From NCBI RefSeq assembly GCF_001625195.1, contig NC_054389.1, forward strand, positions 11,528,520-11,592,519: DNA of 64,000 nucleotides, given 5' to 3'. The first letter of the stretch is position 1. Each line of letters starts with the position of its first letter. Source of the DNA: Drechmeria coniospora (taxonomy: Eukaryota; Ascomycota; Sordariomycetes; Hypocreales; Ophiocordycipitaceae). The position numbers and the translations under genes are program-made. The notes under the pieces are model-generated. The model was not told where the DNA came from. It saw only the letters and a program-made list of their open reading frames with translations, and searched no databases. Shown one piece after another: positions 1 to 64,000 of the stretch.

Positions 1-163
1 AGATGTTATATAAAGCAAGCACAGGGTGCCCACGCAACGTCGCAGCCCCCTTTCCCCCATCAGACACCGTCCGCAGCGAAGCCCTTTTTCTCCTTCGCAA
101 AGTCAAGCAACGCAACCTCACCGCATCTACTCGACCCATCACGGACCGTCCAAAGTCTTCACC

Positions 164-1256
164 ATGCGCTCCAACATCCTCGCACTCGCCGCCGCGCCCC
201 TGATCCTGTTGGCTCAGGCAAACGGGCGCGACATGGGACCGACGAACAAGGCGCCCGCCAACGTCGACCCCAGCTTCAACGGCAACACCATCGACGTCGA
301 TCCCAGCGTCGCCCAAAACGGCCCCGGCGGCGTCCCCCCCCCCACGGCGGTCGATGAGGTCGACGCCATCGATGGCAACCAAATCAACTCCGTCCCCGCC
401 CCCGGTGGCCCCGGCGTCGCTCCTCCCGCCGGCGGCCCGGGCGATGACACCAACGGCCAGCACATCCAACACGCTGGCCCCCCCGGCGGCCCCGTCCCCG
501 TGCCTCCTCCCGCCGGCGGCCAGGTTGATGCCACCCATGGACAGCAGAACCCCCCCGCCGGTCCCCCGCCGGTCCCCCCGCTGGTCCCCCCGGCGGCCCC
601 GACGTCGACATCTCTGGCCTGCCCAAAGCTTGCAAGGCCAGCTGCGGCGCCATCGCCGAGACCATCCAGGGCTGCATGAACAGCATCCAGGCGAATTCGC
701 GCCAGGGCGCCCCGAGCCAGGTGGACGAGAGCCAACTGGAGGACTTGACGCACAAGGCGATGCAGTGCATCTGCAGCAATCCGGCCGCCGACCTGACCAA
801 GTCCTTTACCCCCTGCGTCGAGTGCCTTCGCACCAACACGCCCGGCGCAGAGGCCGAGTCTATCGACCAAGGTTCGTGCTTCCCTTGACCCCCACGCGCA
901 TGCCCTTTCGCGTTGCATCTCTGCTAACCGGCCTTCCTTCGCCTCGAATAGTCATCCAGACTTTCCAGGCCCAGTGCCAAGCTCACAGCGGCTCGACCCA
1001 AGCCCCGCGGCCGGGCGAGAGCCAGGTCGTGCCGCCGCCGCCGGCTTCCACAAACACGCCGTACCCCGGAGAGTCTCCTGCCGAGAAGTACCCTGCCGAC
1101 AGCTACCCCCCCGAGACTGGCGTCCACGGCGTCAACTCGACCCTCCGCGGCAACTCGACTGGCGTCACCGTCTCGCAAGCCGTCGGACGTCTCCCCGCCG
1201 CCGACGCTCTCCTGTACGCCGTCGGCCTCATCGCCACGGCATTTTTCATGCTCTAA
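164..1256 (+). CDS. Secreted proline/glycine-rich, cysteine-patterned GPI-type surface protein (frame broken once)
   Basis: No named family recognised. The ATG at 164 opens a signal peptide (MRSNILALAAAPLILLAQANG), followed by a Pro/Gly/Asn-rich stretch and then a domain with eight cysteines (C-x3-C, GC, C-x-C, C-x2-C, QC) between about 631 and 985. A Ser/Thr/Pro spacer follows, and a final hydrophobic tail (ALLYAVGLIATAFFML) like a GPI-attachment signal. A clear intron lies at 872-951 (donor GTTCGT, branch CTAAC, acceptor TAG) and joins the cysteine domain to the tail. The Pro/Gly part is read in one frame and the cysteine domain in the frame one base earlier; the switch falls in C-runs around 555-595. 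Adding one base there makes the spliced length divisible by three (about 337 residues), so a homopolymer sequencing or assembly gap is likelier than a real break. Likely a cell-wall or plasma-membrane surface protein. Confidence 0.6.
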
Positions 1257-1479
1257 GCGGATGGCCGTCGAAGTCGAGTCGGGCTCTCCGGTGCAGCATC
1301 CTGTCTGGTGTCCATTGCTGTTGTACTGCTTATTTACCCTTGGGTCGTTGCGTAATACGCTGAAGACGCCTGTTGAAAAGGAGTTTGATCAAAAGTAGTT
1401 GGGTAAAATGAAATCATGATTGCGGTTAGACAAGTTCATGACATGTACCGTGCATGGTTCACAATTGGATGAGCCATTG

Positions 1480-2510
1480 ACACTGTGCGTCACGCACCAG
1501 TTACTGTACTGTATTCTTCCTCGTCCACAGTACGGAGTCATTCTACGGAGTACGGAATAATACAGACTCCGTAGGTACATGCACCGCTAGATCTACTGTA
1601 CAGTGATTAATACCCCTACAGTATACCCGTAATTGATGCCTGCTTACTACTAGGTACCTAGTAGGTACGCACCCACCACCATAAGCGCCTCCCTTCCTCT
1701 ACAGTAAGTGCTGTGATGCCTACGCCGTGCGACGTTCTTGTACAAGTACTTACGGATTACAGTACTTGGTTGTACTTGCACGTACTCCAACTACCCGTAT
1801 AAGTACTGTGCTTCGTACAAGTACCGCATGTACCCACGGAGGAATACTCCGTGGGTACTCCGTAGTGTACGGAGCACTTACAAGCAAAGCAATTTCGTTG
1901 TACTTACGGATCATGATACAGTACGTAAAAATAGTATACTTCAGGTGGCATCATACGTACTGTAATTACAGTCCAGTCAGTGTGTACTGTAGGTGTACTT
2001 GAGTTCATGCAAGTCCTTGTTGGAAGTTGCACAGACTACGGAGTAATTACTTGCGGCGCACATGGACCTGTTGCACTAGTACTTGTACCTAAGTACAGCA
2101 AAGTACCCGGTACTGGCAAGCATCTTCTGCACTGTACGGAATACTGTTCCCGTACTTACGTAGTAATACGGAGGAGTGAGTGTAAGTAAGTACTCCGTAT
2201 TCCGCATTACAAGGTACTGTACGGAGTAAAGCTGCGTACTAGGTACCTACTGTGCAACATGTATGTACCAACATGTACTTATGTACCAACATGCAAGTAC
2301 GGAGTACTCCGTACAGTACGTTGCAATTACAGTACAGCAAGTACTTAGGTGCACTTGTACTTACAGCTCCAGCTCCACAGGGAGTACTTGCAGCTATTAC
2401 TTAATATGCACACTTGTACTTAAGTAGTTATACGGAGTTCGGAGTAATACTCCGTACTTACATATGCATGTAAACCTAATGCAAGTACTCCGTACCGAGT
2501 GTGCTCTCCG
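1480..2510. repeat. Spacer dense in TACGGAGTAC / GTACTTGTAC words
   Basis: Between the secreted-protein gene and the LYR gene almost every 20-40 bases contain TACGGAGTA, its complement TACTCCGTA, or AGTACTTGTAC-like words. The longest perfect palindrome seen is GTACGGAGTACTCCGTAC at 2297-2314. No convincing coding sequence is present; the short open frames here are rich in Tyr, Val and Thr, as expected from TAC/GTA words. The same word family fills other spacers up to about 20.7 kb. Confidence 0.75.
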
Positions 2511-2754
2511 TGCCTGGACTTCCTTCTCCGTACCCGTAGACAGCGTTTCTCCAAACCTCATTTGCTTGTTCCTCCAATGCCTACCTCAGGCGCCTCCTCC
2601 AATGCCTACCTCAGGCGCCTCAGTGCCTCGCCATTCTTCGGTGATGCCCCCTTGCCGTTTGTGATACCGCTCTTCCGCCGTCCGCGAGGGTCAGGCAGGT
2701 AACCAAGTCAATCATACCTGCAACCGAAACCCACCAGCCCCGACAACCATCACG

Positions 2755-3888
2755 ATGGCCCCCCCAGCCGGCCCCGTGCCGTCCACGCTCTCGCCCGTCC
2801 ACCTGTATCGGCACCTCCTCCGCGAGGTTTCCTACTTGCCTCCAGCTTTTCGTCCCGCCATCTCCTCCGTCATCCACGCCCGCTTCCACCGACATGGCAC
2901 CGTGGACAAGAGGGCCAAGGCACATCTTGTTCGTGCCAGGAATGTGCTCCGCACCCTCCGCGCGGCCAACAGCGGCGACAAGGCGGCCATGGGCGGCCTC
3001 ATGGCCCGGGCCTTTGGGAGATCCGGTCGTCGAAGGCGGGATCTCCTCCTTCAGTTCGCCAAATTCCAAGGTCCCGGCGACTGGGGAGCGCTGGAGGCCC
3101 TCTTGGACAAGACGCCCGCTTGCCAGGATGCGTCGACGACGTCGACGACGCCAACACGCCCAATCGACGAGCCGAGAGCTCCGGGGAAGCGCAGGCATCT
3201 CTTCCTCGAGAAGTGGGACCTGGAGAAACTGACGCAGTTCCTCCACTCGCAGAAGCAGCAGCAAGGACGCACCAAGTCCACGACGAGCTGGCTCGGCTCC
3301 GTCAAGAGCACCGATCAGAACCAGCTCATCCCTGAACGCAACATATGGGGCAAGCCGCCGGCCGAAAGCCTCGTCCGAACCAAGAGGGCCAAGTGGTGGA
3401 AGCGAACCGTCGACAAAATGATGCCGCCCCTCGGCAGAGGCGAATGGGACCTCCTCGCTCGGCTGAGCGACGGCGCGCAGGAAGAGAGGGAATGGGCCAT
3501 TCCCGAGAGACGCCAGCCGGCGATGCCTCTCTCCCCGTCCGAGACGACATCGTCGTCGGCCTCTTTCCACTGGGAGCCGTGGGCCCGGCAGCCGGCCGCC
3601 GTCGTCGAACGGGAAAACTCTCTTCCCAGACAGCTTCGATCCGGCGGCAGGGCCCTCGGTCCCTACGGCGGCAAGAAGCACAAAACCCTCGTCTCCTCTC
3701 GATGGTTCCAAAGGGCCTACAACAGGATTTGGCAGCTGTCGCCGATCACGAGCCAAGACCCGAATACGCTCCGGTATTCTTTTCAGTGGGGGGCCGTGCA
3801 ATCGAAGCTGCCCCGGCCGACCAAGGCACAGCTCGACATATTCCAAGGCGTGGACGCGCGAGGTCGCAAGATTGACGGCACGTCTTGA
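2755..3888 (+). CDS. LYR-motif mitochondrial protein, Cup1-like
   Basis: Single-exon gene of 377 residues. The N-terminus carries a LYR motif at residues 17-19 (HLYRHLLREVSYLPP), followed by a conserved basic helix region (HARFHRHGTVDKRAKAHLVRARNVL) as in Complex1_LYR-type proteins of the fungal Cup1-like group. The middle is charged and low-complexity. The C-terminus keeps an aromatic block (SSRWFQRAYNRIWQLSP, then YSFQWG). LYR proteins are small matrix adaptors for Fe-S clusters or acyl carrier protein; this longer fungal type is mitochondrial, and its exact role is not visible here. The gene converges on the GNAT gene, with only 36 bases between the stop codons. A long antisense open frame over it is a codon-bias shadow. 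Confidence 0.75.
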   Translation: MAPPAGPVPSTLSPVHLYRHLLREVSYLPPAFRPAISSVIHARFHRHGTVDKRAKAHLVRARNVLRTLRAANSGDKAAMGGLMARAFGRSGRRRRDLLLQFAKFQGPGDWGALEALLDKTPACQDASTTSTTPTRPIDEPRAPGKRRHLFLEKWDLEKLTQFLHSQKQQQGRTKSTTSWLGSVKSTDQNQLIPERNIWGKPPAESLVRTKRAKWWKRTVDKMMPPLGRGEWDLLARLSDGAQEEREWAIPERRQPAMPLSPSETTSSSASFHWEPWARQPAAVVERENSLPRQLRSGGRALGPYGGKKHKTLVSSRWFQRAYNRIWQLSPITSQDPNTLRYSFQWGAVQSKLPRPTKAQLDIFQGVDARGRKIDGTS

Positions 3889-3924
3889 GGCCCCTTTAGA
3901 TTCTCCGTACCTCTCACCCCTGGT

Positions 3925-4536
3925 CTAATCCAGGAGGTGAGCTAGCGTCTCCAGACGGGAGCCATCGACGCGCATTCCCAGCCACTCATCCTGGCTCTGG
4001 GCCCCGATGCTCCGGTAGAACTTGATGCTCGGCTCATTCCACTTGAGGACGGCCCACTCCAACCGACCGCCCTTCATGGCGATGACCTGCTTGGCGAGCT
4101 CGACGAGCAGCCGCTTGCCGTACCCCTTGCCTCGCGCCGCCGGCTGCACGAACAGGTCCTCGAGGTAGATGCCCGGTCGGGACCGCCAGGTGCTGTAATT
4201 GTAAAAGTACAGCGCCATGCCAACTGCCCTAGCCTCAGGCGAGAAGAGCAACAGGCAACGGGCAGGGCGCGCCGCCGATGTTGGCTCTAGCTCGGGGCCG
4301 CCGTTGGACGACGCAAACGCAATGGTACTCTCCAACGTCTCGACCGTGGCCTCGACGGCATCCGGCTCCTTTTCATAGTCGGCGAGACCCCGGATAAGCT
4401 CCAAGATGGCGGGGGCATCTGCGACAGTGAGCCGTCCGTTATATGGGGCGCCAACTCGTCGACGGCGGAGGAAGATGGGAGGCTGAAGCATACCTTTGCG
4501 AATGGCGTGTCGGACTGTAACGTCGGGAGACGACAT
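3925..4536 (-). CDS. GNAT family N-acetyltransferase (diamine/thialysine acetyltransferase-like)
   Basis: Predicted product about 178 residues after removal of a 75-base intron at 4419-4493 (GTATGC donor, CAG acceptor). That intron is a multiple of three without a stop, so the unspliced frame also reads through. Splicing joins the start MSSPDVTVRHAIRK to DAPAILELIRGLADYEKEP, the usual N-terminal helix of SAT1-like enzymes. Further family marks are YLEDLFVQP (beta 4) and RGKGYGKRLL, the acetyl-CoA pyrophosphate loop of the Q/R-x2-G-x-G/A type. These are followed by LEWAVLKWNEPSIKFYRSIGA, the beta 5 to alpha 4 region with the conserved N and FY. Length fits the family (about 160-180). A small-molecule amine substrate is likely but not determined. 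The ATG at 4536 was chosen because upstream sequence in frame looks non-coding. Confidence 0.8.
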   Translation of the reverse strand: MSSPDVTVRHAIRKGMLQPPIFLRRRRVGAPYNGRLTVADAPAILELIRGLADYEKEPDAVEATVETLESTIAFASSNGGPELEPTSAARPARCLLLFSPEARAVGMALYFYNYSTWRSRPGIYLEDLFVQPAARGKGYGKRLLVELAKQVIAMKGGRLEWAVLKWNEPSIKFYRSIGAQSQDEWLGMRVDGSRLETLAHLLD

Positions 4537-5002
4537 GATCTGCTCAAACCGACTTTCAGCGAACAACAGATCGGGTATACCCCGTTGTTCAGAGAATGAG
4601 CCGCCGCAATGGACGGCAAAGGACTCGTGCTGGCTGGGTTCGGCAGAGTATCCTGCTCTTGTTGTCGTTTGCCATCCTTTTCTGCGTGAGGCGGTGTCGC
4701 CGCACGTCGGGGGGTTCATGATGCAATATGGCGGGGTAATATGGCGGGGCATGCAGCATGCGAGCCAAGAGTGCAATAATGGTGCAGTCTCGATGCCAAA
4801 AGGCTCACCTTGCACCCTACCCCCTACACCCCTACATGTGCATGAAAGTAGTCTGCGCATATCCATGTACGGCCCGGCATCATGTACTTTATGGCGACGA
4901 AATGACGCATTGCGCCCTCAGCAAAATATCAAAGCTCTCACGGCATGGACCGAGTGCATGCAGCCGCGCCGGCGGCCGTGACCTATCCAAAACGTCCATG
5001 CT
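4537..5002. other. Shared upstream/downstream spacer without a recognised gene
   Basis: This spacer lies upstream of the GNAT gene and downstream of the MFS gene, both on the minus strand. I see no RNA gene, repeat or convincing coding frame; it presumably holds the GNAT promoter and the MFS 3' end. Confidence 0.5.
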
Positions 5003-6615
5003 CTACAGAAGATATCGATAGTCCGGAGACATGTCACCTAGATCCGTCTTCTCCTCCGCCGTCAACTCACGCGCCGCATCGCTTTTCCGGCGGCGGTCTC
5101 GGTTCGCTTTCCAGCAGGCCAAGCCGTAGACGACGCAGGCGACGACGGACACGACGGTAAAGCCCAGCGAGACGCCGAGACCCGGGACGAACCGGGGCCT
5201 GTCTCTCTTCCGGTAGATGAAGACGGCGACGATGCCGCCGAGGTTGCCGAAGCCGACCTGCCAGGCGCTTCCGACGGCACGGCGATGGTGGCCTCCGAGG
5301 TTCATGTTGAACCAGCAGACGATGATGGGCATGGCCGTGTAGGCGCCCATGGCGACGAGGAAGAGGGCGGCGTACTGGAGATTGCGGTTCTCGCCCGTGG
5401 CGACGAGGATGGAGAAGCCGGCGATGGCGAAGCAGGTGGCGAAGAGGGCAAAGGAGAAGCGGTGCCTCAGCCTGTCGGAGCAAAAGGCCACCGTCATGGA
5501 AAAGGCAAAGGCGGCGGCCCAGGGCGGCACGCTGTGGAGCTGCGTCTCGATGGCCGTGTAGCCGTAGCCGCTGATGATGAAGGGTGAGAAGTAGGCGTAG
5601 CCGTAGGCGGGGACGACGAGGCCGAGGTACATGAAGCCTCCGACGATGACCTTGTAGTCGCGGAACACGTCGACGACATCCCCGAGGGTGATTTTTCGCT
5701 CGCGGGCCGAGGCGCCCTGGTCGAGGCGCAGACGGGCGGCGACAAACGCCTTCTCGTCGTCGGACAGCCACTTGGACTCTTCGGGAAAGTCGGGCAGGAG
5801 GAAGTAGAAGAAGAAGCTGACAAAGACGGTGAGCCCGCCCTCGATGAGGAAGATCCAGCGCCAGCCGCTGTAGCCGCGCAGGCCGTCCATCTTGCCGATG
5901 GCGGCGGCCAGGAGGCCACCGAAGGCGCCGGCGAGGGTGGTGCTGTTGAAGAAGAAGGAGTAGCGCTTCTGGGCCTCGTGGCGGCGGTACCACATGCCGA
6001 TGAGGTAGAAGGCGCCCGGGAACATGCCCGTCTCGAAGAGGCCGAGGAAGAAGCGCGTGGTGAGGAGGCCGCCGTAGCTGGAGACGAGGCCCTGCACCAT
6101 GGTGGTGAAGCCGAAGAGGAACATGTTGAGCGAGAGCCAGACGTGGGGACGGAACTTTTTGAGCAGGATGTTGGAGGGGATCTCGAAGAGGCAGTACGGG
6201 ACGAAGAAGATGACGAGGGCCGTGTTGAACTTGGTGCCCGCCGGGTCGAGGCCGAGATCGTGCGAGAGGTGGAAGAGGTCGGCGTTGGAGATGTTGACGC
6301 GGTCTTTTGAACATGCGTTAGACCAGACATCGATGGCCATCATGGCCACGCAGCCGACGCGAGGGTGGTGGGGTGCTCACCGAGAAAGGCCAACAGGTAC
6401 ATGATGCAGAGAAAGGGCATGACGTGGAGGTCGATTCGAGCGAGCAGCTTACGCTCCGTCGTGTTCGGCGGGCAGACGGGCCGTGCATCATCGTCCATGC
6501 GGGCGACGGGGACTTGCTGGTCAACAGGATGCTCGTCGTGGGAGCCTTCTTTGAAGCCTTTGCCCAAGCCTGGCAGCGATGGGCTGCTAATCTTTTCCTT
6601 TGGTGCGTCGGCCAT
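5003..6615 (-). CDS. MFS transporter, anion:cation symporter (Dal5/Tna1-like) family
   Basis: Two exons (6615-6381 and 6303-5003) encode about 511 residues. The intron at 6304-6380 (77 bases) has a GTGAGC donor, a CTAAC branch site and an AAG acceptor, and splicing recreates the family signature YLLAFLDRVNISNA at the end of TM1. Other marks are the TM2-3 block FNTALVIFFVPYCLFEIPSN, the loop RFFLGLFETGMFPG, and GYSGWRWIFLIEGGLTV at TM6, followed by the central LPDFPEESKWLS loop. All are typical of fungal carriers for organic anions, vitamins or ureido compounds at the plasma membrane. The substrate cannot be read from sequence. The ATG at 6615 (MADAPKEK) was chosen; the in-frame codon farther upstream is GTG. 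A CTC-rich minisatellite sits about 230 bases upstream, in the promoter region. Confidence 0.85.
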
Positions 6616-6846
6616 GGCGGGCACCGACCTTTGCACCGCGTCTGTTGATTTTTGTCACACCGCGGGACAGTGATGTCGATATCCTGTACGGGACAAAGCT
6701 GGGTGCCGTTTGTCGTTTGCCGTTCTTCTCTGCCCAGTGCCCGTCCTGATGGGAGCGAGCTTGGGAGGGTGGTGTTTGTGTTGGAGTCTGGCCTTGCTGC
6801 TCCTTGCTGCTTCGCCGTCGTCTGCTGCTTGCCAGGTGGCGGCTTG

Positions 6847-7015
6847 TCTGTCTGTCCGTTTATCTGTCTCTCAGTCTCTCCGTGAGTCTCTCAGTCTCTC
6901 CGTGAGTCTCTCAGTCTCTCCGTCAGTCTCTCCGTCTCTCCGTCAGTCTCTCCGTCAGTCTCGTTGTCTCTCCGTCTGGTCTGTCTCTGTCTCTCAGAGT
7001 CAGTCAGTCTGCTCC
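6847..7015. repeat. CTCTCCGTCAGT-type minisatellite in MFS promoter
   Basis: Pyrimidine-rich tandem array built of CAGTCTCTCCGT(G/C)AGTCTCT variants on the plus strand, about 170 bases long, lying 230-400 bases upstream of the MFS start. Strand asymmetry (C/T on plus, G/A on minus) is strong. Confidence 0.8.
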
Positions 7016-7215
7016 GTGGCCTGAACGTCCACGACGGCTTCCGAGTCTGCTTTTGTCTGACACACGCCTTCCACATCTGGGTTCCTCGCGGGCACCTGCC
7101 GCCGATCGCGGCTTCTCGCTAAACCTGCCCAAGCGGGAATTTCTCATCTCACGCTCAGCAACGTAGCATCGGCGAGGGCAATATGGAGCACCCATTAAGC
7201 CGGGCGTTTTCAATA

Positions 7216-7760
7216 TCAAGTACTCTGTAATACATCGATATGCAAGTATACTTGCACTTATATTTATTTACATGTACATGTATATTGGTAGTCGGACGTA
7301 CATGTACCTAATACTCTGTAATGTCAATGGTATTGTTCAAGTATACTCCGTACATGTTATGTGTATATTTCAATTTTAAGTAAGTACTGGGCTCCGTACA
7401 TGTACTTACTGTATACAGGCAAGTACTTATTTGGTACTCCATGCTCGGTACACGGGCGGCACGGTACTTGGCTCATAACCATGATCTACCTATGGAGTAC
7501 ATGTACAGTACGGAGTACTAACCTACAATAAGTATACGCACATATACATGTAAATACTTGCAGGTAGGTTTACAGTACACCGACCCTTGGTTCATGGTAC
7601 TTGCTTCTACATGAACTTGTACTTGACGGTGTGCTTGCATCTTGTGTGCATGTGCGGTATTCGTCCATTCCGAGTGCACTTGCATCCTCATCCTGCACGT
7701 ACAAGTACATCATGACCTCCGTATAGCTACATCTTTCTCATGTACTGTACTTTGCAGGAT
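7216..7760. repeat. TAC/GTA-rich palindromic-word spacer
   Basis: The same word family as at 1480-2510 (ACATGTACAGTACGGAGTAC, AAGTACTTATTTGGTACTCC, CATGTACATGTA). No coding signal seen. Confidence 0.7.
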
Positions 7761-9066
7761 TAAACGCACACTTGAAGATACTTAGGGTCCTGCACGGCGT
7801 CGGACATTCCTTTATTCCCTTCCAAAGCTTCTCCGAGCCTTCCTTCGTCGACGACTCCACCTCCACCACGATCCCTGTCTTCACCGCAACCTGCACCACG
7901 GCAACGCTGCAACACCAAGACCCAAACAGCCCTCGGCAAGGTCAATCAGACGGCTGCGTTTGCATCGCCATTTCCGGACGCAAAGTATTTTCATGTTCAA
8001 GTCGTGAGGACAAGTCGTCCTCGACATGACATGATGGGGGGGCCTAAAACGCTCAACATGTCGACCCTCTCGTCGTAGCAGGCTGCTTCAACCCCGTTCA
8101 TGCTCTCCGAGAGGTAATACTACTTGCAAGCGCAAATGAGTGCATTCTGATTAGTTCGGCGCCGATTCTTACAGACTCTGTACCCGGTAAATCGTCGTTG
8201 ATCCTTACCGTTCGAGTAACCGCACCAGTCATGAGAGCCGTGAGGCGTCCAACGGGCCTTTTTGCGCACCTCTCGGATTCCAGATACGCACACCAGAGTT
8301 TGGTCAAAGTACCTCGTCCCTCACCTTATGCAGCACCGTCGTCAATTCGCCCATTTCCACAGAGGCCCTACGCCATCTGCTTGCGTCTTTTTCGCAGCGC
8401 CCTCCCTGCCTGCCCTGGTTCCGTGTTGCCCGGATACGGATGGAAACTCATACATGCACGCATGAGCATACACTACGGCATCTATCCGTAGGCCACCAGG
8501 CGAATCATGCCCGAATGCGAACCCTTCATTGAGAATGATGACACGAGTTACGGCGTCGACAGGTGCTCGCATGAAACACCGAGGTTATACCCGTTGCTGC
8601 CTCCGTCTGATTCTGCATTGTGCATCGGCATTCAAAGGCCATGGTGTTGATACAGAACCACAAACGCAGCAGGCCAAGGTAAAAACGGAACCAAATCTGC
8701 CAGCCCCTTACTTTTACTTGAGCCTGTGTAGTCGGTCCGTGCAAGCTTCGCCTCCTGCAGTCACCCGGCGAACAGCAGCCATTGATGGACCCCAGCAGAT
8801 TGCTGTGTGCACGGTAACGGATTCCATTCTACGCCATGGCAGCTTTCTACCACCAAACTGCATGTCCAGCTCTGAATCTCTGCATCCTCATCACTCGCGC
8901 TCCTGTCTCGGATTTGCTGCACCGGCACGGCATCGAATTCACACATTGCTTGCTGCCAAGAGTGAGGCTACGCCATCTCCCTCTTCGATTCATCGACCTG
9001 TTCATTCCACACGTCCGAATCCCGCTCCCTTGGCTTGTCCGTTTCTTAATTACTATTCTTGAACGT
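7761..9066. other. Long leader/spacer upstream of the 448-residue hypothetical gene
   Basis: No family recognised in either strand. An open frame reads continuously into the downstream gene from 8836, but its residues (His/Leu/Arg-rich, no charge pattern) look non-coding. It may be 5' UTR or hold an unrecognised first exon. Confidence 0.4.
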
Positions 9067-10486
9067 ATGGATGAGCGCAGGTACAAGAAAGGCCGTAGCG
9101 GCCAGCAATCTGATCCCTCCTTCGAGACCCCGAACCCGAACCAGGGCTGTTGTGCGCGCTCCTTGCTCGAGCTCGACCGTTGCGACCTTTTCCTCGCCCC
9201 ATCAGTCTTCGTCGAGCATGTTCCACAGCACGTCCGTGAATCGCATACCTTGTTGGATGGGTCCGTGATCGACTGCGCCTGTGCCGTGGCCGGTCCGAAC
9301 GGCGGCCTGATCGATCCCATGGAGTACAATGGCGAGTCGTTGTTCTCGAGTGATCCAATGTTGGCCAACGACGAGTATTCATCGCCCAGCCCGACTCCTT
9401 CTTCACTCTTCTCTTTTCCTTTCGCTCTCGCTGGTGCTGACATCCTTCGTTCGCCTTCTAGTTTCCTCGGTCGGATCGACGAAATAATGGGTGCCAACGC
9501 CGAGGAGCGATGGGACGACGAATACGCCCACCCGCACGCCCAGTTTCCGTCAACCGACGAGGTCGACCATGCTCATTCTGCGCGGAGCCGACGAAAGAAA
9601 CGAGGACCTCAAACCGCTCCCGCCCAAACACCCCAAGCAAAATCCCGACGGCAGTCACTCGGCCATGACGCGGCATTTCACCTCCACGGAGACGAGGAAC
9701 GCGTCATCACCGAACGAAACCAGCCCAATGCCGCCGTTGATGATGACGACTCATTCATCGCGAAAACCGTCACTCCAAACGACGTCGACGAGCAGGCGAT
9801 CAAAGAAAAGCTGCGCGACTTTTGGAATCTCAGAGAGAATCCCATTTCGAAGCCACGCATCAAGGTGGAGGGCCTTGCCGGACACCACCACGACTTGGCC
9901 ACCAAAGCCAAGGAGCTCCAGACTGGCACCTTCCAAGGCCTCTTCGTCGATGCCACGGCGGCGGAAAACGCCTTGATGGAGCTCGGCAACTTGTACCGCA
10001 AGCCGCTCCGGGACGTCACCGTGCCCGCCGAGGACGCCACCTTCCCCACGACGACTGATGAAATGACGGCCGTCGTGAAGAAGGTGTTTGACGCCATCAT
10101 GGACTGGAGCTACATCCTCGAGTGGAAGGCGGCCGTCTCGCGCAACGACAAGCTCCGCATAATGAAGAGACTCACTTCCGCCGCCGGCGGTACTGACCAT
10201 GGGCTCGACGTCGGCCCCGAAGGCCTGCGCCCCCCCGTCGAGGAGCTGCTGGCCATCCTCCCATCGGTGAAGTTGCAGCAGCAGAGGATCCTGGGACAGG
10301 TGCCCAGCGACCTCATCATCGAGCTGGTGTCGTGGGGCGTCGTGGTACGTGCGGCACTCTCTTTTCACCCTTCCGCAGGGATGGGGAGAAGAAACTGCGC
10401 TGACGAGAAGTTTGCAGCAAGCCGCCATCACGTCCCAGCAGGGCATCACTCAACTCCCATGCTGGTGTGAAGCGGACGGCCGCTAG
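9067..10486 (+). CDS. Hypothetical acidic/charged fungal protein, function unknown
   Basis: I do not recognise the family. From the ATG at 9067 (MDERRYKKG) the frame gives about 448 residues after removal of a good intron at 10345-10417 (GTACGT donor, CTGAC branch, CAG acceptor). That intron joins LIIELVSWGVV to QAAITSQQGITQLPCWCEADGR and moves the stop to 10484-10486. A second optional in-frame intron at 9375-9461 (GTATTC donor, GCTGAC, TTCTAG) would remove a low-complexity stretch (SPSPTPSSLFSFPF). The middle is basic and disordered (ARSRRKKRGPQ), then acidic (VDDDDS). The C-terminal half (about 9790 onward) looks helical and conserved in style: EQAIKEKLRDFWNLRENP, then KKVFDAIMDWSYILEWKAAV. 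The true start is uncertain, and internal ATGs at 9321 or 9487 are possible. No signal peptide, and no membrane segment in the C-terminal half. Confidence 0.55.
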
Positions 10487-11202
10487 GAGCCGTACCGTTC
10501 GTTTCACGATCGCATGGAAGCCGTTTGCTTCACATTGAGGGTATGATGCCGTCCTCGGTCCCATCGCCTCCTGCTGCTCGCCCCTCGCCGTCTACCGAAT
10601 CCGCTCGCCCCTAGCGCCGAAGCGTTCCACTGACGGCGCGCAGCATTCGAAACAACTTGTCAAGTCTCTGCTCACCGCTGGCGACGGCTGGAAACTGCGA
10701 ATCGTCAACTGCCCCCGAAAGGAGTTCCGAGTAGGTGCTCCCTAATCCTTGTCGAGGGTGGGACCGCTCGCTAACGCAAGCGTCGCGTCGCAGGCCAAGG
10801 GCAACAACCGACGGGTAAATGCCGCAAAAGAGCGTCAGTGGCACCGCATGAGCACCGCTCGAAGCGACGCAAGAGAGTAACCCGGCCGTCGTGAGGCCCG
10901 GATACGGTCGCGAATGCCGAGCAGCTGGGCTTTCCTCTGGTGGGGAATAGGGATAGCGCAATGGCTTGCCATGATTGTGGTGCTGCCTAGGCAGGCGAAC
11001 GTGAGCAGCCATGATCATTTTGGGGCCTTTTGGCCCTTCGCAGCCATGGACGGCGAGAGCAGAGTAGAGAAAACAACTTGGGAGGGCATGCATGCACTGT
11101 ATGTACTCGTTCACGGTCGACCAGGACAGAAGAAAGAATAAAATAAGGGAATTAAAATTGTGGTATCATTGCCGGAAAGGAAAAGACATGGACAGAATGC
11201 TA
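10487..11202. other. Convergent intergenic spacer, nothing recognised
   Basis: Lies between the ends of the hypothetical gene (+) and the permease gene (-). Weak open frames occur on both strands, but none has a family motif or splice pattern that I trust. Confidence 0.5.
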
Positions 11203-12956
11203 CTATTCCGAGCCTGACTCGTCGTCGGACTTTGTCCCCAGAGGACGGGTATAAAACTGGGTGCGCTCCCAGCCATCCATCTCGTCCACCGTCGTCTCCC
11301 GAACGAGCTCGTAGCGGAAGATCTTGGGTAGGATCTTGGCCCAGACGAGCCAGTACAGGCCGCCGGCGAAGATGACGCCGAAGCCGACGACGCAGTGGAT
11401 CCAGTACGGCAGCGTCTCGTACACGCTCTGGCCTTTCTCGGGGGGCACAAAGGGTGCGACGACGAGATAGACGTTGCTGAGGAGGAAGAAGACGGCGACG
11501 GGGAGGGAGGCCTTGAGCGGCGGGTTCCAGTTCCAGGCATCGCGATGGCGGTACAGGTGTATGAGAGCGCCGGCGACGAAGACGTTGATGATGGCGAGCG
11601 GGTACGAGATGAGGCTGTGGGAGAGAACGTTTCGTTAGCGGGACGTTCACGGGACGCGAGGGGACGACACGGCCAGGGTTGAATACGTACTTGAGGACAA
11701 AGTTGTAGGCATCTCCAGCCGGAGGGGCGACGATGGTGATGACGGTGACGATGTAGTGCTCGAAAAGACCGGCCAGGGGCGCGTTGAAGGGCCGGTTGCT
11801 GGCCCAGAATCGGGAAAAGGGCAGGATGCCCTCGCGACCGAGCTCCTGGACGAGACGACCCTGGGAGAAGATGACGCTCAGGACATTTCCAAAGGCCGAG
11901 AGGGCGACGAAGACGGACATGGCCCGCTCAGCCGACTCTCCAAACATGTTGCGGAAGAGAGAGGCGGCGACGAGGCGCTTGGACTCGAGGATCTCCTCCC
12001 TCGAGACGCCGGCAAAGTAGGAGACGTTGGCGAGCATGTAGAGGATGGTGATGCCGCCGAGGGCCAGGGGCGCGGCGATCTTGAGGGTGCGGGCGGGGTT
12101 CCTCGTCTCGCTCAGGGCGTAGTTGGCGTTGCTGTAGCCGACGAAGCTCCAGATGACGTTGTAGAGGGCCGTGACGACGCCGTAGGCGCTGCCGGTGGTG
12201 CCGGCAAAGGCGTCGTTGAAGCCGTCGATCTCGCGCACCTTGGGGAGGTTGACGAGCGGCGCGATGATGATGAGGACGATGACGAGGATCTTGAGGATGC
12301 CGAGCACGTTCTGCAGACGGATGCCCCACTTCAGGGCGGTGCCGTGGATGAGAAAGGCCGTGGTCAAGCAGGCGAGGGCGATGCCGCGCTTGTTCCACTC
12401 GGTGACCTCGACGCGGGCGGCGTGGAGGATGTACTCGCCGAACATGACGGCGTTGCCGGCGGCCCAGCCGAGGAGGATGACGTAGCCCGTGTACAGGCCC
12501 GTGGTGAGGAACTTGGGCTTCCGGTAGACGTACTCGAGGTAGTTCTTCTCGCCGCCGTTCTTGGGCAGGCCGGTGCCGAGCTCCATGTAGACGGCGGTGC
12601 CGGCGGCGGCGATGACGGCGCCGGCAATCCACATCAGGAGGGAGAGGCCGACGCTGCCGGAGAGGGCGAGGATGGTGCCCGGGGTGGCGAAGATGCCGGT
12701 GCCGATGATGCGGTTGAGGATGAGGAGAGAGGCCGAGGTGACGCCAATCTGCCGTTTGTTCTCGCGCGCGACTTCCAGGACGCCTACGCACGAAGCGTCA
12801 GCACGACAACCGGAGGGGCAGACGGGGGGCTTCGAGCCGCGCCGCACGGCGCCGGGAGGCACGCTTACCATCTACTTGGCCGGGAAGGACGGAGGCGGCT
12901 TCACTCGCCGGGGACGAGCCCTTGACATCGTCGTCGGTGTGGGTGGCGGGATCCAT
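11203..12956 (-). CDS. High-affinity methionine permease-like amino acid transporter (LAT branch of the APC superfamily)
   Basis: Three exons (12956-12869, 12783-11691, 11614-11203) give about 530 residues. Introns: 12784-12868 (85 bases, GTAAGC...GTAG) and 11615-11690 (76 bases, GTACGT, CTAAC, CACAG); both splices restore the frame exactly. After a short hydrophilic N-terminus comes GVTSASLLILNRIIGTGIF, the TM1 helix break typical of APC carriers (G-T-G). Next is MWIAGAVIAAAGTAVYMELG and, downstream, the TM6 region YNVIWSFVGYSNANYALSE. About 12 membrane helices fit. Closest by eye to fungal Mup1/Mup3-type methionine or branched LAT carriers at the plasma membrane. The C-terminus is cytosolic and acidic (GTKSDDESGSE). 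The ATG at 12956 was chosen because it gives the conserved charged leader and correct splice phase. Confidence 0.85.
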
Positions 12957-13609
12957 GGCGACGGCGCTCGTCGTGGCAGCAGCCGATGCAGCTCACTCAC
13001 TCCGTTCCAGTCGGTCAAGCGCCGCGAGCAGAGGCACGAGCAGCACGGGGCCGATGGACGACGGCGTAGGTGAAAAGTATGCCGGTTTGGCGTGCGGGGA
13101 GAGCTTTCCGGAAAGACGAAGCGAAAGACGAGGAGAAAAAAATGGTGGGTTCGCGGGCAGTTGTATAAGTAAGTAGGTGGGTGCATGCACCCCCGTTTGT
13201 GTACACGCACACAAAGGGCATATGTACTTAAGTATGGTCTTGACGGCGGGAAACTTGGTTCGCGAAAGCAATGTCGCCATTGACTATGTGGGTCGAGGTG
13301 AAGTCGTCAAGACTCGGAAAACCCACCATATGGCGGGTCGCGACGATGGTGCCATCACACCCCTCGCGTGACGAAGGAGCATCAGCATCATCGGCATCGC
13401 GGGAGGGAAAGGTACCTGCACGTTGACGCCGGCACGCCATGCTCGCCGCGTCGGATGTCCGTTTCTCGCATGGCCGAGGAGAGGTGGACGGTGGCATGCT
13501 TTGGCCGGTTCGGTTGAAGGTGTTGTCGTAGGGGGGGTGGCGGTGAAAAGTCGAACGGGCAGAGACGAGGAGCAGTGGTGCGAGGAGCAGTGGTGCGAAT
13601 GCAGGCACG
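12957..13609. other. Spacer upstream of the permease gene
   Basis: Presumed promoter region of the minus-strand permease. No gene, tRNA or structured repeat recognised apart from isolated TAC words near 13,215. Confidence 0.4.
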
Positions 13610-14130
13610 CACTGTGTACATGTGCAGGAGCACCACTTGTAAGTACAAGTACTTTTACATGTATTGGCAGCAAACGCTCACAGTGGCAGTACTGTGGCAG
13701 TACTGTAATTACTTGCTTGTGTGTGTTCATACCTAGCACATACAGTGCAGTCGTGGTACGGTACCTACTTTCCTGCACTTAGGGGTGCTTAAGTACTTGT
13801 AGGTGTGCATGTACATGTCGTTGCAGGTGCAATTACTGTGAGTACAGTACTGGCACAAGCGGGTGTACTTGTACTTGGATGTATTAATTACTCGGTACTT
13901 GCGGAGTACTGTACTGTAGGTGTACTCCGCACTGCACGTACAGTACAACTAGGATGTGCTGAATATCCCAAGCAATTGTATACTGTACAAGTATACTTAC
14001 CGCAGTAGTATTCTTTGCCACACTGTATTATTGTTTCTGCTTACGGAGTATTACTGCACGAACTTTTTGTCAACTTCAAGGAAACTTAACTCGCACTGTA
14101 TTATTATTACTGATTACTGCACTAAATTTT
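13610..14130. repeat. TAC/GTA-rich palindromic-word spacer
   Basis: Dense AGTACTTGTACTTGGATG, CAGTACTGTGGCAGTACTG and CGGAGTACTGTACTG words, followed by two similar blocks around 14,050-14,150 (a tail resembling TTCAAGGAAACTT in both). No coding signal. Confidence 0.65.
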
Positions 14131-14590
14131 CATGAAGTTGAAGGAAACTTTACAGCAGCAAGCCTTCCGATGACCGGCCCGAAGCCACCGACAGGGCCTG
14201 GCGAGGCCAAAGGAGGCATGGCGTCGACGGTCAAAGGTGGCATTCGAGCAAGTAGCGTCGCGCTACGCCGCATTTGGCTGGGCGTTGGGCCGACGGTGCT
14301 CCGATAACGCCCGCTTCGACGTCTTGGTCTCGATACAAGGCTGCGGCGAAGGCGTCTGCCAAAAGTGGGCCCCACGCTCTCTCATTCGCCCCGAGCCCAT
14401 GACGCGATATCATGAAGCACACGGCTGCTCCCCCGAAGGAGCCAATCATCGGCCGAGACGAGGCAAAATTCAGGCACTTACGCCCCGACGCGACGACGAT
14501 GCCAGCCATTGCGCTGTGCGCCCCCGATGATGTCCTGCCGAGCAGCTGTGTCGTCAGCGATCGCCGCCCTCGTTCGTTGCCGTATCCCTG
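14131..14590. other. GC-rich spacer, no recognised gene
   Basis: Open frames exist on both strands, but none has recognisable motifs or splice signals. Confidence 0.35.
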
Positions 14591-15890
14591 ACGGTGCATT
14601 CGACCGGGGATGGATGCACATGCACGATGTATGCAAGTGCAAGTACTGTACGCTGCTCGCTTGCGCCGGTGTTTGTCCAACGGGATGAAACGGCACACGA
14701 GTGCACGCGTACTTGCTTTGATGTTCCATTCTGGAACGTTGCCACGTGGCGCATGCTCGACTGCCGATCTGGCTCCTTTCTGCTCGCAAGCACTCGGTAC
14801 GACGCTCATGCTTGTACTTGATGTGGAGGTGCACACGTACGAGCGAGCACGAGTAGATGTGCTTGTTGGCACGCACACGCATGCGGTGTGGGATGAAGCA
14901 AAAGGTGCACAGCATCCGTAGGAGCAAGTATGCCTGGTACAGGTGGACACTGTGCAGTACTGTAAGTACAGGTACAGAGTGGGCGGGCGTACTTGTACTG
15001 TACTGTACAGTAAGTACTTGCTGTATGCATCTGCCAAGTGCTTGTGCAAGTACTAGATGCACAGTATACTGCATACATGTACGTACTGTACTTGAGAAGG
15101 CGTACTGTACACTTACGGGTACTGTACGGAGTACTCCGTACTTATAAAACATTTAGAGGTCTGCATGAGTACATGCAAGAATACAACGTACGGCCCACGG
15201 AGCACAGAGTGCAGTCTTAACTTCGACTGTGTACTGTAAGCAAGTACGAGTACGAGTACGAGTACGAGGTCGAACCACTATTATTGCTCCAAGTAGTCCA
15301 TGCTCTAACGCCTATACCACTGCTTACTCCATACATACAAGCACTCCGCATGTGTACTCCGTACAGTACATGCATGTACTGTAGTTGTAAGTGGTGGTAC
15401 CTGGATACAAGAAAGTATTTGTAAGTAGTCCAAGTACGAGTACTATGTACTTACCCGCATGTCCACACACCGGTGCAAGAATTCAGTACAGAGTACGTAC
15501 AGCGTGAGGTACGGAGTAAGTACGGAGTACATGTTGATTCCGACCCGCCTCCATCCCCTCCGCACGCGGGAAGCAATGCGTAAGTACGGAGTACAGAAGG
15601 AGTAATATTATGCAACTATGGAGTGCTTATTATTACGGAGTAAGTACTTACGGTGTACGGAGTAAGTACGTACAGATTGTAATATTCGTACAACTATTAC
15701 AACCATCAAGTACTGCACTTGTAAGCAGTTGCATGTGCATTTACTTATGCGCAAGTGCATACTTCCCTCCGCTGTACTCTGTACATGTGTTGTACATGCG
15801 CAGTGTGCGGGACTACGTAAGCATTTACTTGCAGTATTCTTGACCTACAACCACACTTCTTACAACTGCTGTACTGTAATTACTCGTACA
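14591..15890. repeat. Long TAC/GTA-rich palindromic-word spacer
   Basis: Contains the perfect 16-base palindrome TACGGAGTACTCCGTA at 15125-15140, a short (TACGAG)n run near 15,245-15,265, and many AAGTACGGAGTAC words through 15,670. No coding signal. Confidence 0.7.
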
Positions 15891-16282
15891 GACGACTGGG
15901 AGCCCGCTCACCGTCGAGCGGCCACCAGCACGGTCACCAGCACGGCATCACGTCGGGCCTCTTCCGTCCAAAGGCCAAGGCGCAACGTCACGGCAAGGGA
16001 CATGGGTGCGTGCGGACTTGATGTGTATTTCCGCCTCCGTCTCCTGTCCTCGGACAAATCGTCGCCTCTACTTATATACGAGTGCGTTTTGATGGCGCGT
16101 CAAAAAGGAATGTCATCAATGTCGTGCGTCGTGAATGCCGTCCGCCTCATATCTCGCCGCCCCTTGCCGCCCCGGTACCCCTCCTCGCGGCCCTCGCGCC
16201 AAACGGCAGCCTTTGGGAAGGAAGAGATTATGATTTGCGTGCGAAGAAAAAAAAGGTCGTGTCGAGGGGTGCCGCGGGCCGC

Positions 16283-16840
16283 TCAAGCGACGCCGCTCAT
16301 CTCCTTGATGGGCGCCTTGACCGTGACGCGAGCGCAGTTGACGGTGCGAGTCGAGTAGATCTCGCCCTTCTTCCACGCCGGGTTCTTGTAGTACGACTCG
16401 GAGCAGGCGAGCTTGAGCTTGGCGCCGCCCTTGGCGTTGAAGTGGCTGCCCTCGCCGGCGCAGGACCAGCTGTGGTCGAGCTTGAGCTCGCCCGTGGGAC
16501 GGTCGAAGCTGAACGTGGCCTGGTCCCGGCTGCCGGGGATGGTGCACGAGTACTGCGTGGTGCCGTAGAAAAAGTCCGAGAGCTGGTTGGACTGGCCCGA
16601 GCACTGCGCCTTGTAGTTGACGGCCGGGTGCGTGAGCGTGAAGTTGACGTAGCCCCACGAGTTCTGGTGGGCGGGCGTCGAGAAGATGTACGACGAGTGG
16701 AAGTCAAAGTCGCCGACGGTCCACTCCTTGACCTTGGTCGACCGCGACGTGCACTTGTTGGCGTCGGCGTCGACCTCGGCGGCCGGCGCCGCCATGGCCG
16801 AGGCGGCGACGAGGAGCGTCGTGAGAACGTGGGAAATCAT
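16283..16840 (-). CDS. Small secreted cysteine-containing protein, AA1-like (Alt a 1 family-like)
   Basis: Single-exon gene of 185 residues. Start chosen at the ATG at 16840, giving the signal peptide MISHVLTTLLVAASAMAAPA; the in-frame codon two residues upstream is GTG. The mature part has a beta-rich pattern like Alt a 1/AA1-like proteins: W-x-V-x-DFDF near the start, GYVNFTL, then C-S-G-Q, FFYGTTQYSC, ATFSFD and WSC, with paired cysteines. The family is secreted, found only in fungi, and includes allergens and plant- or host-response proteins, but no activity can be assigned here. A TATAAAGA element lies 133 bases upstream. The longer opposite-strand open frame is a shadow. The family call rests on pattern only. 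Confidence 0.65.
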   Translation of the reverse strand: MISHVLTTLLVAASAMAAPAAEVDADANKCTSRSTKVKEWTVGDFDFHSSYIFSTPAHQNSWGYVNFTLTHPAVNYKAQCSGQSNQLSDFFYGTTQYSCTIPGSRDQATFSFDRPTGELKLDHSWSCAGEGSHFNAKGGAKLKLACSESYYKNPAWKKGEIYSTRTVNCARVTVKAPIKEMSGVA

Positions 16841-16972
16841 GGCCACACGGGTGTCAACGTTTCGGTCGAGGATGATGGGAGCGAGTGTGTGCTGGTGGAG
16901 GATGGTGGAAGCGAGTGTCGGTGTCGGGCGAGGCAGTGTGACGACGGCATCGACGTCGGGCGTGAGACGGTC

Positions 16973-16980
16973 TCTTTATA
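16973..16980 (-). promoter_or_regulatory. Probable TATA box of the AA1-like gene
   Basis: TATAAAGA on the minus strand, 133 bases upstream of the chosen ATG at 16840, in otherwise GC-rich sequence. Confidence 0.5.
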
Positions 16981-18640
16981 CGTGCCGGGCTGGCCTGCGG
17001 CAGAGGGTACTACGCGGAGAAGGGACGACGAGAGACGAGGCGGATGCTCACCGACTGGCCCGGTCAACCAGAAGCAGCAGCAGGAGAGGCTGGTTGACGG
17101 CCGCGGCGAGGCGAGGTTGGCCGAGGCGAGAGCGCAGGGAAAGCGCAGTGCTTCGGACGTCGGTCGATTCGGTCCAGTCCATCGAGCCGGTCCATCGTGG
17201 CTTCCTCGGCTTCCTCTGCCGTCCGGGCCATGACGTAGCACGATTCTCGTATCGGTCGACGGGCCGGGCGAGGGGAAGGCGCGGGACGAGCCTGTCGATG
17301 TTGGGGGCCTCGGCCGCTTCCGTCACGTCGAGGCCGACGAGCATCACGAGAATCACGAGAATCACGTTGGCATCTCCCGGCCGTCGTGCAACTCCTCCTC
17401 ACGAGGTGTCGGCTCGCGCGACTGCGAGAGATGCTGACACGAGGAGATGGCACCTCGTCCGGGATCAGGGATGCAAGGGAGGTAGGTCGCGGCTGCCGTC
17501 GAAGCACGGTGTGCTCCGGCACGCACTTGCCGTCGATGAAGGCGGCGGCCCTGGAGGAAGGTGAGATGGGCTGCGCCGGGGCGCGGAAGGACCGATGCGG
17601 CGGTTGCTGCGCCGAAGCGTCGAGGCACTTGTGCATCTGCATCGCATATTACCTGGTAGGTGGAAAGACGACGCATGCAACGACGACGACGGTCATTTTC
17701 AGGTCATACGAGTCGACCTGTCGGTCATCCAATGTACGTGCGGTTGCTGCGCCTATGCGATTGTGTGCATGGGTGGGTGTGTGGGTGTGTGTGTGTGTGC
17801 GCGTGTGTGCATGCAAGTACAGCACACCACACCCGCCTAGTTGTTGGTGTGCTGTTACATGTACGTGCGTCGTCAACGTTGCGGTCAAGCCCATGCTGGC
17901 CGAGAGCACAGCCTCGTGCTACCCACCAAAGTACCGTAGCGGTGCCGGCGTGACCGGCTCGCGCTGCCACGGGCTCACGCACCCGTGCCTTTACCCGCCC
18001 TCGTGCAACCAGCAGCGGCGGCGGCGGCGGCAGTAGGCCGATGCCATTCACCGGTGCGCGCTAGCCTGCATCGTCCTGAGGGTTCCTCGCGGCGGCAGGG
18101 GACGGGGAGGGGGATGCGGTGCATGTGGGAAAAAACTTCTCCGCTCTGCCGGCAGGGTTGCGGCCTTGATTCGAGCGAGACGCACGACGGCACCGAGGGG
18201 ATGGCGCTGCCGCCAGCTTTCTCGCTTGCGTGCCTCGCTGGATGCGGTCCGACGGCCGGTGTAAGCCGCACTGGCCCTCACCAGCGCCGGTTGTCGGAAC
18301 GGAACCCCCGCACGAATGCGACAAGGAAGCCCGAGCCGCCGTCGTTTTTTTCTTTTCTTCTTCGCCAGCGGGCGGCGCGTCCGCCATGGCCCTCCGAGGT
18401 GGCATTCGTCGTAAGCAAAGGCAGACCTGACTTTTTTCGTCGGAGCCTTTCTCGTTGTCTGTGCACGGGTGCCGCCGTCATGCTTGCACGCAAGTTCCTA
18501 CATGTAGGCAGACTTGGAAGGCATTGGGTCCTCGCATCGGTCGGCTTGCACTCTGGGTTTTTTCAGACAACTAGCTGTGCATGTACGGATACGTTTGCGC
18601 TTGATGCCATTCCTAGTATGTATGAGGACTCCGGCTCGTA
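16981..18640. other. GC-rich spacer with a short GT-repeat, no recognised gene
   Basis: Holds a GTGTGTGTGTGC-type microsatellite at about 17,767-17,812. Several open frames of 100-290 residues overlap on both strands with Arg/Ser/Pro-rich content typical of GC-rich non-coding DNA. None shows a family motif. Confidence 0.45.
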
Positions 18641-19400
18641 TCGGTGAATGCCACCAATCGTATTATTAGCATGTTCTCCTATATGTGCAGAAGTGCTCCG
18701 GATATATTTAGTACCTAGTACACTAGGTATGCAGTGCTGCAGGTGCCAGTCGCAGTATAGTATAGTATGCACTAGGTATGTGAGTATTACAGTAGGTTGC
18801 ATTAATGTGCATGTACATGTACATGTGCATGTACTTACTAGAGTGTATAATAATCCACCTACTGTAGGTACAAGTAATGTGCATGTACTTACTAGAGCGT
18901 ATAATAATACACTTACTGTAAGTATAAGTAAGGAGTGCACTACATGTGCATGTACGGAGTACTACGGAGTAGAGTGTATTATACACCTACAAGTACATGT
19001 GCATGTGCATACTCCGTACTAGAGTGTATATTACACCTACTTACAGGTACAAGTAAATGTAATTGCATACTAGTCGGTGCGCTTACACGGACACCTTTTC
19101 CAGTAACAGTACTGCAAGTAGTAGCAGGTAATATACTTACTTGCTCTGCGGGTTGGTAAACCACAACGAGCACGAGTGCGTATTACTGTGCAACAAAGTA
19201 AGTAAGTACATATAGTCATGCGCAAGTACTCCGTACTGGTATTACTGTACGGAGTACTGTAATTAAGTAATACTTGTATTTAACTGTACTTGCTGCATTC
19301 GTCAAGACCCACCAAGACCCGTGGGGACGGAGCCCCGCACTGTAAGTACTGTATAAAGGACTACGTACCTACTTGAGTGCCTGCAGCGCAGAACTGACGT
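18640..19400. repeat. TAC-rich spacer with about 70-base imperfect tandem units
   Basis: Four imperfect units starting with AGAGTGTATAATAAT/CACCTAC lie near 18,840, 18,893, 18,970 and 19,021. Each is followed by GTAGGTACAAGTA- or ATGTGCATGTAC-like words. They are a locally amplified form of the TAC-word family. Confidence 0.6.
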
Positions 19401-21066
19401 ATTGCTGTGCTTACTCTACACCTCCATCACTACGAGTACCCGGACGACTCGGCAGCATGGCCAACTCCGCCGCGGCCCGACGTCTTTTAGGAACCGTCAC
19501 AGCTCGCCCTGGACGGCACGGCAAGTACAGTGTAGGGACTGTGCACTAGGCATTACCCAAAGTCACTCTGCGCACAATCGCCTTCAACCCGCGCATCCGG
19601 GCGACTTTGGCAGGGTGAGCACATTCGAGCAAGAGAAGCGGAAGGATCCTTCTGTCACCTCGCCACGCCACCGACGCCACCGACGCAACCTCGGCTTCCG
19701 TGCGATGCAAGTACATGGACTACCGTCTGCTTCCACGAGAGTGCCAGCAGCGTACCAGGTGCATGTACATGTACAAGCAGCTGCACGCGTGGACCGATCA
19801 AATCCACCCTCTGGACCGCGCCGTGATGATACTTTGTTGTACATGCATGTCTGTGCGCGAATGCAGGCACTACATGTACTCTTACGTACCCGTACGGGCA
19901 TCATCGCCTTGCGGCAAAATGCACTCCGCACGTGCATTCGTTCATCGACGTAAAGGCAGGCTTTTCCAACCGACGATGCGGGCGCGACGGCGGTGCCTGC
20001 GAGATGCGCGAGGTGGCACCACGCTCCGATGCGTGCTTGTTGGCGCAGTCGTCCGATGCAAGGATCCATCGTTTAGGCGTACAGTCGATGCCGTATTACT
20101 GTGCATTCTAAATACTTGGTACTTGCTGTACGAACAACGAATACTTGCAGTGAGTACTCCGTCCGTACAAGAACGGATTAAATCTCAACCATTACCGCCT
20201 GCGCACCTACTTAGGTACTAGGTACTTGTGGTAATGCTCGTACGGAGTACTCCGTGCTGTACACCTACTCCGTCCTCGTATTTCTGCTGCAGGCACAGGC
20301 ACAGCACACCAGGTGCCAATCAACACTCGGAAGTGTGATATTTGGAGTGGTTGGCGGGCCGCCGGTGCAGCAACCGTACAGTACGCACGACGAAAAATGT
20401 TGTTCGGCAGCGGCGCAATGGCTGCCGGTGAGTGGGAAATGTCATCGTCTTGTATTCGTCGAGATTTAAAAATCTACCCTCCGGGGACTTGCTCCTTCAT
20501 GCTGCGTTTTTTCGTCGACACCTGTTGACAGCCATGCGATAATGGTACGGAGGGCACGCGCACCTAATTAATACCGTACTTGCACGTACATGTGCTGAAG
20601 TACTTGGTACTTGCATAGTCTTTACCAACTTACTGCAAATGGTCATATACAAGTCCTTACTGTACTGTACATTGCAGTATTACAGAGTACGCCTAAGCAC
20701 TTATTTGTACCAAAGTAAGTAATTACGTCCTCGGTACGGACTACGCCTTATCATCATCCCGTAGCAGTAACTCCCAATGGCGTTCGTTGGATGATGCCCA
20801 GGGCCCATTGGCAACGCATCAAAAAGGCGGAACGGCCGATGACGTAAGGTTCCCCCCCGGCCTAGCCGCCTGGCTGCCTCGTACGGGGCACATGTGCAGG
20901 GAATGATGAACGACTCATCTACGGAGCATTGCAATGACTTCGTGCACCGTGCACGCGGGATCCCTCCTTTGCAAATGATTTCTGCATCGACGCCCCCCTG
21001 TCGCGTCTATCCGTCCACGGCCCAGCTTCTCCCATAGGCCGGGCAAGGTTCGCTCGCTCGCTCGCC
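19401..21066. other. Spacer upstream of the phosphoesterase, TAC words at 20,090-20,290 and 20,560-20,740
   Basis: No convincing gene. Two stretches repeat the TACGGAGTAC/GTACTTGGTACTTG word family; the last 300 bases are ordinary GC-rich promoter-like sequence. These are the last dense TAC clusters in the window. Confidence 0.5.
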
Positions 21067-22047
21067 ATGCCGATTCGGATCATCGGCGAACCCCATGTTG
21101 GGCCTCCGTCGCAGCAGAGCCTGCCACCGAGATTCGCCGCCAGGCTCCGTCGGGCGATGCGCAGGCTCGAGAGTTCGACGCAGAGGCCGGGATCCGAATC
21201 GGTCACGGCACCCGCAACCTGCAACGCCCACCGCGCCGTGACGGTGGTGTGCATTTCCGACACGCACAACACCACCCCCTCGCCGCTCCCCCCAGGCGAC
21301 ATCCTGCTGCATGCCGGAGACCTGTCGCAGTACGGCACCTTCCCCGAGATACAGGCGCAGCTGTCATGGCTCGCCGCCCAGCCGCACCCTCACAAGGTGG
21401 TCGTCGCCGGCAACCACGATCTGCTCCTCGATCCCGTCTTCGCCGCCGCGCACCCGGACCGAGAGCTGGACCTTCGCCCGGGCCAGCGCAGGGACGATCT
21501 GGTCTGGGGGGATGTGCGATATCTCGAGCGCGAGTCGCTCGACCTGCCCATCCAAGGCACGAACCGGACCGTCCGCCTGTTCGGCAGCCCGTGGACACCG
21601 CGGCACGGACATTGGGCGTTTCAGTACGGCAAAGATTCGACGACGCACCCGCTGGGGACGGCACCGTCCGAGACGGACGTCATCCTGACGCACGGCCCGC
21701 CCAAAGGGTACCTTGATGCTGCCGGTGGCGGTTGCGAGATGCTCCTCGCCGACGTCTGGAGGATCCGACCCAAGCTCCTGGTCTGCGGTCACATTCACTC
21801 GGGCAGGGGCGAGGAATGGCTGCGCTACGACGGCGTCGACAAGTGGTACGGAAACGTCATGCTTGGGAGGAGGCCGTGGCTCTCCATCGTCTGCCTAGCC
21901 TTGTACTATCCATGGTTGCTGCTCGCAACCGCGTTGCGTCTTGGGCCGCCTAGGGACCAGACTCGAGGGACCCATCTCGTCAATGCTGCCGTCGTGGGAG
22001 GGCGCGGGAACGTGGAGCGAAGGGAAGCTGTCGTTGCAACGATTTAA
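21067..22047 (+). CDS. Calcineurin-like metallophosphoesterase (MPPED-like)
   Basis: Single-exon gene of 326 residues. All five metallophosphoesterase blocks are visible: SDTH (residues 64-67), GD in LLHAGDLSQYG (84-85), GNHD (115-118), THGPPKGYLD, and GHIHSGRGEEW. The D, H, N and H metal ligands are intact. The spacing fits the short fungal group related to metazoan MPPED1/MPPED2. These hydrolyse phosphoesters using two metals; the substrate is unknown. A hydrophobic stretch near the C-terminus (WLSIVCLALYYPWLLLATAL) could be a membrane anchor. The ATG at 21067 is the first in frame. Confidence 0.85.
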   Translation: MPIRIIGEPHVGPPSQQSLPPRFAARLRRAMRRLESSTQRPGSESVTAPATCNAHRAVTVVCISDTHNTTPSPLPPGDILLHAGDLSQYGTFPEIQAQLSWLAAQPHPHKVVVAGNHDLLLDPVFAAAHPDRELDLRPGQRRDDLVWGDVRYLERESLDLPIQGTNRTVRLFGSPWTPRHGHWAFQYGKDSTTHPLGTAPSETDVILTHGPPKGYLDAAGGGCEMLLADVWRIRPKLLVCGHIHSGRGEEWLRYDGVDKWYGNVMLGRRPWLSIVCLALYYPWLLLATALRLGPPRDQTRGTHLVNAAVVGGRGNVERREAVVATI

Positions 22048-23375
22048 ATGACCGAGCCTGCCGTGCGCGCGTAGAGCAAGATTGCAGATCCTGGCGAGCA
22101 AGGCGATGCCGACCGTTATGCCGTCCTGGCCTGCATACAACCTCACATCCCTCAGCTGACGACGTTGGATGATCCCATGGCCTGCCCGGCGTTCAAGAAG
22201 CGGAGCATTCTGGCCATCAAGCCTCACATTCACTTCATTTGATTCGTCCTTTCCAAGTGCCGTCGACGGCGAGCCGGAATGTCGCTGGCCAGCCCCCAAG
22301 GTTCACGTTCGGAATTTGCCATGGACGTCCGCTGCAATATGACGAGCAGGCTCGAAGAAGTTTATCGCTCGCTCGCTTATTCCGCGGTGCGGCCAAATAT
22401 ACGCGACAGTCAGATTCCATCGGCTCGCCTTTCGTCCATCTTCCTCCCCAATCTCGTTCGGCCGAACCGCTAATGGAAGTTGGGAGTCCGTCGCTGCCAG
22501 TTTCCCATCCGTGCACGGCGATTTGAAACAACCAAAGGTGGCTGCGTTCAAGACTTGCAGCCGATATCAGCATCAACACGGGGCAATCTTTGCTGGCAAG
22601 GACAGGTGCTGGTGTGCCGCGTTGATGGCGAATTTCTCAACCACCTGCTCATGCCATGTCTGCGAGACCGTTCGCATTCCGCGCCGAGGCTTGACGAGAC
22701 GACGTTTCAGGCATGCTCGTCCAAGTCGACAGTCAAGTACGGCGCTGGGGGATTCCCAACGCAATGCATGTCTGCTTTCCGCAACACGGTGCCGGCCATC
22801 GTTCAAGCAACTACCTTGTAGACAGACATCAACAGGACCTCGGATGTGGCACAATAGGTTCCGAGGTTGGCGAAACATGATCATCCCATCTCTATCCCAT
22901 CTCGCGCGTCCGGACAAATCATCATGGGTAACGGATCGAAACCATCAGCTGTATTTCACCTTCCGTCCGTCGAACGTGCCGAAAGGGCACCAAATGTCTC
23001 CATTTTCCCGCTTGACTGAGAGAAGCGAGCTGTGTGGTCCCTTTGCAACCGCGGTTGCTCTGTTTACCTCGCAATTGAATGCGTTCCAACCAGTACGCCG
23101 GTCTGGCTACGTTTGGGCCACTCGATCCGAGACAGCCTGGGAGTCCAACTCTTGCCGTCTTCCAGGGACGTGTCTCTGCAAACGCTGCAGTCTTGACATG
23201 TTTTAGGGGCATCAAGCATGTGCCTGCTCAATTCCGCCGCCCTCTTCCACTTGCTTCTACCACTACTTCGGCCTTTGGGTGAGCCATGAGCAGAAGAGGA
23301 ATCGACACAATGGAAACTGCTCATGTCTCCTTTGGAAGCCGACGCACCATTTTCTTTGCAACAAACGACCTGCAA
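22048..23375. other. Transition spacer into the transposon-rich region, no recognised gene
   Basis: No family motif found. A 231-residue open frame (22511-23206) and frames antisense to it are Cys/Arg/Ser-rich with no splice or motif support. Base composition drops from here on. Confidence 0.4.
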
Positions 23376-23600
23376 CTAGCCTATTCCTACACGCTGGACT
23401 TTACATGTCAAGACCCGAGGTAGCAGCGCCGGCACTGCCCTGCGTCTCTGAGATTCCGTCCCCGCGTTGGCCATCGTTTCCGCCAATTCTCGTTTCCTCC
23501 GACCTTCCTCGCGCTTTCGCCGAGATTCTCGCGCTGCTTTGCGCATGCGGTCTTCTTCCTCTGCGGTGGGCAGCTTGATAAAATCGCCGCTGTCCGTCAT
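23376..23600 (-). CDS. Possible 5' exon or gene fragment, charged coiled-coil start
   Basis: Starts at an ATG at 23600 with MTDSGDFIKLPTAEEEDRM, followed by an alternating Arg/Lys/Glu helix (RKAARESRRKREEGRRKREL) that looks like real coding sequence. After about 55 residues the content loses this character, so an intron or truncation is likely near 23,430. No downstream exon identified. It lies just before repeat copy A and may be a gene broken by transposition. Family unknown. Confidence 0.35.
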   Translation of the reverse strand: MTDSGDFIKLPTAEEEDRMRKAARESRRKREEGRRKRELAETMANAGTESQRRRAVPALLPRVLTCKVQRVGIG

Positions 23601-23677
23601 GCTACCGCTCGAGCCGATGCTAGATGTGTCTCGGCGTGGATATGAATCGGCTGGAGAGGGTTAGCCATGATGCCACG

Positions 23678-24241
23678 AGGGGCGTCTCAGCCTGACGATA
23701 TTCATACCACGGATGGAAGCGTTCAGCCCTGCCGCTCGGTATCCGAATCAAGTTCTCAACAAGCTCGCCGTGCGTAACGAGGAGCTTCACCATATATAGT
23801 CGCAACGTTACCATCGACTGCGCGTGCTTGCGAGCGGGGACCTCGTGAAGCTTGTGGCAACCGCGAGATGGATTTACGGCATCCTGCCCGACTTGATGCG
23901 TTTCGGGTGCCGCCCCGTACAACGAATCTGCTTCCTGAACTTTTCCATGCCAAGTCACAGTACGCGCCGGCTACGAACCATGGCCGTGGGAATCGACTCG
24001 ACGCTGGTCAGCCATCCGAATGGAACAAGCCGCGAGCAGCCCTATACCGCCCTTGCAATGGCATGGGGCACTCGGCGCGTATCTGTGAATCTCCTCGCTA
24101 GCTCGATGCGTTCCGCTGAAACACCATGACCGAAGACGTGTCGTGTGTTCCGCTCACACAGCGACCCCCATACGCCCGTCTCGACGATTACCCGGCTACG
24201 TTGCTGCCTGCCATATCTGCTGTGCGGCATCGTACTTGAAA
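23678..24241 (+). repeat. Dispersed repeat copy A (inverted partner of copy B)
   Basis: About 560 bases, nearly identical to the reverse complement of 25610-26212. Similarity begins at CTCAGCCTGACGATATTCAT and ends at CATCGTACTTGAA, with different flanks in each copy. It keeps one copy of an 18-base unit that is tripled in copy B. Reading frames are broken differently in the two copies. Confidence 0.8.
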
Positions 24242-24460
24242 CATGATGCGGCATATGATTTCAGTAAATTCCTCACCTCCCGTCGTTTGGTGCCTTTGGT
24301 GCTCGTCGGAGAGGGGACATGTGCCAACCAACTGTCGGCGCTACCGGCTGCATGTTGGTGGAAGCTTGGTGTCGTGCGCACCGTTCAGCGTGCTGGTAAA
24401 GCCAACGGTTGGCAACGTACTTGAACATTTACTGTGGCCTGACCTATCAGGCAGACCATT

Positions 24461-24675
24461 CTCCTGCTCGACGTCCTCTTGCTCAACATCTTCCTGCTCG
24501 ACAACTTCCTGCTCGACATCTCTTGCTTGGCATCTTCCTTCTCGACATCTTCCTGCCCAACATCCTCCTGCTCAGCATATTCCTATTCGACCTCCTCTTG
24601 CTCGACATCGTTCTGCTCGACATCGTCCTGCTCGACATCGTCCTGCTCGACATCGTCCTGCTCGACAACCTGCTC
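24461..24675. repeat. 15-base minisatellite (CTGCTCGACATCGTC type)
   Basis: About 13 imperfect 15-base units, most regular at the right end. All frames stay open because the unit is a multiple of three, giving LLDIV- or SSRTM-type peptide repeats. It is not a gene by itself. Confidence 0.8.
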
Positions 24676-25609
24676 GCCATTATTCTCTCCAACGCATGCA
24701 CCCAACATGTTTACAAAGCTCCGCCATCAGCAAAGACGAGATCTCGACTGAGCGAGAAATCATACATCATCCCGCAGTTTGCCACCTCCTATCAAAACCA
24801 TGACCGCTTTCAATGCCCTTTTGTGAGGCTTGTACACCACACGCAGGTGTAAATACACAAAGGAGCGAATGGAGGCATTCACGCACCCATGCATCCGTCG
24901 TCCATCTTGCCCAACGGACCGGATAGCTGTGGAAATGCAATGCAATCCTTCGAGCCCACCCTCGCCAGTTAGACGGCGAGATGGATGGCGCACTTGAATC
25001 GGGTCGAGTCCAAGGCAAAGAAGCTCCTGACACAATCCAAGGCCCAGCGCAGCAGCGTGCAGATCATAAAGGACGTGAGCTCTCTTAAACTCTACACCCA
25101 GTCGGCGGCTGCCATGCAGGGGGTTTCACAGAAGCGATCAAAGGCGAGCGTCACCGAGGAGATGGTTTCCGAAAGCACGTCCGAGCACGCGTGGTGTTGC
25201 CACGTTCGAGGAGGACGAGGTTGAAAATTTCTTGGACGAGATGCTCCAGTACCACTGCAAAGCACCTAGCACTCTCACCTCGCACGAGAGTGACCCTTGG
25301 GCCTCCCCCTGGCATGAAACCGTCTTTCAACCCCAAGACATGGTGCTCCAGCTGGCCGTCTTCCGTAACGTAGTGAGCGACAATGCCTAAGATGGCCAAA
25401 GAGTTGGGAGACGTCCAAAGATCGCAGCTGATATGGGTTCTTGACTTTGCCGACTGTATGCGCTGCTTGACCTTCTCCCTCTGAACTCCATACTGTCGCA
25501 TAATCCATTTCCTGATGGTCTCGTGTGTGTCAGGAAGCCAAGTATCGACATCGGTGTTGAGATAGGCCAAGAGCGCTCGAAACTCTGGGCATTCTATGAG
25601 ACGAAATGG

Positions 25610-26212
25610 TTCAAGTACGATGCCGCACAGCAGATATGGCAGGCAGCAACATAGCCGGGTAATCGTCGAGACGGGCGTATGGGGGTCGCTGTGTAAGCGG
25701 AACACACGATACGTCTTCGGTCATAGTGTTTCAGCGGAACGCACCGAGCTAGCGAGGAGATTCACAGATACACGCCGAGCGCCCTATGCCATTGCAAGGG
25801 CGGTATAGGGCTGCTCGCGGCTTGTTCCATTCGGATGGCTGACCAGCGTCGAGTCGATTCCTACGGCCATGGTTCGTGGCCGGCGCGTGGTTCGTGGCCG
25901 GCGCGTGGTTCGTGGCCGGCGCGTGCTGTAACTTGGCATGGAAAAGTTCAGGAAGCAGATTCGTCGTACGGCGGCACCCGAAACGCATCAAGTCGGGCAC
26001 GATACCGTAAATCCATCTTGCGGTTGCCACGAGCTTCACGAGGTCCCCGCTCGCAAGCACGCGCAGTCGATGGCAACGTCGCGACTATATATGGTGAAGC
26101 TCCTCGTTACGCACGGCGAGCTTGTTGAGAACTTGATTCGGATACCGAGCGGTAGGGCTGAACGCTTCCATCCGTGGTATGAATATCGTCAGGCTGAGAT
26201 GCCCCCGTAATG
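25610..26212 (-). repeat. Dispersed repeat copy B, inserted in a hAT transposase
   Basis: Reverse-complement copy of 23678-24241, about 40 bases longer because of an 18-base tandem triplication at 25871-25924. It interrupts the hAT frame between the VRFIT and PFRLIEC blocks. Confidence 0.8.
25871..25924. repeat. 18-base tandem repeat x3
   Basis: Three exact units of GGTTCGTGGCCGGCGCGT inside copy B; copy A has one diverged unit. Confidence 0.9.
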
Positions 26213-26637
26213 AATCGTACGTATAACCCCTCGAGCTGGTCTGGATCGATCGAATCTCCACATTGATCGTTGAGCCTACAGCGTTTTCGCGGATTCCCTT
26301 CGGCCGTAAGTCGAGTTTGTTCGAGAATAGTCCGGATGTTGGTGACCTTTGCTGTTCGTGGCGCACCTTTGGGTAGGCCGTGCCCGTCAGGAGGAGGGTC
26401 GGTCAGGTGCTTAGCCGGAGCCGCCGTTCCACCCGAACAGGAGTACGATTTGTCGCAATGTTTGCAACGCCATTCCTCTTTCCCGGTCCGTTGATTGTAG
26501 TATTTCGTTTCTATCTCCTCGTCTGGCATATGAGAGAAGACCCATGATGTTCTTGGCTTAGCACACGAAATTGTGTAGACCGTACGAAGTCGCGACGGTT
26601 GGCATGGGGTCGTTTGGCTCTCGTCTGGGTCGTGCAA

Positions 26638-27728
26638 TTGGTGAGTGGAGGGTTCCGAAATTTCGTCTGATATTGACCTTTTTTCCCCCGCGGCGTAGCA
26701 TACCAGTCGGTCAAACTGTCAACAAAAAATGGGACTTTTGCTTCACAGTGGTCATCCAATATAAACAATATATTGCCAGTATGGACATACCCGTATTGTA
26801 TTGGTACAATATCGGGGAGTGCATATTATATCGCATATGTTGCAGTATATTGTTTTATTGTCATATTATTAGCAACACTGATATTCTCCAAGGCGAATCA
26901 CGCATAACATATCTCAGCTTGTGCAGTGGCACACTAGTTGCCATAGCCACGGTCAAAACAATAGTTCGTAGTTAATGCGGGGGACTACAAATAATGTAAG
27001 GACTACTGACGACTTTGGCCTTCCCGGGGCGGCACTGCTTTGATCATCTCGACGACAGCTGCAATTTTTCAATTGTGCCCGTCTCACCAATCGTTGTTCC
27101 CATTAGGACCAAAGGACCTCATATGACCGGTCTCTCGATCTCTACCCGAGTTTACCCATCACCATTCACGAAAAATCACATCTCAGACATATTTGTAATA
27201 AATCTCGTCGGTATGGAAGTAGGAAACGCAGCATTTTGCATTTATGACTGGCAAATCTGCCATTCTCTGCACTCTTCTTGAGGATTGCAGAGCATCTCCA
27301 GCATCTCGTAGTAATTGATCCTGAGGTTTCGTCAGCTTATCCTCCCCTTCGAAGACCTCGGCCTCGGCATTCCTTTGCATTGTGATGGGAAGTGGCTGCC
27401 ACCATTAATCCGGACTTCAAGAAAATAAAATCCGTTGTCAGCGCAAATTGAACTCCTTCGAGCGTCGCATCGGCCCCGATTGTTTCCGACCTCCACAGCC
27501 CTTTGCCGCGCTCTTGTGCCCTTCCATGTATACTCATGGCCTCTAAAGTCTTCAATGTCACTATACGATCCATCTTTTTTCTTGCCGTAGCTATAATTCA
27601 GCATGGTGTAGCAGTATGCTAGCCCCCGTCTTTACGGTGAGGCAGGCTATTAATTGGATTGCCAGCCTTGGCGCTAGCGCCGACGGCTCTGCACACCATA
27701 GTCCTACCCTATAGGGCCACTGGCCAAA
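26638..27728. other. AT-rich stretch, probable transposon flank, nothing recognised
   Basis: Includes an AT-rich segment at 26,755-26,900 (ATATTGCCAGTATGG and similar). No motif-bearing frame seen. Confidence 0.35.
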
Positions 27729-28232
27729 ATGCAAGCGAAAAGAGCGACGCGAGACGAGTTTCAAGCAAGATCAACGACGTTACGACTGCTGCTCAACGAA
27801 CACGCTCGCGTTCGTCAGATCCCGGAAGGGGTTGGAAAGCATTCAAGGCGCATCGATAAGGCATTGCCGGGCAAGCACACCCGCAAGTTGTACGACGAGC
27901 TAACAAGAAAGGAATCCGAAGTGTTGATACAACTTCGAACTGGCAAATCGCCGCTGAAATGCTACCTCTGCAAAATCGGGGCGGTGGAATCGGATGAGTG
28001 CACTTGTGGGCAGTCTGCAGAAACGGTGGAGCATTTCCTCTTTCGATGCAGAAGATGGACGGTACAACGAGAGACCATGCTGCGATATGCGCGCGGAAAG
28101 GCGGGAGACTTGTCTTTCTTCCTAGGAGGCAAGGCAGAGTCAGGCGACGACAAGTGGCAACATGATAGTGGGGCTGTGCGTGCGACGATACAGTTCGCGT
28201 TGGCGACAAAACGCTTCAGTATGGACCGTTAA
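27729..28232 (+). pseudogene. C-terminal fragment of a LINE (Tad1-like) reverse transcriptase protein
   Basis: A 167-residue frame with the tail typical of fungal LINE ORF2: LYDELTRKESEVLIQLRTGK, then a C-x2-C...C-x-C...H...C zinc-binding block (YLCKIG, CTCGQSAETVEHFLFRC), followed by RETMLRYARGKAGDLSFFLGG. RT and endonuclease parts are absent. The adjacent upstream sequence has no RNase H domain. Confidence 0.7.
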
Positions 28233-28413
28233 CGGGCCATGTACTTGCTGATCAAGAACAACCATACTAACACAACAGCCTTCAACTTGGCAGACCGCGC
28301 CTCAGTCGCTGAAGGTAGGACGCTGAACACTTGGAGAAACTGACCTTCAAGCAGGCCTGTCATGTCACAGCGAACGAGGCTGGAAACAGATGGAAAGAAG
28401 CGTTGGGCTCTAG

Positions 28414-28818
28414 GTGAGAAGAAACCTTGTAGAATGCCAAGGTAGGTGGTCCCTCGAAGAGCGGTGCAATCGACCACTAGACTTTGTGCTCATGTTAAAA
28501 CAGGTCAAATACGTGAACGACGCGCGTACGGTTAATTCTGTGCATAGGGGCTGGTGGGTTCTCTCGAAGTATAATGCGGAGAGTGATAAGAATCCCATAT
28601 ACGCCACGGCGTTGCTACTGCATCCAGAAAAGCGCCAGAGGTACCTTGACCGCCATTGGCCAGAGGAATGGCGACAGACCGTCATTGATGGTGCGCGGCG
28701 GCATTGGGCGAAATACAAGAACCGGCCGCTGGCGTCGGAGTCGACCGCTCGGTTGAGTAACGAACGACGAGAAGCAACACCGTACGAGCGTATCAACAAT
28801 AAATACATATCAATATAG
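28414..28818 (+). pseudogene. hAT transposase middle-region fragment
   Basis: A frame with the hAT pattern YNAESDKNPIYATALLLHPE...RYLDRHWPEEWRQTVIDGARRHWAKY, which normally precedes the catalytic Glu and dimerisation region. No conserved C-terminal WW or SxxR motif follows; the frame runs into a 30-base tandem repeat. Truncated and inactive. Confidence 0.65.
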
Positions 28819-28876
28819 GGGCTTAACAATAAATACATATCAATATAGGGGCTTAACAATAAATACATAACAATAT
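28795..28876. repeat. 30-base tandem repeat, about 2.6 copies
   Basis: Unit AAATACATATCAATATAGGG plus GCTTAACAAT at 28801 and 28831, with a partial third copy at 28861. It sits at the end of the hAT fragment. Confidence 0.85.
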
Positions 28877-28899
28877 GCGATGTTTATTTATTTATTTAT

Positions 28900-29118
28900 T
28901 ATTGGCATGTCTGGACATATGATGATATTTATATCGCCTTTACCGACGAGAGACACATGGACCCGAAGGATCAGCGAGTCTACAAGATATTCGATTCACC
29001 TGGTCACGGCGAAGTAAACATGACAGAAATTGATGTTGCCCGCGTCTTCGGGGCCAAGGAAGTACCCGTCAGTGTGCTCGGCAAGGTGAATATATTGGCC
29101 ATGATTCACCCCGGCTGA
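28900..29118 (+). pseudogene. Possible DDE-transposase fragment
   Basis: An open stretch reading YWHVWTYDDIYIAFTDERHM, then DPKDQRVYKIF and ending in TGA. The FTDE-x-H-x-DP pattern resembles the first catalytic region of a group of fungal DDE transposases (usually FTDEAHxDP). The rest does not match well. Low confidence. Confidence 0.3.
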
Positions 29119-29824
29119 CCAGCCATGCCTGGAGCAAATCTCTTTTGTGTTCGTAATGCTAACGTCTTCATTTTAGGCATAATTCTTCAAATCGAGCTTG
29201 TAGGATCAGGTGTGGTCATGGTAAACGAAAGACATAAAAACCTGAACATCAATCTCCCCGAGGCCTTGTTGAGTTAAATGAGGGCTTATTGACCTCGGTT
29301 TTGGACAGAAATGTCAATCTTGACGATTGGTACCACATAATTGAAAACAAGAAACGTAAGTCGCCCGCAGCTGCAGGCAGCCCGTTGCAACAAGCCACGC
29401 ACAGAAGGCGTTTGCCACCCTGCTTCTGGCTGTCACATTTCGCGGTCTGGGCTATGCCAATACGAATTAGCCGACGTCGAAACCAAGGGGCTACTAACTT
29501 GTGTACGTTTTTTTTTTCAGCATCCCATAATGACTTCAATACTACGTTCACATTAGTAGCTAAGAGCTAACATGTTTTGGGTTTACATAGGCTGGCTCGG
29601 TATCATCGAACTCATTTTAATAACCAACTTAACCCGAATGCTAATGATACTTCCAGTCTGCTACGTGCAGAAGCGATAAGGAGGCCATCAAGGCTAAGTT
29701 TGAGAAGAATAAGAAGGTGGTGGAGATGGACGAGAATGGAAAAGTTATTGACTACTCCGTATTGAGTCCTGGAATAGCTAGCTACAGCCTGGCCGACAGG
29801 TCGCCTAGTGGAATGAAACCCTCT

Positions 29825-30110
29825 TACGGCTACGGGTACCCGTAGGCGGCCTTGATTGAACTCTATGTTCAATCTCCACCCCGCGCTTCCTTAGTTTCAC
29901 GCACGGGATCATTAAATCCGATGGAAAACCCACTAGGTTCAGCCACCCTCTCACCCGTCACATAGTCAACGTTGGACCGGGTACCCGTATGACTTTACCG
30001 CTACGGGTACCCGTAGCCCTGTTGCGAGCTGGACTCTCCCGCCTGTCCTCCATCTTGATTGGACACTGTGTCAAATCTTCACCCCCGTTTCCTTAGTTTC
30101 ACACACGGTA
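29825..30110. repeat. Direct repeat pair with perfect palindrome CTACGGGTACCCGTAG
   Basis: The 16-base palindrome occurs at 29830-29845 and 30001-30016. Each is followed by related sequence containing TTGATTG, then CTTCC(T)TTAGTTTCAC(G/A)CACGG. This looks like a duplicated transposon end or other local duplication. No coding function seen. Confidence 0.6.
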
Positions 30111-31109
30111 CCAGTAAATATCACTAGTTGCACCGCCACCGTCTCGCTTGTCAACGCCGTCGATCTCCCTGGAAGCTTAATATTCGTTGGCACCAGCGGG
30201 AGCTTTGTTCCTTCTTTGACCCACCGCCGCCTTGAACCTGAAGAAATAGAGGACCCACTGGAACCGACAATGCAAGGAACACACAACTGGATAGTATCTC
30301 ATGACTTTCTGCCGATCGATACACCAACAAGGCAGACCTTACTGACTCCCCATAGCTTCGTCACTATCATCACCGACGTCCCTACTGCTAGCAGCTGGTC
30401 CTTCCACCAGCTAGTCGGCCGTTTCAAGCACAGACTCCTACCGCAGGCTCCGGTTAACCGTCGGACAGCGCGCGTACTGTTCCAAGCTCTTTGGTTGTTA
30501 CTGCCGCTAGCAGAAATCGGAATGTGGCGAATATTGCGTCGGGTGGATCAAGCATATTAGCATAAAATCAGCCCCATAGTGCGACGGCATTTTCCGTCTA
30601 GACTGCCATCCGATGCTAGCTAGGCGCAGGAACGGATGAAAATCACCGTCGTTAGCTAGGATAAATTTGATTTAGGCCACATGTCACGTTTATCAATCAC
30701 AAAGACAGACCAAACCCTGTATAGCGGAGTGCTTCTTGGCTGAGAGGTTTATTTGCTCGGCTTATACGCGGCAAATTTACCGTATTCCCAAAGTCAAAAT
30801 TGTAGATCTTGCTCTGATCGACGGCTTTGCCAGTTGTCCGGCGATCGGTAATTCCCGTTCCGTGAACATCTCGGTTACCGCTCTGACTGAATCCACGATG
30901 CAATGACGTCTGTCTTCTTGATCTATTATTCAATAAACGTCACATCTTTATACATGTTCAACATTTCTTCGCTGTCGACGGCGGATCTATTCCGTTCCTG
31001 CTCCTTCCTTTGGATGGCCGGCCGTCTGGATGATGCCGTCCGGATGATGCCGTCGGACAACGGGGTTGTATTTCACAGGAACGTGTAATCATATCTTTCG
31101 AACAAGATG

Positions 31110-31330
31110 TGACACGTTGCGTAAACTTTAAACTTTCCAGCCGACGGCGTTGATCTTCATGCGTTTGTGCTCCTTCCGGGTGATACGTTGAGTAAAATTT
31201 GAATTCTCCGGCCGATAGCGTTGATTTTTTCATGCGTTTGTGCTCCTTCCGGGTGAAACGTTGCGTCAACTTTAAACTCTCCGGCTGACGGCGTTGATTT
31301 TCATGCGTTTGTGCTCCTTCCGGATGACCG
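31110..31330. repeat. About 72-base tandem repeat x3 upstream of the giant gene
   Basis: Three units (spacing 73 and 71 bases), each containing GCGTTGAT...CATGCGTTTGTGCTCCTTCCGG and ACTTTAAACTCTCCGGC. They end about 310 bases before the giant gene's ATG. A TATATAGTATA sequence at about 31,453 lies between the array and the gene. Confidence 0.8.
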
Positions 31331-31639
31331 TTCAGATAATGCCGCCAGACAAGTTGTTTGGTTGCCTTGTCCATTCTATTCTGCAACTAGAGGCTCCAGA
31401 GAGTGCAGAAGCTGGGTGATCTTTTGGGTTATGATTGTTCTACAAACTTAGTTATATAGTATACCAAGTCCAAAGTATTATCTTCCTTCAACATTTTGTC
31501 AATCTACTTGGAAATACACTTTGAGTTCAGCTACTTCAACGCTTCAACCTGTTGTTTGTTCCTGGCGTGAGTCAACGGATTCATTTTACGATTGGAATTC
31601 AAACAGGATATGAACCTGCTGAAATAAAATTTATCAACC

Positions 31640-34600
31640 ATGTTCAATTCACTCCTAAACTTATTTCTATTTTTGATTTTACATTTTAATTCAACTTGCG
31701 CAGCCGAACCACAATGCATCAATGCTACTGTTATAGTAGAGGCTCAGCCAATTGTTTACCAATGCTCTGGAAACATTACAGAAAATACATCAATCAGGTA
31801 AGATCCAAAACCAATTCGTTTAATCAACAACTTCTGTATTAATAACTCGTTCATAGAGAATACATATCATGTGCTGGAGGTCTAACACGCACGGTGGATA
31901 ATACATCTACCATCAGTGTTGAACCAAACACGAGGACTAGAACCGGACTGAAAACTTCAACCATTACGCCAGTACAAAGTGACACGGACTCAACGCGCCG
32001 GGGTATTGTTGGATTTAGTACTTCCACAACCTTTGGGCCAATTGCTGGCACGAGTACCATTTCGCCTCCACCCGGCTGTACGGACAATTGCGTTACCATC
32101 GTCGTCGTTACTGCTACTGGTGGCTTCAGGACTTCGACGATATTTGGGCCAACTGCTGGCACGCTAACCATACCGCCTCCTGCTGGATGCAGAGTTGACT
32201 GTTTTACAAATATTATTGTGACAGTAGCTCCTCCCGGAGGTCCTATTACCGAAACAAAATTTGGTCCGACGGCTGGAACCAGCACGGTTCTACCATCACC
32301 TGGATGTGTTGGTGTCTGCCCTACAAGGGTTATCGTAACCGTTGGTACTACGGGTGTTATTACAGAGTCAACTTTTGGACAAACAGCCGGAACCAGTACT
32401 ATTTTGCCGTCAGCTGGATGTATTGGAAACTGCCCTACAAGGGTGATTGTAACTCGTACGGGTGGTTTTATTACTTCGACGACATATGGACCGACGGCTG
32501 GAACAAGCACAATTCCACCACTACCTGGATGTACAGTTGACTGCTATACGCAAATCATTGTTACTGTTACAGGTGGCTTCAGTACTTTTACAACGTTTGG
32601 ACCAACTGCTGGCACCAGTACAATTCCACCTCCTACTGGATGCACCGTCAACTGCTTTACAAGGATTATCGTCACTATCGTTGGCGGTCGTGTTACATCG
32701 ACGACATTTGGACCAACAGCTGGAACTAGTACTATTCCGCCTCCACCCGGCTGCACTGGCAACTGTGTTACGACTGTCGTCGTTACTGCTACAGGTGGCT
32801 TCAGTACTTCCACGACATTTGGGCCAACAGCTGGCACGAGTACGATTCCACCTCCTGCTGGATGTACCGTGAACTGCTTCACCCGGATTATTGTTACTCT
32901 TACTGCCGGGGTTGTTACTTCAACGACGTTTGGACCGACGGCTGGAACCAGCACTATTCCGCCTCCACCCGGTTGTACTGATAATTGTATTACGACCGTT
33001 GTCGTCACTGCTACGGGAGGCTTCAGTACTTCAACGACCTTTGGAACAGCTGCTGGCACAAGTACCATACCGCCTCCTGCTGGATGTACCGTGAACTGCT
33101 TCACCCGGATTATTGTTACTCTTACTGCCGGGATTGTTACTTCAACGACGTTTGGACCGACGGCTGGAACCAGCACTATTCCGCCTCCACCCGGTTGTAC
33201 TGATAATTGTATTACGACCGTTGTCGTCACTGCTACGGGAGGCTTCAGTACTTCAACGACCTTTGGAACAGCTGCTGGCACAAGTACCATACCGCCTCCT
33301 GCTGGATGTACCGTGAACTGCTTCACCCGGATTATTGTTACTCTTACTGCCGGGGTTGTTACTTCAACGACGTTTGGACCGACGGCTGGAACCAGCACTA
33401 TTCCGCCTCCACCCGGTTGTACTGATAATTGTATTACGACCGTTGTCGTCACTGCTACGGGAGGCTTCAGTACTTCAACGACCTTTGGAACAGCTGCTGG
33501 CACAAGTACCATACCGCCTCCTGCTGGATGTACCGTGAACTGCTTTACCCAAATCATTGTAACTGTTACGGGCGGATTCAGTACTATTACGACATTTGGA
33601 CCTACTGCTGGAACGAGTACGATTCCACCACCACCTGGATGTACAGTTGACTGCTATACACAAATTATTGTAACTGTAGCTCCGACTGGAGGTGTTACTA
33701 CCGAAACTACTTTTGGACCTACGGCTGGGACAAGTACGATTCCACCACCAGCTGGATGTACAGTAAACTGCGTAACGCAAATTATTGTAACTGTTACCGG
33801 CGGATTCAGTACTATTACGACATTCGGACCTACTGCTGGAACTAGCACGATTCCACCACCACTTGGATGCACAGTCAACTGCTATACACAAATTATTGTA
33901 ACTGTAGCTCCGACCGGAGGGGTTGTTACCGAAACTACTTTTGGACCCACGGCTGGGACAAGTACGATTCCACCACCAGCTGGATGTACAGTAAACTGCT
34001 ATACGCAAATCATTGTTACTGTTACGGGCGGATTCAGTACTGTTACGACATTTGGACCTACTCCTGGAACGAGCACGATTCCACCACCACCTGGATGCAC
34101 AGTCAACTGCTATACACAAATTATAGTTACTGTAGCTCCGACTGGAGGTGTTATTACCGAAACTACATTTGGACCCACGGCTGGAATAAGTACAATTCTA
34201 CCACCAGCTGGATGTACAGCAAACTGCGTAACGCATATTATTGTTACTGTTACGGGCGGATTCAGTACTGTTACAACACTTGGACCTACTGCTGGAACGA
34301 GCACGATTCCACCACCACCTGGATGCACAGTCAACTGCTATACACAAATTATAGTTACTGTAGCTCCGACTGGAGGGGTTGTTACCGAAACTACTTTTGG
34401 ACCCACGGCTGGGACAAGTACGATTCCACCACCAGCTGGATGTACAGTAAACTGCTATACGCAAATCATTGTTACTGTTACGGGCGGATTCAGTACTGTT
34501 ACGACATTTGGACCTACTCCTGGAACGAGCACGATTCCACCACCACCTGGATGCACAGTCAACTGCTATACACAAATTATAGTTACTGTAGCTCCGACTG

Positions 34601-37600
34601 GAGGGGTTGTTACCGAAACTACTTTTGGACCCACGGCTGGAATAAGTACAATTCTACCACCAGCTGGATGTACAGCAAACTGCGTAACGCATATTATTGT
34701 TACTGTTACGGGCGGATTCAGTACTGTTACAACACTTGGACCTACTGCTGGAACGAGCACGATTCCACCACCACCTGGATGCACAGTCAACTGCTATACA
34801 CAAATTATAGTTACTGTAGCTCCGACTGGAGGGGTTGTTACCGAAACTACTTTTGGACCCACGGCTGGGACAAGCACGATTCCACCACCGGCTGGATGTA
34901 CAGTAAACTGCGTAACGCAAATCATTGTAACTGTTACGGGCGGATTCAGTACTATTACGACATTCGGACCTACTGCTGGAACTAGCACGATTCCACCACC
35001 ACCTGGATGCACAGTCAACTGCTATACACAAATTATAGTTACTGTAGCTCCGACTGGAGGGGTTGTTACCGAAACTACTTTTGGACCCACGGCTGGGACA
35101 AGCACGATTCCACCACCGGCTGGATGTACAGTAAACTGCGTAACGCAAATCATTGTAACTGTTACCGGCGGATTCAGTACTATTACGACATTCGGACCTA
35201 CTGCTGGAACTAGCACGATTCCACCACCACCTGGATGCACAGTCAACTGCTATACACAAATTATAGTTACTGTAGCTCCGACTGGAGGGGTTGTTACCGA
35301 AACTACTTTTGGACCCACGGCTGGGACAAGCACGATTCCACCACCGGCTGGATGTACAGTAAACTGCGTAACGCAAATTATTGTAACTGTTACCGGCGGA
35401 TTCAGTACTATTACGACATTCGGACCTACTGCTGGAACTAGCACGATTCCACCACCACTTGGATGCACAGTTAACTGCTATACACAAATTATTGTAACTG
35501 TAGCTCCGACCGGAGGGGTTGTTACCGAAACTACTTTTGGACCCACGGCTGGGACAAGTACGATTCCACCACCAGCTGGATGTACAATAAACTGCTATAC
35601 GCAAATCATTGTTACTGTTACGGGCGGATTCAGTACTGTTACGACATTTGGACCTACTGCTGGAACGAGCACGATTCCACCACCACCTGGATGTACAGTC
35701 AACTGCTATACACAAATTATAGTTACTGTAGCTCCGACTGGAGGTGTTATTACTCAAACTACATTTGGACCCACGGCTGGAATAAGTACAATTCTACCAC
35801 CAGCTGGATGTACAGCAAACTGCGTAACGCATATTATTGTTACTGTTACGGGCGGATTCAGTACTGTTACAACATTTGGCCCGACTGCCGGTACAAGTAC
35901 GATTCCACCACCAGCTGGTTGTACAGTTGACTGCTATACGCAAATCATTGTTACTGTTACGGGCGGATTCAGTACTATGACGACATTTGGACCTACTGCT
36001 GGTACTAGTACGATTCTACCGCTACCTGGATGCACAGTAAACTGCTTCACGCAAATCATCGTAACTGTTACTGGTAGTTTATTGACGCAAACCACCCTTG
36101 GACCAACGGCTGGTACCAGTACGATTCCACCACCAGCTGGGTGTACTGTTAATTGCATTACGACTGTTATTGTTACCGCTACAGGTGGCTTTAGTACTGT
36201 TACAACGTTGGGCCCCACTGCCGGTACAAGCACGATTCCACCACCAGCTGGTTGTACAGTTGACTGCTATACGCAAATCATTGTTACTGTTACGGGCGGA
36301 TTTAGTACTATTACAACATTTGGACCTACTGCTGGTACTAGCACGGTTCCACCATCACCCGGATGCACGGTGAACTGTTTTACACAAATTATTGTGACAG
36401 AGGCTACTACAGGTGGCATTGTTACAATTACCACGACTGGACCGACGGCTGGAACAAGTACCGTATTGCCAACCAATTCTGAATGTCCCGATGCAGCCTT
36501 GATGCGCCGCAACGGCCTGGTTGTAAGAAATGAGAACTGCCCGACAACAATCATTGTAACTGTAGTTCCATCTGGTGGTTTAAGTACTGTTACCACGTTT
36601 GGGCCAACCGCCGGTACTAGTACAATTCCACCTCCCTCTGGATGTACAGTTAACTGTGTTACTACTATTATTGTTACTGCCACTGGAGGTTTCAGTACAT
36701 CAACAACCTTTGGACCAACGGCTGGTACTAGCACAATCCCACCACCTCCTGGATGTACTGTGAACTGTTTTACTCAAATTATCGTAACCATAACAGGTAG
36801 TCTTATAACATCTACTACATTTGGGTCGATAGCAGGAACTAGCACTATCCCACCACCACCTGGCTGCACAGCTAATTGCGTTACTACTATTATTGTAACC
36901 GCAACAGGTGGTATTATTACTCAAATAACATTCGGTCCTACTGCTGGTACTAGCACTATTCCACCACCACCGGGCTGTACAGCTAATTGCGTTACTACGG
37001 TTGTCGTAACCGCAACAGGTGGTATTATTACTCAAACAACATTCGGTCCTACAGCTGGTTCTAGCACTATTCCACCACCACCTGGCTGTACAGCTAATTG
37101 CGTTACTACTATTATTGTAACCGCAACTGGTGGTATTATTACTCAAACAACATTCGGTCCTACTGCTGGTACTAGCACTATTCCACCACCACCTGGCTGT
37201 ACAGCCAATTGCGTCACAACGATTATTGTAACAGCAACAGGTGGTATTACCACAGAAACAACATTCGGTCCTACCGCTGGTACTAGCACTATTCCACCAC
37301 CACCTGGCTGCACAGCTAATTGCATTACTACCATTATCGTAACCGCAACTGGTGGTATTACTACAGAAACAACATTCGGTCCTACTGCTGGTACTAGTAC
37401 TATCCTACCATCGCCTGGATGTACTGACAACTGCATTACCACTATTATCGTTACTGCAACAGGTGGGCTTGTCACGTCTACAACCTTTGGACCGACTGCT
37501 GGTACTAGCACCATCCAGCCACCGCCTGGCTGCACTGTCAATTGTGTGACTACTATTATTATTACTGCAACTGGAGGTATCACCACTCAAACGACATTCG

Positions 37601-40600
37601 GTCCTACCGCTGGTACTAGCACTGTACCACCTCCAACTGGCTGCACTGCTAATTGCATTACGACTATTATTGTTACAGCAACTGGTGGTATTACCACTGA
37701 AACAACATTCGGTCCAGTTGCTGGCACGAGCACTATCCCACCATCGCCAGGGTGTACTGCCAACTGCATAACCACTATTATCATTACTGCAACAGGTGGA
37801 TTTGTTACGTCTACCACCTTTGGACCAACTGCTGGTACTAGCACCATACAGCCGCCACCTGGCTGCACAGCCAACTGCGTGACTACCATTGTTGTTACTG
37901 CGACTGGTGGTATTATTACCGAAACAACACTTGGCCCAACTGCTGGTTCTAGCACTATCCCGCCACAAACTGGCTGTACAGCCAATTGTGTCACCACTAT
38001 TATTGTTACTGTAACTGGTGGTGTTATTACTCAAACAACATTCGGTCCTACTGCTGGTACTAGCACTATTTCACCACCACCTGGCTGTACAGCCAATTGC
38101 GTTACTACTGTTATTGTAACCGCAACAGGTGGTATTATTACTCAAACAACATTCGGTCCTACTGCTGGTACTAGCACTATTCCACCACCACCTGGCTGTA
38201 CAGCTAATTGCGTTACTACTATTATTGTAACCGCAACTGGTGGTATTATTACTCAAACAACATTCGGTCCTACTGCTGGTACTAGCACTATTCCACCACC
38301 ACCTGGCTGTACAGCTAATTGCGTTACTACTATTATTGTAACCGCAACAGGTGGTATTATTACTCAAACAACACTCGGTCCTACTGCTGGTACTAGCACT
38401 ATCCCGCCACAAACTGGCTGTACAGCCAATTGTATTACCACTATTATTGTTACTGTAACTGGTGGTGTTATTACTCAAACAACATTCGGTCCTACTGCTG
38501 GTACTAGCACTATTCCACCACCACCTGGCTGCACAGCTAATTGCGTTACTACGGTTGTTGTAACCGCAACAGGTGGTATTATTACTCAAACAACATTCGG
38601 TCCTATTGCTGGTACTAGTACTATTCCACCACCACCTAGCTGCACAGCTAATTGCGTTACTACGATTATTGTAACCGCAACGGGTGGTATTACTACAGAA
38701 ACAACATTCGGTCCTACTGCTGGTACTAGCACTATTTCACCACCACCTGGCTGTACGGCTAATTGCGTTACTACGATTATCGTAACCGCAACTGGTGGTG
38801 TTACTACAGAAACAACATTTGGTCCTACTGCTGGTACTAGCACTATTCCACCACCACCTGGCTGCACGGCTAATTGCGTTACTACGATTATCGTAACAGC
38901 AACTGGTGGTATTACTACTCAGACAACATTCGGTCCTACTGCTGGTACTAGCACTATTCCACCACCACCTGGCTGCACAGCTAATTGCGTTACTACTATT
39001 ATTGTAACCGCAACTGGTGGTATTATTACTCAAACAACATTCGGTCCTACTGCTGGTACTAGCACTATTCCACCACCACCTGGCTGTACAGCTAATTGCG
39101 TTACTACTATTATTGTAACCGCAACAGGTGGTATTATCACTCAAACAACACTCGGTCCTACTGCTGGTACTAGCACTATTCCACCACCACCTGGCTGCAC
39201 AGCTAATTGCGTTACTACGGTTGTCGTAACTGCAACAGGTGGTATTATTACTCAAACAACATTCGGTCCTACTGCTGGTACTAGCACTATTCCACCACCA
39301 CCGGGCTGTACAGCTAATTGCGTTACTACGGTTGTCGTAACCGCAACAGGTGGTATTATTACTCAAACAACATTCGGTTCTACAGCTGGTACTAGCACTA
39401 TTCCACCACCACCTGGCTGTACAGCTAATTGCATTACTACTATTATTGTAACCGCAACAGGTGGTATTATTACTCAAACAACACTCGGTCCTACTGCTGG
39501 TACTAGCACTATTCCACCACCATCTGGCTGCACAGCTAATTGCGTTACTACAATTATTGTAACCGCAACTGGTGGTATTACCACAGAAATAACATTCGGT
39601 CCTACTGCTGGTACTAGCACTATTCCACCACCACCTGGCTGCACAGCTAATTGCGTTACTACTATTATCGTAACCGCAACTGGTGGTATTACCACAGAAA
39701 CAACATTCGGTCCTACTGCTGGTACTAGCACTATTCCACCACCACCTGGCTGTACAGCTAATTGCGTTACTACTATTATTGTAACCGCAACAGGTGGTAT
39801 TATTACTCAAACAACACTCGGTCCTACTGCTGGTACTAGCACTATCCCGCCACAAACTGGCTGTACAGCCAATTGTATCACCACTATTATTGTTACTGTA
39901 ACTGGTGGTGTTATTACTCAAACAACATTCGGTCCTACTGCTGGTACTAGCACTATTTCACCACCACCTGGCTGTACAGCCAATTGCGTTACTACTGTTA
40001 TTGTAACCGCAACAGGTGGTATTATTACTCAAACAACATTCGGTCCTACTGCTGGTACTAGCACTATTCCACCACCACCTGGCTGCACAGCTAATTGCGT
40101 TACTACTATTATTGTAACCGCAACAGGTGGTATTATTACTCAAACAACACTCGGTCCTACTGCTGGTACTAGCACTATTCCACCACCACCTGGCTGCACA
40201 GCTAATTGCGTTACTACGGTTGTCGTAACCGCAACAGGTGGTATTATTACTCACACAACATTCGGTCCTACTGCTGGTACTAGTACTATTCCACCACCAC
40301 CGGGCTGTACAGCTAATTGCGTTACTACGGTTGTCGTAACCGCAACAGGTGGTATTATTACTCAAACAACATTCGGTCCTACAGCTGGTACTAGCACTAT
40401 TCCACCACCACCTGGCTGTACAGCTAATTGCGTTACTACTATTATTGTAACCGCAACAGGTGGTATTATTACTCAAACAACACTCGGTCCTACTGCTGGT
40501 ACTAGCACTATTCCACCACCACCTGGCTGCACAGCTAATTGCGTTACTACAATTATTGTAACCGTAACTGGTGGTATTACTACAGAAACAACATTCGGTC

Positions 40601-43600
40601 CTACTGCTGGTACTAGCACTATTCCACCACCACCGGGCTGTACAGCTAATTGCGTTACTACTGTTGTCGTAACCGCAACAGGTGGTATTATTACTCAGAC
40701 AACATTCGGTCCTACAGCTGGTACTAGCACTATTCCACCACCACCTGGCTGTACAGCTAATTGCGTTACTACTATTATTGTAACCGCAACAGGTGGTATT
40801 ATTACTCAAACAACACTCGGTCCTACTGCTGGTACTAGCACTATTCCACCACCACCTGGCTGCACAGCTAATTGCGTTACTACAATTATTGTAACCGCAA
40901 CTGGTGGTATTACCACAGAAACAACATTCGGTCCTACTGCTGGTACTAGCACTATTTCACCACCACCTGGCTGTACAGCCAATTGCGTTACTACTATTAT
41001 TGTAACCGTAACAGGTGGTATTATTACTCAAACAACATTCGGTCCTACAGCTGGTACTAGCACTATTCCACCACCACCTGGCTGTACAGCTAATTGCGTT
41101 ACTACTATTATTGTAACCGCAACAGGTGGTATTATTACTCAAACAACATTCGGTCCTACTGCTGGTACTAGCACTATTCCACCACCACCTGGCTGCACAG
41201 CTAATTGTATCACTACTATTATCGTAACTGCAACTGGTGGTATTACTACTCAGACAACTTTCGGTCCTACTGCTGGTACTAGCACTATTCCGCCACTACC
41301 TGGCTGCACAGCTAATTGTGTTACTACGATTATCGTAACTGCAACTGGTGGTATTACTACAGAAACAACATTCGGTCCTACTGCTGGTACTAGCACTATT
41401 CCACCACCACCTGGCTGCACAGCTAATTGTATCACTACTATTATCGTAACTGCAACTGGTGGTATTACTACTCAGACAACTTTCGGTCCTACTGCTGGTA
41501 CTAGCACTATTCCGCCACTACCTGGCTGCACAGCTAATTGTATCACTACGATTATCGTAACTGCAACTGGTGGTATTACTACAGAAACAACATTCGGTCC
41601 TACTGCTGGTACTAGCACTATTCCACCACCACCTGGCTGCACAGCTAATTGTATCACTACTATTATCGTAACTGCAACTGGTGGTATTACTACAGAAACA
41701 ACATTCGGTCCTACTGCTGGTACTAGCACTATTCCACCACCACCTGGCTGCACAGCTAATTGTATCACTACTATTATCGTAACGGCAACTGGTGGTATTA
41801 CTACTCAGACAACATTCGGTCCTACTGCTGGTACTAGTACTATTCCACCACCACCTGGCTGCACAGCTAATTGTATCACTACTATTATCGTAACTGCAAC
41901 TGGTGGTATTACTACTCAGACAACATTCGGTCCTACTGCTGGTACTAGTACTATTCCACCACCACCTGGCTGTACGGCAAATTGTATTACTACGATTATC
42001 GTAACCGCAACTGGTGGTATTACCACAGAAACAACATTCGGTCCTACTGCTGGTACTAGCACTATTCCACCACCACCTGGCTGTACAGCTAATTGCGTTA
42101 CTACTATTATTGTAACCGCAACAGGTGGTATTATTACTCAAACTACATTCGGTCCTACTGCTGGTACTAGCACTATTCCACCACCACCGGGCTGTACAGC
42201 TAATTGCGTTACTACGGTTGTCGTAACCGCAACAGGTGGTATTACTACAGAAACAACATTCGGTCCTACTGCTGGTACTAGCACTATTCCACCACTACCT
42301 AGCTGCACAGCTAATTGTATCACTACTATTATCGTAACGGCAACTGGTGGTATTACTACTCAGACAACATTCGGTCCTACTGCTGGTACTAGCACTATTC
42401 CGCCACCACCTGGCTGCACAGCTAATTGTATCACTACTATTATCGTAACTGCAACTGGTGGTATTATTACTCAAACAACATTCGGTCCTACTGCTGGTAC
42501 TAGCACTATTCCACCACCACCTGGCTGCACAGCTAATTGTATTACTACTATTATCGTAACTGCAACTGGTGGTATTATTACTCAAACAACATTCGGTCCT
42601 ACTGCTGGTACTAGCACTATTCCACCACCACCTGGCTGTACAGCTAATTGTATCACTACTATTATCGTAACTGCAACTGGTGGTATTATTACTCAAACAA
42701 CATTCGGTCCTACTGCTGGTACTAGCACTATTCCACCACCACCTGGCTGCACAGCTAATTGTATCACTACTATTATCGTAACTGCAACTGGTGGTATTAC
42801 TACTCAGACAACATTCGGTCCTACTGCTGGTACTAGTACTATTCCGCCACTACCTGGCTGCACAGCTAATTGTGTTACTACGATTATCGTAACAGCAACT
42901 GGTGGTATTACTACTCAGACAACATTCGGTCCTACTGCTGGTACTAGCACTATTCCACCACCACCTGGCTGCACAGCTAATTGCATTACTACCATTATCG
43001 TAACCGCAACTGGTGGTATTACTACTCAAACAACATTCGGTCCTACTGCTGGTACCAGTACTATTCCACCACCTCCTGGCTGCATAGCTAATTGTATAAC
43101 TACTATTATCGTAACCGCAACTGGTGGTATTACTACAGAAACAACATTCGGTCCTACTGCTGGCACCAGCACTATTCCACCACCACCTGGCTGCACAGCT
43201 AATTGCGTTACTACGATTATTGTAACAGCAACTGGTGGTATTACTACAGAAACAACATTTGGTCCTACTGCTGGTACTAGCACTATTCCACCACCACCTG
43301 GCTGTACAGCTAATTGTATCACTACTATTATCGTAACTGCAACTGGTGGTATTACTACTCAGACAACATTCGGTCCTACTGCTGGTACTAGCACTATTCC
43401 GCCACTACCTGGCTGCATAGCTAATTGTGTTACTACGATTATCGTAACAGCAACTGGTGGTATTACTACTCAGACAACATTCGGTCCTACTGCTGGTACT
43501 AGCACTATTCCACCACCACCTGGCTGCACAGCTAATTGCATTACTACCATTATCGTAACCGCAACTGGTGGTATTACTACTCAAACAACATTCGGTCCTA

Positions 43601-46600
43601 CTGCTGGTACCAGTACTATTCCACCACCTCCTGGCTGCACAGCTAATTGTATAACTACTATTATCGTAACGGCAACTGGTGGTATTACTACAGAAACAAC
43701 ATTCGGTCCTACTGCTGGTACTAGCACTATTCCACCACTAACCGGCTGTACAGCTAATTGTGTGACCACTATTATTGTTACTGCAACTGGTGGTATTACC
43801 ACTGAAACAATATTTGGCCCTACTGCTGGTACTAGTACCGTCCAGCCACCGCCTGGCTGTACTGTCAATTGTGTGACTACTATTATTGTTACTGCAACAG
43901 GTGGTATTACCACAGAAACAACATTCGGTCCTACTGCTGGTACTAGCACTATTCCACCACTAACCGGCTGCACAGCCAATTGCATTACCACTATTATTGT
44001 AACCGCAACTGGTGGTATTACTACTCAGACAACATTCGGTCCCACTGCTGGTACCAGCACTGTTTCACCACCACCTGGCTGCACAGCTAATTGCATTACC
44101 ACTATTATTGTAACCGCAACTGGTGGTATTACTACTCAGACAACATTCGGTCCCACTGCTGGTACCAGCACTGTTTCACCACCACCTGGCTGCACAGCTA
44201 ATTGCATTACCACTATTATTGTAACCGCAACTGGTGGTATTACTACTCAGACAACATTCGGTCCCACTGCTGGTACCAGCACTGTTTCACCACCACCTGG
44301 CTGCACAGCTAATTGCATCACTACTATTATTGTTACCGCAACTGGTGGTATTACTACAGAAACAACCTTCGGTCCTACTGCCGGTACTAGCACAATTCCG
44401 CCTCCACCTGGCTGCACCGTTAATTGCGTAACGACAATTATTGTGACTACAACTAGTGATGTTACTTCTGTACAATCCAGTACTTCTATATCCCCTACTT
44501 GTACTCCTGTAACACTCAGGCCGGTGTCACGCTGTTATAGTGGAAACTATGACCATATACTTTCGTTTTCGCCTGATTCTGAATGCGTTCCTTCTAATGG
44601 TTATAATTTGGAAACCCAACTTGGTTGGGTCCTTCCTATCCAGTTGCCTGGCTCGGTTCCGTTATACCGCTGTGTCCAACCGAATCCTCCAGGTCCACTA
44701 AGGCATTTTACAACTACTTCTTCTAATTGTGAGGGAGTTTCTTCCTTTCAGCTTGAAAATCCGAACCCTATTGTCGGCTATGTTTATACAACGCCAAGAT
44801 CAAACACAATAGCCTTATACCGTTGCTATGATAATGATGGTGTTGGTATAGGGGATCATTTTGATACCTTTACTACTAACTGCGAAGGGTCGTCTGCCTT
44901 TCATTCGGAGGGGATTATTGCTTATGTAGTCAATGAGCTATTCGACTCATGTACTACTACTGACGCACCCCCGGAACCTTGTATTGATGCTACACCAAGC
45001 GGTGTATGGCGCTGTTATAGTGGCAACTATGACCATTTACTTTCTACGAGTCCTAATTCGGAATGCGTTCCTGCTAATGGCTATAAGTTGGAATCACAAA
45101 TGGGCTGGGTCCTACCTTTTCAATTGGCTGGTACGGTTCCTCTATACCGCTGCGTTCAACCTAACCCCCCGGGGCCATTAAGGCATTTTTCGACTACTTC
45201 GTCGAATTGCGAAGGAGTTTCTTCTTTCCAGCTTGAAGCCGCAAACCCTATAATTGGCTATGTATATACAACGCCAACTGCGAACACAATAGCCTTATAC
45301 CGCTGCTATGATAATGATGGTGTTGGTATAGGGGACCATTTTGATACCTTTACTACTAACTGCGAAGGGTCGTCTGCCTTTCACTCAGAGGGTGTTATAG
45401 CCTATGTGCTCAGTAGCATAACTGACTATTGCGGTGAACCTGAACCTAACCCCACTTGCACCCCTGTACCGCTTAGGCCAGTGTCGCGTTGTTATAGTGG
45501 AAACTATGACCATATACTTTCGTTTTCGCCTGATTCGGAATGCGTTCCTTCTAATGGTTATAATTTGGAAACCCAACTTGGTTGGGTCCTTCCTATCCAA
45601 TTGCCTGGTTCGGTTCCTTTATACCGCTGCGTCCAACCGAACCCTCCAGGTCCACTAAGGCATTTTACAACTACTTCTTCTAATTGTGAGGGAGTTTCTT
45701 CCTTTCAGCTTGAAAATCCGAACCCTATTGTCGGCTATGTTTATACAACGCCAAGATCAAACACAATAGCCTTATACCGTTGCTATGATAATGATGGTGT
45801 TGGTATAGGGGATCATTTTGATACCTTTACTACTAACTGCGAAGGGTCGTCTGCCTTTCATTCGGAGGGGGTTATTGCTTATGTGGTTAATGGTCTATTC
45901 GACTCATGTACCACTACTGACGCACCCCCGGAACCTTGTATTGATGCTACACCAAGCGGTGTATGGCGCTGTTATAGTGGCAACTATGACCATTTACTTT
46001 CTACGAGTCCTAATTCGGAATGCGTTCCTGCTAATGGCTATAAGTTGGAATCACAAATGGGCTGGGTCCTTCCTTTTCAATTGGCTGGTACGGTTCCTCT
46101 ATACCGCTGCGTTCAACCCAACCCCCCGGGGCCATTAAGGCATTTTTCGACTACTTCGTCGAATTGCGAAGGAGTTCCTTCTTTCCAGCTTGAAGCCGCA
46201 AACCCTATAATTGGCTATGTATATACAACGCCAACTGCGAACACAATAGCCTTATACCGCTGCTATGATAATGATGGTGTTGGTATAGGGGACCATTTTG
46301 ATACCTTTACTACTAACTGCGAAGGGTCGTCTGCCTTTCACTCAGAGGGTATTATAGCCTATGTGCTCAGTAGCATAACTGACTATTGCGGTGAACCTGA
46401 ACCTAACCCCACTTGCACCCCTGTGCCGCTTAGGCCAGTGTCGCGTTGTTATAGTGGAAACTATGACCATATACTTTCGTTTTCGCCTGATTCTGAATGC
46501 GTTCCTTCTAATGGTTATAGTTTGGAAACCCAACTTGGTTGGGTCCTTCCTATCCAATTGCCTGGTTCGGTTCCTTTATACCGCTGCGTCCAACCGAACC

Positions 46601-47358
46601 CTCCAGGTCCACTAAGGCATTTTACAACTACTTCCTCCAATTGCGAGGGAGCAGCAACCTTTCAACTCGAAAATCCGAACCCTATTGTCGGCTATATTTA
46701 TACAACGCCAAGATCAAACACAATAGCCTTATACCGTTGCTATGATAATGATGGTGTTGGTATAGGGGATCATTTTGATACCTTTACTACTAACTGCGAA
46801 GGGTCGTCTGCCTTTCATTCGGAGGGGGTTATTGCTTATATGGTTAATGGTCTATTCGACTCATGTACCACTACTGACGCACCCCCCGAACCTTGTATTG
46901 ATGCTACACCAAGCGCAGTATGGCGCTGTTATAGTGGCAACTATGACCATTTACTTTCTACAAGCCCTAATTCGGAATGCGTTCCTGCCAATGGCTATCA
47001 GTTGGAATCACAAATGGGCTGGGTCCTTCCTTTTCAATTGGCTGGTACGGTTCCTCTATACCGCTGCGTGCAACCTAACCCCCCAGGGCCATTGAGGCAT
47101 TTTTCGACTACTTCGTCTAATTGCGAAGGGGTTTCTTCTTTCCAGCTTGAAGCCGCAAACCCTATAATTGGCTATGTATATGCAACGCCAACCGCGAACA
47201 CAATAGCCTTGTACCGCTGCTATGATAATGATGGTGTTGGTATAGGGGACCATTTTGATACCTTTACTACTAACTGCGAAGGGTCGTCTGCTTTTCACTC
47301 AGAGGGTGTTATAGCCTATGTGCTCAGTAGCCTAACTGACTTTTGTACTGCACAGTAG
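31640..47358 (+). CDS. Giant secreted repeat protein: signal peptide, ~110 flocculin-like units, six DUF5648-like modules
   Basis: Exon 1 (31640-31797) starts at the ATG at 31640 with a strong signal peptide (MFNSLLNLFLFLILHFNSTCA). A 59-base intron (31798-31856; GTAAGA donor, CATAG acceptor) leads into one 15,502-base exon; the total is 5,219 residues. A short N-terminal region (to about residue 103, five Cys) is followed by about 110 units of 37-39 residues to about residue 4252. Consensus pieces are TTFGPTAGTSTIPPPPGC, TANC and VTTIIVTATGG. The T/G-rich beta-strand pattern and TIIVT ending resemble fungal flocculin repeats, but each unit also has C-x3-C. Residues about 4264-5219 hold six modules with RCYSGNYDH, VPLYRC, LRHF and DHFDTFTTNCEGSSAF marks, as in DUF5648 repeats. 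There is no GPI tail; the end is LSSLTDFCTAQ. No stop or frameshift occurs in 15.5 kb. Likely an extracellular adhesin or cell-wall protein (inference). Confidence 0.85.
32008..44454 (+). repeat. In-frame 111-base tandem array with higher-order repeats
   Basis: About 110 units, mostly 111 bases (37 codons); a subset at about 33,660-35,760 has an added two codons (APTGG-V). Higher-order periods are 222 bases (near-identical copies starting 32891, 33113, 33335) and 228 bases (34794, 35022, 35250). From about 36,840 the units become simpler and more alike (IPPPPGCTANC). Three consecutive units at 44,015-44,347 are essentially identical. One unit at about 36,465-36,545 carries a unique insertion. 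Confidence 0.95.
44500..47358 (+). repeat. Three 957-base tandem copies, each encoding two DUF5648-like modules
   Basis: Copies start at the CTPV codons at 44500, 45457 and 46414. Each has an 'LRPVSRCYSGNYDHILS' module followed by a 'GVWRCYSGNYDHLLS' module. The two modules of a pair differ at many residues, whereas equivalent modules of different pairs are almost the same, so the pair was the unit of duplication. Confidence 0.95.
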
Positions 47359-47524
47359 CATTTATACCCATGGTATGTTGATCTGCTGTTACGCTTAGGG
47401 CAACTTGTCGATACTTTGATTGTCTCGTTTCTACTACCCTACTGGATTCATTTCTGTTAATGGCTATTTTTTGGAATTGCAAATGTATTTTATAATCCCC
47501 ATCCAATTGCTTAGTTCTTGTTAA

Positions 47525-48195
47525 AATACTGGTATTTATACTAGTAAGACTACCCAAATAGGATACTATCCTATTGTTACTAGTAGTACTACTACTAGTA
47601 AAGATGCTATACTATACTGCGAGTATTAGTAAGCATATCGAGTTGACTAATAGTATAATTACAACATACTACTTCTCCGAACTACAACTCGGAACGACTG
47701 ACGGCAGTACTACTGCCGGCCAACTCACTACTACAATACAACTTGTATACGTAGTAGCCAGTCGACCACAGGAGCCAATTGATCGGAATGACAATTGCCG
47801 CTCTCCCAATCGCTACTAGCTATTGCCAGCCCACAGTACTACTGCGGGCAATCAAACCATTGTGCGACCGAAACGGCGATCAAACCATTGTGCGACCAAA
47901 CAGGCAATCAAACCATTGTGCGACCAAACGGGCGACCAAACTATGGTGTAACTGCGCAGCCACAATCTGGACCTACAAGGTACTACTCTGTAGGCATATA
48001 TAGCCGTACTTCCCTTGCACTTTAGTTAGAAGAATAATCGCATTCGTTTATGTAATTTGGTACTACCAAGTTTGCACTCTTACCCAGTTACTAACTGGCA
48101 CCCCTTATGCTGTTACTAACAGCCTGATTGATTCCCTGGTCCGTGCGATATACTTCCACTACCCCCACCTCTTGCGCATACAAATTGCAAGAGTT
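47525..48195 (+). repeat. TIR-type element family, copy 1
   Basis: The left end (ATACTGGTATTTATACTAGT, continuing through AAGACTACCCAAATAGGATA) is shared with 54,822 and, inverted, with 56,475-56,527. Internal sequence matches the reverse complement of 55,660-56,480 at several places (GACGGCAGTACTACTGCC, CAGTTACTAACTGG, GCTGTTACTAACAGCC). No coding capacity recognised; non-autonomous. Confidence 0.65.
47852..47945. repeat. 28-base tandem repeat, about 3.3 copies
   Basis: Units of AAACCATTGTGCGACC(G/A)AAA(C)GGC start at 47854, 47882 and 47910, inside TIR element copy 1. Confidence 0.8.
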
Positions 48196-48330
48196 CTTAG
48201 TTTTTTTGTAGCGCCTTGTTCATCCCAACATTCTAGAGCAGTTGAGGCATTTTCGTCCACTTCTAAATTTAACCGCCTTCCTACTTTTCGAGCAAGCATT
48301 AATGTAGATAAATGTGCCTGAAATGGGTAA

Positions 48331-49267
48331 TCTGCTTATACATATTGATGAAGGATGAAGATCTCTCCTGTGCTAGATTTTGACTATAGATATATGTATG
48401 GTGGGTCTACGCTAGCTAAATGAGGGATATATCGTAGCGTCCAACTGAGGGTGCAGCTGTACACATCAATCATACCAGTAGTATGTCCGCACTCGGGGTA
48501 CCTTATAGCAAAATAACAGGTCGCATCGATGTTCTTCATGAATATTGCATATTAATCGATCTAAATCTATTGATCTGCCATTGCACAATAGTTTATGAGC
48601 AGAAGTGAAGCATTAGAATTGATAAATGATATTGGCATTGACTTTCTTGATGAATAATATGATATTCCTTGTGGCTTGATCTTAATTCCATTTAACTGAT
48701 AACGGGGAAATGCCCATTTTATCCTATGACCCCTGAGTACTTTCTGAAATAGCATTGTGTATCGTCCCGCTATACATTGTTTCTGTTCGTAGGAACGGTG
48801 GGAAACTGGTAACAAGAGATATCTTCTGAATACACGCTACACACATCCACACACTTGCAGCAGTTACTATATTAGTTAGTAGTCTGAGTTGTGGAATAGA
48901 TAATGCGTAGTATTGTACTGTAAACACAGTAACAGCACACATTTGCTTCCAATTAAGGCGCTAGCTATATAATGGTTTGGATACCGTAGTGGTAGTCCCA
49001 TTGCATTCCAATATGACTATATCTAACGGAAGATTGTTATAGTATTGGGCTAAGCCAGGCTGGATAATATAGGATAAGGGGGACAATAGACCCACCAAAG
49101 GGCGCACACACAGGAAGGAAGCCCTAACGAACAAGTAGTCCCTTCCTTCTTTAAGTCTTTTAATAAACTTTATTGAGATTCCTAGAGCAGCCGCGTAGTA
49201 ACTCCGTAATATTTAAAAGACTTCACTTATATCGGTTAGGAAAAAGGCAAGGCCTAACTATTGTAAG
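48331..49267. other. AT-rich transposon-flank sequence, nothing recognised
   Basis: No frame with a motif. It could include the missing 5' LTR of the gypsy element, but I cannot delimit one. Confidence 0.35.
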
Positions 49268-49447
49268 TGTTGGTTCGGTTCTGGGGGAAACTGGTAACAA
49301 GAGATCTCTTTCAATGGATTCAATTTGGTACGAAAGGAGGGAAAAGAGGCTGCCCCTGAGCGGCCACTTTTATCCTCTCTGTGATCGTGCCCCACACGAT
49401 CACGTGATCCTAGTCTACTATTGGCCACTATATACATACAACACACA
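49268..49447 (+). repeat. Solo LTR (copia family), 180 bases
   Basis: Begins TGTTGGTTCGG and ends AACACACA. Nearly identical to the solo LTR at 54599-54778 and related to the LTR at 49892-50106. Flanking 5-mers GTAAG and GTATG differ by one base, consistent with an aged target duplication. Confidence 0.75.
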
Positions 49448-49891
49448 GTATGTAAGAATAGACAACGGAAAACCTAAGGAAAATAACTTCTAGCATGTTA
49501 TAGAGGACTTGATAGCAAAGGTCCACATAGAATTTAGCCGAATGCAGGCCCAAATAGAAACATACTTAGTACAGATTTCAGCCCTACAGTAGGGAGAGTA
49601 CTAATAGGCGCAGCAGGAACTAGGGCTTCCGCCGACCCTACCAATAGATACATCAACGACCGACCCCTCACAGGAACAGACCGGGGACAAGACGGACACA
49701 CCTGGGCCCTAGTCAAACGCAAGCCGATCCCGACCGGGGAACTTATACGACGGCAATAAGGGTACCTTTGCGGCCTAGCGAGTCTATTAAACTGCAAGCT
49801 CTAAGTAGACAAGGATTTTATCGGCTCTACTCAGGACTAATGGATCTTTGTTTAGCAAAACCTCTCTGCAAAAGTCAAATAATATGTTACT

Positions 49892-50106
49892 TGTTGGTTC
49901 GTTCCTGGGGGAAACTGGTAATTACCAAGAGATCTCTTTTAATGAATCAAATTGGTACGAAGGGAGGAAAAGGAGGTTGCGGTAACGCGACCTCCTTTAT
50001 TCTTCACGCAATCGCACGGAATGCGATTACGTAATACAAGTCTAGATCACTCTGCCTATAAAGTGACAAAGTGACATAGCTTGGTCAATATATACATATA
50101 AACACA
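49892..50106 (-). repeat. Copia LTR (3' LTR of the truncated element)
   Basis: 215 bases with TG...CA ends; about 35 bases longer than, and diverged from, the two solo LTRs at 49268-49447 and 54599-54778. Confidence 0.7.
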
Positions 50107-50145
50107 GGCAGCTCTTTAAAATGCCCTCAAACTCCTACTTGCTCC

Positions 50146-51655
50146 TTACTCCCTATCGACCCAACCTTCAATCCGTATATCAATCTGGTTCGTAGATACA
50201 AGCCGTTCCAGTTTCCGATTTGGCTGTACCTTTGTCATTGCATCGGCTGGGTTCTCGCTTCCGTTAATCCAACGGATCTCTAATATCTCTCGTCGCTCGT
50301 AGCTCTGTCGTATTGCTATAATGTTAATCATTAACCTTTTCTCAGTTGTTGATCCCAGTTTCACAAGACACTCGTATAGCGAATACGAATCAGTACACAT
50401 AATGAGGGGGATATTGGGTATCTGTAATCGGCTGGTAACTGTATTGGCTGTTTGGGTAAGTACGTAGCCCATGTCCAATGCAGATACAGTACCGTATATC
50501 TCGGAAGCAAGTACACTTCTGGCAACTCGTTTACACTTAGTCGATGACCAATGTATTATGTTACCTTGGATTTTGAACTGCTCATTTGTGTGTTCCATTT
50601 CGTTGGCAAGTACAATAATATAGCCAATCTGGGAGGTCAGGTCTTTGTTGTTGGCAAATGATCCGTCCGCAAAGATAAACATCTTTAGGTCCGTTGTGCA
50701 AAGTGGGATAAATCGTAATCCACGGTCTTTGTAATCCAGTTGCCATTGTATGCGTCGATTGAGTGCAAGAATATCAGTATCGGTCGGTGATTGTGCTTGT
50801 ACTGCTACCGAGTAATCCATTGCTGCCTCTGGTTGGCAAAGAGAGGCCAGGTATGCGCCGCGTACCCGTTGTTGCATATACTGCTGGTCTCGGTTGGGGT
50901 CGGTTGCATTGACTGGTTGAAGGTTATCTGCTTGACCTTTCTAGCGTGTATCAATAATACCGTTCTCGATACTAATTTGTAGTCCGTTAAAATCCTTAAT
51001 GGACCTATTGGTGAGTACTGTCTTTGGCTTTGCTGTAATCTTGTGTTGCTGTAGGCTCTGGTCCTCCATCTCCATAAATGCCGTATTGCCCAATTGTATT
51101 GTATCGTCAGTCTGCATTCCTACAATTCCAATAGATTTACTCTCGGAACGCGATACCATCAAACACGGGTCATAGCTGCTTGCATCCATTTCCATCTTAT
51201 CCCTGTAGTGGTTCTGATATGTTAGGAACCAATGTGCTCCTGCCTCTGGAATGCCGTATAACGGTCGCATTACTCGGAAGATTGTACCCTCTGGGTACCG
51301 TTCTGTAATTTCTCGAGGCGGTCGTGCAAGGATTTCGCGGTGTAGCGGTGTATTGGATTGGGTGTATGCTTGTGTAATGTCTCGAATTGCTAGTTGGAAT
51401 CCGTATTGTTGCTGAAGCATTGGTGCTATTGCTAGCACGAGGCGTTGGCTGCAGCGGAGGATTGTCGGAGACTGTGTCAAAATAAACCGTTTCTCGTAAT
51501 CACTGTGGCCCTGTATTACTAGTCATGACTTTTCAAACGGTACGTCGGTAGCCTTGTCCTTAATCTCCCGTACAAGTCGTAGTCCGAAGATCCGAGTATT
51601 ATGCATTGTTGGGTCGAATTGGATAGGAACAATATTACCGCGGCCCCTTCCCGGC
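50146..51655 (-). pseudogene. Copia reverse transcriptase-RNase H with two in-frame stops
   Basis: One continuous frame holds the RVT_2 region (FGLRLVREIKDKATDVPFEKS, then FQLAIRDITQAYTQS, then RPLYGIPEAGAHWF and the MQTDD catalytic pair). The RNase H region follows with FADGSFAN, SVLASEIYG, MCTDSYSLYE and GSENPADAMTK, and its D-E-D-D residues are intact. Stops: TGA at 51523-51525 where copia proteins have Arg (CGA), and TAG at 50941-50943 where they have Gln (CAG). Both are C-to-T changes. Non-functional. Confidence 0.8.
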
Positions 51656-54598
51656 ATTCCTTATACGCTTTAAAGAGAAACTTACACTAGCGGGAGGGAT
51701 TTATTGGCCCAGCGAGGTAAGACTAATAAAACTTCGCATCGGGCTATCTAAGCGGATAAGGGAATGCATTCTCTATTGAGGTATAACAATAGACGACTAC
51801 AATAAGGCAGTAGATATATCTAAGCGAATTGCAGCAGAGATAGAATCGCAGCGTATAGATAACAGGATTAGGGACCGAGGCGGGCCCGGCCCGGGGCCAA
51901 CGAGGATAGCGGCCTTACACAACAAGGACGGCGACACTCCGATGTCAGGGGTCAACTCGGCGGGCTCTAGGACTACGCTCTCCTCCGGGCCGGCTACTGC
52001 CCGTCCGTCGGCAAAAGCGAACCGGGCCCGAACCGGGCCTTAGAGGCGGGTAATATAGGTGCCGCAGGAGGAAAGGGACAAGCGCCGAGCGGCCGGTATA
52101 TATATTCGCTGTAGGGAGGAAGGACACTTCATTCGGCAGTGCCCCCAGCGACCAGTACACCTACTAGCGCCGGGGTCGAGCATTCGGATGACTCGAGGGG
52201 AGGAGTTTGACGACGACGAACCCGATGTTAAAGGGGGGGAGGGAAAAGACGCGCCTTCGAGCTAAGTCTCGCACAGAGGCGCAATAGGGTTGCAGGCAGA
52301 AGGACCACTAGGAATTAAGGAAGCTAGGATAGCGAATTCAGGGAAATTTCACCTAGGATGGATGGACTACTATTCTTTGTTCCTATACTCATGAATTCAA
52401 TAAGACTCCTTAACGTTCAGATTAATAGCGGCTGCAACTACTTTAGGGCTATTAGTAAAAATAGCCCAACGCTTATAACTCGAGCTTATCCTACTTCCGA
52501 CCAAACGACTGCTATAAACAGTAGTCTCTATATCCCGCCGGAACAAGGGTACTACTCTTTCCCGACCAACAATAACCTACATAACACGGACGACAATCGA
52601 CATAAACGGTTGGGAGAGTCCAGTACTACTTTACGTAGTCCCAGGACTAAGCCGGGACGCAATCTTAGGGCTACCTTGAATGGAACACCGCCGGGTAATA
52701 CTAAACGCAACGGACCGGACCCTAGCAGAGCCACTTACTGCACTTATTGGAAAGGTATCCCATTTAATTAGGGCAAGGCAGAGGACACAGCCTTCCAGTC
52801 CCTTAAAAATACTTTTATATCCCACCCAATCCTTATATAATAGAATCCGGATAGAAAGACTATAGTCGAAACGGACTACTCAGGCAAAGAATTAGGCGGA
52901 TGCCTCTTACAGATTAACAACAAGAGTATACTACGACCAGTAGCATACTACTCTGCTAAACTTACGCCAGCAGAGAAGAACTATACCATCTACGACAAAG
53001 AACTTCTTATAGTAGTCAGCTGTCTCAAAGTATAGACGACGTCATTACAGGGCGTTACAGATCCGTTTACAATACTTACAGACTACAAAAAACTCGAGTA
53101 CTTTACAAGACCCCGGGAGATGTCCGAACGGCAGGCTTGGTGGGCGGAAGTCCTTGCAAATTTCAACTACGCGCTACAGTACAAGCCGGGATTACAGGCA
53201 CAACGTCCGGACGCACTATTACGAAGGGAACAGGACGAGGAGGACGAACCACGCCGAGGGCAGATACTCCAACCGATAACGATCTTAACGTTACAGGACG
53301 AGGGCAGGACCCTATACGAGCCAATGGCGGACAGCACCCGAGAGACAGTACCAATCGAAACGGACAGCGTCGGGACCCAGTCGGGCCCAGGAGCAGAGCG
53401 GTAGGTCTACCACACAACCCAGCCAACGCTAGGGACGGAGGACTCCGGGACCCTAACAGCTATCGTCGAGAGGACGCATAGGACCCGGGCAGCGGCCGTC
53501 TTGGACCCAGACAGGGGGGTGCCCGCTGGCCGACTTCTCTTCCCTGAAGTCTACTTACAGGAGCTCTAGGACCTAGCGATACAGATCGACTATACTTACG
53601 GAGCCCGATATCGCGCATTTTTAGAAGGGGTTCGAAAATTCCCTATAGAGGCCAATACGAAGGAATAAATCGCAGACTACAATTAGCGCCTACGGTACAA
53701 TACACTACCGAGGACGCCTATAGTTACTAGTATAGGAACTACTTGTAATACGGATAATACAACAAGTACACGAATTGCCGGTATTAGGCCACCCCCCGGA
53801 CACTCCAGCGGGACTTTTACTAGAATGGTATATTACAGGACGTAGTACGGTACGTCCGGAACTGCTTCTGTTACCGAAGCCGCAAGAGCCGCCTACAACT
53901 ACAAGGCCTACTACAACCGATTCCCCTAGCGCATAGGTATTGGAAACAGATTTCGATCGACTTTATAACAGACCTCCCAGTACAAAAAGAGACAGACCCA
54001 CGCTACCTAATAGTTATTACGGACCGCCTCTCTAAGTTTATCCAGCGAGAGGTAATAGTTTCAATAAGTACAGAAGCCTGCGCCGAACGCTTCAAAACAT
54101 ACTGGTAGTGGCTTAGGGGCTTCCCTATACAGATTATAACAAACCGGGGTTCGGACTGGCTAAGTAGATTTTGGACAACCCTATGCTCCCATGCTCCCTA
54201 GTCGGTACCGAACAGCTCCTATCTATATTACACTACCTACAGACGGATAGGGGTACAGAAAGAGCCAACCAGGAGATCCAAGCCGTCCTACGCATACTGG
54301 TATCGTTTGAGCAATTCGACTAGCCGTCTTACCTAGCCGTATATCAGCTCGCCCTAAACAATAGGAAATCTATCGGTACAGAAGTAAGCCCAAATAAGCT
54401 ACTACTTGGCTACAAAATAGACGTTATACTAAGACTAGACAACGTCCAGGCTAGTAAGACCTTACTAAAAGGGAGAGCAATAGCCTTCTTACAGCGCCTA
54501 CGGGAGCGAATAGAAGTTATACAAGCAGTTATTACCTTTATACAATAGCGCCTACACGAATTAGCAGTATTATTAGGCCGTCTAGCAGAGAGGTTTAG

Positions 54599-54778
54599 TG
54601 TTGGTTCGGTTCTGGGGGAAACTGGTAACAAGAGATCTCTTTCAATGGATTCAATTTGGTACAAAAGGAGGGAAAAGAAGCTGCCCCTGTGCGGCTGCTT
54701 TTATCCTCTCCGTAATCGTGCGCCATACGATTACGTGGTCCTAGTCTACTATTGATCACTATATACATACAACACACA
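54599..54778 (+). repeat. Solo LTR with perfect 5-base target duplication TTTAG
   Basis: A 180-base TGTTGG...AACACACA sequence, flanked by TTTAG at 54594-54598 and 54779-54783. It splits the gypsy integrase C-terminal frame just before its GDKV motif. Confidence 0.9.
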
Positions 54779-54821
54779 TTTAGGGTAGGGGACAAGGTGT
54801 AGTTAAGTTTATTTTAAAAAT

Positions 54822-55013
54822 ACTGGTATTTATACTAGTAAGACTACCCAAATAGGATACTATCCTATGTGTGTTGCTGCTTGTAACACCTCCTGCTGTT
54901 GCTAACAGCTTCGATTGATATCCATTTTGGACAGTCCGTGCAACCACACTTCAACTACGCCTCTTCCTTGTACTTGTCCGTACATAACATTCCAAGAGTT
55001 TACGTAACACTAA
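54822..55013 (+). repeat. TIR element family, short copy 2, inside the gypsy integrase
   Basis: Begins ATACTGGTATTTATACTAGT and ends near AAGAGTTTACGTAAC. The gypsy frame is open on both sides (GDKV before, KTSRPCRKLDW after). About 190 bases: internally deleted relative to copies 1 and 3. Confidence 0.7.
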
Positions 55014-55659
55014 AACCAGTAGGCCTTGCCGCAAACTGGACTGGGTAGTATCAGAGTTTACTGTACTTGCAGTCCCAACACTACTAACGGTTACACTAGA
55101 CGTTCCCTACGGCTTATACCCTACCCTCTATATCGATCTTATTGAACGGGCAGCTAACAACCTACTGCCGAGCCAGACCGTACGGGATATAGAGCTAGGA
55201 CTTCCACTAATCCAGGACGAAGACGGCAACCTGTACGAGGAATACTAAGTTAAACGCATCCTAGCAACAAGAGCGGCTCGGGGCCGTAGAGGACGACGCA
55301 ACGCCCTCGTTAAGTAGCAGGGCTACGAGTAACTAACCTAGGAACTACTAGAGGCCCTCGCGCAGACGGAAGCCTTAGAAGAGTTCACTCAGTAATAGGG
55401 AGACCCCTATACAAATGGCGGAGCGCGGGCAAGCTACAACACGAGACGTCAAATTCTACCTACTACGAACGCAAATACCGGCCGCTGTACGGCCCCGACA
55501 CGGACCCGACCCGACAACACTACGGGCAAACCGACTACGCAACTATAGGACAAGCCGAATCCGGGCCTGACCTGTTACTCAAAAGCGTCTATGCCTCCCT
55601 TATCGCAAAAATCATTATTAAAAATAAAAGGGGAAATACCTCTTGGAAAAAAAGGGGTA

Positions 55660-56527
55660 AAATAGGAAGGGTGCGCAGTGGAAGTTCAGTTGCACGGACT
55701 ATCCAAAATGGATATCAATCAAGGCTGTTAGTAACAGCAGGGAGTGCACCAGTTAGTAACTGGGCGAGAAATGCAGATTTGAACAAGTCAAATAGTAGTG
55801 CCAAGGGACAATTCAAAAAGAAAGACTGTTGTGTTTCTTGTGCTTGTTTGTGCGCGTGCGTGTGTATCTAACTATCTAAGAGTGTAGGAAAGGTAGGACC
55901 CTTTTATACCTGAGAGGTAGTACCTCAATCAGTGCAATGTGCACGTGTTGGAATTCTGTCTGATTCCATACAATGCATCTCCGAACAATCTGCTTGCATT
56001 CAATGCAGCTCCAAATACTCAGGTTGAGTCATACTGCAAGTTGCACAGTTGGTGTATGCAACTGGCAGGGTTGATCAGTATTAGGGTTCGGTCGCAACAA
56101 TGCAGCAAAAGTACTGCAGTAGTCGAGTGGGCCAGTAGTAGTACTACTAGCAAGCAACTGCTAGTTGCAGTTGGGTGGGTCCTACCGCGCAACAGTAGTA
56201 CTGTTGGCGGGCAACTACTAGTAGTAGTTGGGAGCGCATCAATTGACGGCCCGATCAATGATCTTGCTTGGTCGGCCAAGTACTACTTGCACGAGATGCG
56301 CAATAGTAGTAAATTGGCTGGGCAGTAGTACTGCCATCAGTTGTACCAAGTCGGAGCGAGGAGAATTTGCATAGCAAGTGCAATTCGTTAACTCGATATA
56401 CTACTTGTACGTACAGTACAGTGGTAGTATATTGGCAAGCAGTAGTACTGCTGCCAGATGTTGCAAATAGCAACACATAGGATAGTATCCTATTTGGGTA
56501 GTCTTACTAGTATAAATACCAGTAATT
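55660..56527 (-). repeat. TIR element family, copy 3
   Basis: Its right end at 56,475-56,527 is the exact inverse of the 54,822 end. Interior blocks match copy 1 in reverse (CCAGTTAGTAACTGG, GGCTGTTAGTAACAGC, GTACTGCCATCAGTTG). Opposite orientation to copy 2, so copies 2 and 3 form an inverted pair around the gypsy 3' end. Confidence 0.65.
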
Positions 56528-56539
56528 TTAACAATCATC

Positions 56540-57640
56540 TATACCGAAATCGTTGTCCTTGGGGGCGGCCTTACTGCTGCCCGATACAGCGGCCTAACAG
56601 GAAGGGGGGCCGAAACGGAGACATCGCTCGATACGGCCGGAAGCAATGCGGCGCAGGGACGGCGAGACGCTGTTGCAAAATGCGCGCAACTCTCGAATGT
56701 CGCAATGCCTTTCGGCCAAGGTAGCTACCAGCTCGGCACTAAGGCCCTCCCGCTCTTGCTAGCGGCGGGCGAGGCTGTGTATGTTGCTCTGGATGCCTGT
56801 AACGGCCCGAGCCACGCCCTAGGCGAAACACCGAGCTGCATACTCGGTACGGAGCTAGGGCGACCTCCGGCGCTGGAGGGGGTCAGCGCGTTAGCGGCAA
56901 GGACAAGGGCGCGGCCAGGATCGTCGTTAGCGGCGGGGGGAGAATCGTTAATGCCCGGGACAGGGACGAGGGCGTAGGCGGAACGAATAGGAGCAGGCTC
57001 TACCTGGGCTAAAGCCAAGGTGCGAGCCCACACCCGTCCCAATAACGCGAATTAGGGCATGATAGCGCGGACACCGGGGGTGTAGCCGACCTTAGGGCGG
57101 GCCGGGTCCAATACGTACTCGCTACGAGCAGCGCAGGCGCGAAGGTCGCGTAGAGCGTGACGCAGCTAGGGGCGCGCGGCGGCAAACAAGTGCAGTAACT
57201 AAACGCACGCAGGCGCGGCAACCAGCGCTACGGCCGGGCACGCAGTCGTTACGGCTACTAACGACGAGCCGATTAATGCAGGGGAGGTACATTCCCCGCA
57301 CCTCCTCCGGAGGAGCCTACTCCTTATCGGAGGAGTTACCCTCTAGCAAAAAACTCGCCTAGGGCGCGGCGGCGGTCCGACGTATTGCTGTAACGGCCGC
57401 ATCCAAGGCCAGATCCGCGTCCGGGCGGGGGGAGGAGCGCCCGCAGCAGTAGACATAACGAGGGCGGCGTAGGAATAGAAATCGTGCAAAGGAAAACTCG
57501 AAGATGTACGGGTACGATACGGGAAGGAGGAGAAACAGAAAAGCGATAGCGATTAGAAAAACGGGAAGGAGAGGTCGATGGAATGGGGCCGGTAGGTACG
57601 AAAGGCGGCGTCGGAACGGTTGCCCTAGGTATCCAGAAAG
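56540..57640. other. GC-rich degraded retroelement-like segment, unidentified
   Basis: Compositionally unlike its neighbours: CG-rich, with scattered TAG codons. A frame at 56,705-56,977 is Ala/Gly-rich without family motifs. It could be gag or leader sequence of another retrotransposon. No function assigned. Confidence 0.3.
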
Positions 57641-58559
57641 AATACGAAACGATAACGAACGGGCGCCTGGGTAACTTGGATTGTCAAAGGATTACTCTCT
57701 AGAATTTGCCGTATACTGCTCTTGCTTCCCCACTACATCTGGGATGCGTAGCTATCCGGGCGATTTTGTCTGAAGGACGGAACCATTTAGTTTTTGCATG
57801 TCTGAAAGCGCCGGCCGACCTTTCCGCTGTGGCCGCTGAATAATCCTCGTATCTTTTGAGATAGTGCGCGTCCTTGGTTATTGCAGGGAAAATGCCAACT
57901 TCGCAGGCCCGCCGCCGCCGCCGCCAGACTTACAGCAGCAGCAGCGCAGCAAGGTAGACCTACATCAATACTCATTGAATGAACCTCATGGTGTGCGCGG
58001 TGAAGTCATCTCGTCGCTCGGGAGGTCAAACAACCAGAAAACCTGATTTGGCTGTAATTAAACACGCGCTCATTTCAAGTTTTTATGAAGAATCCTGAAC
58101 TCCTAGTACAGGCAGCTGCTGCCTTGTCTCCTCATCGCGCAAGGTATCATTGGAGAAGAAAAGTGGAGCCGACAATTCAAATATCCAAATCAAATCAGAT
58201 CGGACTCGAGCCAAATCAAATCGAATCAAATTGATGACTCCCACTCCCGAGTCAAATCAAATTGAGTGTCGGATTTGAGTTGATTTATTCATTTGCAAGT
58301 CTGCATCAACGCAGGGACGACGAAGGAACTGCATTAGTATGGCATCGGTTTATTCGTGGAGGATTCGGCAGATGTCATGAATGGAAATAAGAGTATAGGG
58401 TAAGCGCTCCACACCTCGTGTTCGAATGTTCAAAGGCTGTCGCCGTTCAGATCACAACTGCACTGCATCATAGACAAGATAAGCGCATTCTCTGTAGCTT
58501 TTCCAATAGTAGTATACTCAGCCAAGATAATCCTGAGGACTGCACTGCTGGAGAAATTC
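57641..58559. other. Spacer with CAAATCAAAT subterminal-type motifs
   Basis: At 58,165-58,285 the words CAAATCAAAT, CCAAATCAAATCGAATC and GAGTCAAATC recur on both strands, as in subterminal regions of hAT elements. The rest shows no recognised feature. Confidence 0.4.
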
Positions 58560-58925
58560 CGTGCAATACCATCCACGGAACTCCAATATATATAGCGAAG
58601 ACGTCCTATCCTTCGGTTCTCGGATACTAATTCGTTTTTGCCAGAACTGCTTGGCCTTCGCTTCAGTCGGTCTACGCAATTGTATAGCTCTAATAACTTT
58701 TCTGTATCTGTGTCTTGTCAGGCCTTTCCTGGCCCTCCGCATATTAATGATCGCTCGTCTTCGTGGGATGGAACGTGGTATTTCGATGGATCCCGGCACA
58801 TGTCGGCGTGCCAGGAAACGAAGTCGCGGACTGGGCGGCCAAAGAAGCGGCCGGCCACGACCCAAACGCTAATTCTCCACCCTTCCAGAGGAAAGGCTCA
58901 CATACAGAAGAACTGGCCAAAGGCA
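58560..58925 (+). pseudogene. LINE RNase H fragment
   Basis: A frame reading [20 protein letters not shown] followed by KEAAGHD is the C-terminal half of the RNase H domain of fungal LINEs (Tad1/I type). The preceding 'QYHPRNSN' resembles the usual upstream helix. Only this fragment remains; it is fused to hAT sequence at about 58,925. Confidence 0.7.
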
Positions 58926-59444
58926 TGGCACAAGCAGATATTTACAGGAGTGAAGAAGTTATGGGAAGACGAATACAAGAACTTACCAACCATCTACACT
59001 ACTCCTTCAATTGTCCCGGCACTGGAGCTGGATGAGTATGACCTGCTTGCGCAGGAACCTGAAGTCATAGGCACAGACCCCTACGTTGATGAGTACGAAA
59101 CCTACACCTCCCAGTCACCAATTCCAATTGACTGCTCCCCTCTTGCGTGGTGGCTCCGCGATGAGCAACATGAACGCTTTCCTCGACTATCAAATATGGC
59201 AATAGACATTCTGTCAATACCCGCCATGTCTGCTGACCCTGAGCGTACATTTTCTGGAGCACAGCGTACAATTTCGTGGGATAGAATGCTTCTTGGAGCA
59301 TCGACCATTGAAAAGGGGGAATGCTTAAAGAGCTGGATTCGCAACGGCATAACGGCAGAGCTACATGGAGAGGGGGTCCAGCAATATGAGTGCATAGCAA
59401 AGGAGGGCAGCACAGGCGCTCTAGGGGTAGATGTGGTCCCTTGA
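58926..59444 (+). pseudogene. hAT transposase C-terminal dimerisation domain remnant
   Basis: The frame carries [15 protein letters not shown], then SPLAWWLRDEQHERFPRLSN, then MAIDILSIPAMSADPERTFS and WDRMLLGASTIEKGECLKSW. These are the conserved W-W, P...S-x2-R-x-F-S and L-x5-E-x4-W features of the hAT dimerisation domain. It ends with a stop at 59444. N-terminal zinc finger and catalytic region are absent. Confidence 0.8.
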
Positions 59445-62400
59445 CGTCATTTCCCGTATGGGCAATATATGGTTTAGTTGGCCATGCGAGAATATACTAT
59501 ACACCATAAACCATATAGGTCCATATGGCGTATGGCGTATGGTTAGAAAGCCTGGTAACGACTGCGATGAAAACGTTGAGATAAAAGAGATACCCGATGA
59601 TAGCTGCCCGGTCTCCCTATTATAGCCTGTCATGGGCGAACGAGAAGAGCTGTGTGTACTCGTTGGACGCAGCTGTTTGTTGCCTAACCGCCTTTCTTTA
59701 GTCCAGCGCGCTATGCTTCCGTGAGACCGTCAGATTATGCATGAGTCTGCTATAAAGACCAACCCACCAGCCTCGCAACAAAACATTGCATGGGAGAACC
59801 CAACTTCCTCACCCAACTGAGAAATACGCACCCAGTTGCCGATAGCCTTTCGTCGTATGAGTAGCAAATGTATACCTGCCCTTGAGGGCGTCTAGGTATA
59901 CACGCAACGAGCTGACCCGAGCAGGAGGTGCTTGAACTTGCGGCCTCCGATCTCCCTCGAGGAGGTAAACTCTCTTGAGGCAGCCAAAGTGCGGGATATC
60001 TTTACGCCAAACACCATGCATATTGCGTCATCAAGTCGCGTCATCGGGGTCTACAATGACGCAGATTATGTATAGCTAATACAAATTTGATCGTCAAACC
60101 AGCAGCACTTGGCGGCGCCTCCCTGTGCAACCGCTTTCTGGCAAGTGGGCAATACGTTGTTACCAGACCGCAGAGACAACTCCTCCTTTTCTTATTAAGG
60201 ATACGGAGCCACTAATCAACGTGTATTGGCTTCACAAACGATACGTACCGCACAGGAAGGGCACCAAAGCTCAAAACAGTCAAACGTTATTCCGCCCCAG
60301 CCGAGGAGGCAGCCCGACTCGCTTGGGCACCGCTGTTGTGTACATAACTTGGACTTTCGTCCTCTTGACTTAGGCAGTGGTCAAGGCTAATCAACTATCA
60401 ATAACCCGTATATGTATAGCAAGTTCCAGTTAATTTTTGACAGAAACTACCCTTCGTTAATGCAAGGCTGGCGAGCAACAACACATTGTATAGCACCACT
60501 CTTTTGCTTAGCCCTTTTGCTTCTCTTCCGTCTACCTGTCTTTTTTTCTCTTTGTAGACTTCCCGTTCGTATTTCGTTCTGTTCCTGTGTGTCCCCGTCT
60601 TGTTTGTTGAAACCTGCTCCACGTGTTTCGTGAGTTGTTTCTGGCGACGTGACCTGGTCTCGGACAGTAATGCAAGGCTGCGTCATTTCTGAAACATAAA
60701 AAATTCAGCATGGAGTCGCATATACTCTGCAATCTACGTACCAACGGTTCGTTCGCGTCGAAGTCGCTCTTGTAATCTACCAAAGGGATGGCTCACGTCT
60801 TCAAGATGAGCTTTCGTATAAAAGGCAGTATTGTAACTAGAGGTGCCATTCAGTATTCGTGTTTCAATCAGCGACGTTAACGTACCCGTCGAATAATTCT
60901 GCCTGGCGTTGGAAGGTATCGAAGCTAATGGACTGTTCTGCGCCAGGTCGTGGGCTGTTAGGGACAGTATCACCCCCAGAACTAATATTGTTCGATATAT
61001 CCATTGTTTCCATTGTTAGTATTTGTAGACTGCCACCTTCTGAGTAATTATGGTAGTGTTATTGAGATTGGGGGTTGGGTCTTTTATACCTGGTGCAGCG
61101 TGGGTCGTGTTGCCCGGCCGCTGCCCAGCTAGGGTCCCCGGATTAAACGGCGAGTGGCGACGTACACAAAGTCTCCTACACGACACACACCCTTTTGTAC
61201 GTCTTTGATTTAGCAGATTTGACTAAACACTGGGGTATAAGGTGACAGTTTATATGGGGTTACGAGCGGCTTCGCCCGGTGGTTCGATACCCAGACACGA
61301 CGGGTCCTTGGTTGAATGAGGTAATGAGATCAAGGTGATCGTGCGCTGTCCCTCCCCTGGGATGCTATGAATTAGCAGACAAGTTTATTATTGGACCTTA
61401 GGGGCCACGCCGCACCATGCGGAAAGTTGATGCTACAGTGCTGACTCTCGAACCCGACCTCGCCGCGTGATCACCTTTATTACCATCCTCTTTGACTTAT
61501 TAGCAAGCAATATTGACAAACACATGGCTCAATAGTCAACCGGTCGCTCTCATCTGGTCGGTACCGCACCTCTAGCCACACCGTATGGTCTTTGGCTCCC
61601 CTAGGTCCGCAAGCAAGCAGCTGTCGACAGTGCAACCTGAGATGATTGCGATCTCCTCGGTCCTCTGAAACGCAGTCGCGCTTCTATTTCTGCTCACCAT
61701 GGCTCTCGGCTATCTTAAGCACGATCACGATGTTGTGTATGGCTGACAATCAAGCAGCTACGATACAGCACGTTGCTAGTGGCCGTCTTGATGATCAGTT
61801 TCGGAGGCGTTCGACCTATCGGAGCGTGTGTCGGTCCAACAGTTGCATTACTAAAAGCTAATTCTGGCCTTTAATGACGTTATAGCTGAAACGAAGTCGA
61901 AGTGCTGGGACTCATGTCGAGATGTCTGCTCTAGACCGTTATACTTACCGACCATAGTGATACGTTGACTTGCGGACACATCCACAAAGTGCAATACAGA
62001 AATCCATCTATAGTGAACCGGCAGAGACATAAAAATCCAAGGATTGTCGTGTACTACATCTAGAACGAATATAAGGATACTTGGATGGGAGATTGAGACA
62101 GTGGCGGCATATACTTCGCCCCACTGCCCCTTATTATTCCATCTTGGACAGAAACTTGGAATGAATGGTGCATTTATTGAGGTAGAAACATTAAAAGAGA
62201 TGGACTGCAGAAGATGGATGAGGATAATACTGAATTTGCTAGTCTTTTGTCAATTCTACGTGCAGAAAGTTCTTGTTTCGCCTACTCTCCGGAGTGATAT
62301 ATGCAGAATTTGTCTGACAGGTACTTCCACGCTAATAGTTATGCGTCCGCAACGAGCGCCTCACTCGAATCACAGAAGCCAATGCTTGACCTGATATGCT

Positions 62401-62642
62401 CCGGGCCTGTCTGTCGCTCTGTCTACAGAGGATGGCAGGCTCAGCACGCCGCAAGGAAAGGTGGTAAAGGGCAAAAGCCAAGTTTCAGAACCGTCAGGCA
62501 GGACGTACTGCTGCACATTGTCGCCTTGCAAGGGTGTGCCGTTTGCATTAAATGGGACCTGCGGTCGAAATAAATTCTCGTTGCCGGCTAAAGTGACTTG
62601 GCCGTCATACGCTTATGGGTGGCATAGTAATCCCTGGAAGCC
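59445..62642. other. Long region without a recognised gene
   Basis: Short frames only. Minus-strand frames at 60,398-60,973 are low-motif. At 62,300-62,600 the minus strand reads DGQVTLAGNENLFRPQV and YVLPDGSETWLLPF, which looks coding and may be a detached or spliced part of the bZIP gene beyond its stop at 62,643. A GGTTCGATACC word at 61,281 is not part of a tRNA fold that I can build. Confidence 0.4.
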
Positions 62643-63036
62643 CTAATAGAGCATAGGGACATGTGAGTTGTCAACTACAGCTGCTTGAGTCGAGTATGAC
62701 GAGGACACGGTAAAGAGACCCATATCAAATCTGAGGCGCCAATTCTCTTCCTCGAGAGATTTATTGATTCGAAGGAGTTCCTCTATAGTCTTGTTGCAGT
62801 TCTGATGGCTCTGCATCTCCTGGAGCTCCCGCTCTAGACGCTCGATATGCGCCTTCGTTCTTGCTCGGATGGTGCGCTGTGTATTCCGGTCACTGGCCCT
62901 CTTGCACGCCGCCAATTGTGAAGGCGTCATATCGGAAACTCTTCGCTTGCCTGTGTACATCCACATTATTATTTTGCTTGCTCTGGCGCGTACATTGTTT
63001 GGGGGGAGGGGTGGACTTACGCTGTTGGCGCGGCAT
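62643..63036 (-). CDS. Fungal bZIP transcription factor, short or truncated
   Basis: Exon 1 (63036-63021) encodes MPRQQ plus one base. A 70-base intron (62951-63020; GTAAGT donor, ACAG acceptor) joins it to RKRRVSDMTPSQLAACKRAS. The basic region DRNTQRTIRARTKAHIERLE and a short leucine-zipper/coil follow (LERELQEM ... IEELLRINKSLEEENWRL). This start and basic region are characteristic of fungal bZIPs with a C-terminal DUF3425 domain, which usually reach 300-600 residues; here the frame stops at 107. Coding-looking sequence continues on the minus strand at 62,300-62,600 in another frame. A missed intron, or decay in this transposon region, is therefore possible. Expected to be a nuclear DNA-binding dimer if functional. 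Confidence 0.65.
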
Positions 63037-63700
63037 GATGAGGTGATCAGAGAGATGAGTTGGAGAATTGATTTAAAAAAGCAGTTGGTATGTCTCCCAA
63101 CAAATGTTTCCCGCCATCACAAGGGAAATGAAGCGGTATATAGGAGGTTGATTGTCCCTCAGAGGCTCGATAAAAACGCCAAATAGGAGCCGTATGGGTA
63201 AATAATTGTGGCCGACGTGCGAATCGTCTTTCCGCACAAGAGGTCAGGGGCATAAATATGGTTGAGGCTGTCTGACTAGTCCGTTTTTATTGCCGCTTCT
63301 TTTTATTTCGACATTTTCTATATGCAATAATGCCCTGGCTTTGGATTAGGGAGTGTGTGCTAAGGTCGACGTATGGTCGCCACCCACCCACGTGGCAGAG
63401 TAATGCGTCTTGGTTGCTTGCCGAGTCGATTTGGCTGTCTCAATAACCAGATCCTATAACGTGATGCTGCCATCGAGCTGTCAAACTGCCATGTGAACAC
63501 TATACCACTCTCATCATCCGACCATTATTCTTCTATCTATGCCGGAAAGCCAACCATTACAGAACAGATTTAAGTCGGACCCCCCCAAGATGGGCACCCC
63601 CCAAGATGGGCACCCCTCACGACGACAAGGCGGCAGACTTTAAAGCCGAAAAAAGCAGCATTTTCAGTACTGCAATATTAAAATAAAATATCTAGAGTAT
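63037..63700. other. Upstream of bZIP; contains 17-base repeats near 63,580
   Basis: At 63,579-63,618 the unit CCCCCCAAGATGGGCAC is repeated tandemly (about 2.3 copies), 80-120 bases beyond the transposase stop; it may be the transposon end. No gene otherwise. Confidence 0.45.
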
Positions 63701-64000
63701 CTATTCAAGCTGCCATTCAAAGCAAAGGCTCTCAAATTCGTAACTAGACGTTAAGGCGGCTATTGGGGCCGGATCTAGCACCCGTTGTAGTCTTGCTCGA
63801 GTCTTAACGATCTGTTCAATCTGTGCGAAGCGCTCGTTGGGATCTTGGGCTACTTTTTGCTTCTTTAGAGGCTTAAGTCGATAGATTTGATATTCCAATT
63901 GAGCGATTTTAGCCTGGGCCTCTGCAAGGGTGGTGTTTTGGGCATCAAGGCCCCGGCCAATCTTCCAAAACAGCCGCCTAGCAGCCCGATCAACTTGGCC
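63701..64000 (-). pseudogene. C-terminal part of a pogo/Fot1-type DDE transposase, running off the window
   Basis: The minus-strand frame is open from the window edge to the stop at 63701 (about 99 residues seen). It reads RQVDRAARRLFWKIGRGLDA, then a coiled stretch (AEAQAKIAQLEYQIYRL), then KKQKVAQDPNERFAQIEQI. The K-V-x-x-DPN-x-x-FA-x-I motif is the usual tail of Fot1/pogo transposases. The catalytic DDE part would lie beyond 64,000, so intactness cannot be judged; typed as pseudogene only because of its decayed surroundings. Confidence 0.6.

Follow-up and report, generated by a model that had tools for sequence, protein, structure and literature searches.

The window analyzed here, a 64,000-nucleotide stretch of the Drechmeria coniospora genome (NC_054389.1, positions 11,528,520 to 11,592,519), lies on a 12.54-Mb contig of a 32.83-Mb assembly made of 28 contigs, three of which are large (12.54, 10.20, and 9.75 Mb). 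About 1 Mb from the end of this contig, it carries a gene of two exons (31640–47358) whose translation of 5,219 residues, 25.2% of them T and 5.3% C, has a single stop codon at its end (TAG, 47356–47358). The frame of exon 2 runs from stop to stop over 31846–47358, that is, 5,170 codons. A frame of this length would not be expected from chance, although a very young tandem array could still be trivially open. The gene and its surroundings comprise the following features:

31640..31797, + strand: exon 1 (158 bases, ATG at 31640), encoding the predicted signal peptide and an N-terminal motif (VIVEAQPIVYQCSG, which aligns with VEFQPFQIICSG of the sister genes)
31798..31856, + strand: phase-2 intron of 59 bases, GT...AG, at a place common to the seven sister genes fetched (by eye)
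31857..47358, + strand: exon 2, stop codon included (open frame and translation)
32011..44463 (ends approximate), + strand: stalk with 110 C-x3-C motifs in units mostly of 37 residues (motif count)
36364..36642, + strand: the single irregular spacing within the stalk, 93 residues (motif spacing)
44530..44928, + strand: DUF5648 module 1, type A (Pfam and module alignment, as for the next five)
45010..45408, + strand: DUF5648 module 2, type B
45487..45885, + strand: DUF5648 module 3, type A
45967..46365, + strand: DUF5648 module 4, type B
46444..46842, + strand: DUF5648 module 5, type A
46924..47322, + strand: DUF5648 module 6, type B
47423..47516, + strand: candidate decayed remnant of a further module, past the stop (nhmmer E 1.7e-4; not in blastn at 1e-3; no shuffled control)
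48202..48263, + strand: candidate second decayed module fragment (nhmmer E 1.4e-3; not in blastn)

The splice model, translated without internal stop, bears out the 15.5-kb open frame, the signal-peptide exon, and the 59-base intron proposed in a previous sequence-only reading of the window. The same holds for its about 110 C-x3-C units and six DUF5648-like modules: we counted 110 motifs, and Pfam delimits six stretches. The candidate module relics were detected by nhmmer only; the sixth copy in the model included 45 bases past the stop, which are the source of a third match. Signal peptide and GPI signal were both assessed by a hydropathy scan alone. Over the last 40 residues, the 15-residue mean peaks at 1.44, within module 6; the value for the signal peptide is 1.83, and the tails of seven sisters range from 0.02 to 0.93. 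No GPI signal is evident in these last 40 residues, in agreement with the earlier proposal of C-terminal DUF5648 modules on a protein lacking a GPI anchor.

Among the 109 C-x3-C spacings of the stalk, 96 are of 37 residues, 11 of 39, one of 38, and one of 93, and all preserve the reading frame. The 96 units of 37-residue spacing comprise 83 distinct DNA sequences and 59 distinct protein sequences. Structure prediction gave a mean pLDDT of 44, which is uninformative about the fold, and the stalk has no match in the PDB. Three pieces of the protein were scanned with Pfam (334 + 673 + 1,042 = 2,049 of 5,219 residues). In these pieces, the flocculin repeats PF00624 and PF13928 had no match at E values up to 1, and the initial description of the units as flocculin-like is not retained; the Candida_ALS repeat (PF05792), present in sisters, is likewise absent from the same 2,049 residues. 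Matches to DUF6931 and Spectrin_2 in Pfam and to TIGR00199 in NCBIfam presumably reflect composition and were set aside. Among 8,000 candidate proteins scored, stalk matches with an E value of 0.001 or below came from three, all of them carrying GLEYA/PA14: RJ55_04776 of D. coniospora itself, VTK73DRAFT_8766 of Phialemonium thermophilum, and a Clonostachys rosea protein. They share the C-x3-C unit type, with 43–47% identity over 24–74% of the query, but are shorter (539–1017 residues), with fewer units and a GLEYA head. A search for giant homologs with residues 3600–5170 of exon 2 gave no match at E 0.001 or better among 1,205 candidates scored, a result that the repeats may confuse and that is no proof that the gene is unannotated.

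The C-terminal piece matches DUF5648 (PF18885) with an E value of 1.1e-50 and 171.7 bits, for a curated cut-off of 25, and each of the six stretches passes this cut-off alone. The modules alternate between type A (1, 3, and 5) and type B (2, 4, and 6), with amino-acid identities of up to 99%. Three R-C motifs (RCYSG, LYRCV, and LYRCY) occur in all six, which is in line with a putative three-bladed beta-alpha propeller. Against the PDB, the head gave only weak, unrelated-looking matches, and a profile search was similarly unconvincing. Within the D. coniospora genome, a module query retrieved the six modules of the window gene together with two distant matches in frames of 578 and 152 residues, and the DUF5648 family search added one match in a frame of 311 residues; modules of this kind were found in no other giant frame. 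When module A was compared with individual loci of the same genome, two gave 29 and 30 bits (L001 and L024), and a third, L005, no convincing match (4.5 bits). The modules are 27–35% identical to seven bacterial proteins found among 784 candidates, and module A scored 51 bits against a Xanthomonas protein (P0002). A bacterial genome scan with one module produced 24 pattern matches, none of them confirmed. Horizontal transfer from bacteria is a possible origin of the DUF5648 head.

Searches of the D. coniospora genome ruled out that the gene is unique. The count of related open frames with a length of 3,000 residues or above reaches at least 41. Of these, 39 belong to a tally that sums to 168,207 residues, and two came from a search with a made-up average unit. 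Three stalk units gave at least 185 matches spread over many giant frames (150 of 2,177 candidates scored), and the average unit at least 189 (150 of 4,263 candidates scored). Searches with other queries yielded at least 148 matches for a GLEYA protein of D. coniospora (45 of 416 candidates scored), at least 37 for DUF6923, some of them under the cut-off, at least 15 for one unnamed head, and 64 for GLEYA (PF10528) among the matches listed, none of which falls in the 5,170-residue frame of the window. RJ55_04776 matched its own genome with 100% identity over residues 57–1017, in two overlapping pieces. Stops interrupt some of the family matches. Among the matches listed, at least 27 of the 41 frames show stalk units, the rest being counted by their head alone. 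Head labels are single matches, some of them weak, such as those for DUF6923 at C3:775317 and C3:9574361 and for the unnamed head at C3:488452 (E 5e-5), and one giant frame has no head label. These are counts of open frames, which differ from gene models, as one gene may span two frames or the reverse. The frame of the window ranks fourth in length among 53 tallied frames of at least 1,000 residues, which does not support the earlier view of an exceptionally long stalk.

The seven sister loci compared here stood highest in the stalk-unit match list and are therefore not a random sample. Like the window gene, all seven have a QP....CS motif in the first exon, followed by an intron at the same phase-2 place (by eye); their first exons are 20–34% identical to that of the window gene. 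In five of the seven, splicing is required to enter the stalk frame. In the other two (C1 12.24 Mb and C3 313 kb), the frame is also open through the intron and, because no stop forces it, the intron is deduced there by comparison. Beyond its GT and AG motifs, the predicted intron of the window gene thus finds support in the sister genes. The sisters, exemplified by C1:12237962–12254488 and C2:6953291–6968860, also share the C-x3-C array, with 64–117 motifs compared with 110 in the window gene, and a low GC content at third codon positions (0.27–0.37 compared with 0.27). They differ by their C-terminal heads: Pfam recognizes GLEYA/PA14 in five, DUF6923 in one, and no head in one, and at least two of the seven harbor Candida_ALS-type repeats (one in an N-terminal piece and one in a C-terminal piece). 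By eye, three further C-termini end in a different, glycine-rich kind of domain. Judged by sequence, the window gene is one paralog of a giant-frame family with at least 41 members. As one kind of stalk is combined with various heads in the sisters examined, these heads probably bind different ligands.

Pairs of the 96 stalk units of 37 residues gave pooled pS and pN values of 0.468 and 0.098 and a corrected dN/dS of 0.144, and adjacent units a dN/dS of 0.200; these figures are descriptive and carry no test, because the units are related by duplication, perhaps also by conversion, and their pairs are not independent. Values between units are not near 1, the outcome by which the sequence-only reading would have been refuted. 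Among the modules, all nine A-versus-B pairs gave values of 0.11–0.16 and all six same-type pairs 0.04–0.30. As a control, the units were read in the five other frames, four of which gave 1.5–1.8; the fifth, which is antisense and shares its third positions with the gene, gave 0.23. Stalk units and modules are under purifying selection. The finding of 83 different DNA sequences among 96 units indicates that the array is not very young. An open frame of this length had been taken to imply either selection or a very recent origin: selection stands, and recent origin does not. The low GC3 contrasts with the 61% GC reported for the exons of the genome (PMC4792172), and the evidence for repeat-induced point mutation (RIP) as its source is mixed. 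In the stalk, third-position T is not most frequent before A (0.78, compared with 0.91 before C), whereas it is in the modules (0.83 before A); on the other strand, third-position A reaches its highest frequency after T in the stalk (0.87) and does not do so in the modules.

The gene is flanked on its left by frames matching ordinary families (GNAT, MFS, amino-acid permease, and phosphoesterase, one frame each). Of the ten neighboring frames scanned, the other six (five to the left and one to the right) have no family match. On the right side, we had by eye the impression of broken transposon pieces. The transposon graveyard initially described around the gene applies at best to a part of the surroundings. 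The three large contigs correspond in size to the chromosomes of 12.5, 10.2, and 9.8 Mb described for strain ARSEF 6962 (PMC4792172). Two Swedish strains have chromosomes of 8.5, 11.6, and 11.6 Mb, and the nine chromosomes inferred for another strain (PMC4859500) were corrected to three (PMC7500977). Each chromosome is described as bordered by species-specific repeats of about 0.5 Mb (PMC4792172). Of the 39 tallied giant frames, 26 lie no more than 0.5 Mb from the end of a contig, compared with 9% expected. The giant frames may form part of these flanking repeats, and the ALS (ten) and GLEYA (nine) proteins reported as expanded in D. coniospora (PMC4792172) may be pieces of giant frames.

We consider it likely that the gene encodes a stalked surface adhesin, laid out like the GLEYA adhesins with a C-terminal head, in which DUF5648 would act as a glycan-binding head. 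The protein would be secreted by means of its signal peptide. The about 110 threonine-rich units with paired cysteines would build a long stalk, which probably measures hundreds of nanometers and is O-glycosylated. The six modules, arranged as three A-B pairs, could form a multivalent head in which six copies provide avidity, and the protein would be retained in the wall or spore coat in the absence of a GPI anchor. Its likely setting would be conidia attaching to the nematode cuticle or to other surfaces. Other fungi combine this kind of stalk with GLEYA heads, and DUF5648 is most simply read here as a substitute for GLEYA. Glycan recognition has, in addition, been proposed as the role of DUF5648 in bacteria. 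The transcription data reported for D. coniospora speak against an adhesin role, as none of the ten ALS genes and one of the nine GLEYA genes are described as highly transcribed (PMC4792172).

The sequence-only reading knew of no described system with this layout. It is in fact that of the GLEYA adhesins of fission yeast and other ascomycetes, which combine a signal peptide, repeats, and a C-terminal ligand-binding domain with no GPI signal (PMC6308950, PMC8621652; Linder and Gustafsson 2007/2008, as cited in PMC6308950, PMC3516552, and PMC4859500). The window protein differs from them by its head of six DUF5648 modules instead of GLEYA and by its about 110 units and 5,219 residues. Further points against the adhesin reading are that GLEYA domains in yeasts are N-terminal and that the GPI anchor of the GLEYA adhesin Epa1 is essential to adherence (PMC8621652, PMC6308950). 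The Flo/flocculin and Als adhesins of yeasts are comparable by analogy, with a threonine-rich repeat stalk and a binding domain, but their head is N-terminal and they are GPI-anchored (PMC8621652), and the pieces of the window protein scanned lack flocculin and ALS matches. The bacterial DUF5648 proteins (BSAP toxins, GH70 enzymes, and a prophage endolysin) belong to the same domain family, whose curated cut-off the window modules pass; there the domain sits on toxins and enzymes and not on a fungal stalk. In the literature searched, whose coverage is incomplete, we found no description of a DUF5648 head on a fungal adhesin or of a giant adhesin family. The stalked fungal adhesin is thus known as a kind, and what would be new is the DUF5648 head in such a layout and the scale of the family.

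Two other interpretations deserve consideration. The protein could be a structural coat or matrix component of the spore wall or adhesive knob, whose stalk cross-links into a gel while DUF5648 faces inward and holds the wall polysaccharide of the fungus itself. Its many cysteines and the lack of an evident GPI signal would suit this function, as would one enterococcal prophage endolysin in which DUF5648 is joined to a GH25 muramidase domain (PMC13379245), and for C-terminal-head adhesins an alternative form of wall attachment has been suggested (PMC6308950). We nevertheless regard a coat protein as unlikely, given that five of the seven sisters carry at the same place GLEYA/PA14, a lectin-type domain that in yeasts binds outward ligands (PMC8621652). 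Equally improbable in our view is an unexpressed gene in a subtelomeric reserve, still open after recent selection, whose role would be that of a recombination template for other family members. Reported expression is low for most ALS and GLEYA genes (PMC4792172), and both the clustering of giant frames near contig ends and the stops in some family matches agree with such a reserve. Against it, the window gene lies about 1 Mb from the end of its contig and has a dN/dS well under 1. In the stalk, this low value could stem from conversion by expressed relatives, but not in the head, because searching with a module yields no close copy in the rest of the genome. Finally, a wrong number of units or modules, or a frame created by the assembly, is most improbable: tandem units and near-identical modules are hard to assemble, and stretches of undetermined sequence as long as 500 kb are reported for the assembly, along with rearrangements relative to a related strain (PMC7500977), but all spacings are in frame, most units differ in DNA sequence, seven sisters share the same build, and the assembly was based on PacBio, 454, and Solexa reads with optical mapping at 458-fold coverage (PMC4792172).

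If the gene encodes a stalked adhesin, as we favor, its interest would lie in the infection of Caenorhabditis elegans by D. coniospora, which follows adhesion of the spores to the cuticle (PMC4859500). Surface proteins are named as candidates for this adhesion in the genome description (PMC4792172). With at least 41 giant frames, compared with the published nine GLEYA and ten ALS proteins, the list of adhesion candidates would be a different one. One stalk bearing several kinds of heads also offers a ready comparison for head ligands, in a standard host. DUF5648, a domain of unassigned function treated for bacteria and prophage in the literature found, gains a place in a putative fungal surface protein. 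We tentatively propose that D. coniospora might possess a large repertoire of giant adhesins with interchangeable heads, mostly located near chromosome ends and exceeding published counts, and that the window member may have gained a bacterial-type DUF5648 propeller, possibly from bacteria, and with it a new target, which could be a glycan of the nematode surface or bacteria on or near the worm.

Searches of the D. coniospora genome identified a minimum of 41 related open frames, each no shorter than 3,000 residues, whose heads, the C-terminal domains, are GLEYA, DUF6923, glycine-rich or unnamed. Two thirds of the giant frames tallied lie in the vicinity of contig ends. Examples on contigs C1 to C3 are:

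C3:600318, giant frame of 6,916 aa
C1:12237962-12254488, giant frame
C2:6953291-6968860, giant frame

Three giant frames (L044, L045 and L046) terminate, as judged by eye, in yet another type of domain, which is GGGG-rich. Passages of the genome paper count nine GLEYA and ten ALS proteins in this species (PMC4792172). Head searches also revealed family-head matches with internal stop codons at five loci:

C2:9693376-9693651
C2:40482-40739
C2:437396-437674
C1:12347529-12348185
C2:9836993-9837754

These are likely pseudogenes alongside intact giants.

Two weak, decayed-looking DUF5648-module matches were detected by nhmmer 3' of the stop codon of the window gene:

47423-47516
48202-48263

They suggest a formerly longer DUF5648 array; blastn gave no module match at either position. 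Further right, three short frames resemble, by eye, broken transposon proteins:

50146-51522
52328-53481
58596-59444

A Pfam scan of 50149-50940, within the first, gave no match.

GC3 is 0.27-0.37 across the window gene (31640-47358) and seven sister giants; exon GC is given as 61% in a passage of the genome paper, another of which sets active RIP at a TpA/ApT index >0.89 (PMC4792172). Since this index is 1.5-2.1 at 32001-44000, within an intact, selected gene, as against the 0.89 threshold, its use may class giant coding repeats among RIP regions.
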